From: Actinomycetes bacterium
GTDB lineage: Bacteria; Actinomycetota; Thermoleophilia; BMS3ABIN01
NCBI GenBank assembly: GCA_021791195.1
Contig: JAJYXB010000004.1
Span: 62,001 to 126,000 of the forward strand
Direction of reading: 5' to 3'
DNA length: 64,000 nt
Positions 1 to 64,000 of this stretch are shown here, piece after piece. Below the pieces are notes generated by a model. That model was not told where the DNA came from and did no database searches. It saw only the letters and a list, made by a program, of their open reading frames with translations. Both the position numbers and the translations under genes were made by a program. Position 1 is the stretch's first letter. Every line of letters begins with the position of its first letter.

Positions 1-1289
1 AGCCCCGCCAGGCCGAAGTAGGTCCAGAACCAGATATAGGCATCGTGGATGTACCAGCGCAGGTTATCCAGCATATTCGGTACGGTAGGCCGGTAGAACT
101 CATTGATCGGAATGCCAAAAGCCGGCGAACCGCTGATGGCGGTCCACGCATAGCCGTCCTCGATCTGACGGCTGACCAGGCTCTGGGCATCCAGTGAACT
201 CGAGGAAAAAGTCGTCCCGTATCTGACGACGGCCGCGTTGACGTATTTATCCAGGGTGCCGGTCGCCGACGCAAACAGCAGCAGGATAACCGCCGCCACC
301 GCGCCGACCGCCAGCAGTTTCATCCTCACGTTCTTGCGGTTGATGAACACTGCAAGCAGCAGCAATCCGGCCATGGGAACGATGTAGCTGCGGTTGAACT
401 CGAGGATGACGCCGGTCAGCATCAGCATTGTCAGCGGCACGAACACCGCCACCTGCTTCCAGGCCCACGGCCTGATCACAAGATTTATGATGCCGATCCA
501 GAAGCCAAACAACATCAGCGCGTCCCCTGGCGGCCGGAGCCGCTCCACAAGGGAACTTACATCCGGCGTATCCGTCTGCAGCGACTGCGCCGACATGAAC
601 TGGCCGAGATAGGAGTTATGCAGGATAAGGCTCAGCAGACCGACACCCACGGTAACGGCGCCCAGCACCAGCATGGCGCCGACCAGCCACCGCTGCGATC
701 TGACAGATTCGAAAAACAGCAGCGCCGGGATGAACAGCAGGTAAAGCAGCAAAGGCCGGTCGACCAGGAAGATTGAACTCAATGAGTGCCTGGAGAATCT
801 GCTCTCGATTAAAACCACGAGGGACTTGGCCAGCACCAACGCCATGAAAGTAATCAGCGCAATCGCGACCGGAGAAGACACGATGCGCTCGAATACTCCC
901 GGCCGGCTCTTGATCGCCAGCGCCCGAACCAACAGCAGCAGGAGCACCAGTAAGTACATTTCGTAGGCCAGGTTGTCCGACATCCACCGGGTAAAGTACT
1001 CCGGCAGCACCAGAGTCGAGGTGAGCGCCAGCAAAAACACGACGCCCCACCGCGGCCGTTTCGCCACCAGCCAGAACAGCCCCCCCGCGGCCACGATCAC
1101 CAGCGGCATCCTGGTGCTCAGGTGCGTAGAGTACATGCCGACCAGCAGCGCCCCCAGCAGAGCGGCGGCAACCGCAGCCAGCGGTTTGGCCTCCCGGGGC
1201 AGGCCGCGCTTGAAGCTGGTGCCGGAGCTCTGTCCCCAGCTGAGCGGCGCCTGCCCGAAGGCGGAGTGGAATCCCGACATCAGCTTCAT
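1..1289 (-). CDS. O-antigen polymerase/ligase-like multi-pass membrane protein, truncated by the left window edge
   Basis: My own minus-strand translation from ATG at 1289 (MKLMSGFHSAFGQAPLSWGQSS...) stays open to the window edge. Many hydrophobic segments; C-terminal part YVNAAVVRYGTTFSS...GIPINEFYRPTVPNMLDNLRWYIHDAYIWFWTYFGLAG resembles Wzy-type proteins. Start overlaps the stop of the next gene (ATGA). Absent from the ORF track because it is incomplete. Confidence 0.75.
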   Translation of the reverse strand, partial: MKLMSGFHSAFGQAPLSWGQSSGTSFKRGLPREAKPLAAVAAALLGALLVGMYSTHLSTRMPLVIVAAGGLFWLVAKRPRWGVVFLLALTSTLVLPEYFTRWMSDNLAYEMYLLVLLLLLVRALAIKSRPGVFERIVSSPVAIALITFMALVLAKSLVVLIESRFSRHSLSSIFLVDRPLLLYLLFIPALLFFESVRSQRWLVGAMLVLGAVTVGVGLLSLILHNSYLGQFMSAQSLQTDTPDVSSLVERLRPPGDALMLFGFWIGIINLVIRPWAWKQVAVFVPLTMLMLTGVILEFNRSYIVPMAGLLLLAVFINRKNVRMKLLAVGAVAAVILLLFASATGTLDKYVNAAVVRYGTTFSSSSLDAQSLVSRQIEDGYAWTAISGSPAFGIPINEFYRPTVPNMLDNLRWYIHDAYIWFWTYFGLAG

Positions 1290-2545
1290 GAGCGCTCCAC
1301 CCGTCCGGAGACCGGCGCCGCCGTCCTTCCCCGCCTGACCATAAGATGCGGCAACAGCCGCGCCAGCGGCAGGGAAGCGAGCACAAAGACGAGCGGCATC
1401 ATCGGTACGGCGTAGCGCCCGACGGCCAGCGTGCCCAGATGCACCGCAGTCAACATCAACACAAATGAAACGATCACATAGCCGGCGTCGCGCATCGGAC
1501 CGGCACGCCTGAACAGCATCACGGCGCCCACGCCGGCGACGGCCAGCGACACGAAGTTGGCCAGCGCGAACGCGATCGAGGCTGTCGACGGGCCGCCGTC
1601 ATCAAAACCGAGATTGAACCACAGATTGAGAAAGTGCTGGCCGGAGGTCCGCGCCAGCCGGACCGGCCCCCGGTCGATAACATAGTGGACCGCCTCGCTG
1701 AAACGGCTCTCGCTTCGCTGGCCCGCCGTTTCCCGCGACAGGTTCGTCGGCTCGGTGACTTTAGCCCGCTGGCCCATTATCACCGCCTCGCCAAATCCGC
1801 TGCCGAAGGGCAGGAAGGTGCGCTCAATCAGGGAGTTGCGCACTACCCAAGGCGAATAAACCAGTATCGACACCAGCAGCGGCACCGCCGCCCAGCGCAG
1901 CAGCAGCCCCCGCTTGCGGGCAATGAGCAGCAGCAGCGGCAGCGACACCAAGGCGATGAACAGTCCCTTCGGCTTGGTCAGGATCAGCAGTCCCATTACC
2001 ACGCCCAGCCACAGCGCCAGCAGGCCTGACCATTTCCTCAGCAGCCGGATGCACAGGTATGCCGACAGCGCCAGCAGAAAGGTAAAAAGGGTCTCGGTCA
2101 TCAACTGCGTGCTCAGTTGCACCAGTGGCAGGTAAATCGCGGACAACCCTGCCGCGATCAGCGCCGCCGTCTCCCCCAGGACCAGCCTTCCCAGGCGGTA
2201 AACCAGCAGCACGGCGGCCACCGAGAGGACGATCTGCGCCAGCTTGACCCACATCCAGCTATGGCCGCTAACAACCAGGATGCCCGCGCTTAGCACCGGG
2301 TACAGCGGGCCGTGATTGGTTACCGGCTGCACGCCTCCGGGCGGCCCGAAATCCTTGGAGAATCCCTGTCCGGCCATCATCAGGTTGGTTATCTCCGGAT
2401 AGGGATCCTCGGAGAATGACGAATGGAAATCGGTGAACCCGAAAAGAAAGACAAGTCTGATTACAAATGCGAGTGCGAGTATCCCGAGCAGCCAGCGACG
2501 AGGCTTGCCGCCGGTGTCACCCAGCAGTAGCTTCATTAATTTCAT
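1286..2545 (-). CDS. GT39/ArnT-like GT-C glycosyltransferase family membrane protein
   Basis: Multi-pass protein with an early acidic loop (DFHSSFSEDPYPEITNLMMAGQGFSKDFGPPGGV) and LVYRLGRLVLGETAALIAAGLSAIYLPLV, typical of GT39-like proteins. Confidence 0.75.
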   Translation of the reverse strand: MKLMKLLLGDTGGKPRRWLLGILALAFVIRLVFLFGFTDFHSSFSEDPYPEITNLMMAGQGFSKDFGPPGGVQPVTNHGPLYPVLSAGILVVSGHSWMWVKLAQIVLSVAAVLLVYRLGRLVLGETAALIAAGLSAIYLPLVQLSTQLMTETLFTFLLALSAYLCIRLLRKWSGLLALWLGVVMGLLILTKPKGLFIALVSLPLLLLIARKRGLLLRWAAVPLLVSILVYSPWVVRNSLIERTFLPFGSGFGEAVIMGQRAKVTEPTNLSRETAGQRSESRFSEAVHYVIDRGPVRLARTSGQHFLNLWFNLGFDDGGPSTASIAFALANFVSLAVAGVGAVMLFRRAGPMRDAGYVIVSFVLMLTAVHLGTLAVGRYAVPMMPLVFVLASLPLARLLPHLMVRRGRTAAPVSGRVERS

Positions 2546-2554
2546 AAATTAACC

Positions 2555-4315
2555 TTAGATCATGCAGTCATCAGACGTGGCGCTGATCGCCGGTCCCCCC
2601 CGGCGCCAAGGCCGGACGGCGGCGTAGACAGCGCCAACGGCAGCTATCAGAACAAGATTCGGCTTGTCGTATAGAATCATCAAATGCCCGCCATGCAGCA
2701 GCACGATGACCAGAGCCAGGAAAAGCACCGTCGCCAGGCAGCGGGGCCCTCTCCATACTTTAATCCCTTCATACACCAATAGGAAGGCAAGTCCCAGAAC
2801 CAGCGCCAGCCCGGGCCAGCCAAATTCCATCACCCAGGTGAGCGGCAGGCTGTCGACGGCGTGATGGTCGGTTCCCGGCGTCTCGAAAATGCCGACGCCA
2901 AACGGGTTCGCCTTCAGAACACCCCAGGCAAAGGGGAACAGGTCGAGCCGGTCACTGATGGAGCTGGACCGCGACAGCCACTGGTACGATATCATCGACG
3001 GCAGGTTCAGTTTGCCCTTCTGCAGGATGACCTGGTTGAGGATGATCTTGTTGTCGGAATCGACAACGCGGAAATCGCTATTTAAGTTCTCCCGGCCGTC
3101 GAAGCGGGGATCGTCCAGGTAAAAGGCGGTGCTGGTCACATCGCCCGTGTTGTTCTTGCCGATCGCCACCGTCTGCTTGTAGGAACCATCCGCACCGCCG
3201 GGAGCGCTCTGATCCCGGGAATCGTAGTCCACCTGGACGGACCCGTTGCCCACGTCCCGGTAAACCAGGATGACCGTCACCGGCCTGTGAATATCGCGCC
3301 ACTCGGGGCCGACGCTGAAATAAACGAAATTGTCGATCGGTGTCAGACCTTCGGACTTGCAGCGTTCGATGGCATACTGCCCGTCCTTGCCCTGATTCAG
3401 CCGCAGCCCCGACTCCATGATCCGGTTCCCGGAAAAAGTGATGCTGGCTTCCTGCCGGTCGAAGTAATCGACAGCGATGACCGCGACCGGAATGAGAACG
3501 ATCGCCGCCGTCAGCTTCCAGTGACGCCCGAACCAGCCGCGGGCGCGGAAAAGGATGAGCGGAAAGAGGATCAGCGTCCCCAGCAGCCAGGAGCCGCGGC
3601 TGAATGTCAGAAACCAGACGCTGACCGCGATGATCAGAAATAGCACCATTAGCAGCCGCCGGCGCCACAGGATCAGCATTCCGATCGGGATCGAGCTGAG
3701 CGTGATCGCGCCAAGGAAGCCGGGATGGCCGATCAGCGACCGGATGCGGTAGAACTGATCGCTGGCCTGGATGCGGGCGTCGGCGCCGATGACGTCGATC
3801 TGAACGGCGTTGAACAGCGGATTATCCTTGGCCACATACTCCAGCAGCCCGTAGATGCCGATGACGACAAAGGCCACGAGGGTCGAGAGCAGCACCAGCC
3901 TCACGTCGGAGCGGTCCTTCATCCCCAGCCTGACAAGAAAATAGACGCCGGCGCCGGTTAGCAGCCAGTTGAGGACAATCGACATGGTCGCAAGATCGAA
4001 GATGCCGCGGATCAGGAATATCAGTACCAGCGATACCACCAGCCTGTCGGCGAAATCTGTTTCCGGCAGCCGCCGCTCCAGGACCAGCCGGGCCGCAAGC
4101 GCACACCAGGCGAAACCGAAAGCGACACGAAAAGGGGTGATCAGAAGCGGCCCCAGATCGATCCGCGTGGGCCCGATCAGGTTGAGCAGATTGAGCAGGC
4201 CGGCGACGATGGCCAGGGCCACCCCGGCGCGCCAGCAGGCGTGCATCCGCCGGAACCAGACCTCGCGCCTGTCCGGGCGGCTTGCGGAAGCGCCTGAGGA
4301 GTCAGTGCCTGACAT
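2555..4315 (-). CDS. O-antigen ligase/polymerase family membrane protein with a large extracytoplasmic insertion
   Basis: Multi-pass; FLTFSRGSWLLGTLILFPLILF and WGVLKANPFGVGIFETPGTDHHAVDSLPLTWVMEFGWPGLALVLGLAFLL are Wzy_C/WaaL-like. Confidence 0.75.
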   Translation of the reverse strand: MSGTDSSGASASRPDRREVWFRRMHACWRAGVALAIVAGLLNLLNLIGPTRIDLGPLLITPFRVAFGFAWCALAARLVLERRLPETDFADRLVVSLVLIFLIRGIFDLATMSIVLNWLLTGAGVYFLVRLGMKDRSDVRLVLLSTLVAFVVIGIYGLLEYVAKDNPLFNAVQIDVIGADARIQASDQFYRIRSLIGHPGFLGAITLSSIPIGMLILWRRRLLMVLFLIIAVSVWFLTFSRGSWLLGTLILFPLILFRARGWFGRHWKLTAAIVLIPVAVIAVDYFDRQEASITFSGNRIMESGLRLNQGKDGQYAIERCKSEGLTPIDNFVYFSVGPEWRDIHRPVTVILVYRDVGNGSVQVDYDSRDQSAPGGADGSYKQTVAIGKNNTGDVTSTAFYLDDPRFDGRENLNSDFRVVDSDNKIILNQVILQKGKLNLPSMISYQWLSRSSSISDRLDLFPFAWGVLKANPFGVGIFETPGTDHHAVDSLPLTWVMEFGWPGLALVLGLAFLLVYEGIKVWRGPRCLATVLFLALVIVLLHGGHLMILYDKPNLVLIAAVGAVYAAVRPWRRGGPAISATSDDCMI

Positions 4316-4327
4316 CGCCAGCCGGCC

Positions 4328-5386
4328 TTATTTGCCGAGCAGCTTTTTCCGGACCAGCCGGCGCGCGCTCCTGCGTGCCATGAGGTCGACCCTGGCGCGC
4401 TCCAGCTGGCGCTTGATGGGAATGTGGTAGGGGCATTCCCGCTCGCATGCGCCGCAGTTGTCGCATGCCTCCAGGCTGGGATTGAGAGCGGCGTAGGCAT
4501 CGCGGGCCCAGTCCCAGGAGTGGTAACGGTCGAAGTACTCGTACAGGCGCAGGACCTGTTTGATGTCGATGCCCTGGGGGCAGACGACGCAGTTTTCGCA
4601 GCGCCGGCAGAAAACCTTGTAGCAACCGCGCTCGGAGGCGGCGATGGCTTCCATGATCTCGTCCCCGGTGACCTCTCCCCCAGCCTCCTCGACCGCCAGG
4701 TTCTCGTTCAGCTCGTCGAGATTGTAGGTGCCGACGATAGTGGAGTCCGGCGCCGCGCTGAAAACATAGCGCAGCGCCACCGAGGCGGTGGCCGCATAGC
4801 CGAAGACCATCGGCTTGATCGAGACAAAGCCGATGCCGCGCGACTGGATATCGGCGAGCAGGCCGGCGGCCGCCTCGCGGTCGATGAAGTTAAGCGGGAA
4901 TTCGACCACGTCGAAGGCCGCCATCTCCAGCGCCTCCAGGACCGTCTCCGGCTGGTGAGCGCTGATGCCGACATGCCGGATATAGCCGGCGTTGCGCATC
5001 TCCTCCAGCGCCTGGTAGGCGCCGCCGGGGCTCATGATCTCCCTGAGCACTCCCAGCGTCAGCACGTTGTGCAGCGAATAGACATCAATGTAATCCGTGC
5101 CAAAGTTCCTCAGGCTCTGCTCGATGTCCTTGCGCCCGTCGATCTTCTTGCGTTTGTGCGTGCTGGTGCCGAGCACTACCCCGTCACGGAAGCTTTTGAC
5201 CCCCAGGCCGATCTTGTTCTCGGAGTCGCGGTACATGCGCGAGGTGTAAAACAGGTTCATGCCGCGCTCGTGAGCGGTCTGGATGATCTGGTTGGTTTCC
5301 ATCTGGCTGATGTACTGGAAGGGGATGCCGCCCAGCCCCAGGCGGGACACCTCCAGGCCGGTATTCCCCAGCTTATGCGTCTGCAC
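4328..5386 (-). CDS. Aldo/keto reductase family protein with C-terminal ferredoxin-like [4Fe-4S] motifs; degenerate catalytic residues
   Basis: AKR fold motifs (LGNTGLEVSRLGLGGIPF, GTDYIDVYSLHNV) plus CRRCENCVVCPQG and CDNCGACERECPYHIP. Start moved from 5485 to GTG at 5386, preceded by GGAGG with 6-nt spacing. Confidence 0.85.
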   Translation of the reverse strand: MQTHKLGNTGLEVSRLGLGGIPFQYISQMETNQIIQTAHERGMNLFYTSRMYRDSENKIGLGVKSFRDGVVLGTSTHKRKKIDGRKDIEQSLRNFGTDYIDVYSLHNVLTLGVLREIMSPGGAYQALEEMRNAGYIRHVGISAHQPETVLEALEMAAFDVVEFPLNFIDREAAAGLLADIQSRGIGFVSIKPMVFGYAATASVALRYVFSAAPDSTIVGTYNLDELNENLAVEEAGGEVTGDEIMEAIAASERGCYKVFCRRCENCVVCPQGIDIKQVLRLYEYFDRYHSWDWARDAYAALNPSLEACDNCGACERECPYHIPIKRQLERARVDLMARRSARRLVRKKLLGK

Positions 5387-6437
5387 TGCCAGCCTCCGCC
5401 TGTTCACCGGCATGCGCCGGCGCGCCGCTATCAGCGTTTTGGGACACCTGGGCGTTTTGGGACGCCTGGGGCGCCGTGCCGTCATCCGGCAGGCGCTTGA
5501 CCGCGTAGGCGGTCATCGCGGGCGACCAGCTGCTGCCGTCGATCAGGCGGCGGTAGAGCGACAGCCCCTTGACCGCCAGGCGGTCCGCCAGCGTCGGCGC
5601 ATGCACCACGTCATTGCCGCGCCCCAGCCGCCGCTGCTTGAAGTATTGCCAGTTCATCTGCAGGTAGTAGAGCGGCGCCTCGTAGACCACTTCCGAGACG
5701 CAGAAACCGGATGCCGCCAGCAGCCGCGCCAGGTTGGCGCGGTCAAAGCTGAACAGATGCCGCGGCGCCTCGTAGATGAACCAGTCCTCGCCCAGCAGGC
5801 GCGCTTCGGGCGCGGCGGCGTTCTGCGTATAGATCACCAGCAGCGCCTGCTCACCGGTGATGCGGGCGATCTCGCGGATAGTGCGGCTGGGGCTCTGCAC
5901 GTGCTCAAGCACCCCCCAGAGCGTCACCACATCGAAGGCGCCATCCTCGAAGCCGGCGTCCTCCAGCTCGCCAGCCCGGGCGTCGATGCCCAGGTCGTCG
6001 CGGGCGATGGCCACCATCTTCTCATTGTAGTCGACCCCGGATACGTCCCAGCCGTTCTCCTTCATGTAGTAGAGGAAGGAGCCGTCGCCGAAACCGATGT
6101 CCAGCAGCCGCCCGGGGCGCTTGTAAACTTCGATCCTGTCCCGGCGCGGGCCCAGCAGGCGGCCCAGCTCGTCCAGGCCGCGGTCCTTCAGCCCCGCCGC
6201 CTTGTTGTAAAGATCGTAATCCTCCTGGGGATAAAAACGCGCCATCTCTGCAAACGAGGGCCGCGGGCTGATGAACACCAGGCCGCAGTCCTGGCACTTC
6301 AGCAGCGGGAAAGAACCCTCGATGCCGAAGAGTCGGTCCCGGCCGGCGAACAGCAGCTCGTGATGCACGCCGCCGCAAACGTCGCAGACCGTCGCCGGCG
6401 GGGCGTTTCCTTCTCTGACGGCCGGGCTCATTTCCAC
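5373..6437 (-). CDS. Class I SAM-dependent methyltransferase with N-terminal zinc ribbon
   Basis: CDVCGG...CQDCGLVFISPRPS zinc ribbon; LLDIGFGDGSFLYYMKENGWDVSGVD motif I; WGVLEHV; APRHLFSFD. Confidence 0.9.
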   Translation of the reverse strand: MEMSPAVREGNAPPATVCDVCGGVHHELLFAGRDRLFGIEGSFPLLKCQDCGLVFISPRPSFAEMARFYPQEDYDLYNKAAGLKDRGLDELGRLLGPRRDRIEVYKRPGRLLDIGFGDGSFLYYMKENGWDVSGVDYNEKMVAIARDDLGIDARAGELEDAGFEDGAFDVVTLWGVLEHVQSPSRTIREIARITGEQALLVIYTQNAAAPEARLLGEDWFIYEAPRHLFSFDRANLARLLAASGFCVSEVVYEAPLYYLQMNWQYFKQRRLGRGNDVVHAPTLADRLAVKGLSLYRRLIDGSSWSPAMTAYAVKRLPDDGTAPQASQNAQVSQNADSGAPAHAGEQAEAGSADA

Positions 6438-7381
6438 CCCATCCCCGGCACCGGGTACCAGACATTCTTGGTGTAAGCCCAGTAGTTACAGTTGCGGCAC
6501 AGCTCGATCTCGCCCCAGCGGCCCTGCTTGTGCAGCGCCCGGTAGCGCCTGAACTCCTCGCCCTTCCAAACCGATTCTATCGTCTGCCGGTTGAGGTCGC
6601 CGATGACGCCCATCTGGTCGAAATCCACGTTGCAGAAGCTGACTTTGCCGTCCCAGTTGACCGAGAAGGAATTCCACAAATAGGTGCAGGGATAGCGGCG
6701 CTCCGGCATCTGCATCAGACTGCCCACCTCCGGACGCAGCCCGCCCCAGTTGATGGCCGGGATCAGCAGGACGTCGACGTCATGCGATCCCCACTGCTCC
6801 TTGAACAGGCCGATCTCGTCCCTGGTGTCCTGCATCACGATCAGCTGCACCTTCACCCGCGGCCAGACGTAACCGCGTTCCCTGCGCATCGCCAGGAAGC
6901 GCTCGATGTTGGCGATCACCTGATCGAACCTGGTGGAGCCGCGCACTTTTTTGTATGTGTCCGCGGTGGCGGCGTTGACGCTGAAAAGCAGCACGTCCAG
7001 ACGCGAATCGAGCAGCTTCTCCGCCTTCTCCTCGTCCAGCAGCAGCGCATTGGTGTCCATGTTCAGCAGCGTGCTGGGAGCGATGGTCTTCATGTGCTCG
7101 ATCATGTCAAAGATGCGCGGATTCATCAGCGGCTCGCCATCCTTGTGCAGGCGCACCTCCGTGGGAGCATGCGTCGAAATCTCATGCGCGAGCTTGTCGA
7201 ACAGGTCCATGTCGATCTCACCCACGGGCCGGGTGAGATCCTTGCGCGGGCACATGCGGCAGCGCAGGTTACAATGATTGGTGGGTTCGATGTTGATGCG
7301 GCTGGGAAAATCTGGTGTGATCTCGCCGACGCGCGCGACCTTGTTTTTCACCAGGCTCTTCGTTTTGGCTTTAAGCGACAT
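6428..7381 (-). CDS. Radical SAM/SPASM domain protein
   Basis: NIEPTNHCNLRCRMCPRKD (CxxxCxxC) and C-terminal SPASM-like CRNCNYWAYTKNVW. Confidence 0.9.
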   Translation of the reverse strand: MSLKAKTKSLVKNKVARVGEITPDFPSRINIEPTNHCNLRCRMCPRKDLTRPVGEIDMDLFDKLAHEISTHAPTEVRLHKDGEPLMNPRIFDMIEHMKTIAPSTLLNMDTNALLLDEEKAEKLLDSRLDVLLFSVNAATADTYKKVRGSTRFDQVIANIERFLAMRRERGYVWPRVKVQLIVMQDTRDEIGLFKEQWGSHDVDVLLIPAINWGGLRPEVGSLMQMPERRYPCTYLWNSFSVNWDGKVSFCNVDFDQMGVIGDLNRQTIESVWKGEEFRRYRALHKQGRWGEIELCRNCNYWAYTKNVWYPVPGMGWK

Positions 7382-7462
7382 GATCCGGCATACTTCCAGT
7401 CTTCCGGCCCCCGGCCCCCGTGCGGCACCGCCAGCGGCGGGCGTCCGGGCGGGCAGCCGGTC

Positions 7463-8998
7463 CTAGGCGATGGGTTCGAACGTTTCCTTCCTGAATGTCT
7501 TGAACAGCATCCACTCCAGCGGCATGCCGTAGAAATGGCTCCGCGCGCGAGCACGCGCCATCGCGTGCAGCAGCCGGTAAGCATATTTCTTCATGCCGCC
7601 GTTCTGGAGCTTGAGCTGCATGTTGCTGTCCGGGTAGGCGAAGGGATAATAGAAGCCGTTCACCTTCTCGATCATGCGGCGCTCTTCCGGCCCGACCCAG
7701 ACGCTCTCCTTCAGCGTGGCCGGGTTGTAGTCGGCCCACTCCTCGAGCGATTTCGGCTCCGGCATGCCGTACTTCACCGCCAGATCGTAAAGCGGCGTGC
7801 CCGGATACGGCGTGAACACAAAGATCTTGGTGCGGATGTCCGGATGGATCTGCTTTACCTTCTCGATGAAGCGCAGCAGGTCCTCGGTCGTCTCCTGCGG
7901 CTGCGTCCCCGGCGCGTGCGGAAAGCCGGTGATGAAGGTGAATGTGCCGCCGATACCATAATCGCGGCAGACGCGGGCGCTCTTGAGGTGATCCTCGGCG
8001 GTGGCGCCCTTGTTGATCAGCTGCAGCACCGGCTCGGCAGCTGACTCGGCGCCGACGATGATGCGTTTGCAGCCGCTTTCCCGGATCAGCTCCAGGACCT
8101 CCGGCTTGTAGCGGTGGAAGGTGTCCGGCCGTGCCGAGGCCACCCAGCGGATATTGAGACCGCTGGCGATGAACCCCTCACAGATCGCTTTGACGCGGTT
8201 CTGGTTGGCGAAGAAATTGGCGTCGCTGAAATTCACCTGATCGAGGTTGTAAGTTTTGACGATTTGCGTTACTTCCCGGATGACCCGTTCGGCATCCAGG
8301 CCCGTCCAGTGGCGCTGGTAGAGCTGGGCGTCAGCGCAGTAGCCGCACTTCCCCGGGCAGCCCTGGCTGGAATGGAACTCGATGGTGCGGATCTTCTCGT
8401 GGTTCCGGTGCTGGTTGATCTCGATGGCGCGGTTGACATCCAGCAGATGATAGGGCGCCGGCAAGTCGTCGTTGATGTTCAGCAGCGGCCGCGGCGGGTT
8501 GGTGACGATGCCAGCGGGGGTCCAGTAGACCGAACCGGTGACGCCCTCCGGAGCCTTGCCGGCGGCAAGCGACCCGACAATCTCCGGGAAGGTGACGTCA
8601 CCCTGGCCGACGCAGACGATGTCGCAGGCCTCCGACTCGCAGCACTGTTCAGGAAACAGGGACGGATGGTAGCCGCCCCAGACGATCGGCACCTCCGGGT
8701 TGATCGCCCGCACCTTGCGCGCCATCTCGATGCCACGCTTGATCTGATAGCCGGTGATGGAGCTGATGCCGACACAAACGGTATCGTCCAGGTTATTGAG
8801 GATTTCCTGCTCGTAGTTCGGGGTCACCCGCTCGTCCACCAGATGAAGCTCATACTTGCCCTCCAGCGGCGCCGCGATCACCGCAATGGCGAGCCCGAGC
8901 TCGATGCGGTAATGACCGTAAGCCGGCGTCGGAAAAAAGAGCGCGATCTTCTTCTTGCCGCGGCGGTCATAATCGGTCTTCCTCTGAACCATGTTCAT
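7463..8998 (-). CDS. B12-binding-domain radical SAM protein
   Basis: GISSITGYQI and WGGYHPSLFPEQ in the B12-like domain; SSQGCPGKCGYCADAQLY radical SAM motif. Start trimmed from 9115 to ATG 8998 (AAGGA upstream). Confidence 0.9.
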   Translation of the reverse strand: MNMVQRKTDYDRRGKKKIALFFPTPAYGHYRIELGLAIAVIAAPLEGKYELHLVDERVTPNYEQEILNNLDDTVCVGISSITGYQIKRGIEMARKVRAINPEVPIVWGGYHPSLFPEQCCESEACDIVCVGQGDVTFPEIVGSLAAGKAPEGVTGSVYWTPAGIVTNPPRPLLNINDDLPAPYHLLDVNRAIEINQHRNHEKIRTIEFHSSQGCPGKCGYCADAQLYQRHWTGLDAERVIREVTQIVKTYNLDQVNFSDANFFANQNRVKAICEGFIASGLNIRWVASARPDTFHRYKPEVLELIRESGCKRIIVGAESAAEPVLQLINKGATAEDHLKSARVCRDYGIGGTFTFITGFPHAPGTQPQETTEDLLRFIEKVKQIHPDIRTKIFVFTPYPGTPLYDLAVKYGMPEPKSLEEWADYNPATLKESVWVGPEERRMIEKVNGFYYPFAYPDSNMQLKLQNGGMKKYAYRLLHAMARARARSHFYGMPLEWMLFKTFRKETFEPIA

Positions 8999-9223
8999 CA
9001 GATTCCTTTTTCTGTCCAGCCGCAAGGACGGCTGACCGCAAAGATTAGTAAACCCTCCGGCAGAAATTTGTCCGGAGTCACAGGAGGGGGAGCCGATCCC
9101 CTTGCCATCAGGCAATATTTTACCTTTTTTGGCACTGCATGAAGAAACCGCCCGTCGGCGGCTTCAGCCCAGCTGGTGATACTATCTTTGATTGTACAAT
9201 AGCCGGCGCGGCGCCGCCAGCAT

Positions 9224-10189
9224 TTATGCCGGACCGGCTCCCGCCGGCTGCGGCACGGCGCCGGGTTTGCGGGCAAAAACATACAGGCTGGAACTGTGCT
9301 TCATCGATGCCATGATCCTGCCCACCGGGGTGTTCAGCAGGCGCAGGGGGCGCGGCAGGCTCGTGGGGAAAGTCGCGCTCGCGCTTCTCCCGATCCGGTT
9401 CCGTGTACGCATCGCCAGCCAGACCAGGAAGAACGGCAAAAAACTGATCGGCTGATGATGACCGCCCGTGACCCGCAGGCCGGAGCGCTCCAGCAAGCGG
9501 GTCAGACTCCTTGTTGAATACGAGAAGAGATGCCGGGGCACGTCGAAGCCTCCCCAGTACCGGCCCAGCAGGCTCGCTTCCGCTCCCCGGTTGAAAATGT
9601 ACAGGCACAGAACGCCGCCGGGTTTGAGGATCCGTGTCACCTCATCCATGAAAGCCTGGGGCTGACGGATGTGCTCGAGCACCCCCAGGATGGTGACAGC
9701 ATCGAAACTTTCATCGTCGTAGCCGATATCCTCGAGCTCGCCATAGCCCAGCTCGATGCCGTGCTCATCCCGGAAAGTCTCGACGATCTCGGAATCGATC
9801 TCTGTTCCCTTGACATCCCATCCGATTTCTTTCATCGCGGGCAGAAACATGCTGTTCCCAGTACCGATGTCCAGCAGGGTCCCAGGCTCCCGTTGCCGCA
9901 AATGTCCGAGGACGGGAGCGTAGAGGCCGGCTCCACCCGCGTGATGCCCGATCCGGAAGGGGTACTCATGCGTATAAAACTGCTGATGCTCTTCCCTGGT
10001 GGGTTGGGGATTCAGATAAACGAGGCCGCATTCCTCACAGCGGAAGATGGGAAAATGCGCAGCGGAATACAACGCTTTATCACGACCAACATAAAAAAGC
10101 CTGGAGTCATCCGAACTGCAGACGTAGCACGCCAGTCTGCCTGTCTTGCTCATGTCAAGCCCACTTCCCCGATGGACCGCCCGGTCCAT
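9224..10189 (-). CDS. Class I SAM-dependent methyltransferase with N-terminal zinc ribbon
   Basis: CYVCSS...CEECGLVYLNPQPT; LLDIGTGNSMFLPAMKEIGWDVKGTE; LGVLEHI; VPRHLFSYS. Confidence 0.9.
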   Translation of the reverse strand: MDRAVHRGSGLDMSKTGRLACYVCSSDDSRLFYVGRDKALYSAAHFPIFRCEECGLVYLNPQPTREEHQQFYTHEYPFRIGHHAGGAGLYAPVLGHLRQREPGTLLDIGTGNSMFLPAMKEIGWDVKGTEIDSEIVETFRDEHGIELGYGELEDIGYDDESFDAVTILGVLEHIRQPQAFMDEVTRILKPGGVLCLYIFNRGAEASLLGRYWGGFDVPRHLFSYSTRSLTRLLERSGLRVTGGHHQPISFLPFFLVWLAMRTRNRIGRSASATFPTSLPRPLRLLNTPVGRIMASMKHSSSLYVFARKPGAVPQPAGAGPA

Positions 10190-10335
10190 GCCCTAGTGTC
10201 AATTCTATACCTATGAGGTTACATCGAGTTGCCTTGTTTTTCAATAACCGGACTGTTCCGCAGACCGCGGACAATGTCTGCCGGTTAGAATGATCGCGCC
10301 TCGTGGGGGTATGAGCAGAAAGTGCCCGGGGAGAA

Positions 10336-11262
10336 TTACTGCTGGTTCCTCTTCCTGGCCAAAACATACATGTTGGAGCTTGCGCCTGACCGGGCCAGCG
10401 CGACTCCCAGCGGCAGGCTCAGCTTTTCCAGCAGCGCTGGCAGCCTGGGGACGTACACCGGCCGCCCGGAGCCGCTCAGCCGGTCACGCATCCGCGCCGC
10501 CGCCCACATGCCGCTGTAGGCCAGATAGTTCACCGGCCGGAAGTAGACCTGCTCCACCGCGAAACCGGCCCGTTCCAGCAGTTGCTCCAGTGTCCGGCGG
10601 GAAAAGCTGTAAAGATGGCGGGGCGCGTCAAATCCCAGCCAGAACCTGCCCAGCAGCCGGGCCTCGATGCTGCGATTGAAGCACCAGAGCCCGATCACCC
10701 CTCCCCTGGCGAGGATCCTGTCCGCCTCCTCAAGCAGCGACAGGGGATCGGAGACGTGCTCCAGCACCCCCATGATCGTCACCGCATCGAAACTGCCGCC
10801 CTCAAGCCCGGCGTCCTGCAACTCGCCGCAATGAAGCCCGATCCCATGCTGCTGGCGGAAGTACTGCACCAGGGAGGCGTCGACCTCGGTGCCGGCGACC
10901 TGCCAGCCCCGCTCCCGCATCAGCGGCAGGAAGGGGCTGTTGCCTGTGCCTATATCCAGCAGCCGGCCGGGTTCCTCCTGCTCCTCCAGAAAGCGGACCA
11001 CTGGCCAGTAATGCTCCACCGGCTGCGCCTGGTCCGCATTCTCAGCCGAAAAAAAATAGCGCCGGCCGTAGGCGGCGGCGTGCGACTGCGGTGAAGGGCG
11101 CGGATTCAGGTAGACCAGCCCGCAGCGGCGGCAACGCACAGCGCTGAATCTTTCCCGGCCGGGGAACATCTTGTCGCGGGCGGGGAACAGCCGCCGCTCG
11201 TCGCGGCCGCCGCACAGGGCGCACGCCACAGGGACGTTCCTTGACTTTATTAACTTGTTCAT
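10336..11262 (-). CDS. Class I SAM-dependent methyltransferase with N-terminal zinc ribbon (tandem paralog of 9224..10189)
   Basis: CALCGG...CRRCGLVYLNPRPS; LLDIGTGNSPFLPLMRERGWQVAGTE; MGVLEHV; APRHLYSFS. Start uncertain: a GTG lies right after the repeat arm within the first codons. Confidence 0.88.
   Translation of the reverse strand: MNKLIKSRNVPVACALCGGRDERRLFPARDKMFPGRERFSAVRCRRCGLVYLNPRPSPQSHAAAYGRRYFFSAENADQAQPVEHYWPVVRFLEEQEEPGRLLDIGTGNSPFLPLMRERGWQVAGTEVDASLVQYFRQQHGIGLHCGELQDAGLEGGSFDAVTIMGVLEHVSDPLSLLEEADRILARGGVIGLWCFNRSIEARLLGRFWLGFDAPRHLYSFSRRTLEQLLERAGFAVEQVYFRPVNYLAYSGMWAAARMRDRLSGSGRPVYVPRLPALLEKLSLPLGVALARSGASSNMYVLARKRNQQ
11230..11256 (+). repeat. REP-like element, left arm of inverted pair A
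   Basis: AGGGACGTTCCTTGACTTTATTAACTT; 24 of 27 positions complementary to 11298..11324 by eye. Confidence 0.85.
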
Positions 11263-11297
11263 ATGCTATGGCTCTGGATAGAGACGTAACCTGCGAA

Positions 11298-11324
11298 AAG
11301 TCAAGAAAGTTAAGGAACGTCCCT
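11298..11324 (-). repeat. REP-like element, right arm of inverted pair A
   Basis: AAGTCAAGAAAGTTAAGGAACGTCCCT on the plus strand, directly after the stop codon of 11325..12788. Confidence 0.85.
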
Positions 11325-12788
11325 CTAGGTCAGTTTCAGCCGCCGCGCCAGATGCCATTCCCAGGGCAGCGAGTAAAAACCTGCCCGGACGCGGGCCCGG
11401 CAAACTCCGGTAAAGAGCCAGAAGAGCGGCTTGAGGGCGCCGGCGCGCGCCATCTTCTCCCGTCCCAACTGGTTGGGATAGGCCCAGGGGATGTAAAAAT
11501 CGGCGATCTGTTTCACCTTGATCTTCTGCTGGCGGGTGATCCACGGCGTCTGCACCGTGCGGGCGTCGTAGCCCGACCAGTCTTTCAGCGTCGCCGGCAT
11601 GGTGAAGCCGCTGGCTTCTCCCAGCCGCGTCAGCGGCGTCCCCGGGAACGGCGTGAAGAACAGCGTCGTCGTGCGCGTGTCGGCGTAGATCTCCTTCAGC
11701 TGCTTCATGAAATCCAGCGTCGTCTGCATCTGCTGCCAGCTCTCGGTGGGAAAGCCGAGGATGAAGACGTAGGAAGGCTGGATCTGGTGGTCGCGGCAGC
11801 GGCGCGTCGCTTCCAGCACATCCCGGGCTTCGTTGCCCTTGTTGATCAGTTTCAGCACCGAATCGTCGCCGGACTCCGCCCCCATCATGAATTTGGTGCA
11901 GCCGCTGTCGCGGATCAGCTTCAGGTCATCGCCGCTGAAGGCGAGCACCTGCGCCGGCCGGATGGTGGCGAACCACTCGAAACGCCGCGGCGCATCCAGA
12001 AAGCCCTGGCAGATCTCGCGCACGCGCCGTTTAGAGGCGAAAAAGTTATTGTCATCGAAGTAGACGCGGTCAAGGTTGTGGCGCTGCACCAGGCCGAGCA
12101 CCTCCGAGACCACCCGCTCCGCCGCCAGCCCTTTCCACTTGCGGCCGTAAGCCTCGGGATTGGAGCAGAAACCGCAGGCGTGCGGGCAGCCGAAGCTGGA
12201 GACATAGCTCAGGCCCCGGCGGGTATCGCCGTGGAAGCGGCGGTTGAAGTCCATGTAGCGCTCGATGTCAACCAGATCGTACGGCATCGCCGGAAACTCG
12301 TTGATGTCGGTCACCTTGCGGTCGGCGTTATGGATGACTTCACCGTCCCGCTTATATGACAGACCGGCAATGTCATCAAGCGCGCGCCGGCCATCGAGGT
12401 GTTCAGCCAGCTCCAGCATCGTCTGCTCGCCCTGACCGCGCACGACCAGGTCGATATTGGGATCCATGACCGTCTGCTCCGCCAGCAGCGAAGGATGGTA
12501 GCCGCCCCAGGCGACGGGTTTATCCGAGAAGGCGCGCTTGACCGCGGCGGATACTTCCAGGCCATCGGCGATCTGGTAGCCGGTCATCGAGCTGACCCCC
12601 AGCAGGTCGGCGTCCTCCATGCCGGCCAGCACCCTGGCGCGGTAATCCGGTTCGATGCGCGCGTCGACCACCTCGACCTCGACCCCGGCGGCCATCAGTG
12701 GCGCCGCCAGCGCCAGCAGACTGAGCGGTGGGCTGGCCTTGTGCTTGTTGTCCTTGTTTGTGAGCGGGAAGAATAAGAGAAATTTCAT
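11325..12788 (-). CDS. B12-binding-domain radical SAM protein
   Basis: GVSSMTGYQI, WGGYHPSLLAEQT, SSFGCPHACGFCSNPEAY. Confidence 0.9.
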   Translation of the reverse strand: MKFLLFFPLTNKDNKHKASPPLSLLALAAPLMAAGVEVEVVDARIEPDYRARVLAGMEDADLLGVSSMTGYQIADGLEVSAAVKRAFSDKPVAWGGYHPSLLAEQTVMDPNIDLVVRGQGEQTMLELAEHLDGRRALDDIAGLSYKRDGEVIHNADRKVTDINEFPAMPYDLVDIERYMDFNRRFHGDTRRGLSYVSSFGCPHACGFCSNPEAYGRKWKGLAAERVVSEVLGLVQRHNLDRVYFDDNNFFASKRRVREICQGFLDAPRRFEWFATIRPAQVLAFSGDDLKLIRDSGCTKFMMGAESGDDSVLKLINKGNEARDVLEATRRCRDHQIQPSYVFILGFPTESWQQMQTTLDFMKQLKEIYADTRTTTLFFTPFPGTPLTRLGEASGFTMPATLKDWSGYDARTVQTPWITRQQKIKVKQIADFYIPWAYPNQLGREKMARAGALKPLFWLFTGVCRARVRAGFYSLPWEWHLARRLKLT

Positions 12789-13810
12789 CGCGTTTCCCCT
12801 GTGCCGGCCGGCGCCTCCCCCTGCGCGCGGGCTGCGTGGCAGTACGCCTCGATCATGATTCCCTGACCCAGCCGCGGCAGGATGCGCGCCGCCGGAACCA
12901 CCACCAGTTTGCGCATCAGGCGGTCCAGCGCCGAAGACGGGAAAACCCTGCCCCGCCGGATCTCGATGCTGCGCTCGGTCACATATGCCGCGCCATAGTG
13001 TAGCAAATCATCCTGTTTGAAGTGATTGTTCTCAATCAGCCGCCTCAGCGTCGCCGGCGCGAAATGCCAGACGTGGCGGGGCGCTTCGATATTGAACCAG
13101 TTGGGACCGAACCGCTTTGCCTCCCACGACCCGATATTGTGGGTCTGCACGACCAGCAGGCCGCCGGGCGCCAGGTGCTCGTGGCAGCGCCTGAGCAGGG
13201 AGTTGGGATCGTCGACATCCTCGATGACGCCGAACAGGGTGATACATTCATAGGCGCCATCCCAGTCGGCTTCGTGCTCGGCGCCCCCGGCGACATCAAG
13301 GCCGAGCGTGTCGCGGGCAAAGGCGGCCACCTTCTCGTTGAGCTCAATGCCGCGCACGTCCCAGCCCCGCCGTTTCATTCCCAGCATGAAATATCCGTCA
13401 CCGCAACCGACGTCCAGCAGGCGGCCGGGACGGTGGCGGCGGGTGATCTCGGCGATCTGCGGCGCAAAGCGGGCGATGCGCTCCTCCGGCTCGGCCCATT
13501 TGCGGCCCAGCGCCCAGTCGAACAGGGGATAGAGGTCGGAGAAAGCGGCGCGGCGTTCCTCGAACGGGGGCCGCGGCGACATCCGCAGCGTGCCACATTC
13601 GGGGCAGCGCACGATCCGGAACTCGCCGGGGGAGTTCAGCAGCGTATCCCTGACAGTCCATACCGGCCTGAGCGCGGCGGCGCCACAAACGGCGCAGTCC
13701 ACCGCGAGCTCCGCGCCGGCGAAATCGGGCAGCTCCGGGGACGTTGCTTTCCTAACGTTCCTGATTAATGCGTCATCTGCATTAAAGGAATCCATGAAAG
13801 TCCCATCCAT
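12785..13810 (-). CDS. Class I SAM-dependent methyltransferase with N-terminal zinc ribbon
   Basis: CAVCGA...CPECGTLRMSPRPP; LLDVGCGDGYFMLGMKRRGWDVRGIE; APRHVWHFAPATLRRL. Start uncertain. Confidence 0.88.
   Translation of the reverse strand: MDGTFMDSFNADDALIRNVRKATSPELPDFAGAELAVDCAVCGAAALRPVWTVRDTLLNSPGEFRIVRCPECGTLRMSPRPPFEERRAAFSDLYPLFDWALGRKWAEPEERIARFAPQIAEITRRHRPGRLLDVGCGDGYFMLGMKRRGWDVRGIELNEKVAAFARDTLGLDVAGGAEHEADWDGAYECITLFGVIEDVDDPNSLLRRCHEHLAPGGLLVVQTHNIGSWEAKRFGPNWFNIEAPRHVWHFAPATLRRLIENNHFKQDDLLHYGAAYVTERSIEIRRGRVFPSSALDRLMRKLVVVPAARILPRLGQGIMIEAYCHAARAQGEAPAGTGETR
13737..13762 (+). repeat. REP-like element variant, left arm of inverted pair B
   Basis: GGGGACGTTGCTTTCCTAACGTTCCT; 25 of 26 positions complementary to 13872..13897. 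Confidence 0.85.
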
Positions 13811-13871
13811 TTCAGCAAATTCTCAATTTTGAATTATCATCCAGGCAAGGTTCCCGGCGTGCATCGCATTT

Positions 13872-13897
13872 AGGAACTTTAGGAAAGCAACGTCCCC
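13872..13897 (-). repeat. REP-like element variant, right arm of inverted pair B
   Basis: AGGAACTTTAGGAAAGCAACGTCCCC on the plus strand, meeting the stop codon of 13897..15375. Confidence 0.85.
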
Positions 13898-15375
13898 TAT
13901 CGGCTGCGCCACCGCTTCAGGCGCCATTCCAGCGGCACCCGGAACTCGCGCTTCTTCACACGCCAGGATGCGAGCTCATGCATGCCCCTGTAGGCAAGCG
14001 CCTTGGCGCCGCCAGCGCTCATCTTCTCTTTCAGCTCCGGCCCCGGCGAGGCGAAGGGCATGTAGAAGTCGATAATCATGTCAACCTTTTCCTTGTAGAC
14101 CGGATCCACCCAGGGCGTGTGCAGCTCGGTCAGGTCGAAGTCGGCCCAGGCCTCGGTATGCGGCGGCGGCATGAACCCCAGCCGCACGGCCTCATCATAC
14201 ATCGGCGCGCCGGGATAGGGCGCAAAAAAGAAGCCATGGACCTCGAAATCCGGGTTGATCGCCTTGATCCCCTCGATCATCTTCAGCGTTGCCTCGATGT
14301 CCTTCTGCGGCTGGCCGGGAAAGCCGAACATGGTCGTAAACCGCGCGATGATGCCCAGCCGGTTGCAGGTGCGGGCCGCCTTGAGCGTGTCCTCGACCGT
14401 CGTCTGTTTGCCGATGTGCTCCAGCGCCTCCTGCGAGCCGGACTCGGCGCCCAGCAGCAGCCGCTGGCAGCCGGCGTCGCGGATGAGCTGCTGCAGGTCC
14501 TCGGGGAAATCGATGAACTGCCTGGTGCGCACGTCCGCGGCCCATTTGAGGTCCAGTCCCCGTTCGATGATGCCCTCGCAGATCTCGCGCACGCGGCGCT
14601 TGCTGACAAAGAAATTCGTGTCGGCGAAATCGACGCCGTTGACGCCGTAGTTCTTCACCAGGTTCTCGAGGTCATCGACGACCCGCTGGGCGGAGAACCC
14701 TTTCCAGCCACGGCCGTACATCGAGGTCTCGGCGCAGAATCCGCAGCCGAACGGGCATCCCTGAGAGGAAAAATACTTCATGGTGCGGGTGGCGACGTCG
14801 TTGACCATGTACTTCTCCGTATCAATGACGTCGTAGGGCGTCGGCGGGAACTGGTCGATATCCACCAGAGCGGGGTAGTCGGCGATCACCGTCTCGCCGT
14901 CCCGCTTGTAACACAGGCCAGGTATTCCATCAAGTGGCGTACCCGCTGCTAGCCGCCGCGCCAGTTCCGTGGCCGGGATCTGTCCCTGGCCGCGGATGAC
15001 GATGTCCACGTAGCTTTCCGCCAGTGTCTGCTCCGGCAGCATGCTGGCGTGATATCCCCCCCACACCACCGGCACTTCCGGACAGGAGCGCTTCACGGCG
15101 CGCGAGATGGCGACCGCGTCGCGGATCTGCAGGCCGGTCATGACCGAAAGACCGATGTAGAGCGCTCCCCGGGCCGCCTCGAGGATGTCGGGAATGTGCG
15201 GATTGATGACGCGCCCGTCGACGATCTCGACGGCGAATCCGGCTTCCTGCAGCGGCGCCGCCAGCGCCATCAGCGGCAGCGGCGCCCAGACGTTGCTTTC
15301 GCGCCGCAGGCGCGGGAATACAAGGGCTATCTTCTCGCTCATAAAACCTCGGAAAATGCGGAGTTCAAAAAGCAA
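13897..15375 (-). CDS. B12-binding-domain radical SAM protein
   Basis: GLSVMTGLQIRDA, WGGYHASMLPEQT, SSQGCPFGCGFCAETSMYGRGWKGFSAQRVVDDLE. Confidence 0.9.
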   Translation of the reverse strand: MLFELRIFRGFMSEKIALVFPRLRRESNVWAPLPLMALAAPLQEAGFAVEIVDGRVINPHIPDILEAARGALYIGLSVMTGLQIRDAVAISRAVKRSCPEVPVVWGGYHASMLPEQTLAESYVDIVIRGQGQIPATELARRLAAGTPLDGIPGLCYKRDGETVIADYPALVDIDQFPPTPYDVIDTEKYMVNDVATRTMKYFSSQGCPFGCGFCAETSMYGRGWKGFSAQRVVDDLENLVKNYGVNGVDFADTNFFVSKRRVREICEGIIERGLDLKWAADVRTRQFIDFPEDLQQLIRDAGCQRLLLGAESGSQEALEHIGKQTTVEDTLKAARTCNRLGIIARFTTMFGFPGQPQKDIEATLKMIEGIKAINPDFEVHGFFFAPYPGAPMYDEAVRLGFMPPPHTEAWADFDLTELHTPWVDPVYKEKVDMIIDFYMPFASPGPELKEKMSAGGAKALAYRGMHELASWRVKKREFRVPLEWRLKRWRSR

Positions 15376-15510
15376 ATTATAACAACTTAGCCTGTCTTGA
15401 GTGGAAATTTGGGTCGGGGCCGGTTAATTCATAAATCTGAATTAAACAGTTAAAATAGTTGGGTAGTTTGGAAAGAATTTCCGCAGGAGAGGAAAAAAGC
15501 TATCCCATTC

Positions 15511-17142
15511 ATGACTGATTTGCCCGCGAAGCTCTACTCCCGGGCTGCCCGGCTCAAACCCGGCCACTATCTGACGCTGATCTTTGTTGCTGGATTGCTG
15601 GTGAGAATCGTCGCCGTGATGCATCATCCGGCCGTCCAGGGCGATGAGATCGTCTATCTCTCCGACGCGGAGAACCTCAGCAAGGGTCTCGGGCTGGAGA
15701 GCCTGGGGCGCACCCCGGACACGGTATATTTCCCGCTGCTGCCACTGCTCATCGCCAGCCTGCACGTTCTGCTGCGCAACTTTGTCATCGCCGGCGAAGC
15801 GACCGTGGTCATCTTCGGCATGCTGACCATGCTGGCGATTTACCTGCTTGCCAGAAAATTTACCGGCGCACCGACTGCTCTCAGGGCCGCCGCCCTCGGC
15901 GCTGTTTTCCCGCTCCTGGTCTATTACAGCTCCCTGATATATACCGAGACCGTCTACACGTTCTTCCTGCTGATGGCGATCCTGTTCGCCTGGGACATGC
16001 TGCACGGCTTCCGCCTCAGAGACGGTCTGCTGGCCGGCGCGTCATTGGGGCTGGCGTATCTGACCAATCCCGCCGCGGTTTACTATCTGGCGATATTTGC
16101 CATTCTCGCCACCGCGCTGGTTGTTCTCAGAAAGCGGGGCTGGCGGCCGGTTGCTTCGGCGGTGGCGGTAATGGCCGCGGTGTTTCTCGTGTTCGCGGCG
16201 CCATATGTCTATTTCCTCCACAACCATCTCGATCGCTGGACCTATAGCGGCAAGACGGCGACCGCCAACATCAACGCCACCACGAATAACCTGACCCTGG
16301 TCACCCCGGACTGGGAGAAACAGGCCTACGCGCTGACGGCTGACGGCCACGGCGTGCAGGTCGCGCAGGACCTCTACCAGATCACCGATCCCGTTTCATT
16401 TGTGGCGATGCATCCCGGACTGGGGTTCAACCTGCTTAAAACGAACGCGCGCCACTTCCTCCGCGGAGAACTGGTAAAAACGATGCCGCTTTGGTTGTTG
16501 CCATTACTTTTGCTTGGCATATTTACCCGGATGGGTTACCGGGACTGGATGAAGAAGCTCGGCTTCCTGATGCTGATGATCCTGCCGGTGCTGATGATCT
16601 TCATCCTCGATTACCGCAGCCGTTTCTTCGTCCCCTTTACCGCCCTGTCGCTGATCTTCCTGGCGCTGGGATGGACCAGGATCGATGAGTGGCTGCGAAA
16701 GCGGCTTGAGGGCGGGAGCAGCCAGCGCCTGATCCTGGCGCAGCTGGCGGTAGCCGTCCTGATCCTGCTGCCGGCGCTCGGCCTGGCAGGAGAGATGGTC
16801 CGCCGCGAGGGCAATCCCGGCCAGTTCCGGCTGGCGGGCAGCTGGCTGGAGCAGCACGAAGGCGCGGGCCTGCGGGTCATGGACCGGAATTACATCGGCG
16901 CGTATTACGCGGATGGCATCTCCGTCGTGCTGCCCTACGCCGATTACAGCCGGACCACGGCATACGCGCGGTACAACAGGGTTGATTACATGATTGTCTC
17001 AAAAGATGACATCGTCAACTGGCGGCCGGGGCTTTCCATCCTGCTGGCAGGCGATTCGGGACACCCCGACTGGCGGCTGGTGGACACCATCTATCCCGAC
17101 ACCAGCCGGGAAGTGATGATCTACCAGCTGATGCCTGCATAG
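15511..17142 (+). CDS. GT39-like GT-C membrane glycosyltransferase
   Basis: Multi-pass; VQGDEIVYLSDAENLSKGLGLESLGRTPDTVYFPLLPLLIA; paralog of 37492..39144. Confidence 0.75.
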   Translation: MTDLPAKLYSRAARLKPGHYLTLIFVAGLLVRIVAVMHHPAVQGDEIVYLSDAENLSKGLGLESLGRTPDTVYFPLLPLLIASLHVLLRNFVIAGEATVVIFGMLTMLAIYLLARKFTGAPTALRAAALGAVFPLLVYYSSLIYTETVYTFFLLMAILFAWDMLHGFRLRDGLLAGASLGLAYLTNPAAVYYLAIFAILATALVVLRKRGWRPVASAVAVMAAVFLVFAAPYVYFLHNHLDRWTYSGKTATANINATTNNLTLVTPDWEKQAYALTADGHGVQVAQDLYQITDPVSFVAMHPGLGFNLLKTNARHFLRGELVKTMPLWLLPLLLLGIFTRMGYRDWMKKLGFLMLMILPVLMIFILDYRSRFFVPFTALSLIFLALGWTRIDEWLRKRLEGGSSQRLILAQLAVAVLILLPALGLAGEMVRREGNPGQFRLAGSWLEQHEGAGLRVMDRNYIGAYYADGISVVLPYADYSRTTAYARYNRVDYMIVSKDDIVNWRPGLSILLAGDSGHPDWRLVDTIYPDTSREVMIYQLMPA

Positions 17143-17180
17143 CCAATGTATAATCAACTGTCAAGTCTCTGGAAGGTTCG

Positions 17181-18848
17181 TTGCCATTGAAGAATCGCAT
17201 TTTACGTTTTGGCCTGTTCCCGCTGCTGGTGTATTTCGCCATTTTTTGCGTTCTGACTTTCCCAGCCATCACCAGGTTCGGCAGCCAGTGGTACGCGGAC
17301 AGTTCCGGCGACGCGATCCAGAATCTGTGGAATTTCTGGCATGTGCGCCAGTCGATCGCCACATTGCAGTCGCCGTATCACACTTCCATGCTCTTCTACC
17401 CCGAAGGCACCACCCTGCTGGCCCAGACGCTCAGCCCCACGAATTCATTTCTCGGCGCCGGCCTTTCCCTGGTGCTCACGCCGTATCAGGCGTACAACAC
17501 GGTGATGATCCTGGCCGTCGTGCTCAGCGGCCTGAGCGGGTTCCTGATCGCCTATTATTTTTCCAGATCGTACTGGCCCAGTATCGTCGGCGGCTTCATC
17601 TATGGCTTTTCCGGTTTCGCCATGCTGCACCTCAGCTACGGCCGCATCAATCTGATGTCACTGGAATGGGTGCCGCTGTTCCTGATCTTCTGGCACAAAT
17701 TGTTGACCAGGCCCAGCCTGAAACGCGGCCTCCTGGCTTCGCTGTTCCTCATTCTTACCGCTTACACCGATCTTTATTATCTTTTCTTTGCCTGTTTTAC
17801 GGCCGCAATATTCCTGGCGGTGTTCATGTTCAGAAACGGCTGGCGCCGCATCCTCGACCGGAGATATCTCGTGCCCCTGGCCCTGTTCGGATCGCTGTTC
17901 CTGCTCGCCTTTGGGCCGTTTCTGCTGGCCCTGATAAGCGCCGAACTGAAAGACCCCTTCATTGATGCGCATCCGGCAGCGACCTATTCGATCGACCTGC
18001 TGGCGCCATTCCTCCCCGGATTTCTGAAAGGCTGGTACAGCAGCCGGCTTAGCTTCGGCGAAGGTGCGGGCGAAGGCCTGATCGGCGTGACGGTGCTGGC
18101 TCTGGCAGCTTACGTCGTCATCAAAAGAAAGCAGTTCGGCAAGAGATTCCCCCTCGAATGGCTACTGCTGCTTGGTATCGGCTTCCTGTACAGCCTCGGC
18201 CCCGTCCTGCACGTATACCACCACACTTTCGGCAACCACCTCATCATGCCCTACACCGTGTTTCAGGATCTGCTGCCCTTTCTGCGCCTGGCGGGGATGC
18301 CGGACCGGATCATGGCGCTCACCACCCTGGCAGCGGCGGTGATAGCAGCGGTTGCGCTCTCCCGCATCATGAACCGCAAGCGGGGCTGGCTGCTGCTGGT
18401 CCTGATCGCCACGGCCATCGGCGTCGAATATCTGCCCGCCCGGGCGCTGCCGGCCGGGGTGCCCCCCATCCCCGGCTACGTCACCGCGATCGAGAGCCTG
18501 CCGGACAAGGCGCCGGTGTACGATTATTATCCCAAGGAGAATCCGGTGAACATGCTGTATCAGACGCTGGACGACCATCCGATCGTCGGCGGCTTCATCT
18601 CGCGCCGAACCAGGAGCGTGTTCGCCCGGAATAACGAGATCAAGCAGAGCTTCGCGGATGGGGATTACAGCGCGCTGTGCGGCGACGGTTTCAAATACCT
18701 GGTGGTTGACGCTTCCGTGGATCTGCCGGGAGCCAGATTACTCTACAGTGGTCAGCACAGGAAATTATATGACCTGTCGGGATACTCCAAGTCCTGCACA
18801 GCCGACCTGACCAGGACCAGCCTCACCAACTACAGCAAGCTGAACTAG
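17181..18848 (+). CDS. GT-C-like multi-pass membrane protein, putative glycosyltransferase
   Basis: ADSSGDAIQNLWNFWHVRQSI...SPYHTSMLFYPEGTTLL followed by many TM segments; TTG start. Confidence 0.6.
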   Translation: MPLKNRILRFGLFPLLVYFAIFCVLTFPAITRFGSQWYADSSGDAIQNLWNFWHVRQSIATLQSPYHTSMLFYPEGTTLLAQTLSPTNSFLGAGLSLVLTPYQAYNTVMILAVVLSGLSGFLIAYYFSRSYWPSIVGGFIYGFSGFAMLHLSYGRINLMSLEWVPLFLIFWHKLLTRPSLKRGLLASLFLILTAYTDLYYLFFACFTAAIFLAVFMFRNGWRRILDRRYLVPLALFGSLFLLAFGPFLLALISAELKDPFIDAHPAATYSIDLLAPFLPGFLKGWYSSRLSFGEGAGEGLIGVTVLALAAYVVIKRKQFGKRFPLEWLLLLGIGFLYSLGPVLHVYHHTFGNHLIMPYTVFQDLLPFLRLAGMPDRIMALTTLAAAVIAAVALSRIMNRKRGWLLLVLIATAIGVEYLPARALPAGVPPIPGYVTAIESLPDKAPVYDYYPKENPVNMLYQTLDDHPIVGGFISRRTRSVFARNNEIKQSFADGDYSALCGDGFKYLVVDASVDLPGARLLYSGQHRKLYDLSGYSKSCTADLTRTSLTNYSKLN

Positions 18849-18850
18849 GG

Positions 18851-19936
18851 TTATTTTTCCCCGATCAGAACGATCTCTTCACCGGCGGCCGGCCTGAGCT
18901 TGAGCGCGGCCCATTCCACCACCTGCAGCCCCTTGGCCCCGAGCCGGTCGCTCATCGATACCCGGCCGCCCTGCTCGAAGTGGCCCGTGCGGCTGATCGC
19001 CCTGTCGCTGAAATAAAGCGAGCTGGCATGGCGGATTGTCGTAAGCGCGCTGATCTTGCCGAACCCGGCCTGCTCAGCCAGCCGGCGGAACGAAGGCATC
19101 GAAAAGACATACAGGTGCCGGGGCGAGTCCATGAACATCAGGTCGGCGTGGCGGAAGACCCGGTGCCCCCAGCTCTCGATATTGGGCGTGATGAACACAA
19201 ACCTTCCTCCAGGCTTGAGGATCCGATGGACCTCCTTAAGCAGGCTGACCGGATCGAAGACGTGCTCGATGACATGGTTGGAGATCACTGCGTCGAAATG
19301 GTTTTCGGGGAAATCCTGATCCTCGAGAACGCCCAGGCTGACCTTGAGGCCGCGGCTCATGGCATTCTTGCGTGCCTCGGGATCGCGGTCGACGCCTTCC
19401 GCCTGCCAGCCGAGGGCGTTCATGATCTCCAGCTGCTGGCCGCCGCCGCTGCCGATCTCCAGCAGCTTGCCGCCGGGGTTAGCCGGCAGGTAGAAGACTT
19501 TTGAGTCCAGTGACGCGCGCCAGCCGGGATGCAGGTACGCCAGATGGCCGATCAGGCCGGCGCGGCCGCCCTGGATGCCGCCATAATAACCGTAGCGGTT
19601 TTTCCAGTATTGCTTGCGGACCAGGCCGTACATCCGCTGTGCGAGGCTGCCGGACCGTTCATCCTGCTCGATCCAGCGCGCCGCGGCCGTGCCGTGATGG
19701 GTGAAGTAATCCCTGTAGGCCAGAGCGATGTCCTCCTCCAGCGGCATCGGATCCAGCCAGACCAGGCGGCAGTCGGGGTTGGTGCACTTGCGCGAGCTCC
19801 ACTTGCCAGGAGCCCCGAAAAAGGCGTCGACCAGGTCGCGGTAGAAGACGGTCCCGCTGGAACCGCAGACCGGACAGGCAGGACAGGGCCTGGTCCTGAT
19901 TTCCTCTCCCTGGGTTATTTTTTCCGTCGCTGACAT
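18851..19936 (-). CDS. Class I SAM-dependent methyltransferase with N-terminal zinc ribbon
   Basis: CPVCGSS...CTNPDCRLVWLDPMP; LLEIGSGGGQQLEIMNALGWQAEGVD; SNHVIEHVFDP; SPRHLYVFS. Confidence 0.9.
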   Translation of the reverse strand: MSATEKITQGEEIRTRPCPACPVCGSSGTVFYRDLVDAFFGAPGKWSSRKCTNPDCRLVWLDPMPLEEDIALAYRDYFTHHGTAAARWIEQDERSGSLAQRMYGLVRKQYWKNRYGYYGGIQGGRAGLIGHLAYLHPGWRASLDSKVFYLPANPGGKLLEIGSGGGQQLEIMNALGWQAEGVDRDPEARKNAMSRGLKVSLGVLEDQDFPENHFDAVISNHVIEHVFDPVSLLKEVHRILKPGGRFVFITPNIESWGHRVFRHADLMFMDSPRHLYVFSMPSFRRLAEQAGFGKISALTTIRHASSLYFSDRAISRTGHFEQGGRVSMSDRLGAKGLQVVEWAALKLRPAAGEEIVLIGEK

Positions 19937-19964
19937 GGTGATGGGTACATGATAGCGGAAGCGC

Positions 19965-21497
19965 CTAGCGATAGCCTCGCAAAGCTCCGATCTGCGAGCC
20001 GATCCGCCGGAACCGCCGCGTGCGCCCCAGCCGCTGCATCAGCCGCCACTCGAGCGGCAGGCCGTAAAAGTCGAACCGGCAACGCAGCAGCGCCAGCCAG
20101 TGCAGCGGGTAAAGCAGCGGCTTCCACCTCATCCGCGACAGCCGCATGCGCATCTGTCTGCCGGGGTAGGCGAAGGGGAAATAAAAGTTGTTGCAGCGCT
20201 CCACCATGTCCTTCTCCGCCGCGGTGATCCAGGTGGTGCTGATGCTGGTCGACTCCCACTCGGCCCACTCTTCGGTCTTTTTCGGCAGAGGCAGCCGCAG
20301 GCTGAGGGCGATGTCATAGACCGGCGTGCCGGGATATGGGGTGACATAGAAAGTGACGGTCACTATCTCGGGATGGCGGCGGCGCATCTCCTTGATCAGC
20401 ATCAGCGTCAGCCAGATCTCGTTCTTTGCCTCGGGCAGCGCCTTGGGGAAGCCGACCATGAAGGCATAGCATCCCTGCACACCGGCCGCTTCCAGATTCA
20501 CGTTGGAACGGATGGCCTTCTCCGGCGACGTGCGCTTGTCGATCAGGTCCAGGATCGCCTGCGAGCCCGACTCAATGCCGATGCCGATCTGCGCGCAGCG
20601 GGTCTGCATAAGCAGCGCCGAGATCTCCGGCGTGATCTTTTCCATCTGGTCGGCGCGGGCGGCTCCGCTCCAGGTCATGCGCAGGCCGCGCTCGAGCCAC
20701 AGGGTCATGATCTCCTTCATCCGCTTCATGCTGGCGAACTGGTTGGAATCGGAGAAGGTGACGTGGTCCAGGCGGTAGCGGCGGCTGAGCGCCTCGATCT
20801 CGTCCACCACCTGCTCCGCGTTGCGGCCGCTCCACTTGCCGAACACTTTCGGCTCCACGCAGAAGGTGCACTTGAAGGGGCAACCCTGGCTGGAGACGAA
20901 CTGCAGCGCCCGGCGGCCGCCGTTCAGGCGGAAGAACTTCTCCATGTCCAGCAGCTCGTAGGGCGCCGGCGGGAAGCTGCTGACGTCGGCCATCGGCCGG
21001 TCAGGATTGCTGACCACCGCCCCGGCCGCGTCCCGGAATGTGACGCCGGCAAGACCCGTGAAACCTTCGCCGGCCTCGAGCCGGGAGACGATCTCCCGGA
21101 AAGAGACTTCGCCCTGGCCGCGCACGACGGCGTCCACATATGGCTCGCCGGCGGTCAGCTCCGGCAGCAGCGACGGATGATAACCGCCCCAGACGATGGG
21201 GAGGTCCGGATGGCGCTGTTTCAGCAGGCGCGAGAAATGGATCGAGCGTTTCAGCTGAAAGCCGGTGATGGTGCTGACACCGACGCACAGCGCCCCCTCT
21301 GCCGCCGCCAGCAGGTCACGCTCCGGATCGTCGTGCAGCCGCTCGTCGATCAGGACCACCTCGTAGCCATCCGCATGCAGCGGAGCGGCCACGGCCAGGA
21401 TCGAGAGCGGTATCTCCAGCGAGTAGTCTCCTACTTCAAGCGGCTGGGGAAACAGCAGAACGATCCTGGGCTTTGAGGTGTGAGGCATGCTTGACAA
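19965..21497 (-). CDS. B12-binding-domain radical SAM protein
   Basis: GVSTITGFQLKRS, WGGYHPSLLPELT, SSQGCPFKCTFCVEPKVFGKWSGRNAEQVVDEI. Confidence 0.9.
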   Translation of the reverse strand: MSSMPHTSKPRIVLLFPQPLEVGDYSLEIPLSILAVAAPLHADGYEVVLIDERLHDDPERDLLAAAEGALCVGVSTITGFQLKRSIHFSRLLKQRHPDLPIVWGGYHPSLLPELTAGEPYVDAVVRGQGEVSFREIVSRLEAGEGFTGLAGVTFRDAAGAVVSNPDRPMADVSSFPPAPYELLDMEKFFRLNGGRRALQFVSSQGCPFKCTFCVEPKVFGKWSGRNAEQVVDEIEALSRRYRLDHVTFSDSNQFASMKRMKEIMTLWLERGLRMTWSGAARADQMEKITPEISALLMQTRCAQIGIGIESGSQAILDLIDKRTSPEKAIRSNVNLEAAGVQGCYAFMVGFPKALPEAKNEIWLTLMLIKEMRRRHPEIVTVTFYVTPYPGTPVYDIALSLRLPLPKKTEEWAEWESTSISTTWITAAEKDMVERCNNFYFPFAYPGRQMRMRLSRMRWKPLLYPLHWLALLRCRFDFYGLPLEWRLMQRLGRTRRFRRIGSQIGALRGYR

Positions 21498-21575
21498 TCT
21501 GACCTTGTTGTTAGGTTATCCGGTAAACTCCGCCGGAGCGCCGCGCTCCGCCCCCCCGCCGGAGATGCAGACCGC

Positions 21576-23450
21576 TTAGTCGATGAAACTCCGGTGCCAC
21601 AGCTCGAAGATGAGCAGCATCCAGACCTGCCAGACGCCCTTGCCGGTCCGCTCGTGGCGCTCGATGAACGACTTAAGCCCCGGCACGTCGAAGTAGCCGC
21701 GGCTGAGCGCCTGCTCCGAAAGGAGGATGTCCCTGGCCTCGCGTTTCAGATGACCCTGCAGCCAGGGGGTCACCGGCGCGGCAAAACCCGACTTGTCGCG
21801 GTAGATGGTGTCATGCTTGAGGATGCCCTCCCCCATCTTCTTGAGGATGTACTTCGACTCGGTCCCCTTGAGCACGGCGTCATCGGAGAGGCTGCAGGCG
21901 AACTCGACGAAATGATGGTCCAGGAACGGCGTCCGCGCTTCCACGCCGAAAGCGGAGCAGGTGCGGTCGAGGATGCGCAGCATATTGGGCATCATGTTCT
22001 TCATGTCCAGATACATCATCCGGTCGATGGTGGTCGCCGCCGGCGCGGATGCAAATCCATTGAGATAATGTTCTTCCGTGGTATAACCACCCAGATCCTG
22101 TTTCAGCCTGGCGGAGAAGAGCTTTTCCTTCTCGTGCGGCGCGAACGTGCTGGCCACCCGCAGCGCCCGCTGGCCAGAGGACTTGCCCACCTCCAGGAAC
22201 AGCCGCTTCAACGGTTTGGGGCCGTAAAAATCTTTCATCTCCCGCACCTCGGCGATCGCCATCGCCAGCCGCAGCCGCTTCAGAGCCTCGCTGAACCGGT
22301 CGGCGATCTGCGACATGATGTAGCGGTTGTAGCCGGCCAGCAGCTCGTTGGAGCCCTGGCCGCCGAGGATCACCTTCACGAAACGGGCGGTGAACTCGTT
22401 GAGGACGTAAAAGGAATGGATGCCGGGGCTGACGGTGGGCTCGTCCACATGCCAGATCACCGTCTTCATGGTGTCGGTGAAGGTCTCCGGGTCCGGATAG
22501 ACCTCGACGGTCTTGTGGACCACGCCCGCCTTCTCCGCCGCCATCAGCGCATAGTTGCGCTCGTCGTAATCCTGCTCGCGAAAGCCGGCCGAGAGCGTGA
22601 TCAGCCGGTCGCGGTCCATGTCCGCCGCCAGCGAGGTGATGAAGCTGGAGTCGATGCCGCCGCTCAGGTGGATGCCCAGTGGCTTTACATCCGCCGCCTC
22701 GAGCTCCACTGCTTCCTTCAGGATCGCCCGGCCCTGTTCCACCAGCTGCGCCTCGTCCCAGGGATGATCCGGGGCGAAGTCCATGTCCCAGTAACGTTCA
22801 AGCCGGTTCTCGCCGTCGGCGGAGGCGATATAGATGCAGCCCGGCGGCAGCGCCATGACGTCATCAAAAATCGTCTCACCGTCAAAAATGTACGAGAGGC
22901 CGAAAAAGTCGCTCATCGCCCGGAAGTTAACCCGGCGCTTGACAGCGGGGTCGGCGAGGACGGCCTTGATCTCGGAACCGAACAGGAGCCGGTCGGCGGT
23001 GCGGGTGTAGTACAGCGGCTTGACGCCGATGCGGTCGCGGCCCAGCAGCAGCCGGCGGCGGCGGTCATCCCAAAGGGCGAAGCCGTACATGCCGTTGACC
23101 CGCTCCAGAAAGCGCTCGCCTTCCTCCTCGTAGAGGTGGATGAGCACCTCGACGTCTCCGGGGCCGCTGAAGCGGTGTCCCTTCGCCTCCAGCGCCGAGC
23201 GAAGCTGGGCGTGGTTGTAGACCCGGCCGTCGCAGACAAGGGTGATGCTGCCGTCCTCGCTGGAGAGCGGCTGCGGCACGGAAACCGCTGAAGGGATCTT
23301 CAGGAAACGGTGGGCCAGGCCGGCGGCGCCCCTGATGACTTCGGCCTCGCCGTCAGGACCGCGATGGGCGATGGGAGCATGCAGCCGGCTCAGTTCCTCG
23401 CTGGTGACCGGTTCGCCTGATGTTTTCAGGATGCCAGCAATGCCGCTCAC
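21576..23450 (-). CDS. Asparagine synthetase-like protein with degenerate glutaminase domain (Ser at the Cys nucleophile position)
   Basis: SGGIDSSFITSLA PP-loop and the AsnB two-domain layout. Start placed at GTG 23450 (M-S-G-I-A-G-I-L), preceded by GGAGG with 11-nt spacing, rather than the longer ORF start at 23537. Confidence 0.88.
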   Translation of the reverse strand: MSGIAGILKTSGEPVTSEELSRLHAPIAHRGPDGEAEVIRGAAGLAHRFLKIPSAVSVPQPLSSEDGSITLVCDGRVYNHAQLRSALEAKGHRFSGPGDVEVLIHLYEEEGERFLERVNGMYGFALWDDRRRRLLLGRDRIGVKPLYYTRTADRLLFGSEIKAVLADPAVKRRVNFRAMSDFFGLSYIFDGETIFDDVMALPPGCIYIASADGENRLERYWDMDFAPDHPWDEAQLVEQGRAILKEAVELEAADVKPLGIHLSGGIDSSFITSLAADMDRDRLITLSAGFREQDYDERNYALMAAEKAGVVHKTVEVYPDPETFTDTMKTVIWHVDEPTVSPGIHSFYVLNEFTARFVKVILGGQGSNELLAGYNRYIMSQIADRFSEALKRLRLAMAIAEVREMKDFYGPKPLKRLFLEVGKSSGQRALRVASTFAPHEKEKLFSARLKQDLGGYTTEEHYLNGFASAPAATTIDRMMYLDMKNMMPNMLRILDRTCSAFGVEARTPFLDHHFVEFACSLSDDAVLKGTESKYILKKMGEGILKHDTIYRDKSGFAAPVTPWLQGHLKREARDILLSEQALSRGYFDVPGLKSFIERHERTGKGVWQVWMLLIFELWHRSFID

Positions 23451-23695
23451 AGGCTGAAGCGCCTCCGGCGGATGAAATAAAGCAGACGTTGTGATGCAAA
23501 GCTCATCAGATACCTTCGCTAAAAAAGATCCGGACAAAAAAACATTCTGACAGGACAGGCAGGCCCGCCAGAGCTCAACAATGATTTTACACTAAAATTC
23601 GCGGCAGGCGAGAGCGCGTAATTGCGCCGCGAACATGATCGGCAGCGGCGGCGGCAGTCATGAGAAAAACGGCGGCCGGAAGGCCGCGCAGGGGC

Positions 23696-24820
23696 TCAGC
23701 GATATGTCTTCGTGCGCCGGTCCTTGCCGACCAGATGGGTGCCGGAGAGCATCGCTTTGCCCATGCCCTTCACCGACTTTGGCAGCACTTTTGACATCAG
23801 AAAGGCGACGTGGGGATTCTTGCCCCGCCAGACAAAGTTGCATTCGCGGCAGAGATCCAGCTCCTGGTAGCGGCCGTTGGCGTGCTTGTCGCGGTAGTGC
23901 TGCAGCCGGTCGCTGTTCCAGATATCCATGATCGATTCGCGGTTGAGATCGCCGAGGATGTCGTGGCCGTTGAGATCGGCGGCGCAGCCGACCACACGGC
24001 CGTCCCAGCCGATGCTCATCGTCCCCCACAGGACCATGCAGGGATAATAATAGTCGCCGGTGGTCACCTGCGGCACCACGTGCTTGACCTCGCCGCGCCA
24101 GGCGTGGGGATGGATCACCTTGATGACGTCCACCGGCAGGCCGTCAAAGCGGCGCCGGAAGTGTTCGCTGACACAGAGCTCGCCGGCCTCCATGCTCCCG
24201 CGCCCGTAGCCATCTCCGCTGCCGTGATGACCATCGCCATTTACGGCCGCCGCCGGCTCCGCTTCCTTCTTGACGATCTTGAGCGTCACATGCGGCGTCT
24301 CGGTCCCTCGCTCGGCCTTCAGCCGCAGGAAGGTGCGGATGTTCTCCACCACCTGATCAAAATCGGCGCCGCGCCGCATGTCGTTGTAGGTCTCGGCATC
24401 CTCGCCGTCGAAGCTCACGCCCAGGAAGGCCAGCCCGGCATCGAGCAGCTGGCGGGATTTCTCCTCCGTGAGCAGCATGCCGTTGGTGTGCAGCCGCGAT
24501 TCCATGCCGGAAACGGTGGCGTACTCGATCATGTAGGGCAGTTCCGGGTGGAGCAGGGGCTCGCCGGCGAGGAAATGGGCGACTTCATGGATGTTGAGCG
24601 AAGCGGCCTCATCGACGATCTTCTCATAGAGGCCCAGGTCCATGTAGCCGGGCTTGCGGGAATAGTTGTACGAACAGAGCTGGCAGCGGATATTGCAGTA
24701 ACTGGTGGGCTCGATATTGATATAGAACGGGCCTGTGGGAGTGACGCTTTTTTTGCGGAGCCAGTGGTAGCGCCAGCGATACTGGGCGACTCCAAAAGGC
24801 AATCTCCTACTTACCGCCAT
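23696..24820 (-). CDS. Radical SAM/SPASM domain protein
   Basis: NIEPTSYCNIRCQLCSYNYSR; HTNGMLLTEEKSRQLLDAGLAFLGVSFDG; C-terminal LCRECNFVWRGK. Confidence 0.88.
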   Translation of the reverse strand: MAVSRRLPFGVAQYRWRYHWLRKKSVTPTGPFYINIEPTSYCNIRCQLCSYNYSRKPGYMDLGLYEKIVDEAASLNIHEVAHFLAGEPLLHPELPYMIEYATVSGMESRLHTNGMLLTEEKSRQLLDAGLAFLGVSFDGEDAETYNDMRRGADFDQVVENIRTFLRLKAERGTETPHVTLKIVKKEAEPAAAVNGDGHHGSGDGYGRGSMEAGELCVSEHFRRRFDGLPVDVIKVIHPHAWRGEVKHVVPQVTTGDYYYPCMVLWGTMSIGWDGRVVGCAADLNGHDILGDLNRESIMDIWNSDRLQHYRDKHANGRYQELDLCRECNFVWRGKNPHVAFLMSKVLPKSVKGMGKAMLSGTHLVGKDRRTKTYR

Positions 24821-24993
24821 CAGGCTGCTCCGAATCTCACGCCTGCTTCCCCCGATTCTGTCGTAAGCCAGAAACCCTTGACTGGAGAGCTCTCCGTGCG
24901 TTCGCTCCAGGTCCTCCTATACCTCCAAATCAGGCACTTCAAACCGCGGCAAAACTATAACTAAAAGAGAGGTCTTGCAACCCCATTTGAAAA

Positions 24994-26532
24994 TCAACTG
25001 TAAAACTGCGAGATCAGGAAGGGATCCCGGCTGCCCATGGCGCGCGCCACCAGTTTGGCCAGGTGCCATTCCACGGGCAGATTGTAAACATCCCTCTTGA
25101 CCCGCACCCGCGCGAGCCGCTGCATGACAGAAAACGGCAGCCGCATCATTCCGGACCCCAGGTTCTTCTGCACGCGCTCGTCCGGATAGGCGATCGGGAA
25201 GTAAAAGGTGCTGCAACGCTCGATGAAATCCTTCTCCTGCTCCGACACCCAGGGGGTGGTGACGCTGGTGAAGCCGAAGTCAGACCAGCCTTCAAGCGTG
25301 GCGGGCGCGCTGAAGCCCATTTTCAGGGCGTAAGGGAAGAGCGGCGAGCCGGGATAAGGCGCGTAGTAGCAGATGGGCGTCTTGATCTCCGCGAAGATCG
25401 ATTTGACTGTCTTGGCGGCGGCGACCGTGCGCATCATCTCCTCCCGGCGCGAGTCCCGTTCGAGCGGGAAGCCCACCATGAAGCTGAAAATGCCCCCCAC
25501 GCCGTTGTCTCTCATTTTTCGGGAGCACTCATAGATCTCCTCCACGGTGATGCGCTTGTCGATCATGGAGAGGATCTCCGGCGAGCCGGACTCCGCCCCC
25601 ACGCCCAGCGAGCGGCAGCCGCTGTCGCGGATGAGCTTCCAGAGTTCATCATCAAACTTAAGCACCTGATCAACGCGCGCGACGGCGCTCCACTGGATGC
25701 GGACGCCGGCGTCGAGCATGCCCCGCAGGATCTCCCGCGACCGTTTGAGGCTGACGAAGAAATTGGGATCGATGAAGGTCAGATGGTCGAGACGGTAATC
25801 CGCCACCAGCGCGGCGACGTCACGCACCACCTGATCGGCCGAGCGCCCCAGCCATTTGCGCTTGTTGACCAGCGGTTCGGCGCAAAAACCGCAGTTGAAG
25901 GGACAGCCGGTGCTGGAGAGGTACTGCAGCGAGCGGAAACCGGGGCTGTTGCGGATGATGATCTTCTCGATGTCCAGCAGCTCGTAGGGCAGCGGCGGCA
26001 GCTGAGCCAGATCCACCGGCGGCCGGGCCGGATTGCTGAGCATCCTGCCGGAGGCGTCCTTGTAGCTGACCCCCGCGACGCCGCTCAAGTCCTGGCCGCC
26101 CTCCAGCCGCCGGACCACCTCGACGAAGCCAAGCTCGCCCTGACCCCGCACGACGGCGTCGACATAATCTTCCGCCAGCGTCTGCTCCGGCATGATCGAG
26201 GGATGGTAGCCGCCCCAGATGATCGGCATCCCGGGGAAGCGCCGGCGGACGAAACGGGCGTACTCGATGGCGCCGCGCAGCTGGTTGCCGGTCATGCTGC
26301 TGATGCCCAGGCAGATGGCGCCCCGGCAGGCCTCGGTGAAGCGCGCGTCCAGATCGTCCTCGATGCCTTCGTAGATCAGCACCGGCTCGTAGCCGGCGGC
26401 CCGCAGCGGCCCGGCCAGCGCCAGGATCGACATCGGGAATCCCGGGGACGCCGCAGCTGGCGCCTTGTCGTTCCCCCGCACCGGATCGGGGAAGAAAAGC
26501 ACCACTTTTTTGGTTTTTGTTTCGTTCATCAA
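24994..26532 (-). CDS. B12-binding-domain radical SAM protein
   Basis: GISSMTGNQLRGA, WGGYHPSIMPEQT, SSTGCPFNCGFCAEPLVNKRKWLGRSADQVVRDV. Confidence 0.9.
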   Translation of the reverse strand: MMNETKTKKVVLFFPDPVRGNDKAPAAASPGFPMSILALAGPLRAAGYEPVLIYEGIEDDLDARFTEACRGAICLGISSMTGNQLRGAIEYARFVRRRFPGMPIIWGGYHPSIMPEQTLAEDYVDAVVRGQGELGFVEVVRRLEGGQDLSGVAGVSYKDASGRMLSNPARPPVDLAQLPPLPYELLDIEKIIIRNSPGFRSLQYLSSTGCPFNCGFCAEPLVNKRKWLGRSADQVVRDVAALVADYRLDHLTFIDPNFFVSLKRSREILRGMLDAGVRIQWSAVARVDQVLKFDDELWKLIRDSGCRSLGVGAESGSPEILSMIDKRITVEEIYECSRKMRDNGVGGIFSFMVGFPLERDSRREEMMRTVAAAKTVKSIFAEIKTPICYYAPYPGSPLFPYALKMGFSAPATLEGWSDFGFTSVTTPWVSEQEKDFIERCSTFYFPIAYPDERVQKNLGSGMMRLPFSVMQRLARVRVKRDVYNLPVEWHLAKLVARAMGSRDPFLISQFYS

Positions 26533-26580
26533 TGAATGTTCTCTGTTGCCGGGCGGATTTTTTCCGTCCGGCCCTCCGGT

Positions 26581-28008
26581 TCAGAGAATGTCGCTCGGCG
26601 AAATCCTGCGCTCCACCTTGCGGTAGAGCTTCCAGGCGTAATAGGCGGGCGTACTGCGTTCGCAGACGTTTATCAGCGGCCGCCAGCGCGGGTCCTTGCT
26701 GCCGAAATAACTGACCAGCCCCCGCAGCCGCACCAGCTGCTCGCGCGGCAGGCCCGGCAGAGACAGCGGCGTGTCCTCCCAGCAGTTGGGCGCTTCGGTC
26801 TGCTCGACCGCCATCATTCCTTCCCGCACGGCCACATCATAAAACGGCGTGCCTTTAAAGGGATAGCAGAGCGTCAGCATGTAATGGTCCAGCCCCAGGC
26901 CGCGCAGCTCCTGGATGAGGTCCAGCGTGCGGTCGATGTTCTGGCGCGTCTCATGCGGCATACCCATGACAAAGAAGCCGAACAGTTTGATGCCGTGACG
27001 GGAGATGATGGCGACGGCTTCCTTCACCTGCTCCTGGCTGTAGTTGCGGTTGAGGTGTTCGCGGCGGTAGGCGGGGTCGCCGGACTCGATGCCCAGGCCG
27101 ATGACGCTGGCGCCGGCGGCCGCGACCATGGCGATGCGCTCCTCGGTGACCGTCTCCGGCCGCGTCGTGAAGCGGAACGGCAGGTTAACCTCACGCACCC
27201 AGCGGTCGCAGAATTCCCGGATGCGGTCGTCGCGCAGCAGGAACGTCTCGTCGATGAAATTGACATAATCGAGACCAAAACGTTCTTTTTTGTCAATCAC
27301 CTCGGCAATGATGCGGCCGACTGATTTCTCGCGATGGTATTTCCCCTTGCCCTTGTAGAGCTGGTGCAGCGTCGGGCTGATGCAGTACGGGCAGGCGTAG
27401 GGGCAGCCGCGGCTGGTCTCCAGAGCGCCGATGCGGCCGACGTCGCCGGCGAAGATCCGCGAATGTGAATCGATGAAGTGGCGCCGGTCCCAGATGTCCC
27501 AGTCCGGTAGTGGCAGCGAGTCGAGATCCTGATTCAGCAGCCGCACCCCGTTACGGCTGATCCCGCCGGGAGTGCGGGCCCAGACGCCGCCGATGGCACT
27601 GGTGCCGCCGCCTTCCTCCAGCGCCGCCACCAGCTCCAGCAGCGCCTCCTCCCCTTCCCCCCTGACAAGGAAATCGATCGCCGGTTCGCGCATCACCTCT
27701 TCCGGCGCCGCGGTGGGATGGGGCCCGCCCACGACCACCGGCAGCCTGGACGAAGCCAGCACCGGCAGCAGCGCCGCGCGCACGAAGTCCCATTCGAAGG
27801 AGCGGATGGAGATCCCCACCAGCCCCGGCTGGAACGACTCCAGCCGCGCGGCGAGAATGTCCGGGGCCGCGGCCAGGTCGATGTAGGTGCAGTCGAGCAG
27901 CTCGACCTCGTGACCGGCGGCCTTGAGGCATGCGGACAGCTGGCTCAGGCCCACCTGCGGCAGGGCGGCGTTCTGCTCGATGTTCGGATAGACGAGGAGG
28001 GTCCTCAC
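26581..28008 (-). CDS. B12-binding-domain radical SAM protein
   Basis: VGLSQLSACLKAAGHEVELLDCTY, VVGGPHPTAAPEEVMREPAIDFLVRGEGE, TSRGCPYACPYCISPTLHQLY. Start trimmed from 28152 to GTG 28008 (VRTLLVYPNIEQN). Confidence 0.85.
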   Translation of the reverse strand: MRTLLVYPNIEQNAALPQVGLSQLSACLKAAGHEVELLDCTYIDLAAAPDILAARLESFQPGLVGISIRSFEWDFVRAALLPVLASSRLPVVVGGPHPTAAPEEVMREPAIDFLVRGEGEEALLELVAALEEGGGTSAIGGVWARTPGGISRNGVRLLNQDLDSLPLPDWDIWDRRHFIDSHSRIFAGDVGRIGALETSRGCPYACPYCISPTLHQLYKGKGKYHREKSVGRIIAEVIDKKERFGLDYVNFIDETFLLRDDRIREFCDRWVREVNLPFRFTTRPETVTEERIAMVAAAGASVIGLGIESGDPAYRREHLNRNYSQEQVKEAVAIISRHGIKLFGFFVMGMPHETRQNIDRTLDLIQELRGLGLDHYMLTLCYPFKGTPFYDVAVREGMMAVEQTEAPNCWEDTPLSLPGLPREQLVRLRGLVSYFGSKDPRWRPLINVCERSTPAYYAWKLYRKVERRISPSDIL

Positions 28009-28051
28009 TTGATGCTGGCCCCCATGGTTGGTGATATCCGCCTGGCGAGAA

Positions 28052-29953
<1,902 letters not shown>

Positions 29954-29956
29954 GGG

Positions 29957-31369
29957 CTAGCCCCTCACCATCGATCTGATCTCCGACGGCCGTATGGCCC
30001 CGGTAGCCAGGACCGCAATGGCGTAAGCTCCCAGCCCCGCGACGGCCGCCAGCCAGACGTTGACCGGCAGCAGGATCAGGGCCACCGCTCCCATGACGAT
30101 GCCGCCGGCCAGCGGCCGCAGCAGCAGCGGATAGACCCAGCGCTTCATGAAATGACGCCTCACCTGCAGATGGATGTAGATCCCCTGGACCGTCACCGAT
30201 CCCAGCGACGCCAGCGCGGCGCCATTGCCGCCCAGCGCCGGGATGAGCGCCAGGCTCAGCAGCGCCGTGGTCACCGCGCCGAGCACCAGCCCGTTGGCCG
30301 CCAGGCGCTGGCGGTCGCTCGCCTGCAGGATGTTGATGTCGACCGCGTTGATCAGCATCACCGGCATGGACCAGACGAGGATGATCAGAATCGCCGCGCT
30401 GTCCTGATATCCGGCCGGGAAATGCGTCAGGATCGACCGGGCGACCAGGGTCACGAACAGCGCCAGCGGGATCCCGCCCAGCGACATCAGCCTGTACCAC
30501 TGCCAGCCGTTGCGGCGGGCAGCGTCCCGGTCGCGGCTGTAGATCTGGGTGAAGCCGGGGAAAGCCGTGGTCGAGAAGATCAGGATCACCCACACGAACG
30601 GCGAGAACAGCGTGAAGGCGATGTTGAACAAGCCCGTGGCGGTGTCGCCCTTGATGAATTCCAGGATCACCAGGTTGATGCGGTAGGAGAAAATGCTGGC
30701 GATGCCCACGATCGCAAAGGGGGCGATGATAACCAGCATCCGCCACAGCCGGGCGAGCGGAAACCGGAAGGAGAAGCCCGTGATCTTCCAGATGACCATC
30801 GCCAGCCGCAGCAGCGTCTCGATGATCACACCCCCCAGGTAGCCAGCCATGATCAGCACCACCGACCCGTGCGCCACCAGCACGGCGATGCCGAACACCA
30901 TGTAGACCAGGCGGCCGATGAACGTGAACAGGGCCGAATAAAAGAATTTCTGCGTTGCGGTGAATACCGACTCCGTGGTGGCGATGACGCTGAAGAGATA
31001 GAAGGCGGCCAGGCCCAGCAGCAGCAGCTGGAACTTGGGGTATGCGGGGTGGTAGACAAGCAGCAGCGCGACGCCAACTATCATGAATGGTACAGACGTC
31101 AAAAGCTGCAACAGCAGGATCTGGCCGGCAAGCACCTCTTTATCCTGCCAGCGGCGCACCAGCTCCCGGGCGCCGTAGCGGGTGATGCCCAGGTCGCCGA
31201 TGCCGTTGAGCATGTCCACCGTCACCAGCACGAAGGAGAGGATGCCGAACAGCGCCGGCTTCAGCTCGGTGGCGGCATAGATCACGAAAGCGGACGACAG
31301 CAGCCGCGACAGGAGTTTGAAGCCCATCAGGTAGCTGGAGTTTTTCAGGACTGTTGTAAAGTGCGACAA
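29957..31369 (-). CDS. Polysaccharide flippase (Wzx/MATE-like oligosaccharide transporter)
   Basis: Many TM segments, N-terminal SSYLMGFKLLSRLLSSAFVIYAATELKPALFGILSFVL; paralog of 32554..33987. Confidence 0.85.
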   Translation of the reverse strand: MSHFTTVLKNSSYLMGFKLLSRLLSSAFVIYAATELKPALFGILSFVLVTVDMLNGIGDLGITRYGARELVRRWQDKEVLAGQILLLQLLTSVPFMIVGVALLLVYHPAYPKFQLLLLGLAAFYLFSVIATTESVFTATQKFFYSALFTFIGRLVYMVFGIAVLVAHGSVVLIMAGYLGGVIIETLLRLAMVIWKITGFSFRFPLARLWRMLVIIAPFAIVGIASIFSYRINLVILEFIKGDTATGLFNIAFTLFSPFVWVILIFSTTAFPGFTQIYSRDRDAARRNGWQWYRLMSLGGIPLALFVTLVARSILTHFPAGYQDSAAILIILVWSMPVMLINAVDINILQASDRQRLAANGLVLGAVTTALLSLALIPALGGNGAALASLGSVTVQGIYIHLQVRRHFMKRWVYPLLLRPLAGGIVMGAVALILLPVNVWLAAVAGLGAYAIAVLATGAIRPSEIRSMVRG

Positions 31370-31382
31370 ACTGGCCGTTGCC

Positions 31383-32465
31383 TCAACCGATGTCTTTCCG
31401 TGGCCGGAGTACTTTCTTCGCCATCCGCTTCAGTCCCCGCTTGACCACCAGCGACGCCGGCGGCGTCAGCTCCCGGTGGGCATCCTTGAGCATGCGGCGG
31501 ATGGGCAGATCGTACGGGCATTTGCCCTCGCATTCGGCGCATTCCTGGCAGCTGGCGGCAGTAGCGTCCAGGGCGCGGTATTCATCCTCGATCCAGGGAT
31601 CGCGGGCAGCGTAGCGCCGGTGATAGTTCGCCATCCAGAGGATCCTGGGGATATTTAGCCCTTCGGGGCAGGGCTGGCAATATTCGCAGCGGCGGCAGAA
31701 ACCGTCACCCAGCTGCCTGGCGTTCTCCAGCAGTTCGTCCCGCTCCGCCTCCGTCAGCGGGTTGAACGCCCGCGCCGTCTTAAGGTTCGCTTCCACTTCG
31801 GCCAGGCTCTTCATCCCCACCAGCATGGCGTCGACGGCAGAGTCGAGGCTGAAGCGGATCCCCAGGCCGGGATCGTCGAGCGTGCCGCCGCAGACCGGCT
31901 TCATGGCGATGATGCCGACATCCAGCTGGCGCGCCAGCGGCATCAGTTCCGCTTCCGATTCCCGGTCAACCACATTCACGGCAGTCATCACGGTATCGAA
32001 CAGGCCGGTGCGCACCGCTTCAGTCAGGACCGAAGGACGGTGCCCGGTGACGCCGATGAAACGGACCTTGCCGTCCCGCTGCGCCTGCTTGAGCGCCTCC
32101 AGAGCGCCCCCCGGTGCCAGCACCCGGTCCAGCTCCTGGCGCGTCTTGAGACTGTGGACCTGGTAAAGATCGATATAGTCGGTTCCCAGGCGGCCCAGGC
32201 TCTGGTCGATGGCGGCCGCCATCTCCGCGGCGCTGCGGTGGGGAGACTTGGTGGCGATGACCTTGCGCTCGCGGTCATGCCTGAGAAAGCGGGCCAGCTT
32301 CTGTTCGCTGTCGCCGTAGCCCTCGGCGGTGTCGGCGAAATCGATGCCGCCGGCAAGGGAGGCGTCGATGATCAAGCGGGCCTCTTCCGGGCTCATCTTG
32401 ATCAAGGGGATGCCGCCCAGCCCGAGCCGGTATACTTCCAGATTTGTGCGTCCGAGGCGTGCCAT
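31383..32465 (-). CDS. Aldo/keto reductase with C-terminal ferredoxin-like [4Fe-4S] motifs
   Basis: LGRTNLEVYRLGLGGIPLIKM, DFADTAEGYGDSEQKL, ATKSPHR, GTDYIDLYQVHSL; CRRCEYCQPCPEG and CQECAECEGKCPYDLPI. Confidence 0.9.
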   Translation of the reverse strand: MARLGRTNLEVYRLGLGGIPLIKMSPEEARLIIDASLAGGIDFADTAEGYGDSEQKLARFLRHDRERKVIATKSPHRSAAEMAAAIDQSLGRLGTDYIDLYQVHSLKTRQELDRVLAPGGALEALKQAQRDGKVRFIGVTGHRPSVLTEAVRTGLFDTVMTAVNVVDRESEAELMPLARQLDVGIIAMKPVCGGTLDDPGLGIRFSLDSAVDAMLVGMKSLAEVEANLKTARAFNPLTEAERDELLENARQLGDGFCRRCEYCQPCPEGLNIPRILWMANYHRRYAARDPWIEDEYRALDATAASCQECAECEGKCPYDLPIRRMLKDAHRELTPPASLVVKRGLKRMAKKVLRPRKDIG

Positions 32466-32553
32466 GGGATTTCGGTGGCGCGCCGCGCGAGGACCGCGCC
32501 GGCTGCCTCTGTAAGGTTATCACAAACGCCGCAACCAGGACCGGCAGCCGCGC

Positions 32554-33987
32554 TCACCGGCGCGCTGCCGCGGCCCAGGCGCCGCAAGCCGCTCCATACG
32601 CGGCAATGCCGGCCGCCAGCGCCGCCCAAAGGCCCAGCGGCGAGGCCGCCAGCGCCGCGCCCGCCATCAGCGCGCCGCCGACCAGCGGCAGGCCGTAGGC
32701 GCCGGCAAGCCCGTGCCCCGGGGCCATTACTTCGCGCCTGAGCAGCCAGTGGACCTGAGCCAGCCACAGCGTCGTGGCCGCCACCATCGCCGCGGCGGCG
32801 CCGGTGACGCCGTAATAATGGATCAGGACCAGATCCAGCACAACAATTATCAGCGCCGTGGCAACCGTGGTCCCGGCAGCCTGGCGCTCCCGGTTGGTCA
32901 CAACCAGGGCATTGAAACCGACGGTCACCATCATCAGCGGCGGGATTGACCACATCAGCACCTGCAGCGCGATGATCGAACCGTTGAAGTCCGGCGGCAT
33001 CAGAGAGCGGATCAGCGGCCCGGCGATCACCGTCATCACGAACGCCACCGGCACGCTGGCGGCGCCCACGGCGCGCAGCCAGAACCAGTTGGCCCGCTCC
33101 GCGCCTTCCGGGTCGGTCCGGAAGCGCTCCGTCAGCCCCGGCAACAGCGTCCGCGCCAGGATGATCGGCGCCCAGACGAAAAAGGCGAAGAAAGAGTAGG
33201 CGGCGTTGTAGATGCCCACGTCGGTGTCCCCCCGCAGCACTTCCATGATCAATGTGTCCGCGCGGAAATAGACCAGCGTCGCCACGGCTGACAGGGCGAA
33301 AGGCACCGATCCGGCGATGACGGCCGACAGCTCGCCGCGGTGGAAGCCGAATGAGAACGGCGTCACCCGCCAGCCGGTGTAGGCCATGCGCAGCGCGCTC
33401 TCCACCAGGTAACCGAGCAGGAACGCCGCCGTCACGGCCACCACCGAGTACCCCAGCCGCAGCGCGGCGAAACCGGCGGCCAGGTAAACGGCGCGGCCGA
33501 CAACCGCGAACACCGCCGAGGCGCCAAACCGCCGGTAGGCGGTAAACACCGTGTCGGTGGTGAAGATGAAGGAAGAAACAAACGCCGCCGCCAGGCCCAG
33601 CAGCAGGACGTCCCGCTTCGCCGGCCCCGGCGACAGCAGCAGCAGGATAACCACCGCCGCCACGGTAAGCACGACCGACACCAGCAGCTGCAGCGTGAGG
33701 ATGATGCCGGCCAGGGAGGCGCGGCGGCTGTCCTGCCGGATGAGTTCGCGGGCGCCGTAGCGAGAAAGCCCCAGATCGCCCAGCGCCGAGAGCATCTCGA
33801 CGCTGGCCAGGGTGAAGGCGAAGGCGCCGAACAGCGAGGGACCCAGCCGGACGGCGGTATAAAGCATGAAAGGGAACGACGCCAGCCGCGCGAACAGCCG
33901 CGCCAGCAGCAGGTAGCCGGAGTGTTTCAGGACCCGGAACCGTTCGGCCGCCTCGCCGTTTTTGACAATTGACTTCACGCTTGCCAT
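32554..33987 (-). CDS. Polysaccharide flippase (Wzx/MATE-like)
   Basis: HSGYLLLARLFARLASFPFMLYTAVRLGPSLFGAFAFTLASVEMLSALGDLGLSRYGARELIR; multi-pass. Confidence 0.85.
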   Translation of the reverse strand: MASVKSIVKNGEAAERFRVLKHSGYLLLARLFARLASFPFMLYTAVRLGPSLFGAFAFTLASVEMLSALGDLGLSRYGARELIRQDSRRASLAGIILTLQLLVSVVLTVAAVVILLLLSPGPAKRDVLLLGLAAAFVSSFIFTTDTVFTAYRRFGASAVFAVVGRAVYLAAGFAALRLGYSVVAVTAAFLLGYLVESALRMAYTGWRVTPFSFGFHRGELSAVIAGSVPFALSAVATLVYFRADTLIMEVLRGDTDVGIYNAAYSFFAFFVWAPIILARTLLPGLTERFRTDPEGAERANWFWLRAVGAASVPVAFVMTVIAGPLIRSLMPPDFNGSIIALQVLMWSIPPLMMVTVGFNALVVTNRERQAAGTTVATALIIVVLDLVLIHYYGVTGAAAAMVAATTLWLAQVHWLLRREVMAPGHGLAGAYGLPLVGGALMAGAALAASPLGLWAALAAGIAAYGAACGAWAAAARR

Positions 33988-35525
33988 CAGCGTCCGCCCG
34001 CGCTTCCAGGCGTCCGCAACAGCGTCAGGCTCCCCCGCGCCCGGTCGTAGCCGAACTCGTAGTCTCCCCGCCGCAGAGATTGATCGAAGTCATCACCGGC
34101 GACATAAACCCGGATGTCGTCGCGCCCGTACGCGATCGCCAGCGCCGGCTGCAGCGTCAGGTTTTCGAACACGCGGTAACCGGACATCACCGGCATGTCA
34201 CGGTAGTAGAAGACGGCGCCGGGAGCCGGGTCCGGCACGAGGCTGCGGGTCTGCGCCAGGATGGCGCCGCTGACGGCCTCAGCCGCGTGCCAGGGTTCAT
34301 TGTTCTGCTGGATCGCCCAGGCATCCACCAGGGTCAGGCCGCCCAGCAGGACAACCGTGGCGACCAGCAGCAGCCGGGACCGGCGGGCGATGTCGAAAAC
34401 GACCACCATCGCCATCGCCAGGAACGCGCAGGCCGGTATGTAAAGATAACGGCTGCCGGCCAGATTCTGGGTGATGCCGATCATGAAGACAAAGGGATAG
34501 ACCGGGATCAGCGAGATCAGGAAGAACAGGCCGAAGAAGACCGCCGCCCGGCGCGAGCGGTCCCGGCGCGGCCTCAGCAGCACCGCGAGCAGACCGGCGC
34601 CGGCAATGCCGGCCGCCGCCGCCAGCGCCAGCGTCCACCCGAAGCGGACCGTACCGATCCCCAGCCAGCTGTAGGGAAAAACGAAAGCCATCGCCGAGAA
34701 GAACGACGCCCGCGCCGAGGGCAGTCCCAGCACCGGCGCGGCGCCGCCAAGACCTTTAAGTACCACGATTCTGGCAATCAGATAAATCATGAACAGCGCC
34801 GCCAGCGGCAGCCAGCGCCGCAGGGCCGCCGGCCAGAAACCCAGGCGGCGGTAGGCGGCCGCATCTACATCGGGGCTGCGGCGGTAGACGACCTCCAGCA
34901 GCGGGATCAGCGCCACCATGACCATCGCCGGCTCCTTCACCAGCATCGCCGCCATCGCCGCCGCGAGCGCGCCGGCATACGCGCGGCGGCCGCCATCTCT
35001 GAGGAAGATGAAGTAGAGGCCGAGCGAGAGGATCATCAGCGCCAGCGCATTCAGGTCGAAGCGGACCGCCGGCCAGGTCACCGCTTCCACGGCGACCGGC
35101 GCCAACGCGAACAGCAACCCCGCAAACAGGGCCGTCAGCCACTCCAGGCGCAGTAGCCGCATGAACCAGAACAGCAGGCAGGCGGCAGCGGCCCCGGAGA
35201 TGAGGCTGAGCGTGTGCGCCGCCGCCGCGCTCGCGCCGAACAGGCGCCATTGCAGCCAGTAGCCCAGCTCGCCCAGCGGCCGGAAGTAGATGATCTGCAC
35301 GTAGGCCAGCCGCCACAGATGCGGCACGCCGACGCCCCTGACCTGACCCAGCAGCCAGTAGTCGTCCCGGATCAGCGGATCGTGTATCACCGGCGCATAG
35401 GCCGCAAATATGACGGCGAAAAAAAACACGCCGGCGCCGGCCGCGGCCAGCCCCGGAAACGACGACCGGCGCCGGCGCCCGGCCGCGCCGCGTTGCTTGA
35501 CGCCTTGATTGCCGAAAGCGTGCAT
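33987..35525 (-). CDS. GT-C-like membrane glycosyltransferase family protein
   Basis: RDDYWLLGQVRGVGVPHLWRLAYVQIIYFRPLGELGYWLQWRLFG; many TM segments. Confidence 0.65.
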   Translation of the reverse strand: MHAFGNQGVKQRGAAGRRRRSSFPGLAAAGAGVFFFAVIFAAYAPVIHDPLIRDDYWLLGQVRGVGVPHLWRLAYVQIIYFRPLGELGYWLQWRLFGASAAAAHTLSLISGAAAACLLFWFMRLLRLEWLTALFAGLLFALAPVAVEAVTWPAVRFDLNALALMILSLGLYFIFLRDGGRRAYAGALAAAMAAMLVKEPAMVMVALIPLLEVVYRRSPDVDAAAYRRLGFWPAALRRWLPLAALFMIYLIARIVVLKGLGGAAPVLGLPSARASFFSAMAFVFPYSWLGIGTVRFGWTLALAAAAGIAGAGLLAVLLRPRRDRSRRAAVFFGLFFLISLIPVYPFVFMIGITQNLAGSRYLYIPACAFLAMAMVVVFDIARRSRLLLVATVVLLGGLTLVDAWAIQQNNEPWHAAEAVSGAILAQTRSLVPDPAPGAVFYYRDMPVMSGYRVFENLTLQPALAIAYGRDDIRVYVAGDDFDQSLRRGDYEFGYDRARGSLTLLRTPGSAGGR

Positions 35526-35792
35526 GCCAATGCTCTTTCAGTTGAACTCGGTGAGTTCGGCGTTTGCGCCGGAGCGCCCGTCCTGGCCAAGCTTACAACA
35601 CAGCCGGGCCGAGATAAACGCCGCGCCGCGCGGCAGGCAGCCGTCCCGCCGCCGATGGGCATCATCCTGCCTTGTGATCATTTGGAGGGATAAGCCGGCG
35701 GCAAGGACGGCGCGCGCCGCTCCTGGGGCGAGCTGAGGCAGGGCGGCCAAAAAAGGCGGCCGGAGAAAACAACCGTGAATACAACCGTGAAT

Positions 35793-35848
35793 AAAAAAAA
35801 GAGGCTCCGGACAAGCCTTCGGCTATAAGGCTGGCCGCGGAGCTTCTT
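35793..35848 (-). terminator. Intrinsic terminator-like hairpin on the minus strand
   Basis: Minus-strand GAAGCTCCG..AGCCTTATAGCCGAAGGCT..CGGAGCCTC followed by TTTTTTTT. Confidence 0.65.
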
Positions 35849-35957
35849 CAGATGATGATCGCCGCAGGCACCAAATCCTGAGGCCATATAATTCTAGCGA
35901 TAGTAATAAAAATTACATGATGCAAATTGCCGATATATCTGGTGAAATATGATTATT

Positions 35958-37430
35958 TTATCCCCCTTCGCGCACTCCGCGAAGCAGCCACCAGTCCAGC
36001 GGCAGCTTCCAGAAACGGCGCCGGCAGCGGGCGGCGCTGATGGTGCTCGCGGCCGATACGTAAGCCCGGCGGGCAAAGCTGCGGGAAGCCCGGCGGCGGA
36101 CCCATTCCGAAGGGTAGCCGTAGACAAGAAAGAACTCGCGCTGGCGCTGCCGGTTCTGGAAGCCCTTGCTCATCCACGGCAGGCTGCTGGCCACAGTGTT
36201 GAACGAGGCCCACTCCTCCAGCGACTGCGGCTGGCTCAGACCCAGCTCCGCCGCCCGGTCGTAAAGGGCATTGCCGGGCGTGGGCGCGTAAAAATGCAGC
36301 TGCGAGTTGTACTCGCCCACGATCTTTGACACTTCCTCCATCACCGTCCAGGTCTCCTCGATCTCGGCCTCGGTCTCGCCCGGGAAGCCGACGATGAAGC
36401 TGTAGGTGATCTTGATGCCATGCCGGGTGGCCACGCGCGCCGCCTCGAGGATGTCCTCGGGGGCAATATCCTTCTGCATCTTCTCCAGCTGTGTCTGGGA
36501 GCCGCTCTCCGCGCCGACCAGGAACGCCCACAGGCCGCTCCGCTTGAGGACGTCGAACGTCTCCTCGGAGAACTTGCCCAGCTGCGGCGCCCGGGCGTTG
36601 GCCGCCCAGCCCAGCTTCATCCCCCGCGCGATCATCCCCTCGGAGATCTCTCGCGCGCGCTGCTCCTTGACAAAATATGTCGAGTCGAAGTACATGACGC
36701 CGTTGACATCAAGAAAACTCTTGAGGAATTCCAGGTCGGAAAGCACCCGGTCGGGCTTGTAGGCCCGCCAGGCGCGCCCGTAGACCAGCGGCTCGGCGCA
36801 GAACTGGCAGCGCGCCGGGCAACCCTGGCTGGAAACATAATTGATGGAACGGCTGCCCACGTGCATGTTGTTCAGGTACTGCCGCGGATTGCGCAGCTTC
36901 TCGTACGGCAGGCGGGGGAAATCGTTGATGTCGGCAACCGGACGGCCCGGGTTGGTGACCGTCTCGCCGTCGCGGGTGAAGGTGATGCCGGCCACGCCGG
37001 TGTAGTCCTCGCCCTCGCTGATGCGGCCGGCCAGCTCCAGCAGCGTCAGCTCGCCCTGGCCACGGACCACGGCGTCCACGTACTGGTTGCGGCTGGTCTG
37101 CTCCGGCAGGATGGAGGGATGGTAGCCGCCCCAGACAATCGGCAGCTTCAGGCCGGCGGTGCGCACCGCCGCGCATGCCTCCAGGCCGAAATGGATCTGC
37201 GGCCCGGTCATGCAGCTGATGCCCAGCAGCGCCGCGTCGCGGCACTCGGCCAGCAGCAGCTCCAGCGGCTGCGGCTCCACGTTGGCGTCGATCAGCGTCA
37301 CCTGGTAGCCCTCGGCGAACAGCGGCGCCGACGCGGCCAGGATCGGCAGCGGCGCCCAGGTCCAGGGATGGTACTGCTTGCCGAAATGATTCCGGGGATA
37401 GAACAGGACGATTTTTTTGGACGGAGTCAT
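35958..37430 (-). CDS. B12-binding-domain radical SAM protein
   Basis: GISCMTGPQIHFG, WGGYHPSILPEQT, SSQGCPARCQFCAEPLVYGRAW. Confidence 0.9.
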   Translation of the reverse strand: MTPSKKIVLFYPRNHFGKQYHPWTWAPLPILAASAPLFAEGYQVTLIDANVEPQPLELLLAECRDAALLGISCMTGPQIHFGLEACAAVRTAGLKLPIVWGGYHPSILPEQTSRNQYVDAVVRGQGELTLLELAGRISEGEDYTGVAGITFTRDGETVTNPGRPVADINDFPRLPYEKLRNPRQYLNNMHVGSRSINYVSSQGCPARCQFCAEPLVYGRAWRAYKPDRVLSDLEFLKSFLDVNGVMYFDSTYFVKEQRAREISEGMIARGMKLGWAANARAPQLGKFSEETFDVLKRSGLWAFLVGAESGSQTQLEKMQKDIAPEDILEAARVATRHGIKITYSFIVGFPGETEAEIEETWTVMEEVSKIVGEYNSQLHFYAPTPGNALYDRAAELGLSQPQSLEEWASFNTVASSLPWMSKGFQNRQRQREFFLVYGYPSEWVRRRASRSFARRAYVSAASTISAARCRRRFWKLPLDWWLLRGVREGG

Positions 37431-37491
37431 CTTTGTTCAGTTTAGCGAAGATTCATGCCGAACGCGTCGATTCACCGGACTGATAATCGGC

Positions 37492-39144
37492 TCAGGCCGG
37501 CTGGAGCTGAAACACCAGCGTTTCCTTGTCGGTGCCGGGCAGCTCCCGGTCGACCAGCTTCCATTCCGGATGCCCGCCGGCCCGGGCCAGCCGCATCAGC
37601 GCCGGCCGCCAATCCGCCAGTTCCCGGGAACCGATCACCAGAAAGTCGACATGTTCCTTGCGGGCGTAATCGGTGGTGCGGTCATATGCGGCATATGGCA
37701 GCAGCACAGCCGTGCCGTTTGCGTAAAACGCAGCGCTGTATTCGCGGCTCATCACCCGCTTGCCGCCGCCGGCCGCCTGCCGGATATACTCGCCGGCATC
37801 CCTGTAGCCGACCGGATAACTCTGCCTGAGCGTGTTGTAAGCAGAAAAGGCCAGCAGCGGCAGCAGCACCGCGGCTCCGATCATCCAGGGCGCCCAGCGT
37901 CGCAACGGCGCCCGCCACGGCGGCGCAAAGACCTGCGATACCGTTTCCTGGCCCCAGCCGGCCAGGCGGCTCCAGCCTTCCGCCACCCAGATCATGACGA
38001 GTGGCACGAACGGCATGAAGAAACGGTCATGGGCGTACATCGCCAGGATCACCACAACCGGCCCCATCATGAGCAGAAGATAACCCACGTTCAGGGCCCG
38101 CCGCCGGCTCCAGCCGGAAGCGAAAAGGCCCAGCCCCAGCAGCGGCAGCAGCCAGAGCGGAATCACCTTGGCCAGCTCCCGTGCGTAGAACGCGTCTGAC
38201 TGCCGCACAAAGACCTTCGCGGCGCTCACCGGGTGATGGACGAAGAAGCTCAGCAGGTCATCCTCCGGCAGCGTCTGCACCTTCAGTTGCGTGTCGCCGG
38301 CGTTGAGGCTGAGCAGATTCTTGTCCCAATCGAACGTGTTGGCGCTGATATTGTGAAGGGAGCTGTAGATATTGCCCCCGTTCATCTTGCCGTCGTAGGT
38401 CCATTTGCCCAGCTGCCCGTGCAGGAAGAGCACGTACGGAGCCGCGCAGACCATGAAGACCAGCAGGAATGCCGCCAGCACCCGGAGCATCGGCCGCCAG
38501 GCGCGCCGGACGAGCCCGGCCGCCACTGCCAGGCCGGCCAGCGCCACCGCATAGTAGATGCCCGACGGATTCGTGAGATAGGCCAGTCCCACCGCCGCAC
38601 CGGCCAGCAGGGCGGCCAGCGTGCTCCGGTCCCGCAGCATGCGGTAGCCGAACACGATCCCCATCAGCATGAAGAAGATGTAGACACTCTCGGAGTAGAC
38701 CCGGGAGGAATAATCGACGAACAGCGGCGTGACCGCCATCAGCGCCGCGGCCATCAGCCCCACGCGCCGGCTGGCCAGTTCGGCGCCCAGCAGGTAGGTG
38801 GGGATCAGGATCAGGCCGCCGAATACCGTCACAACCGCGTAGGCGGCAAAAACGTAGCTGCGCGTCAGAACCGCGGCGCCAGCGATGAACAGCGGCAGCA
38901 GCGGCGAGAAGTGGGTGGCCGTCGTGCGAGTGATGTCCTCCGGCCCCAGTCCCGCGGCCAGGTTTTTCGCCATGCTGACGTAATTCGCCTCATCCAGCTG
39001 GATCATCTGCCGCGTCAGCGCCGCCATGACGCGGATGGCCACGGCAGCCAGGACCAGAAAGAACAATATTCTGCCCGGAGTGAGGATGGCAGCGTTTTCC
39101 GGCGCTGCGGCGGCGTCCTGGCGAAGGCGCAAGTTCCCGTTCAC
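37492..39144 (-). CDS. GT39-like GT-C membrane glycosyltransferase
   Basis: MIQLDEANYVSMAKNLAAGLGPEDITRTTATHFSPLLPLFIAGAAVLTRS; paralog of 15511..17142 (same layout, similar C-terminus LPYAAYDRTTDYARKEHVDFLVIGSRELADWRPAL). Confidence 0.75.
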   Translation of the reverse strand: MNGNLRLRQDAAAAPENAAILTPGRILFFLVLAAVAIRVMAALTRQMIQLDEANYVSMAKNLAAGLGPEDITRTTATHFSPLLPLFIAGAAVLTRSYVFAAYAVVTVFGGLILIPTYLLGAELASRRVGLMAAALMAVTPLFVDYSSRVYSESVYIFFMLMGIVFGYRMLRDRSTLAALLAGAAVGLAYLTNPSGIYYAVALAGLAVAAGLVRRAWRPMLRVLAAFLLVFMVCAAPYVLFLHGQLGKWTYDGKMNGGNIYSSLHNISANTFDWDKNLLSLNAGDTQLKVQTLPEDDLLSFFVHHPVSAAKVFVRQSDAFYARELAKVIPLWLLPLLGLGLFASGWSRRRALNVGYLLLMMGPVVVILAMYAHDRFFMPFVPLVMIWVAEGWSRLAGWGQETVSQVFAPPWRAPLRRWAPWMIGAAVLLPLLAFSAYNTLRQSYPVGYRDAGEYIRQAAGGGKRVMSREYSAAFYANGTAVLLPYAAYDRTTDYARKEHVDFLVIGSRELADWRPALMRLARAGGHPEWKLVDRELPGTDKETLVFQLQPA

Positions 39145-41051
39145 GATGAATTGCGAGATTGCATGGGATCGTCCTGCTTATGAAACAATCTGATGCCGTT
39201 CTGCTCGAAGATCAGCCTGTAAGGTGTGCCAGGAGCGGTCAGAAACGCGAAAGCGCCGGCATCATTGTACATGGAATTCCCGAACGGTTTCACCAGCACA
39301 TAATCGGCCGGCAGCCGGTCGATGCCCTGCGGCAGGCGGTCCGGCGGCTGCGGAGCTTCCCACAGCAGCGGGTCGTAGAGGCCCCAGCGCGCCGGCACGT
39401 GTGACAGCGCCCGGCCGTCGTTGGAGGAAAAGGAGGCGTCCGGCGGCACCATCGCCAGGGCCCGGGTCAGCGCGGCGGCGTCGGGCGGCGGCCCCTTGGG
39501 CAGGAAATTGACCCAGATGTGGGCAGAAGCCGCCACCATGATGACAACGACCAGCGCCGCCACCACGGCCGCAAGCTTCTCCCGCCCGGGCAGCCGTTTC
39601 TGCGCCTGGCCGATCAGTCCGGCGATCGTCAGCCAGAAGGCGGCGACGACCAGCACCGAATAATGGGCGATGCCGCCCGCGACTCCGGAGGGATCCGATC
39701 CCCTCAGGACGTTGATGACGATGTTCGGCAGCGCGAACAGGCTGGCCAGGCCGGCGAACGGCAGCACCAGGCCTTCCGGCGCCAGCAGGTTGTAGAGATA
39801 GCTGGTCTGCAGCCGTCTGACCTCATCCACGGAATAGATCGGGTGGAATATCAAAGTATGGATCATCGCCGTGGGGCTGTCGCCGAGATGGCCGAAATAG
39901 AGCGCGAACATGTTGTGTACGATGGTCAGCCTGAAGATGATCAGCACCGCCGCTCCCCAGACGGCGCCCAGAGCCAGCGGCGCCAGCACCCATTTCCGCG
40001 ACCGCCGCACAAGCAGCGCATAGATGCCAAAGACAAGCGCCGCCGGCACGAAGTCCTCGCGCACCGAGACCGTGATCACCAGTAAGGCGAGGAAAAGGCC
40101 GAAGCGCCGCTCGAGAAAAAAGTAGAAAGCGGCGAAAAAAGGCGCCGCCACGAAAACCGTCTCGTACCCGGAGGTAAACGGCTGGGCGGCGATCTCCGGG
40201 TGGAAGAGGAACGCCACCGCCAGTAGCAGCCCCGCCACGGCGCTGGCGGTCAGGCGGCGGACGCAGTAAAACAGCGGCACCGTCGCCAGCGCCAGGCCCA
40301 GCACGCGCAGCAGCAGGTAAGTCTGCGGCTCCTGCCTCAGAGCGTAGAAGGGCAGGATGAACACCAGCAGGAAAGGCGAGACGTGCGTGCTCAGGTAGGT
40401 GTTGGAAGTGATCTCCAGCCCCGCCGAATAAAAGATATGCCCGCGCAGGCTGGCCCACAAAGTCTGGTTGTACTGCGCCAGGTCGGCGTGGTAGAAGCTG
40501 TTGTACCAGTGATAGGAAAGAAACGCCAGCGCGGTGAAAACCACGAAATACAAGCCTGCCGCCGCCAGCAGCAGCCGCATGGCGTGGCGCTCGATATAGT
40601 CCACCGCCACCACCGCCCGCGGCCAGAAAATGAGCAGCTTGACAAGCACGCTGCCCGCCACCGCCAGCCCCAGCAGCCAGGCCGCCAGCTCCAGCACCCG
40701 CGCCGCCGGCGGATGAGCGCCCAGAAAGAGGCTGGCGACCCGGTGATCGAAGTATGGCGCCGACACCGGCAGGATGATCAGCGGCGCCCAGGAAAGAGCG
40801 ATCAGCTCAGCCACCCGCTGCCGCGGCCGCGCCGTAGCCTGTGCCAGCAGGTACGACTCGGCCAGCCAGACCAGCCATACCGCCACCACCACCGCCAGCA
40901 CCGCCAGCGTGCGCCCCTGCCCATGATGGCCCAGCGCTCCCAGCACGGTCCAGGCGAACAGCCCCGTTCCCGCGGCGAACAGAGGCGGCAGCCCCAGCAG
41001 CCAGCGGCGGCGTCCGGTCCGCGAAGCAGCCACGGCTTCGGCACCGCTCAT
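39141..41051 (-). CDS. DUF2079-like membrane protein
   Basis: SFYHADLAQYNQTLWASLRGHIFYSA...THVSPFLLVFILPFYALRQEPQTYLLLR, PFTSGYETVFVAAPFFAAFYFFLERR. Confidence 0.8.
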   Translation of the reverse strand: MSGAEAVAASRTGRRRWLLGLPPLFAAGTGLFAWTVLGALGHHGQGRTLAVLAVVVAVWLVWLAESYLLAQATARPRQRVAELIALSWAPLIILPVSAPYFDHRVASLFLGAHPPAARVLELAAWLLGLAVAGSVLVKLLIFWPRAVVAVDYIERHAMRLLLAAAGLYFVVFTALAFLSYHWYNSFYHADLAQYNQTLWASLRGHIFYSAGLEITSNTYLSTHVSPFLLVFILPFYALRQEPQTYLLLRVLGLALATVPLFYCVRRLTASAVAGLLLAVAFLFHPEIAAQPFTSGYETVFVAAPFFAAFYFFLERRFGLFLALLVITVSVREDFVPAALVFGIYALLVRRSRKWVLAPLALGAVWGAAVLIIFRLTIVHNMFALYFGHLGDSPTAMIHTLIFHPIYSVDEVRRLQTSYLYNLLAPEGLVLPFAGLASLFALPNIVINVLRGSDPSGVAGGIAHYSVLVVAAFWLTIAGLIGQAQKRLPGREKLAAVVAALVVVIMVAASAHIWVNFLPKGPPPDAAALTRALAMVPPDASFSSNDGRALSHVPARWGLYDPLLWEAPQPPDRLPQGIDRLPADYVLVKPFGNSMYNDAGAFAFLTAPGTPYRLIFEQNGIRLFHKQDDPMQSRNSS

Positions 41052-42190
41052 GCGGCGAAACTTTTCAGCGCCCGCGCCACCTGCTCGAGCCGGGCGTCGT
41101 CAAGCTCGGGGTAGAGGGGCAGCGACAGGATCTCTGACACCACCTGCTCGGTGACCGGCAGCGGCGCTCGGAGCAGACCGGCGAAAGCCGGCTGCCGGTG
41201 GGCCGGCCGCGGATAGTGGACCATCGTGCGCACGCCGGCCGCTTCCAGGTGCGCCCGCAGCCGGTCCCGCTCTTTTGAGCGGATCACATAAAGATGATAA
41301 ACATGCCGCGCCCAGTCCCGCTCGGCTGGCGGCACTATCCCGGCGGCCAGGCCGTCACCGGCGCTTCGGACCGCGGGCGTCAACCCGGCGGCCACAAGCG
41401 CCTGCTCGTAATAATCGGCGATCTCGCGCCGCCGGTGGTTGAACTCGTGCAGGTGCCGCAGCCTGACGCGCAGCATGGCCGCCTGCAGCTCGTCCAGGCG
41501 GCTGACATCGCCGCGATAGATGTTCAGGTAGCGCTCGCTGCCCTGGCCGCAGTTGGCCAGGGAACGGATGCGCGCCGCCAGCTCCGCGTCGGCGGTGACC
41601 ACCGCGCCGCCGTCGCCGCAGGCGCCAAGGTTCTTGGTGGGATAGAAACTGAAGCAGCCGGCGACGCCGAAGGTCCCCACAGTGCGGCCGCGGCAGGTGG
41701 CGCCATGCGCCTGGGCGCAGTCCTCGATCACGGCCAGACCGCGGCCGGCGGCAAACTCCATCACTGGCTCCATGTCAACCGGATGACCGTAAAGGTGCAC
41801 CGGCATCACCGCCCGTGTGCGGCCGGTGAGAGCCGCTTTCAGCAGCGCCGGTTCCATGCAGTAAGTTTCGGGGTCGATGTCAATAAACACGGGCGTGGCG
41901 CCCGCTTTCACGATCGCCATGGCGGTATTGACCGCGGTGTGCGACACGGTGATGACCTCATCACCGGCGCCGATGCCGAGCGCCTTGAGCGTCAGGTAGA
42001 TGGCGTCAGTGCCGGAACCGGTGGCAACGGCGGCGGCCGTGCCGATCCAGCCGGCGAACTCCTGTTCGAAGGCTGCCAGATTCTCGCCCAGCACGTAAAT
42101 GCCGCTGGCCATCACCCGCGCCACAGCCTCGTCCAGTTCGGCCTTCAGGCCCTGGTACGCCGCGGCGAGGTCGATGCAGGGGACTTCCAT
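41048..42190 (-). CDS. DegT/DnrJ/EryC1 (ArnB-like) PLP sugar aminotransferase
   Basis: PCIDLAAAYQGLKAELDEAVARVMASGIYVLGENLAAFEQEFA, GSGTDAIYLTLKALGIG, FSFYPTKNLGACGDGGAVVT (PLP Lys). Confidence 0.95.
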   Translation of the reverse strand: MEVPCIDLAAAYQGLKAELDEAVARVMASGIYVLGENLAAFEQEFAGWIGTAAAVATGSGTDAIYLTLKALGIGAGDEVITVSHTAVNTAMAIVKAGATPVFIDIDPETYCMEPALLKAALTGRTRAVMPVHLYGHPVDMEPVMEFAAGRGLAVIEDCAQAHGATCRGRTVGTFGVAGCFSFYPTKNLGACGDGGAVVTADAELAARIRSLANCGQGSERYLNIYRGDVSRLDELQAAMLRVRLRHLHEFNHRRREIADYYEQALVAAGLTPAVRSAGDGLAAGIVPPAERDWARHVYHLYVIRSKERDRLRAHLEAAGVRTMVHYPRPAHRQPAFAGLLRAPLPVTEQVVSEILSLPLYPELDDARLEQVARALKSFAA

Positions 42191-42193
42191 TCT

Positions 42194-43276
42194 CTAGATA
42201 AACTCGAGATGTTTCTGGTTTTCGACGATCCAGGCCTTGGCCAGGATCGCCGCCTCGTGGAACGGGCAGTCGAACACGGCGCACTTTTCGGGGTTGGAGC
42301 TGCGAAACGCCTCAAAGTGGCGCTCGCTGTACCAGATCTCGGGAAAACTCTTCTCGTAGACGTTGCCGATCCTGTGCTCCTGCTCGCGGTGATGATAGAA
42401 AGCGCACAGATACATGTCGCCGGCGGCGTCAATCACGGGATGGATCGGGTTGAGGAAGCAGCGGCCGATCACCGTCGTCTTCTTTAGGCTGCCGAACACG
42501 CGGAAATCATCGGTGGCCTCCTGACGGGCACGCTCGGCTTCCCGGCGGGCCGCTTCGAGTTCCTCCCCCTCGAGCGTGAATCTGCTGTTGCGCAGGCACT
42601 TGAACTGGAGGTAGTCCAGACCGATCTCGCGCGCCATCGCCGCCGCCTCCGGCAGCTCGCGCCAGTTCTTCTGCGAAACCAGACATTTGGCGCCCAGGGT
42701 GGCGACGCCAGGGTGTCCCCGGTCTCCCAGCCGCCCCCGGTTGCTGCGTTCCAGCAACTCGGCCCGCACCTGGACGATGGTCTGCAGGTTTTCGTGCAGG
42801 CAATCGAACATGTCCCTGCCGTGGATTTCCTTGTATGTCTCCTTGCTGCTGACATCGAAGGCGATGCGCAGGAAGAGCAGGTTCTGGACCAGGAACTCCG
42901 ACAGCTCCCGGTTGAGCAGCGTGCCGTTGGAGAAGATCCCCACCCGCAGGCCCTGGCTGCGCATGTAGGCAATCGCCGGAATGATCTGAGGGTACATCAG
43001 CGGCTCCCCGCCACCGGAGATCTCCACCCCCTCGACGCCCAGTTCAGCCAGTTCCGAGACGATCTCCTTCACCTTCTCGAAATCGAGGAACTGAGGTTCG
43101 CCGCGGTGCTGGTGACGCGAATGGCAGCCGATGCAGGCGTGATTGCAGACGTTTGACACATGCAGCTCCATCGTCCGGGGGACCGGCATCTTCCCCGCCA
43201 GGATCTGCTGCACCTCCTTGTAACAGGAGAGAATCTTCATGGCGCCGATGGGAACGTTTTCGATATTAATTGGCAT
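42194..43276 (-). CDS. Radical SAM protein with SPASM-like C-terminus
   Basis: HVSNVCNHACIGCHSRHQHRG, GVEISGGGEPLMYP; C-terminal cysteines GRCFLNP...YLCAFYHH...CAVFDCPFH. Confidence 0.88.
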   Translation of the reverse strand: MPINIENVPIGAMKILSCYKEVQQILAGKMPVPRTMELHVSNVCNHACIGCHSRHQHRGEPQFLDFEKVKEIVSELAELGVEGVEISGGGEPLMYPQIIPAIAYMRSQGLRVGIFSNGTLLNRELSEFLVQNLLFLRIAFDVSSKETYKEIHGRDMFDCLHENLQTIVQVRAELLERSNRGRLGDRGHPGVATLGAKCLVSQKNWRELPEAAAMAREIGLDYLQFKCLRNSRFTLEGEELEAARREAERARQEATDDFRVFGSLKKTTVIGRCFLNPIHPVIDAAGDMYLCAFYHHREQEHRIGNVYEKSFPEIWYSERHFEAFRSSNPEKCAVFDCPFHEAAILAKAWIVENQKHLEFI

Positions 43277-43290
43277 GATTCTTGTCCTTG

Positions 43291-44115
43291 TCAGCCCTGG
43301 CGCCCCGGCGCGCCCGCCTGTGCCCAGTGCGCATGCGCGCGCTTGAACTTGCCGAACCGGCGGCGGACCTGCATGGTGCCAGCCAGCATCTGTACGCTGG
43401 TGCGCCAGACGGGAGTCTCGCCGCTGGTGGTGTCATGCACCCAGGGCAGCGGCACTTCCTCCATCCTCAGCGGCAGGGCGCCCACCTGGGCGATGAGCTC
43501 CACCAGCATCTCCGGCCCATCGGCCTTCAGGTCGAGCATTGGCAGGATCTCCCGGTGAAACCCGACCGTGCCGGTCTGAGTGTCAAGCACCTTCAGCTTG
43601 AACAACAGCCGGTTCATGATGATATATCCCCAGCTGAAGACGAGCCGCTTGAGCGGATAGTCTGCCTTGACGCCCTTGTAGCGCGAACCGATGGCCACAT
43701 CCGCCTGCTTTAGCGTCTCCAGAAAGGTGGGGATGGTCACCTCCGGCGTCATCGCCAGATCGCAGTCAAGCGTGATGACAATCTCGCCGCGGGCGGCCGC
43801 GTACATGTCGCGATAGGTGTAGCCGAGGCCGCGGTTGGGATAATGCGTGGTGGTGAAGACCTTTGCGTCACCGGCGGCAAACCCCTCGATGAGATCGAGC
43901 GTGCGGTCGTTGCTGCCGTCGTTGCCGAAGATGAGCTCATACGACACCCCCTGTGCCTCCAGGATCCGTTTCAGCCGCGCGTAAGTCGCGGGCAGGATCG
44001 CCTCTTCATCATAACAGGGGACGGCAACCGTCAGGTACGGGCCTGCAGCCACCGCCGGACCCTTCCCGCCTGGCGCGTCGCCACCCTGTCCTGCCTCCCT
44101 TTCGTTCCCGCTCAC
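43291..44115 (-). CDS. Family 2 glycosyltransferase, DPM1/polyprenyl-phosphate sugar synthase-like
   Basis: LTVAVPCYDEEAILPATYARL, GNDGSNDRT, TLDCDLAMTPE, IGSRYKG. Confidence 0.88.
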   Translation of the reverse strand: MSGNEREAGQGGDAPGGKGPAVAAGPYLTVAVPCYDEEAILPATYARLKRILEAQGVSYELIFGNDGSNDRTLDLIEGFAAGDAKVFTTTHYPNRGLGYTYRDMYAAARGEIVITLDCDLAMTPEVTIPTFLETLKQADVAIGSRYKGVKADYPLKRLVFSWGYIIMNRLLFKLKVLDTQTGTVGFHREILPMLDLKADGPEMLVELIAQVGALPLRMEEVPLPWVHDTTSGETPVWRTSVQMLAGTMQVRRRFGKFKRAHAHWAQAGAPGRQG

Positions 44116-45500
44116 AGCAAATCCTTTCGGTTGGGATCGCGCCGCGACGACACCACGTAACGCATAAAATCCGCCGACGCCCTGATTGTTTCACGGGGAT
44201 GCCGGGCCAGATGCCCCATCTTGCCGGCGATGTAAGCCGGGCTGAGGCAGTAGCGGCGGTAGAACTCCGACTCGCGCGATGCCGGCGGCTGGCTCCTGAA
44301 CTCGCAGCTGTACGGCAGCAGCGAGAAGTCGATGTTGTCCTTTTCCCGCTCGAACAGGGGCGTGCAGGGATAGGGAACCAGTGTCGATACGGCGACAAAC
44401 TCGAACTTCAGCTCGCGCGCCAGCGCCAGGCTCTGCTCGAAATCATCGCGCTCCTCTACCGGCGAGCTGACGATGAACCAGCCGACCATCTCCAGGCCGC
44501 TGTCCCTCACCTCCCGCAGATTCTTCATTACCCGCTCCAGCCTGTAACCACGCCCGAGGTAGTCCAGTACCTGCTGCGAACCGCTCTCGATCCCCAGGTA
44601 GACCCGGTGGCAGCCGGCTTCCCTGAGCGCCGCCGCCACCTCGCCGTCAATCGTATTCGGCCGGCTGAGACAGCTCCAGGTGATGCCCTCGATCTGCTTC
44701 AATCCCTCGCAGATATCCAGCACCCGCCGCCGCGAAGCCGTGAAGGTATCGTCCATGAAACGGAAGCACCTGATACCATGGTCGCGCACTGCCGCCTCCA
44801 CCTCCGCGACCACGCGGGCGGCCGACTCCTGGACGAACTTGCGCCCGAAAGTCTTGACGCAGTAGGTGCAGCTGAAGGGACAGCCGCGCGACGAAAGGAA
44901 GGTCGTATAAGGATGGCCGTAAAACGGCTCGCCGTAAAGCGAATGGTCGATGACCGACTGGTCGGCAAAGGGAAGCTCGTCCAGTGATTCGATGCGCTGG
45001 TACTCAGCCGGCGTGAAGACGCCGCCGGCCATGGTAGCGATGCCCGCGCCGGCCGGTGGACGTCCCGCCGCCAGCGCCTCCAGCAGGCGGCGGAAGGAAA
45101 GGTCGGGCTCTCCCGCCAGCAGGAAATCGGCGCCGGTGGCCTTAAGCGTCTCGCGCTGGAAATTGCTGGGCAGGTGGCCGAAACAGCCGACCAGCGCCGC
45201 GGGCAGTTCCCGTTTGAGGCCGGCCAGGAATTCGACATCGCTGTCAAAATACTCGATGGCGGCAATGGCGAGCACCACGTCGGGCTGCCATGCCCGCGCG
45301 AGCGACAGCGCCGCCGCGGGCGTGAGCCGCTCGGCGATGCAGTCGCTCAGCCGCACCTCGACGCCTTCAACCTGCCTGGCCTGCGCGGCCAGGTACATCA
45401 GCTCCAGCGGCGGAAACAGAAAGTTCGGCGCGTTATAGGAACACATATAGCGCCGGACTATCTGTGAGCTGTAAGGAGGGTTGATTAAAAGGGCTCTCAA
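44112..45500 (-). CDS. B12-binding-domain radical SAM protein
   Basis: MRALLINPPYSSQIVRRYMCSYNAPNFLFPPLELMYLAAQAR, SSRGCPFSCTYCVKTFGRKF. Confidence 0.88.
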   Translation of the reverse strand: MRALLINPPYSSQIVRRYMCSYNAPNFLFPPLELMYLAAQARQVEGVEVRLSDCIAERLTPAAALSLARAWQPDVVLAIAAIEYFDSDVEFLAGLKRELPAALVGCFGHLPSNFQRETLKATGADFLLAGEPDLSFRRLLEALAAGRPPAGAGIATMAGGVFTPAEYQRIESLDELPFADQSVIDHSLYGEPFYGHPYTTFLSSRGCPFSCTYCVKTFGRKFVQESAARVVAEVEAAVRDHGIRCFRFMDDTFTASRRRVLDICEGLKQIEGITWSCLSRPNTIDGEVAAALREAGCHRVYLGIESGSQQVLDYLGRGYRLERVMKNLREVRDSGLEMVGWFIVSSPVEERDDFEQSLALARELKFEFVAVSTLVPYPCTPLFEREKDNIDFSLLPYSCEFRSQPPASRESEFYRRYCLSPAYIAGKMGHLARHPRETIRASADFMRYVVSSRRDPNRKDLL

Positions 45501-45605
45501 GTTCCCTTGACTTCATACCCGGGTTGGTACTTTTGCTAGTATATCAAATATCCGGCATATTCAAGCGGTCGCGCGGCGCGTTTCCGCCAGGGAGATCCTG
45601 ACGAT

Positions 45606-46052
45606 TTGATCCTGATAATCATCATCATAACGGCATTGGCCAACCTGGCTGACGTGCTGCTGAAGATGGGCGCCAACAGCGCCGGCGGCTCGCTCAGCGA
45701 CCCCCTGGCGATCTTTCTCACCCCCTGGATCTGGATCGGCGCCGTGCTCGGCGTCATCGCCATGGCGATGTGGGTCTACGTACTGGGGCGGCACCATATC
45801 AGCCACGCCTATCCCATCTTTGTCGGCGTGGGGTTCATCAACGTCACCCTGGCTTCGTGGCTGTATTTCCACGAGCAGATCGGCGCCCGGCGGCTGGCGG
45901 GCATCGCCATGATCCTGGCCGGCATCGTCGTGGTGCACCTGCTTTCGCGCGGCGAAGCGCCGTCGCCCGCGCCCGCCGCGGCAACAGGCGCCGCGGCCGC
46001 GGTTGGAGACGGCGCCGGCGATGCGCTCCCGTCCGGGGAAGGAAGCGGTTAG
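45606..46052 (+). CDS. Small 4-TM EamA/SMR-family transporter subunit (ArnE/ArnF-like)
   Basis: Four hydrophobic helices; HISHAYPIFVGVGFINVTLASWLYFHEQIGARRLAGIAMILAGIVVV; TTG start. Confidence 0.75.
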   Translation: MILIIIIITALANLADVLLKMGANSAGGSLSDPLAIFLTPWIWIGAVLGVIAMAMWVYVLGRHHISHAYPIFVGVGFINVTLASWLYFHEQIGARRLAGIAMILAGIVVVHLLSRGEAPSPAPAAATGAAAAVGDGAGDALPSGEGSG

Positions 46053-46053
46053 G

Positions 46054-46419
46054 GTGCTGGCGGCCAAGGTCATCCTGATGCTGCTGGTGTCGGTCACCGC
46101 ATCGCTGGGCAACTCGCTGCTGAAGGCGGGAGCGTCGGGCGGCCGCGAAGAAGAGCTGCTGGAGCTGCGTCACCTGCCGCGCGCCTTCCTGCGGCCGGCG
46201 ATCATCGGCGGCGTGTTCACCTACGGCATATCGCAGCTGCTCTGGATCACGGTTCTGCGGGTGGTTGACCTGTCACTGGCCTATCCCCTGCAGATCGGGC
46301 TCAACTTCGTGCTGATCATGCTGATCGCCTGGTGGTATTTCAAGGAGCCGCTGAAGCCGGGACGGCTGGTGGGGATAGCGCTCATCTTCGCGGGGATTCT
46401 GATGGTGGCAAGCGGCTAG
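46054..46419 (+). CDS. Small 4-TM EamA/SMR-family transporter subunit (ArnE/ArnF-like)
   Basis: VDLSLAYPLQIGLNFVLIMLIAWWYFKEPLKPGRLVGIALIFAGILMVASG. Start taken as GTG 46054 just after the upstream stop; ATG 46021 is an alternative. Confidence 0.75.
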   Translation: MLAAKVILMLLVSVTASLGNSLLKAGASGGREEELLELRHLPRAFLRPAIIGGVFTYGISQLLWITVLRVVDLSLAYPLQIGLNFVLIMLIAWWYFKEPLKPGRLVGIALIFAGILMVASG

Positions 46420-46428
46420 GCAGCCGGT

Positions 46429-47886
46429 TCACACCCACGTCAGAAAATCTTTGACCATCCGCGCGAAATTTATTACATCGCCCGGCCTGCGGATCTTCTT
46501 CAGCGAGCTGAGCACGACGTGCGGCTGCAGGTAGAACTGCCGGTAGGCTTTCTCCCGCGCTGACATCACCTGCCTGGCGGTCAGCTGCGGCGTGGTGAGC
46601 ACGGAGAAATTCTGCTCGAAATACTTCCAGTCTGCGCCCTCCTCGATCCAGCCGTTGTCTACGCAGCGGTCGTAGAGACTCGAGCCGGGGAAGGCCACGG
46701 CGCAGTAGAACTGCACGTAGTCCAGCTTGAGGAACCTGGAGAAGTCGATCGTCGCCTGCATCGTCGCCTCCGTTTCGCCGGGGAAGCCGAGGATGCAGTG
46801 GCCGGTCACCTCCAGGCCGGTGTCATGCGCCATGCGCACGGCGCTGACCGCCTGCGTCAGCGTCGTCCCCTTGCGCACCGAATCGAGCACCTCCTGGCTT
46901 CCGGATTCGATGCCGTAGCCGATCATCCAGCAGCCGGCGTCCCTGATCGCTCTCAGCAGCTCCGGCGAGACAGTGTCCACGCGGCTGTTGCAGACCCAGC
47001 TGATGTCGAGGCCGCGGCGGCGGATCTCCTCGGCGGTCTCGATGGCATATTCCTGATCGTTGGTGAATGACTCCGACCAGATGAGGAAGTCGCGGATGCC
47101 GAACTGCTCGCCCGCCCACTGCATCTCGTCGACGATCCGCTTGGGCGAGCGCTGGCGCAGCCGGGCGCCGTAGTAGATCTTGTTGGCGCAGAAGGTGCAG
47201 CCGTAGGGACAGCCGCGGGCGCTGGCCACCAGCAGGAAGCGCTGGCCGGTGAACGGCAGCCGGTAGCCGCCGGTGTCGATCAGGTCCCAGGCCGGGAACG
47301 GCAGCTCGTCGAGGTCGGCGATGAACGGCCGCTTTTCGCCGGCGTGCAGGGCGCCCTCGGCGTCGCGCCAGGAGAGTCCCGCGACCGCGCCCAGGTCGCC
47401 GCCGTCGCGCAGCGCCAGGGCGGCGTCGCGGATGGTGTACTCCGGCTCGCCGCGCACGACCATATCAAGGTTGGCGTCCATGTCAAAACAGGATTCGGGC
47501 AGGGCGCTGGGATGGATGCCCATCGCCAGCGACCGCGCCGCCGGCGCCGCTTCGCGCACCAGCGAGGCCACGGCGATATCGCTCTCGATCGAGGGCGTGG
47601 CGGTGTTGATCACCACCAGCTGCGGCTGCCACCCGCGGATGATCGCCGCCAGACCGGCGCGGTCGACGTCCTCGACGCTGCAGTCGGCCAGTTTCACGTC
47701 CATCCCCTGCTCGCGCAGCACCGCGGCGGTAGTCGCCAGCGATACCGGCGCCCACACGGCCGTCCAGGCGCCGGTGCGCTGCATGCAGCGCCCTTCGCGC
47801 ACGACATTGACGCCGTCTACCGGCGGCGGGTTTAGAAACAGGACTCTCATCGGCTGGCTTTCGATCGCTGTAGACATATCGGGCAT
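46429..47886 (-). CDS. B12-binding-domain radical SAM protein
   Basis: MRVLFLNPPPVDG, ASARGCPYGCTFCANKIYYG; ATG at 47850 is an alternative start. Confidence 0.88.
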   Translation of the reverse strand: MPDMSTAIESQPMRVLFLNPPPVDGVNVVREGRCMQRTGAWTAVWAPVSLATTAAVLREQGMDVKLADCSVEDVDRAGLAAIIRGWQPQLVVINTATPSIESDIAVASLVREAAPAARSLAMGIHPSALPESCFDMDANLDMVVRGEPEYTIRDAALALRDGGDLGAVAGLSWRDAEGALHAGEKRPFIADLDELPFPAWDLIDTGGYRLPFTGQRFLLVASARGCPYGCTFCANKIYYGARLRQRSPKRIVDEMQWAGEQFGIRDFLIWSESFTNDQEYAIETAEEIRRRGLDISWVCNSRVDTVSPELLRAIRDAGCWMIGYGIESGSQEVLDSVRKGTTLTQAVSAVRMAHDTGLEVTGHCILGFPGETEATMQATIDFSRFLKLDYVQFYCAVAFPGSSLYDRCVDNGWIEEGADWKYFEQNFSVLTTPQLTARQVMSAREKAYRQFYLQPHVVLSSLKKIRRPGDVINFARMVKDFLTWV

Positions 47887-47896
47887 ATTACCGGGT

Positions 47897-49270
47897 TTAT
47901 GTGCTGTAGTGGATCAAGGCCTTGAAGATTTCCTTCACCTGCCCCGGCCGCGCGTGCCTGGCCAGGTTCAGCAGCGGCCGCGGCCGCAGGTAGAAGCTGT
48001 AGACTGCCCGCCGCTGCCACTTGTTGAGCATGGCCGCATCCAGCTCGCCCAGCGGGAAAGGCGTGAAATAGTTGAAAGCGCTGTAGTCTATCTTCTGGCC
48101 GTTGCCGCGGTCGAGCACGTATTCCTGGAAGATGTCGGAGCCCGGCAGCGGCGCCAGCAGCGCGAAATTGGCGCGGTCCAGCGGCACCCGGCGGGCAAAA
48201 TCGATCGTCTCCCGGATCGTCGCCACCGTCTCTCCCGGCAGGCCGATGATGAAAAAGCCATGCGCCTCGATGCCGTGCCGCTTCACCATCTCGATCCCGG
48301 CCGCAACCCTGTCCAGATCCAGTTTCTTCTTGTTGCGATCCAGCACCGCCTGGCTGCCGGACTCGATGCCGAACGCCAGGCCGTAGCAGCCGGAGCGTTT
48401 CATCAGCCGCACCAGGTCCTCGCTGAGCGAGTCGATACGCACACCGTTGGGCGTGCACCAGACGATATCCAGCTGGCGGCGGATGATCTCCTCGCAGACG
48501 GCGGCGGCGTGGCTGGCCTTGAGCGTGAAGTTGTCGTCCTCGAAATGTATCTCTTTCACCTGGTATTCGCGCACCAGCAGCTCGATCTCGTCGACGACGT
48601 TGCCGGATGAGCGCGTCCGCCAGCCGCGCCCCCACAGCGTGGTCGAGGCGCAGAAGTTGCAGTCAAAGGGGCAGCCGCGGCTGGTCATCACCGGGGCCAC
48701 GGGGAATTTCTGGTGCAGCAGCTGATGCGGCAGGTCGGGGTAGGTGCGCGGATCGATCAAGTCCCAGGCCGGGAACGGCAGCGCGTCCAGGTCCTGGGGG
48801 AAAGCGGCCCGTTCCGAGCACGATACCTCTCCCCCCTCCTGGCGGCAGATGCTGGGCAGGCCGTCCAGGCCGGCGCCAGCGGCGACGCGGTCAACCAGGT
48901 CGGGGAACGCGGCCTCGGCCTCACCCACAACCCCGAGGCTGACGTCCAGGTCAGCGAGCGCGTCGCGGGGCATGGCGGTAATGTGCGGCCCGCCGGCCAC
49001 CAGCGGCACCCCGGGCAGCTCCCGCTTGATGGCGGCGATCAGCTCGCGCGCCGGCTCGTACGCAGTGCTGAGGATGCTGACGCCGACAAGCTCCGGCCTG
49101 AGCTCCCGCACGGCGCGGGCGCCGCTGGCGGCATCCTGACGCCGCTTTGCCAGATCGAGGATCGCCGGCTCGTGGCCGTGCTGCCTCAGGCTGGCCGCCA
49201 GGTAGCCCAGGCCGAGCGGCGGTGTGATCGTATGAGCCCTGGAGTTGGGGGCGGCGAGGACGACTCTCAT
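47897..49270 (-). CDS. B12-binding-domain radical SAM protein
   Basis: MRVVLAAPNSRAHTITPPLGLGYLAASLRQHGHEPAILDLAK, TSRGCPFDCNFCASTTLWGRGWRTRSSGNVVDEI. Start trimmed from 49312 to ATG 49270. Confidence 0.9.
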   Translation of the reverse strand: MRVVLAAPNSRAHTITPPLGLGYLAASLRQHGHEPAILDLAKRRQDAASGARAVRELRPELVGVSILSTAYEPARELIAAIKRELPGVPLVAGGPHITAMPRDALADLDVSLGVVGEAEAAFPDLVDRVAAGAGLDGLPSICRQEGGEVSCSERAAFPQDLDALPFPAWDLIDPRTYPDLPHQLLHQKFPVAPVMTSRGCPFDCNFCASTTLWGRGWRTRSSGNVVDEIELLVREYQVKEIHFEDDNFTLKASHAAAVCEEIIRRQLDIVWCTPNGVRIDSLSEDLVRLMKRSGCYGLAFGIESGSQAVLDRNKKKLDLDRVAAGIEMVKRHGIEAHGFFIIGLPGETVATIRETIDFARRVPLDRANFALLAPLPGSDIFQEYVLDRGNGQKIDYSAFNYFTPFPLGELDAAMLNKWQRRAVYSFYLRPRPLLNLARHARPGQVKEIFKALIHYST

Positions 49271-49278
49271 GCCAGTTG

Positions 49279-49977
49279 CTACCGCAGCAGATTCCGGATC
49301 AGGCACCAGCAATACCTGTGCGCCACTTTCCAGACCACGATCTGCGAGTTTCCCTCCCGGCGGCGGTGCTCGTGAGTCGGCCGCTCGGCAACCCTGAAGC
49401 CATACTTGAGGAATTTCATGATCATTTCCTGCTCGATGGTGAAGATGTCCTCAGTCAGCCTGACCTGCCTGGCTGCCGGGATGGAAACGGCGCGGAACCC
49501 GTTCTGGGTGTCGGTCAGCTGCGCGCCCCAGCGGTAGTTGATTGCCAGGGTGATGATGGCGCTGCCGGTGCTGCGGACGAACTTGCCAAAGTCGCCGCCC
49601 AGCTCGTCGCTGCCCCCGGTCCAGCGCGAACCCACTACCATCTCGGCCTCACCGGCCAGCAGCGGCGCGACCAGAGCCGGGATATCGGCGGGATCGTGGG
49701 AACAGTCGGAGTCGATGAACACGAGCACCTCGCCGGTTGCCGCCGCGATCGCCGTGCGGATGCCGTCGCCCTTCCCCCGGCCGCCATCCAGGACCACCCG
49801 CACGCCGAGCGACTCGGCGATCTCACGGGTGCGGTCGGTGGAATGGCCGTCAACCACGAGCGTCTCGCTGGCATGCGGCATCACGGCCCGGATGACGTCC
49901 GCGATGGTACCCTCTTCGTTGCGCGCCATCACCGCTACGGATATATTGCCTGAAATCCTATTTTTTGTTGCTTCCAC
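49279..49977 (-). CDS. Family 2 glycosyltransferase, DPM1-like
   Basis: ISVAVMARNEEGTIADVIRAV, VVDGHSTDRT, IDSDCSHDPADIPAL, VVGSRWTGG. Confidence 0.88.
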   Translation of the reverse strand: MEATKNRISGNISVAVMARNEEGTIADVIRAVMPHASETLVVDGHSTDRTREIAESLGVRVVLDGGRGKGDGIRTAIAAATGEVLVFIDSDCSHDPADIPALVAPLLAGEAEMVVGSRWTGGSDELGGDFGKFVRSTGSAIITLAINYRWGAQLTDTQNGFRAVSIPAARQVRLTEDIFTIEQEMIMKFLKYGFRVAERPTHEHRRREGNSQIVVWKVAHRYCWCLIRNLLR

Positions 49978-50050
49978 GCGGAAAGATCACTTTCCGAGAC
50001 AACATGATCCAGACCCGAGGCGGCGCGTTCACGCCTCTCCCTAAGCTCCC

Positions 50051-50836
50051 CTAAATATTGGGCGAACTGAGAAAGTTCGTAACCCCTTCGATGAACGCCG
50101 TGCGCTTTTTGGAATGCAGCACGTCCGAAGTTTCCCCGCGGACGGGGCTGTCGGTGACCAGCAGGCCCATCGTGGCTTTCATGCCCAGAAAATTCGTCAG
50201 CGCATACAGGCCCGAGGCCTCCAGCTCCACCCCGAGAAAGCCGGCCTGGTTCCAGGAGGCGATCAGCTCCTCGGTTTCACGGAAGATGGCGCCGGTGGTG
50301 ACAATGGGCCCGCGGTAAACCGGCAGGGCGCGGCGCCGGAAGTAACCGGCCATGCTGTCAGAAAGGGCGGCGTCCGCCTGGATCATCTGCCCCGGCTCGA
50401 AGCCGTAGTGAGGTGACAGGCAGTCGCCCGCTTGGGCGCCGTCGGCGATAACGATGTCGCCGCACTGGATCTCCTCCTGAAGGGCGCCGCAGGTGCCGAG
50501 CCCGATGATCGTATCGACGCGCGTCAGCGCCAGGCTGCGCACGACGCCCTCGAGGATGACAGTCCCGGGCGGAACACGCATGTAGCCGACGAAACGCTCG
50601 CCCAGGTAGCCGGTGTAGAGCGCGCCGAAATGCTGGTGGCGTTTCAGCAGCGGGCTGATGAAATCCTCGCCGAATCCCATCAGCACGATCCGCGGCCGGA
50701 AATCATGCGGGTCAGTGCCCTTAAACACCCAGCGCTCGGCGACGAAGCGGAGAAATTTTTCTTCCCAGGTAGTCAATCGAATTTCCTTCTGGAACAATTT
50801 GCCGGGATCCGGCCCCACATGGCTGCAAGCTTTCAA
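50051..50836 (-). CDS. Nucleoside phosphorylase (PNP/UDP phosphorylase family)
   Basis: IIGLGTCGALQEEIQCGDIVIADGAQAGD, FLGVELEASGLYALTNFLGMKATMGLLVTD; the true start may be internal. Confidence 0.85.
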   Translation of the reverse strand: MKACSHVGPDPGKLFQKEIRLTTWEEKFLRFVAERWVFKGTDPHDFRPRIVLMGFGEDFISPLLKRHQHFGALYTGYLGERFVGYMRVPPGTVILEGVVRSLALTRVDTIIGLGTCGALQEEIQCGDIVIADGAQAGDCLSPHYGFEPGQMIQADAALSDSMAGYFRRRALPVYRGPIVTTGAIFRETEELIASWNQAGFLGVELEASGLYALTNFLGMKATMGLLVTDSPVRGETSDVLHSKKRTAFIEGVTNFLSSPNI

Positions 50837-50867
50837 TCCACACCGATCGTCGATATATTACCAGCAA

Positions 50868-52361
50868 ATGTCTCAGCCACCTAGGGACAAGGCGGGAGCT
50901 CCCGCCGCCAAAAGCCGGGTCCCGCTCAACGCCGCTCTGTTGAGCTCCGCGCAGTTGGCCCGCACCATCATCGGTTTCCTCTTTTTCCTCGTACTCGCCC
51001 GCCGCCTGGGCCCGGACGTATACGGCAAGTACATGTTCGCCTTCTCCCTCTCGGAGATCTTTTCCATCGCCAGCGACGTCGGCCTGCACGAATACAGCAT
51101 CCGCGAGTTCTCCCGCCGGCCGGAGCTGCTCAACCAGCGCCTCGCCGGCATCCTGACGCTGAAGACGATCCTTGCCAGCACCTCGGCGGTGGTCATGATC
51201 CTGATCACACCACTGATGGGCAAGGACAGCTCCACTTCCATGGCCGTGGTCGCCTTTGCCCTGGCGCAGATCGGCTACTCCTGGTTCTATGCCGCCACAA
51301 TCGCGTATTCGGTCAAGCAGGATCTGCACATCCAGGCCTTCCTCTGGCTGCTGGAAAAGGTGCTGTTTGCCGCCGCCGGCATCACCGTGCTGCTGGCGGG
51401 CCACAGTTTCGTGCTGGTGGCGCTCAGCAACACCTTCGTCCAGTTCATCGGCGGCATCACGGCGGTCTGGATCGTCTGGCGCAAATACGGGCCGTTCCTC
51501 ATGTCAACCGACCGCGCGCAGTGGCAGAGCTATCTCAAGGCCGCCCTGCCCTTCGGCCTCATCGTCGGCTTCTACCTGGTATATTTCCGCATCGACAGCG
51601 TCATGATCTCGTTCTTCCGCGGCGACGTGGAAGTGGGCCTCTATGGCGCCGTCTACAACATCGTCTCGGCGCTAATGTTCCTGCCCTCGGGCCTGGTAGC
51701 CGCCCTGTTCCCCCACCTGGCCGGCACCTACCACTCCCCCACCGACATCGTCGACGACCCCTTCCAGCGGGCCTCGCGCTGGCTGCTGACGCTCTCGCTG
51801 CCGATGGCGGTGGGCGGCTGGCTGCTGGCCGATCCGCTGATACGGACGCTGCTGGGGAGCAGGTACGCCCCGGCGGCTACGGCGCTGGCGGTGCTGATCT
51901 GGACGGTGCCGGTGTGGTTCATCACTTTCCTGCAGGGCAACATCCTCACCATCATCGAGCGGCAGAAGACGGTCGCCCTGGTGGGATTGGTTAACATGAT
52001 TCTTAACTTTGCCATGAACCTGCTGGTGATCCCCGTCTTCGGCTTCACCGGCGCCGCCGTCACCACGCTGCTGACCGAGCTGGCGGGGCTGATCCAGATG
52101 TTCTATCTGCTGAGGAAGAACATCTCGCTGGCAGGCACCGCCGTCACGGCGCTCAAAGTGACGGCGCTGGCGGCGGCGATGGGCGTGCTGGTGATGCTGC
52201 TGCGGGGCCGGCTGAACGTGATGGTGGTGGTGGCGATCGCCGCCACGGCCTACGGTGCGGCCGTGCTGGCGCTGGGGATCATCCCCCTGCCGGAAGTGCT
52301 GGTACTGCTCGGGCGCCGGCGCACGCCGGGCGAGGATGAGATCGGCCCGGTGCGGCCCTAA
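50868..52361 (+). CDS. Polysaccharide flippase (Wzx/MATE-like)
   Basis: Start moved to ATG 50868 (MSQPPRDKAGAPAAKSRVPLNAALLSSAQLARTIIGFLFFLVLARRLGPDVYGKYMFAFSLSEIFS); multi-pass. Confidence 0.88.
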   Translation: MSQPPRDKAGAPAAKSRVPLNAALLSSAQLARTIIGFLFFLVLARRLGPDVYGKYMFAFSLSEIFSIASDVGLHEYSIREFSRRPELLNQRLAGILTLKTILASTSAVVMILITPLMGKDSSTSMAVVAFALAQIGYSWFYAATIAYSVKQDLHIQAFLWLLEKVLFAAAGITVLLAGHSFVLVALSNTFVQFIGGITAVWIVWRKYGPFLMSTDRAQWQSYLKAALPFGLIVGFYLVYFRIDSVMISFFRGDVEVGLYGAVYNIVSALMFLPSGLVAALFPHLAGTYHSPTDIVDDPFQRASRWLLTLSLPMAVGGWLLADPLIRTLLGSRYAPAATALAVLIWTVPVWFITFLQGNILTIIERQKTVALVGLVNMILNFAMNLLVIPVFGFTGAAVTTLLTELAGLIQMFYLLRKNISLAGTAVTALKVTALAAAMGVLVMLLRGRLNVMVVVAIAATAYGAAVLALGIIPLPEVLVLLGRRRTPGEDEIGPVRP

Positions 52362-52402
52362 GCGGGCCGAAGCGGGAAGGACCGCCGCCAGACCGGGCGT
52401 TC

Positions 52403-53500
52403 CTACCGGCGTTCAGCCATCCTGGCCTCAATGAACCCGCCGATCTCGCGCTGGAACCGCTCCTTGGAGAACTTCGCCGCATGGGCGCTGATCTTCGCGG
52501 AATCGAAATCATCGGCACTGAAGCGCTCAACCGCCGCGACCAGTGACGCCGCCGCCGGCTCTTCAAACAGCAGCCCGGTCTCCCCTTCCACCACGGTTTC
52601 CAGCAGGCCGCCGCGCCGCAGGCCGATCACCGGCCGCCCGGCCGCCATCATCTCCACCGGAACCATGCCGAAATCTTCCTCGCCAGGGAATATCAACGCC
52701 TGCGCCCGCGCCATCAACCGCGGCAGCTCCGCCTCGCTGGCATAACCCAGAAACTGGATGTTCGGCGCCGCCATCCGCTCCAGCCGCTCCCGCTCCGGCC
52801 CGTCGCCGGCGATCTTCAGCGGCAGCCCCAGACGGTTGAAAGCCTCCACCGCCAGCTCGACGCGCTTGTACGGCACCAGCCGCGATACCATGAGAAAGTA
52901 ATCCTGCAGCTCGCCCGCCGCTGCCGGCAGGAACCGGTCCACCTCGACCGGGGGATTTATCACCGTCGCCTCCCGCCGGTAGTACTTGGCGATCTTGGCG
53001 GCGACGTTGCCCGAGTTGGCGACGAAGTGATCGACGCGGTCGGCCGCCAGCCGGTCCCACATCCGCAGGTAGTGCAGCAGCACGTCATTGCCGGCCCTGA
53101 GCATCCTGCCGGCGTGACGGAAGCGCGGATCCAGGTTCGGCTCCCAGGCATACCTGAGCGGCGTATGGCAGTAACAGACGTGCAGCGTGCCGGCGCCGGT
53201 GAGGATCCCTTTGGCGCAGGCGGAGCTGGAAGAGATCACCAGGTCGTAGCCGGAGAAATCAAACGATTCGAACGCCAGCGGGAAAAGCGGGATGTAACGC
53301 TGGCTCACCTTGCGCAGGAAGGGCAGTTTCTGCACGAACGAGGTGCGCACGTCCCACTCGAGCATCTCCGGCGGCAGGTTGCGGCTGGACATGAACGTGG
53401 TATGGACCGGCGCGTCCGGGTACAGTTCCAGCAGCGCCGCCACGACCCGCTCGGAGCCGCCCAGGGTGGTCAGCCATTCATGCGCTATGGCAACTTTCAA
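52403..53500 (-). CDS. Family 4 glycosyltransferase
   Basis: MKVAIAHEWLTTLGGSERVVAALLELYPDAPVHTTF; FPGEEDFGMVPVEMMAAGRPVIGLRRGGLLETV. Confidence 0.92.
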   Translation of the reverse strand: MKVAIAHEWLTTLGGSERVVAALLELYPDAPVHTTFMSSRNLPPEMLEWDVRTSFVQKLPFLRKVSQRYIPLFPLAFESFDFSGYDLVISSSSACAKGILTGAGTLHVCYCHTPLRYAWEPNLDPRFRHAGRMLRAGNDVLLHYLRMWDRLAADRVDHFVANSGNVAAKIAKYYRREATVINPPVEVDRFLPAAAGELQDYFLMVSRLVPYKRVELAVEAFNRLGLPLKIAGDGPERERLERMAAPNIQFLGYASEAELPRLMARAQALIFPGEEDFGMVPVEMMAAGRPVIGLRRGGLLETVVEGETGLLFEEPAAASLVAAVERFSADDFDSAKISAHAAKFSKERFQREIGGFIEARMAERR

Positions 53501-53653
53501 TCTTTTCCCCTTCCCGGCCGAAGAACATTATGGACGCGCTGGCGCCGCGCGCCTCCGCGCATCAGAGAGCCGAAACGGTGCGCACCGGCAGGAGGCCGTG
53601 TTTGTGAATCAACGCCTGAAAGCATATACTTTTTTAAGCTTGTAATCAGTATC

Positions 53654-54637
53654 ATGAATCCTTCTACAGAACCCGCACGCGAACCTTTAAAGCGACCGCT
53701 GCCAGCACCTGCAGACACCGGCCGCGCCTGGGATGAAGCCATCATCCAGTCACTTTGCTATTCGGATATTTTTGGCTTTCCCCTGACCCTGGACGAGATC
53801 GTCCGCTTTGCCCAGCAAACCATGATTACGCCCGAGCAGGTGGCCGAGCGGCTTGAGCATAACGCCGCGCTGCGCGAGATCGTCGGCCATGAAGGTGAAT
53901 TTTTTTTCCTCAAGGGGCGGGAGGGCAACTGCCAGCTGAGGCGCGACCGCGAAACCGAATCGAAGCGGCAGCTGGCCATCGCGCTCAGGCGGCTGATCCC
54001 GATGCAGGGGATCCCTTTCCTGAGGATGGCGGCAATCACCGGCGCGCTGGCGGCATTCAATTCGCCCGCCGGCGATGACATCGACCTGCTGATCATCACC
54101 TCGCGCGGCCGCATCTGGACGACATATTTGTTTTTGCGGTTCTGGCGCCGGTTCGGGCATAATCCGGACATTTGCTTCAATGTCTTCCTCACGGAGGGCG
54201 ACCTGGTGTTCCGTAACGAGAACCTGTTCTTCGCCCGCGAGATCCTCGGCTCGCTTCCAGTCTTCAACAAGGGGACCTTCGAGGACTTCGTGGAAGCCAA
54301 CCGCTGGATCTTCCAGATCTTCCCTTCATGGTCGCCCGACCCGGAGCGGCAGCGTTACCGGCTTGAAGCCAGCCCGCGCTGGCAGCGACGGCAAAAACGG
54401 CTGGAGCGGCTGCTGACGGGGCCGCTGGGCGACCTGCTGGAATTCGCAGCCCGCAAGGTGCAGTCGCGCATCCTCATCAACGCGGCTCCCGATGCGGCGA
54501 TGGGCGCACGCCGCAACCGCATCAAGCTGCACAAGCATGATAACCGCTCGCCGATTCTGGACAAGTACGAGCAGCGCTGCCAGGAACGGATCGCGCGCTA
54601 CCGCGAGCTCGCCGGCCCGGATATCAAGGCCATCTGA
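53654..54637 (+). CDS. Nucleotidyltransferase-domain protein with N-terminal helical/wHTH-like region
   Basis: ITGALAAFNSPAGDDIDLLIITSRGR (GxxxxxxxDxD-like motif). Start at ATG 53654 replaces the long ORF start at 53027, which runs antisense through the GT4 gene. Confidence 0.65.
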   Translation: MNPSTEPAREPLKRPLPAPADTGRAWDEAIIQSLCYSDIFGFPLTLDEIVRFAQQTMITPEQVAERLEHNAALREIVGHEGEFFFLKGREGNCQLRRDRETESKRQLAIALRRLIPMQGIPFLRMAAITGALAAFNSPAGDDIDLLIITSRGRIWTTYLFLRFWRRFGHNPDICFNVFLTEGDLVFRNENLFFAREILGSLPVFNKGTFEDFVEANRWIFQIFPSWSPDPERQRYRLEASPRWQRRQKRLERLLTGPLGDLLEFAARKVQSRILINAAPDAAMGARRNRIKLHKHDNRSPILDKYEQRCQERIARYRELAGPDIKAI

Positions 54638-54711
54638 CCGGCGCCACCCCTGGCTGGCTGCCTGGCGGACGCCAGGCCAGTCGTTCTGCGACCCTGTTGC
54701 CCCTCCGGGCT

Positions 54712-56142
54712 CTACGCGTTGCGGTCCACGAAGGTGAAGATCGTCTTCAGCATGATCTTGATGTCCAGCCAGGGGCTCCAGTTCTCGATGTAGTACAGAT
54801 CGTGCTCCACCCGCTCATGGATGTCGGTATCGCCCCGGAGGCCGTTGATCTGGGCCCAGCCGGACAAGCCGGGCCGCACCCGGTGCCGCGTGTTATAAGT
54901 GGGGATGTCGCGGACAAAATTCTCGATGTGCTCCGGACGCTCGGGGCGCGGCCCCACCAGGCTCATCTCACCTTTGATGACATTTATCAATTGTGGCAGC
55001 TCGTCGATCCCCAGCGGCCGGATGACGCGGCCCACGCGCGTGCGGCGGATGTCGCCGGGAGTCGTCCAGCCGGGTTTGTCGCCCTTCTCGGCGTCCTGCC
55101 GCATCGACCTGAACTTGAGGATCTCGAACGGCTGCCCGCCGCGGCCGATGCGCGTCTGACGGTAAAGCACCGGACCCGGTGACTCCAGCTTGACAGCAAC
55201 AGCCGTCAGCAGCACCAAGGGCGAGAGCACGATCAGGGTCAGCAGCGAAACGATGATGTCCATGGCGCGCTTGGTGACCGCCTGCAGGCCGGTGATGCTG
55301 GTGCGCTTCAGCCCGATCACCGGCAGACCGCGGATGTGCTCTACACCCACACGGTCGCTGAAAACCTCATAGAGGCGCGGCACCATCGTGAACTCGACCC
55401 CGTAGGGGCGGCAGCGTTCCATCAGCTCCACGATGGTGTCGTGCTTGTCGCGCGAGAACGCCACCACCATGTGCTGGATATGGTATCTGACCAGTATCTC
55501 CTCGAGCTTGCTGTAGTCATCGAACACGTGATAGGAGCCGAAGTGCGCCGACTTGCCGGAAGGTTTTTCGTCCAGGAAGCCGACAAACTGCAGCCCCAGC
55601 GCCGGATTGCGCAGCAGCTTGCTGGCACAGGTGATGCCGACGCTGCCGGCGCCCAGCACCAGCGTATTCTTCACATACCAGCCGTGGCGGCGCCCCAGTT
55701 TCAGCATCTGGTAGACGCCGAAACGCATCACCGCCACTGCGACGATAACGCAGAGCCAGGACAGCAGCACGACGTTGCGCGAATAATGCGTCGGGGGAAA
55801 GACCAGTACCGCCAGGCTCATCAGCAGCATCGATGACTCGGTGGCGGCGGAGAAGATCTGCGGAGCGATCTCCAGCACGCTCAGATTAAGCCGGAAACGG
55901 TAGAGGCCGTGCAGCTTGAAGAGTATCCAGTAGAGCGGCAGGATCACCATGGTGACCGCCATGTAGAACGCGATCGAGGGCTGCTCGGTGCCGGGGGAGA
56001 CGCTCACATACCAGACGCCCAGTTGGAAATAGATCGCAAAGGCCAGACGGTAACCGGCGAGAACCCCGATCAGATCCCCGAGGATCAGGGAAATATGGGC
56101 AAAACGGTGAGAAATAAGGAATCTGTTGGCTTTTTTTAACAA
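54712..56142 (-). CDS. Undecaprenyl-phosphate sugar phosphotransferase (polyprenyl glycosylphosphotransferase, WbaP/EpsE family)
   Basis: KRAMDIIVSLLTLIVLSPLVLLTAVAVKLESPGPVLYRQTRIGRGGQPFEILKFRSM...LGIDELPQLINVIKGEMSLVGPRPERPEHI; N-terminal TMs and a CoA-binding-like domain. Confidence 0.96.
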   Translation of the reverse strand: MLKKANRFLISHRFAHISLILGDLIGVLAGYRLAFAIYFQLGVWYVSVSPGTEQPSIAFYMAVTMVILPLYWILFKLHGLYRFRLNLSVLEIAPQIFSAATESSMLLMSLAVLVFPPTHYSRNVVLLSWLCVIVAVAVMRFGVYQMLKLGRRHGWYVKNTLVLGAGSVGITCASKLLRNPALGLQFVGFLDEKPSGKSAHFGSYHVFDDYSKLEEILVRYHIQHMVVAFSRDKHDTIVELMERCRPYGVEFTMVPRLYEVFSDRVGVEHIRGLPVIGLKRTSITGLQAVTKRAMDIIVSLLTLIVLSPLVLLTAVAVKLESPGPVLYRQTRIGRGGQPFEILKFRSMRQDAEKGDKPGWTTPGDIRRTRVGRVIRPLGIDELPQLINVIKGEMSLVGPRPERPEHIENFVRDIPTYNTRHRVRPGLSGWAQINGLRGDTDIHERVEHDLYYIENWSPWLDIKIMLKTIFTFVDRNA

Positions 56143-56261
56143 GAATAATCCCTTGAACTATTTTAGCTGTTTTCCCGGGCGTTCACAGACGGCGCGCGCC
56201 TGGAAGCACCGCCGGGCCCGTAACTTTTCGGGCTCGCCTGCACAGTGATAAAATCGGACGC

Positions 56262-57392
56262 ATGTTACATATCGGCATAAACGGGCGCGCTCTCTTCCGC
56301 CAGATGACCGGCGTGCAGCACTATGCCCGTGAAGTGACGCTGGCGCTGGGCCGGATCCGGCCGGCGGATGTACGCCTGAGCGTCTTTGCCGGCAGCGAAG
56401 GCCGTGCCGGCGCTGGCGACCTGCCACTCCAGCTCAGCACCTTCCCCGCAAACGGCCCCGTCAAGGGCCTGGTCTGGGAGCAGACACTGCTGAAGCGGAT
56501 GATCAGGAAGACCGGCATCAACGTGCTGTTCAATCCGGCCAACGTGGCCCCGTTGAACGCGCCGGTCCCAAGCGTAGTTACCATCCACGACCTCGCATTC
56601 CTGCTTTTTCCCGAATATTTCTCGCGCACGTTCGCCTTGTATTATCGCACCGTTGTCCCCAGAATCGCAGCCCAGGCCGCGCACGTACTCACAGACTCCA
56701 ACAGCACGAAAACCGATCTCATCAACTACCTGGACGTCCCGGAGGAAAAAATCGCGGTGGTGCCACTGGGCGTCTCGCCGGAGTTCCGCCGCCGCATCCT
56801 CAAAAGCGAGCTGGAAGAGGTCCGCGTCCGCCACAAGCTGCCGGCCAGGTTCTTCCTCTCCATCTCCAGCCTGGAGCCGCGCAAAAACCTCGGCCGCCTG
56901 CTGGAAGCCTACCGCCTGCTTCCGGCAGAGATCGCCGGGGAGCATGCGCTGGTTCTGGCCGGCGCCGGCAACCGCATCTTCGCCGATTCCGGCCTCAGCA
57001 AAGGACTGGCAGCGGTCAAAAACGGCAAGGTCTATATCCCCGGTTACATCCCGGATCAGGATCTGCCAGCAATATACCGGATGTCAACCGCGCTCGTGTT
57101 TCCCTCCCTGTATGAGGGTTTCGGACTACCGGTGCTGGAGGCGATGTCCGCCTCGACCCCGGTGATCACCTCCAGCCGCGCTTCATTGCCGGAGGTGGCC
57201 GGCCACGCCGCGGTTCAGATTGATCCCGAGAGTGCCGAGGAGATTGCCGCGGCCATGGAGCTGCTGGCCAGCGACTCCGGCACCCGCAAACTGCTGATCG
57301 AACGCGGCAAGAAGCGGGCAGCCGGCTTTACCTGGGAAACGACAGCCGCGCAAACGCTGGAGGTACTTCGCTCCGCCGGGGACGTTCCTTAA
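56262..57392 (+). CDS. Family 4 glycosyltransferase
   Basis: [73 protein letters not shown]. Confidence 0.95.
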
Positions 57393-57406
57393 CTTTCTTA
57401 ACTTTT
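57370..57406 (+). repeat. REP-like element plus flank, copy 1 of a 37-bp direct repeat
   Basis: GCTCCGCCGGGGACGTTCCTTAACTTTCTTAACTTTT, identical to 57434..57470; contains the stop codon of 56262..57392. Confidence 0.9.
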
Positions 57407-57433
57407 GGCGCTCCGCCGGGGGGCGCTCCGCCG

Positions 57434-57470
57434 GCTCCGCCGGGGACGTTCCTTAACTTTCTTAACTTTT
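57434..57470 (+). repeat. REP-like element plus flank, copy 2; left arm of palindrome C
   Basis: Same 37 bp as 57370..57406; its GGGACGTTCCTTAACTTTCTTAACTTTT portion is the perfect complement of the downstream arm. Confidence 0.9.
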
Positions 57471-57488
57471 GAAAATTCAGCATCCGGC

Positions 57489-57518
57489 AAAAAGTTAAGA
57501 AAGTTAAGGAACGTCCCT
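57489..57518 (-). repeat. REP-like element, right arm of palindrome C
   Basis: AAAAAGTTAAGAAAGTTAAGGAACGTCCCT on the plus strand; contains the stop codon of minus-strand gene 57504..59258. Confidence 0.9.
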
Positions 57519-59258
57519 GTAATCCAGCCACGCCGTCAGGCCCAGCAGTATGAAGAACATGAACGAAACTCCCGTCTCCCACAGGAAATAATCCAGTAGC
57601 CCGTGACCGATATATGCCATCAGGGCGATGATCAGGGCCACAGCCAGCCCGCGGCTGGTGGTGTCCAGGCGTTTCTCGCGCACCAGACGCAACTGCACCC
57701 AAAGAGCTGATCCCAGCAGGAACAGCATCGCCAGCAGGCCGACGACGCCGGTGTTGGCCAAGGCCTCGAAAAAGATGTCATGCGTGCGAATGCGACTGTC
57801 CGGAGCGACTCCGATATAAGGAGCGTAGTTCAGCCGAAACTGGTCCGGGCCGATGCCAAGCACCGGATGGCTGCGCCAGATCTTGATCGCCGCCCGCCAG
57901 AGCTCGCTGCGGCTGGTGAAATCCTGGTCCGGGGACGCCATGTCAAACTTGCTGGCCGGAGCGCTGGAGACAAACCGCTGGCCCGAAGTGGCCGAGAACT
58001 GCACCGGCACCTGCAGCCCCGGCACCCCCGCGGCGGAGAACCAGGTGTTGCGCAGATGCACCAGATCGAAATCCACGATGTACTGCCCCGGCTTCGCCGG
58101 CGCCTGAAAATTCACATCGATGTTCACGGTGCCGCCCGTCGGCACTCTGTGAGGTAAAGGCGTGGTGGTGAAAGGCACTTGCTCCTCCTGGCCGCCGGGA
58201 TAATCCAGCCAGCGGTAGCAGACGTCGACTTCGTCATCTTCTCCCCGCGTCCCCCAGGTCATGCTGCCCGTATTGCGGATGTGAAGCCGCGCCGAATTCT
58301 GCTGTCCCAGCTTCAGCGTCGCGGGGAAATCGACCACGGAATAGACAGCGCCATAATGATTGTGTTGTTCCCTGATCCCCATCCGGGCCGCCATCTTGTT
58401 GCTCACCAGCGCCGAGCCCCCCAGCAACGCGGCAAAAATCAGAGCCGAAAGGCCCAGCATCACCCATACGCGGCGGCCGAGCCCGAAGATGGCCGCCAGC
58501 GCGGCGCCGATGAGCAGCGAGACCGGGGCCGCCACCATGCCGCTGCGGGTGAAAGTGAACATCTGCGTCGCCATGATCGCGGTCACCCCGGCGATGCTCG
58601 CCACCAGCCACCAGCGGCGACGGCCGGCAGTGGATGAGCGGCCTGTCAGCCAGAGGCCGAACATTAGCGCCAGCGGCATCGTCAGCTCCAGATACATCGA
58701 CAGGGAAGTCGGATAAGGCAGCGTCGAAGCCACGCGTACGTTGTAAAAAGCGCCGAAGGTGGTGATTTCCTCCTGGAAGGGCGTGAGCAGGAAATCCCAG
58801 CTGACGGGAATGACGAAATTCTGCAGCAGGCCAACGAGGGCGACGATCAAAACGGCCACGGTGACCGTCCCCGCGATCACCAGATCGGAGCGGAAGCGTC
58901 GTGGCAGCCGGGAAACGCCGAAATAAATCGCTGCCCCATAGAACATCCGCAGAGTGAACTTGAGCGCCGACACCTTGTCGGCGGCGGCCGTGGTGGATAT
59001 CAGATCGCTCAGGCAGAATAACGCTACCGCCAGGTCAAGCGAGCGGCGGCTGAAGAGGTTGCGCGCATTGCCCAGGCCCCAGATGAACACCGTGATGAAA
59101 AAGAGAACCGCCGCCAGCTTCGAAGTGGTGAGATTGAAGAAGCCAAAGTTGACCAGCGGTTGGCGAACCTCGAATGCAGCGAAGAACGTTACCAGACAGG
59201 CGCCGGCCAGAACCAGCTTTGCCCGCCACTCCATCGAATGCTGGTCAACTATTTGCAC
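57504..59258 (-). CDS. O-antigen ligase/polymerase family protein with inserted beta-sandwich (NBR1-Ig-like) segment
   Basis: Multi-pass; HPVLGIGPDQFRLNYAPYIGVAPDSRIRTHDIFFEALANTGVVGLLAMLFLL; insertion SARLHIRNTGSMTWGTRGEDDEVDVCYRWLDY... Confidence 0.88.
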   Translation of the reverse strand: MQIVDQHSMEWRAKLVLAGACLVTFFAAFEVRQPLVNFGFFNLTTSKLAAVLFFITVFIWGLGNARNLFSRRSLDLAVALFCLSDLISTTAAADKVSALKFTLRMFYGAAIYFGVSRLPRRFRSDLVIAGTVTVAVLIVALVGLLQNFVIPVSWDFLLTPFQEEITTFGAFYNVRVASTLPYPTSLSMYLELTMPLALMFGLWLTGRSSTAGRRRWWLVASIAGVTAIMATQMFTFTRSGMVAAPVSLLIGAALAAIFGLGRRVWVMLGLSALIFAALLGGSALVSNKMAARMGIREQHNHYGAVYSVVDFPATLKLGQQNSARLHIRNTGSMTWGTRGEDDEVDVCYRWLDYPGGQEEQVPFTTTPLPHRVPTGGTVNIDVNFQAPAKPGQYIVDFDLVHLRNTWFSAAGVPGLQVPVQFSATSGQRFVSSAPASKFDMASPDQDFTSRSELWRAAIKIWRSHPVLGIGPDQFRLNYAPYIGVAPDSRIRTHDIFFEALANTGVVGLLAMLFLLGSALWVQLRLVREKRLDTTSRGLAVALIIALMAYIGHGLLDYFLWETGVSFMFFILLGLTAWLDYRDVP

Positions 59259-60366
59259 GAGCGGCCTGGCGGAGGATGTCCAGAGTCTTGCCGGCGGCGA
59301 TCTTCCAGCTGAACTGGGCAGCCCGTTCCAGGCCTTTGGCTCTCAGCGATGCCGCCAGCTCTGGCTCGCTCAGCACCCGCTTCATGGCTCCGGCCAGATC
59401 GTCGACGTCGAGCGGATCGACGTACAGGCCGGCGTCGCCCACGACTTCCGGCAGCGACGACCCCTGCGAAACGATCACCGGCGTGCCGGAAGCCATCGCC
59501 TCCAGCGGCGGCAGGCCGAAGCCTTCGTACAGCGAAGGATAGATCAGCGCCGACGCTCCCCGATAAAGCGCCGGCAGATACTCCTCGCGGACATAACCGG
59601 TGATCTTGACCTTGCCCAGCAGATCGCGGCGTTCGAGCTCATCGAAGATGGCCTGGGCCATCCAGCCGCGGCGGCCGGCTAACACCAGGTTGACGTCTGG
59701 CATGAAATTAGTGATTTTGTCGAAACTCTTGATCAGCAGATTGAGATTCTTGCGGGGCTCCAGCGTACCCACGAACAGCAGATAGGGTTTCCGGATGCCG
59801 TAATGGCCAAGCGCTTCGGCATCGGATCCATCCTTTTCCGGGCTGAAGCCCGCGGACACGCCTTCGTGGATAACCTCGACCTTGCCGTTGCTGATGTTCA
59901 TCAGCCGCAACAGATCGAGCTTGGTGTTGTTGGAGACGGCGATGATGCGCCAGCTGCGCCGGACCGAGACCGGCACCAGGCTGCGCGTCCAGACGACATT
60001 GCGCAACGAATGCGTCCGCGGGAAAAGTTTGAAGGAGAGATCGTGGATCGTCAGCACCATCGGACACGGCGACGCCACCGCAAGGACGAAATTGGTGAAG
60101 AAACAGACATCGATCCCGTGCTGCTTCAGCAGCAACGGCAGCAGCAGCTGCCGCCAGGGCTCCTGATATCGGAAACGGCTGCGCACCACGGTTACCTGCG
60201 GGTTCGAGATAATTTCATTCTCAAAACCGGTTTCGCGGTTGCTGAAAAGGTAGAGTTGTTCGGACGGCTCAAGGAGACCGATCATCTCCTTGAGCACGTT
60301 GTATGTGTACCAGTCCACGCCGCTCTTGGTGGACTGGATTACCGATAGGTCTACTCCGATGCGCAT
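59245..60366 (-). CDS. Family 4 glycosyltransferase
   Basis: [70 protein letters not shown]. Confidence 0.95.
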   Translation of the reverse strand: MRIGVDLSVIQSTKSGVDWYTYNVLKEMIGLLEPSEQLYLFSNRETGFENEIISNPQVTVVRSRFRYQEPWRQLLLPLLLKQHGIDVCFFTNFVLAVASPCPMVLTIHDLSFKLFPRTHSLRNVVWTRSLVPVSVRRSWRIIAVSNNTKLDLLRLMNISNGKVEVIHEGVSAGFSPEKDGSDAEALGHYGIRKPYLLFVGTLEPRKNLNLLIKSFDKITNFMPDVNLVLAGRRGWMAQAIFDELERRDLLGKVKITGYVREEYLPALYRGASALIYPSLYEGFGLPPLEAMASGTPVIVSQGSSLPEVVGDAGLYVDPLDVDDLAGAMKRVLSEPELAASLRAKGLERAAQFSWKIAAGKTLDILRQAARANS

Positions 60367-60432
60367 GTCAGAATGGATTTCCCAATGACGGACACCCCGG
60401 CAAATGGCTGCCGTGGCGTCCCGATTTTCCTG

Positions 60433-60461
60433 AAAAATTGCGTCCCGCCCGATAGCGGGAC
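60433..60461 (-). terminator. Possible intrinsic terminator downstream of the LCP gene
   Basis: Minus-strand GTCCCGC-TATCGG-GCGGGAC followed by GCAATTTTTC, in the gap between the LCP and GT4 genes. Confidence 0.4.
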
Positions 60462-60564
60462 CGCATCATAAGTATTCTAACTGCCCCATGCGGCGAAAGC
60501 CAACAGGGCGGCCGTCCCGGCAGAACCGGCCGTCGCGGCCTCGAACTGCTGCCGGAATGCGGCA

Positions 60565-61794
60565 TCAGCGGGAACCGCCCGCAGCCAGGAAATCGTTGAT
60601 CGTCTTCTGGCTGGCGCTTTTGTCAAGCACGACATAATCGACGCCACCGATGTACTCCGGCGCGCCTGTCAGCACAAACTTCTGGTTGCGGTCCGACGGC
60701 GTCCTGAATTTCGTCCAGGCGAGCCTGAGCAGATCGTTGGTCGACATGTCGGTGACCAGGTTGCCGATGATATCGGGGGCGATCAGGGGCATTTTGACAG
60801 CATTCATTGGACTTGACATCTTCTGCTGGAGCGCCTGCATGAACTGCTGCTGCCGCGCCATGCGGTGAAAATCGTCGTCGGAATAGCGGACGCGCACGTA
60901 GATAAGGGCGCGGTCGCCGTCCATGTGCTGGGGACCCGCGTCGAAATGGACCTGCGTCCACTTAAGACCCTGGGGATACTGCGAGTCGATCGTGTTGGGC
61001 ACATTGATGTCAACGCCGCCCAGAGCGTTGACGATCGCCGGAAAGCCGTCGAACTGCAACTCGACGTAATGGTTGATGGGTAGGCCGGTCAGCTGTTCCA
61101 CAGCCTTGATCTCGAGCGCCGGTCCACCGTAGGAGTAGCCCGCGTTGATCTTGCTCTGGCCGTAGCCGGGCAGGTCGACGAGCGTATCGCGCGGAATGGA
61201 CAGCTGCGAGATCGCTTTGCGGCCGCGGTCGACCCGCACCACCAGCAGAGTGTCGGCGCGGGCGCTTTCGCCCGGACGTTTGTCGCTGCCCATGAAGAGG
61301 ATATTCTCCGGGCCGCCGGTAGCGGGCTTGAGCACCTGGCGGACGTCGGCCGGCACCTTGGCATTGCTGTCGCCGACGGCCCGGTTGATCCGCCAGTAAG
61401 AGATACCCGCGGCCACCAGCAGCAATAACAGCAGCATCAGCAGCGTCACGCCGATCCGCTTGCCCCAGCCCCAGCGGCGGCGCTTGCCCGGCGGCGCTGC
61501 TCCAGCACCGCCGCTCCCCCCCGTTCCCCGGCCGGGGCTGCCCGGCCTGAACTCAGGGACAGGTTCGGAACTGTCCCTCAGCGGCCGGCCCTTCTTCGGA
61601 CGTAACCGTGAACTGGTGTACTTGGTGTAAGGTTTGGGCGGCTTTTGCTCGTCGTTCAAAATCAGTGACTCTGGCTGGTCGGGGACGCAGGCCCGGATCT
61701 TGCCGGAATGGCGCGATGGCGCCTTCCGGAATAATCCGCTGTGCGTAGTCTGGCAGGAAAATGCCGCAGCCGCAAGGAAAATCAGCACCGGCAC
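60565..61794 (-). CDS. LytR-CpsA-Psr (LCP) family cell-wall glycopolymer ligase
   Basis: GSDKRPGESARADTLLVVRVDRGRKAISQLSIPRDTLVDLPGYGQSKINAGYSYGGPALEIKAVEQLTGLPINHYVELQFDGF...YVRVRYSDDDFHRMARQQ. TTG 61659 is an alternative start. Confidence 0.95.
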   Translation of the reverse strand: MPVLIFLAAAAFSCQTTHSGLFRKAPSRHSGKIRACVPDQPESLILNDEQKPPKPYTKYTSSRLRPKKGRPLRDSSEPVPEFRPGSPGRGTGGSGGAGAAPPGKRRRWGWGKRIGVTLLMLLLLLLVAAGISYWRINRAVGDSNAKVPADVRQVLKPATGGPENILFMGSDKRPGESARADTLLVVRVDRGRKAISQLSIPRDTLVDLPGYGQSKINAGYSYGGPALEIKAVEQLTGLPINHYVELQFDGFPAIVNALGGVDINVPNTIDSQYPQGLKWTQVHFDAGPQHMDGDRALIYVRVRYSDDDFHRMARQQQFMQALQQKMSSPMNAVKMPLIAPDIIGNLVTDMSTNDLLRLAWTKFRTPSDRNQKFVLTGAPEYIGGVDYVVLDKSASQKTINDFLAAGGSR

Positions 61795-61822
61795 GGTGGC
61801 GGCCCGCAGCCGCCAGCCGCTC

Positions 61823-62359
61823 TTAAGGGTGCAGCAGGTTCAGCTGGAAAACAAGATGGTAAACCACCACGGCGCCGTAGAATCCGGTCAGCGCCATCAT
61901 GCCACGGCGGGCAAGCGGCAGGTGCCAGTAACCCCACAGGACGAGCACGCCCGCGGCCACCAGCAGCGTTTTCAACAGCATCCCCAGTGGCAGGCTGAAA
62001 TTGAAGAGTCCGGCCATGAGCGGATTGACCTCGACGACACCCTGCGACAGGGCTCGCGCCGTCAGCAGCGAATCCATCACGTTGAAGATGACCAGTGCCG
62101 CGGCCATCAGCAGCGGCGTGGCCGCCGTGCTCCGGCGGGGGGCAGCGGTGACGGTCCCCCTGCCCGCACCGGCGCCGGCAAGGCGCAGCGAGTAGGGTAC
62201 CCAGGCGTTCAGATGGCGCCGTTCGGCCGCGTTGCGCAGATAGCTGGCAGCCTGCCGGCGGCGGTCTGGCATCAGCAAGCCGCAGTGCTCGCACGTGGAG
62301 TCGCAGGCGAACCTCGCCTGTTTGTTTCCGGTACATACCAGCGCTGCAGCCACACACAC
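61823..62359 (-). CDS. Small membrane protein, DUF5658-like
   Basis: FNVMDSLLTARALSQGVVEVNPLMAGLFNFSLPLGMLLKTLLVAAGVLVLWGYWH with N-terminal Cys pairs (CDSTCEHC). Confidence 0.6.
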   Translation of the reverse strand: MCVAAALVCTGNKQARFACDSTCEHCGLLMPDRRRQAASYLRNAAERRHLNAWVPYSLRLAGAGAGRGTVTAAPRRSTAATPLLMAAALVIFNVMDSLLTARALSQGVVEVNPLMAGLFNFSLPLGMLLKTLLVAAGVLVLWGYWHLPLARRGMMALTGFYGAVVVYHLVFQLNLLHP

Positions 62360-62413
62360 TCCTCAGCTAAAAAACACGTTGTTACTTTGTACCACCGTCG
62401 GCGTTAAGTTTAT

Positions 62414-62430
62414 ATACCCTGTGGGGGTAT
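62414..62430. promoter_or_regulatory. CsoR-like operator palindrome
   Basis: ATACCC-TGTGG-GGGTAT in the divergent intergenic region upstream of the ROK gene; resembles the ATACCC...GGGTAT pattern of CsoR operators. Confidence 0.5.
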
Positions 62431-62485
62431 TATTTGGCCCGCCCGCATTGAAAAGGAGCCGTCATTCTATTAAACTCGCTGCGGT

Positions 62486-63457
62486 TTGGCATCCACGGCT
62501 TCCACCTCAAAAAAACTGGTCATCGCGGTCGATCTGGGCGGTACCAAAACCGCCGCCGGCCTGGTTAACGAGCGCCTCGAGGTGCTCGACTCCATCGAGA
62601 CAAAAACGGTCACCTCCAGCCAGCAGGCCCTGCTGGACAGCATCGTGGCGGCGGTACGCAAGCTGATGCAGCGCGCTCCCGCCCCGGTCGCCGGCGTCGG
62701 CTTCGGCATCCCCTCGATGATCGACCAGGTCCATGGCCGCGTCGTCATGTCCGTCAACGTGCCGCTGGCCGACTTTGATTTTGTGTCCTGCATGAAAGCG
62801 GAGCTGAAGCTGCCGGTCTTCATCGACAACGATGCCAACCTGGCGGCGCTTGCCGAGGTCCGCGCCGGCGCCGCCCGCGGTGTCCGCGAGGCGCTGATGA
62901 TCACCATCGGCACCGGCATCGGCGGCGGCGTCATCATCGGCGGCGAGGTCTACCGCGGCTCCACCGGCAGCGCCGCCGAGCTGGGACATATCGTCATCGA
63001 TGTCAATGGCCCGCCGTGCCAGGGGAATTGTCCCAATAACGGCTGTTTCGAGACGATGGCTTCGGGCACGGCGCTGAAGCGCTACGCCGGAGAGGCTGCC
63101 CGCGAAAAACCGCAGTCGGCGCTGGGAAAGGCAGCGACCCGCGGCGCGACGCTCGACGGCGCCCTGGTGTCGCAGCTTGCCGCCAAAGGGGACGCAGACG
63201 CCCGCGCCGTGCTCGACAGGATCGGTTTCTACGTCGGCGCCGGCATCACCGGCCTGATTAATGTTTTCAATCCGGAGGTCTTCGTGCTCGGTGGCGGCAT
63301 CATGCAGGCCGGAGACGCGATCCTGCGGCCCGCTATCGATTATCTCCACGCGCGGGGACTGAAGCCCAACCGCGACCTGGTCAGGGTCGTTCCGGCCAGC
63401 TTCGGCCCCGAGGCAGGCATGCTGGGGGCCGCCTGCATGGTCCTGGAGAACACTTAA
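62486..63457 (+). CDS. ROK family sugar kinase (glucokinase-like)
   Basis: VIAVDLGGTKTAAGLVNE, FIDNDANLAALAEVRAGAARG, GTGIGGGVIIGGEVYRGSTGSAAELGHIVIDVNGPPCQGNCPNNGCFETMASG; TTG start. Confidence 0.95.
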   Translation: MASTASTSKKLVIAVDLGGTKTAAGLVNERLEVLDSIETKTVTSSQQALLDSIVAAVRKLMQRAPAPVAGVGFGIPSMIDQVHGRVVMSVNVPLADFDFVSCMKAELKLPVFIDNDANLAALAEVRAGAARGVREALMITIGTGIGGGVIIGGEVYRGSTGSAAELGHIVIDVNGPPCQGNCPNNGCFETMASGTALKRYAGEAAREKPQSALGKAATRGATLDGALVSQLAAKGDADARAVLDRIGFYVGAGITGLINVFNPEVFVLGGGIMQAGDAILRPAIDYLHARGLKPNRDLVRVVPASFGPEAGMLGAACMVLENT

Positions 63458-63471
63458 AGAGAGGTCATATT

Positions 63472-64000
63472 ATGTCAAAAGTTTATTTTATATCAAGTCG
63501 AGCCGACAGCCGCGACCGCAGCCTCGACAAGTACAGGCGGCTGCTGAAAACCCTGGATCTGGGCCAGGTGGTTGACCAGGGCGACCTGGTGGCGATCAAG
63601 ACCAGTTTCGGTGAGCATGGCAATTTCACTTATTTGCGGCCGCAGTATGTGCGTGTGGTCGTCGACGAGGTGAAGCGGCTCGGCGGCCGGCCTTTCCTCA
63701 CGGACGCCAACACGCTTTACGCTGGCGGCCGCCACAATTCCCGCGACCACCTGATCACGGCGATGGAGAACGGCTTCGGCTATGAGGTCACCGGGGCCCC
63801 CATCGTCATTGCCGATGGCCTGGTCGGCCGCGACTACCGGTTGGTGCCGGTCCAGGGCGTCCATTTCCAGGAGGTCAAGGTGGCTTCAGTGCCGCTGGAC
63901 GCCGACGCCCTCATCTCGCTGGCGCACTTCAAGGGCCATATGGTCTGCGGCTTCGGCGGCACGATCAAGAACCTGGGGATGGGCTTCGGCGCCCGCCCCG
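63472..64000 (+). CDS. DUF362 domain-containing protein, truncated by the right window edge
   Basis: My own translation from ATG 63472: MSKVYFISSRADSRDRSLDKYRRLLKTLDLGQVVDQGDLVAIKTSFGEHGNFTYLRPQYVRVVVDEVKRLGGRPFLTDANTLYAGGRHNSRDHLITAMENGFGY...LISLAHFKGHMVCGFGGTIKNLGMGFGARP. Confidence 0.88.
   Translation, partial: MSKVYFISSRADSRDRSLDKYRRLLKTLDLGQVVDQGDLVAIKTSFGEHGNFTYLRPQYVRVVVDEVKRLGGRPFLTDANTLYAGGRHNSRDHLITAMENGFGYEVTGAPIVIADGLVGRDYRLVPVQGVHFQEVKVASVPLDADALISLAHFKGHMVCGFGGTIKNLGMGFGARP

Follow-up and report, generated by a model that had tools for sequence, protein, structure and literature searches.

The Cys-less AsnB-like protein encoded on the minus strand at positions 21576-23450 of the window (the whole stretch of 64,000 nucleotides analysed here) is, on balance, probably an ATP-dependent, glutamine-independent amide ligase of a cell-surface glycan pathway, acting on a carboxylate other than aspartate and using ammonia or another amine. 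This reading is based on sequence comparison. The protein, called AsnB-S in the following, comprises 624 amino acids with a GTG start and was delineated by domain matches (GATase_7, 6e-39; Asn_synthase, 2.4e-74) and by 16 orthologs. It aligns over its full length, with 37% identity, to a canonical Cys-type paralog, AsnB-C (28052-29953, minus strand), which is identified as its constant neighbour by sequence, tree and linkage. In the mechanism that we propose, AsnB-S would adenylate a carboxylate, probably on a sugar or glycan precursor rather than on aspartate. The acyl-adenylate would then be attacked by ammonia, either free or released by the nearby AsnB-C, or by the amine of a different molecule, and the glutaminase of AsnB-S itself would not be the ammonia source.

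A GGAGG ribosome-binding site (23462-23466, minus strand; this strand applies to all coordinates within AsnB-S given below) is located 11 nt before GTG 23450, and translation from this codon yields the N-terminus M-S-G-I-A-G. The first-pass annotation had chosen this start, and both the sequence and the ortholog starts bear it out. The open frame extends up to TTG 23537. A start further upstream that would supply a Cys is very unlikely, since the alignment with the orthologs begins only at M-S-G, and an ATG, GTG or TTG start codon was found immediately 5' of an AGY Ser codon in 13/13 orthologs examined in the nucleotide sequence. The N-terminus reads M-S-G-[IV]-[AT]-G in 16/16 orthologs; homologs with a Cys, which the first-pass annotation had regarded as evidence against its own interpretation, did not appear among them. 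That the Ser results from a sequencing error, a wrong start or local degeneration can practically be dismissed. AGC and TGC differ by one base, but nothing else was found in favor of this explanation. Sequencing error and wrong start are ruled out by the presence of Ser in 16 separately assembled genomes and by the conserved start, and local degeneration by the low dN/dS together with the fixed Ser, Asp and Arg substitutions. The dN/dS values from YN00 were 0.019-0.062 over the whole gene for three ortholog pairs, none of which includes the window genome; on these pairs, AsnB-S is under strong purifying selection. The orthologs share on average 68% identity in their N-domains and 73% in their C-domains; for the canonical paralog, the values are 72% and 73%. 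Hence, the N-domain, an Ntn domain that is conserved in AsnB-S, is only slightly less constrained. Long antisense open frames cover the AsnB genes (21594-23291 and 28028-31444, plus strand), most likely as a by-product of high G+C codon usage.

The motif differences described in the first-pass annotation are all present: HRFLKI, DGRVYN and GSNELLAGY in AsnB-S stand against HRRLSI, NGEIYN and GSDELFGGY in AsnB-C. The SGGIDSS motif was said to be kept as well. Both paralogs are indeed canonical at this site, but AsnB-C reads SGGLDSS and is not identical. The glutamine site around Cys1 consists of Arg48/49, Val52, Asn74, Gly75, Glu76 and Asp96/98 (PMC6748925; PMC11296641). For these columns, residues were counted in the 16 AsnB-S orthologs covering the N-terminus, 15 paralogs (AsnB-C) and 28 outgroup proteins. 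The nucleophile Cys is replaced by Ser2 (AGC codon, 23445-23447), with Ser in 16/16 orthologs and Cys in 15/15 paralogs and 28/28 outgroup proteins. Arg49, which takes part in Gln binding, is replaced by Phe49 (23304-23306); this column contains Phe in 11, Leu in four and Tyr in one of the orthologs, but Arg in all 15 paralogs and all 28 outgroup proteins. At the oxyanion hole, Asn74 has been exchanged for Asp74 (23229-23231), which is Asp in 16/16 orthologs and Asn in 15 paralogs and 27 outgroup proteins, the remaining one having Val. Arg76 (23223-23225) occupies the position of Glu76 (Arg in 16/16 orthologs, Glu in all 15 paralogs and 28 outgroup proteins). Gly75 and the Asp98 column, the latter represented by the kept Gln-site residue Asp99 (23154-23156; Asp98 of AS-B), show the same residue in all three sets. 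Since four Gln-site positions, including the Cys, are replaced in all orthologs, and with charge reversals, glutamine-dependent glutaminase activity of AsnB-S is very unlikely. The protein very probably lacks this activity, in agreement with the loss of glutaminase function claimed beforehand.

Instead of drifting, the pocket of the N-domain has become fixed in an altered state. This suggests a remaining function, for which the reading as a glutamine-independent ligase does not account and which therefore speaks against it. It is distinctly unlikely, but not without arguments, that the N-domain is an Ntn amidase with Ser as nucleophile, which would cleave another amide donor chosen by the reversed charges and tunnel the released amine to the synthetase site. 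Ser is a normal nucleophile in other Ntn hydrolases, and with Ser2, Asp74, Gly75, Arg76 and Asp99 being invariant, the pocket looks re-tooled rather than abandoned. However, an Asp at the oxyanion-hole position would disfavor the anionic tetrahedral intermediate, and to our knowledge there is no Ser-type Gln amidotransferase of the AsnB class. A precedent for altered donors is provided by TsnB9 and FzmA, which are thought to tunnel the amine from a glutamyl hydroxamate or hydrazide (PMC6133997). The tunnel itself speaks for both sides. Most of the tunnel positions of human ASNS (PMC11615228) are hydrophobic or canonical in AsnB-S, and this kept hydrophobic character would suit an amidase. On the other hand, the tunnel-lining position Leu255 is occupied by His261 (22668-22670), which is invariant in the orthologs and Tyr in the paralogs, and argues against it; the Ala404 position is an invariant Leu in the orthologs. 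With His261 and this Leu, the tunnel of AsnB-S may be closed or re-used.

In the synthetase half, the SGGIDSS PP-loop (ATP pyrophosphatase, 22644-22664), the catalytic dyad Glu369 and Tyr374 within ELLAGY (22329-22346) and the conserved catalytic Lys553 (21792-21794; K466 in human ASNS, K449 in AS-B) are intact and are kept in every AsnB-S ortholog covering them. The dyad was assigned via the five-residue spacing of Glu363-Tyr368 in PesC, a relative in which a Tyr-to-Phe exchange in the dyad abolishes activity (preprint PMC13060819). It is because of the retained PP-loop, dyad and Lys that adenylation of a carboxylate is proposed for the putative amide ligase. The aspartate pocket is changed: Glu364, Asp367 and Arg403 of human ASNS correspond to Gln, Asn and Ile, for which reason the acid would presumably not be aspartate. 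Gln365 (22356-22358), at the Glu364 position, is shared with the canonical paralog and found in 15/15 paralogs and 9/28 outgroup proteins, i.e. Gln is common here in AsnB-like enzymes. Asn368 (22347-22349), replacing Asp367 (human) or Asp351 (AS-B), is Asn in 16/16 orthologs but Asp in 43/43 others, and the position of Arg403 is Ile in AsnB-S and Thr in the canonical paralog.

In beta-lactam synthetase, the corresponding Asp is a magnesium contact, and an effect of the Asp-to-Asn exchange on metal binding, to which the first-pass annotation had pointed, is possible. In modelled human ASNS, however, Asp367 forms a salt bridge to the alpha-amino group of the aspartyl-AMP intermediate, while water mediates the contact of Glu364 with the aspartyl-AMP carboxylate; no activity with aspartate is left in E364Q and D367A, whereas D367N retains reduced ammonia-dependent activity (PMC6748925). 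Owing to this role of Asp367 and the activity of D367N, the exchange points more readily to a different acid substrate than to the loss of a metal site, and we do not follow the earlier emphasis on metal. Gln365 and Asn368 could also mean a dead synthetase, given the inactivity of the human E364Q and D367A variants towards aspartate, although Gln is common at this position.

AsnB-C is located upstream of AsnB-S on the same strand in 13/13 genomes with both genes on one contig, at a distance of ~0.1 to 7 kb and with varying genes in between; in three further genomes the two are on different contigs. Both copies occur in every family genome with an assembled locus. This constant pairing with close same-strand linkage would also be compatible with AsnB-S being a non-catalytic or regulatory partner of AsnB-C, for example in a heterodimer, in which AsnB-C does the active chemistry, and AS-type enzymes are dimers (PMC11615228). 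Nevertheless, we consider such a role unlikely. A dead partner would be expected to lose the synthetase catalytic residues first, but PP-loop, Glu-Tyr dyad and Lys are invariant in AsnB-S. Moreover, neither the spacing of the two genes, which reaches 7 kb, nor the set of intervening genes is constant. For the partnership with the canonical paralog suggested in the first-pass annotation, the close linkage supports working alongside it and goes no further.

The segment around both genes (18851-33987, minus strand) contains, according to domain matches, a methyltransferase, B12-radical SAM and SPASM radical SAM proteins, two flippases and an aldo-keto reductase. Many B12-binding radical SAM proteins, SPASM radical SAM proteins, methyltransferases and flippases are found in the wider cluster, along with a sugar transferase, an O-antigen-ligase-type protein and glycosyltransferases. 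As annotated, the cluster holding AsnB-S is a surface polysaccharide cluster. Between 6428 and 49312 of the window, the density of ~10 B12-binding radical SAM proteins, three SPASM radical SAM proteins and several methyltransferases is unusual. Two aldo-keto reductases with a fused 4Fe-4S domain (4328-5485 and 31383-32465) are another feature repeated in the cluster and in relatives.

The window genome (G000) encodes GatB, and in the whole genome neither an AsnRS above the cut-off nor AsnA was found; both of its AsnB-like genes are located in the glycan cluster. With GatB present and no AsnRS above the cut-off, neither AsnB-like gene is needed to feed AsnRS, and protein asparagine is probably synthesized on tRNA. 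Since no free asparagine has to be supplied to an AsnRS here and the genes are located in the cluster, a role in glycan amidation is favored over asparagine supply. Several genomes of genus g6 (L089, L090, L092, L093 and L094) have an extra Cys-type AsnB-like protein (DGQGADELMAGY, W-K-V-G-F) encoded on a different contig from the locus of AsnB-S and AsnB-C.

The 16 orthologs covering the N-terminus (window copy included) and one additional partial sequence all belong to one uncultured actinobacterial family, and identities to the window copy are 67-89%. The window genome has a size of 2.15 Mb, and its relatives are MAGs of uncultured organisms that carry the labels Thermoleophilia, Gaiellales or Actinomycetes. 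AsnB-S was found in 17/19 family genomes and was not seen in G002 and G011. In G002 the ortholog of the cluster B12-radical SAM protein (89% identical) survives only as a 115-aa frame, and in G011 the canonical copy was seen as two fragments only. Because the locus is broken or fragmentary in these genomes, the missing AsnB-S genes are probably assembly gaps. Outside the family, profile searches of 399 class and 397 phylum genomes detected no S-type gene, with scores dropping from 1002-1266 bits for S-type proteins to at most 549 bits for canonical copies. The sequences inspected among the best non-family matches retain Cys and NGE, except for the N-terminus of L134 and the NGE site of L132, which were not matched by the pattern. 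In a tree calculated with a quick method without bootstraps, AsnB-S and AsnB-C each form one clade (SH-aLRT 100) and are mutual sisters (SH-aLRT 99), with stem lengths of 1.2 and 0.76, respectively. The sister clades and the longer stem of AsnB-S point to a duplication of a glycan-cluster AsnB before the family radiated, in which AsnB-S would have been born, followed by change in one copy.

A nucleophile within the substrate, leading to a lactam or macrolactam in the manner of beta-lactam synthetase, CarA and lasso cyclases, or a dehydration of the AsnB-C amide to a nitrile by AsnB-S, is quite improbable. Intramolecular amides are the products of the known Cys-less branches, and an enzyme of a second step would have no use for a nitrogen donor, while its linkage to the amide-forming paralog would be maintained. 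However, AsnB-S reaches only 258.9 with the lasso peptide cyclase model NF033535, far under the cut-off of 525, and AsnB is closer in sequence and fold than beta-lactam synthetase and CarA. In addition, Gln365 aligns with Glu348 of AS-B, and this position, which we take to correspond to Tyr348 of the Tyr-Glu dyad in beta-lactam synthetase, has no Tyr. For the nitrile, a precedent exists in AS-like PesC, which converts an acid to the amide and further to the nitrile with a second ATP (2026 preprint PMC13060819). A very improbable extension is a relay, in which AsnB-C would amidate a glycan-precursor carboxylate and AsnB-S would process either the resulting amide or, together with an unusual nitrogen nucleophile, the original acid, giving a nitrile, a hydrazide or another group. 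If true, two enzymes from one duplication would produce a group new to bacterial surface polysaccharides.

AsnB-S is a natural experiment on the loss of the nitrogen-supplying half in an amidotransferase: a single duplication predates the split of an actinobacterial family, and almost every species sampled has retained the two copies next to each other. The charge-reversed glutamine pocket and the altered acid pocket yield direct assay predictions.

A whole-length AlphaFold2 model of AsnB-S based on 35 diverse aligned proteins reached a mean pLDDT of 93 and a pTM of 0.92, whereas the quality was low (pLDDT 54) with 15 close orthologs as input. Its best match in the PDB is the hydroxyamidotransferase TsnB9 (7ylz; TM 0.76/0.82), followed by E. 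coli AS-B (1ct9; TM 0.66/0.82); human ASNS, beta-lactam synthetase and CarA rank below these two. Among family models, AsnB-S is above the cut-off for TIGR01536 (387.6 vs 267.1 bits) and below that for the XrtA/PEP-CTERM exopolysaccharide amidotransferase TIGR03108 (452.5 vs 816.9).

A second Cys-less AsnB-like protein, with Thr2, was found in a Chromatiales locus (L048:18344-20179, minus strand) with two canonical copies alongside. It keeps GGDE, and the NGE motif was not found in it. Because it shares only 25% identity with AsnB-S, retains GGDE and differs in which residues were lost, its loss of the Cys is very probably independent. Cys loss in one of several neighboring AsnB copies has thus probably occurred more than once. 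A similar protein with a degenerate N-domain was seen in the Burkholderiaceae locus L049. The L048 protein also passes TIGR01536 (269.1 vs 267.1 bits). As this model accepts proteins without most of the glutaminase site, nucleophile included, automatic naming as glutamine-hydrolysing asparagine synthase would be wrong. In the literature, nothing specific was found on Cys-less AsnB proteins in glycan clusters.

Compared with canonical AsnB (E. coli AS-B, human ASNS), AsnB-S has the same two-domain fold, PP-loop, Glu-Tyr dyad and Lys, but has neither the Cys nucleophile nor the Arg49, Asn74 and Glu76 of the Gln-hydrolysing enzymes, and its aspartate pocket is changed. By both sequence and fold, TsnB9 (7ylz) is the nearest solved structure, an AsnB scaffold with an altered nitrogen donor. 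TsnB9 transfers hydroxylamine, and for FzmA only the hydrolysis of glutamylhydrazide has been reconstituted (PMC6133997). In TsnB9, however, MCG, HRRLSI and, at the NGE site, SGE are present, where AsnB-S has MSG, FLK and DGR. Cys-less relatives of AsnB are already known: beta-lactam synthetase and the carbapenam synthetase CarA have no glutaminase activity but possess the ATP-dependent acyl-adenylation half, and their substrates are beta-amino acids with an internal amine. The likeness to beta-lactam synthetase drawn in the first-pass annotation holds for the missing glutaminase nucleophile, which is also absent from CarA. It does not extend to fold and sequence, in which AsnB-S is closer to AsnB and TsnB9, and the recognisable GATase_7 domain and the location in a glycan cluster set AsnB-S apart from both enzymes. 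Judging from these features, AsnB-S would function as an adenylating amide ligase within the AsnB superfamily, and a new, unassigned subfamily is the best place for it.
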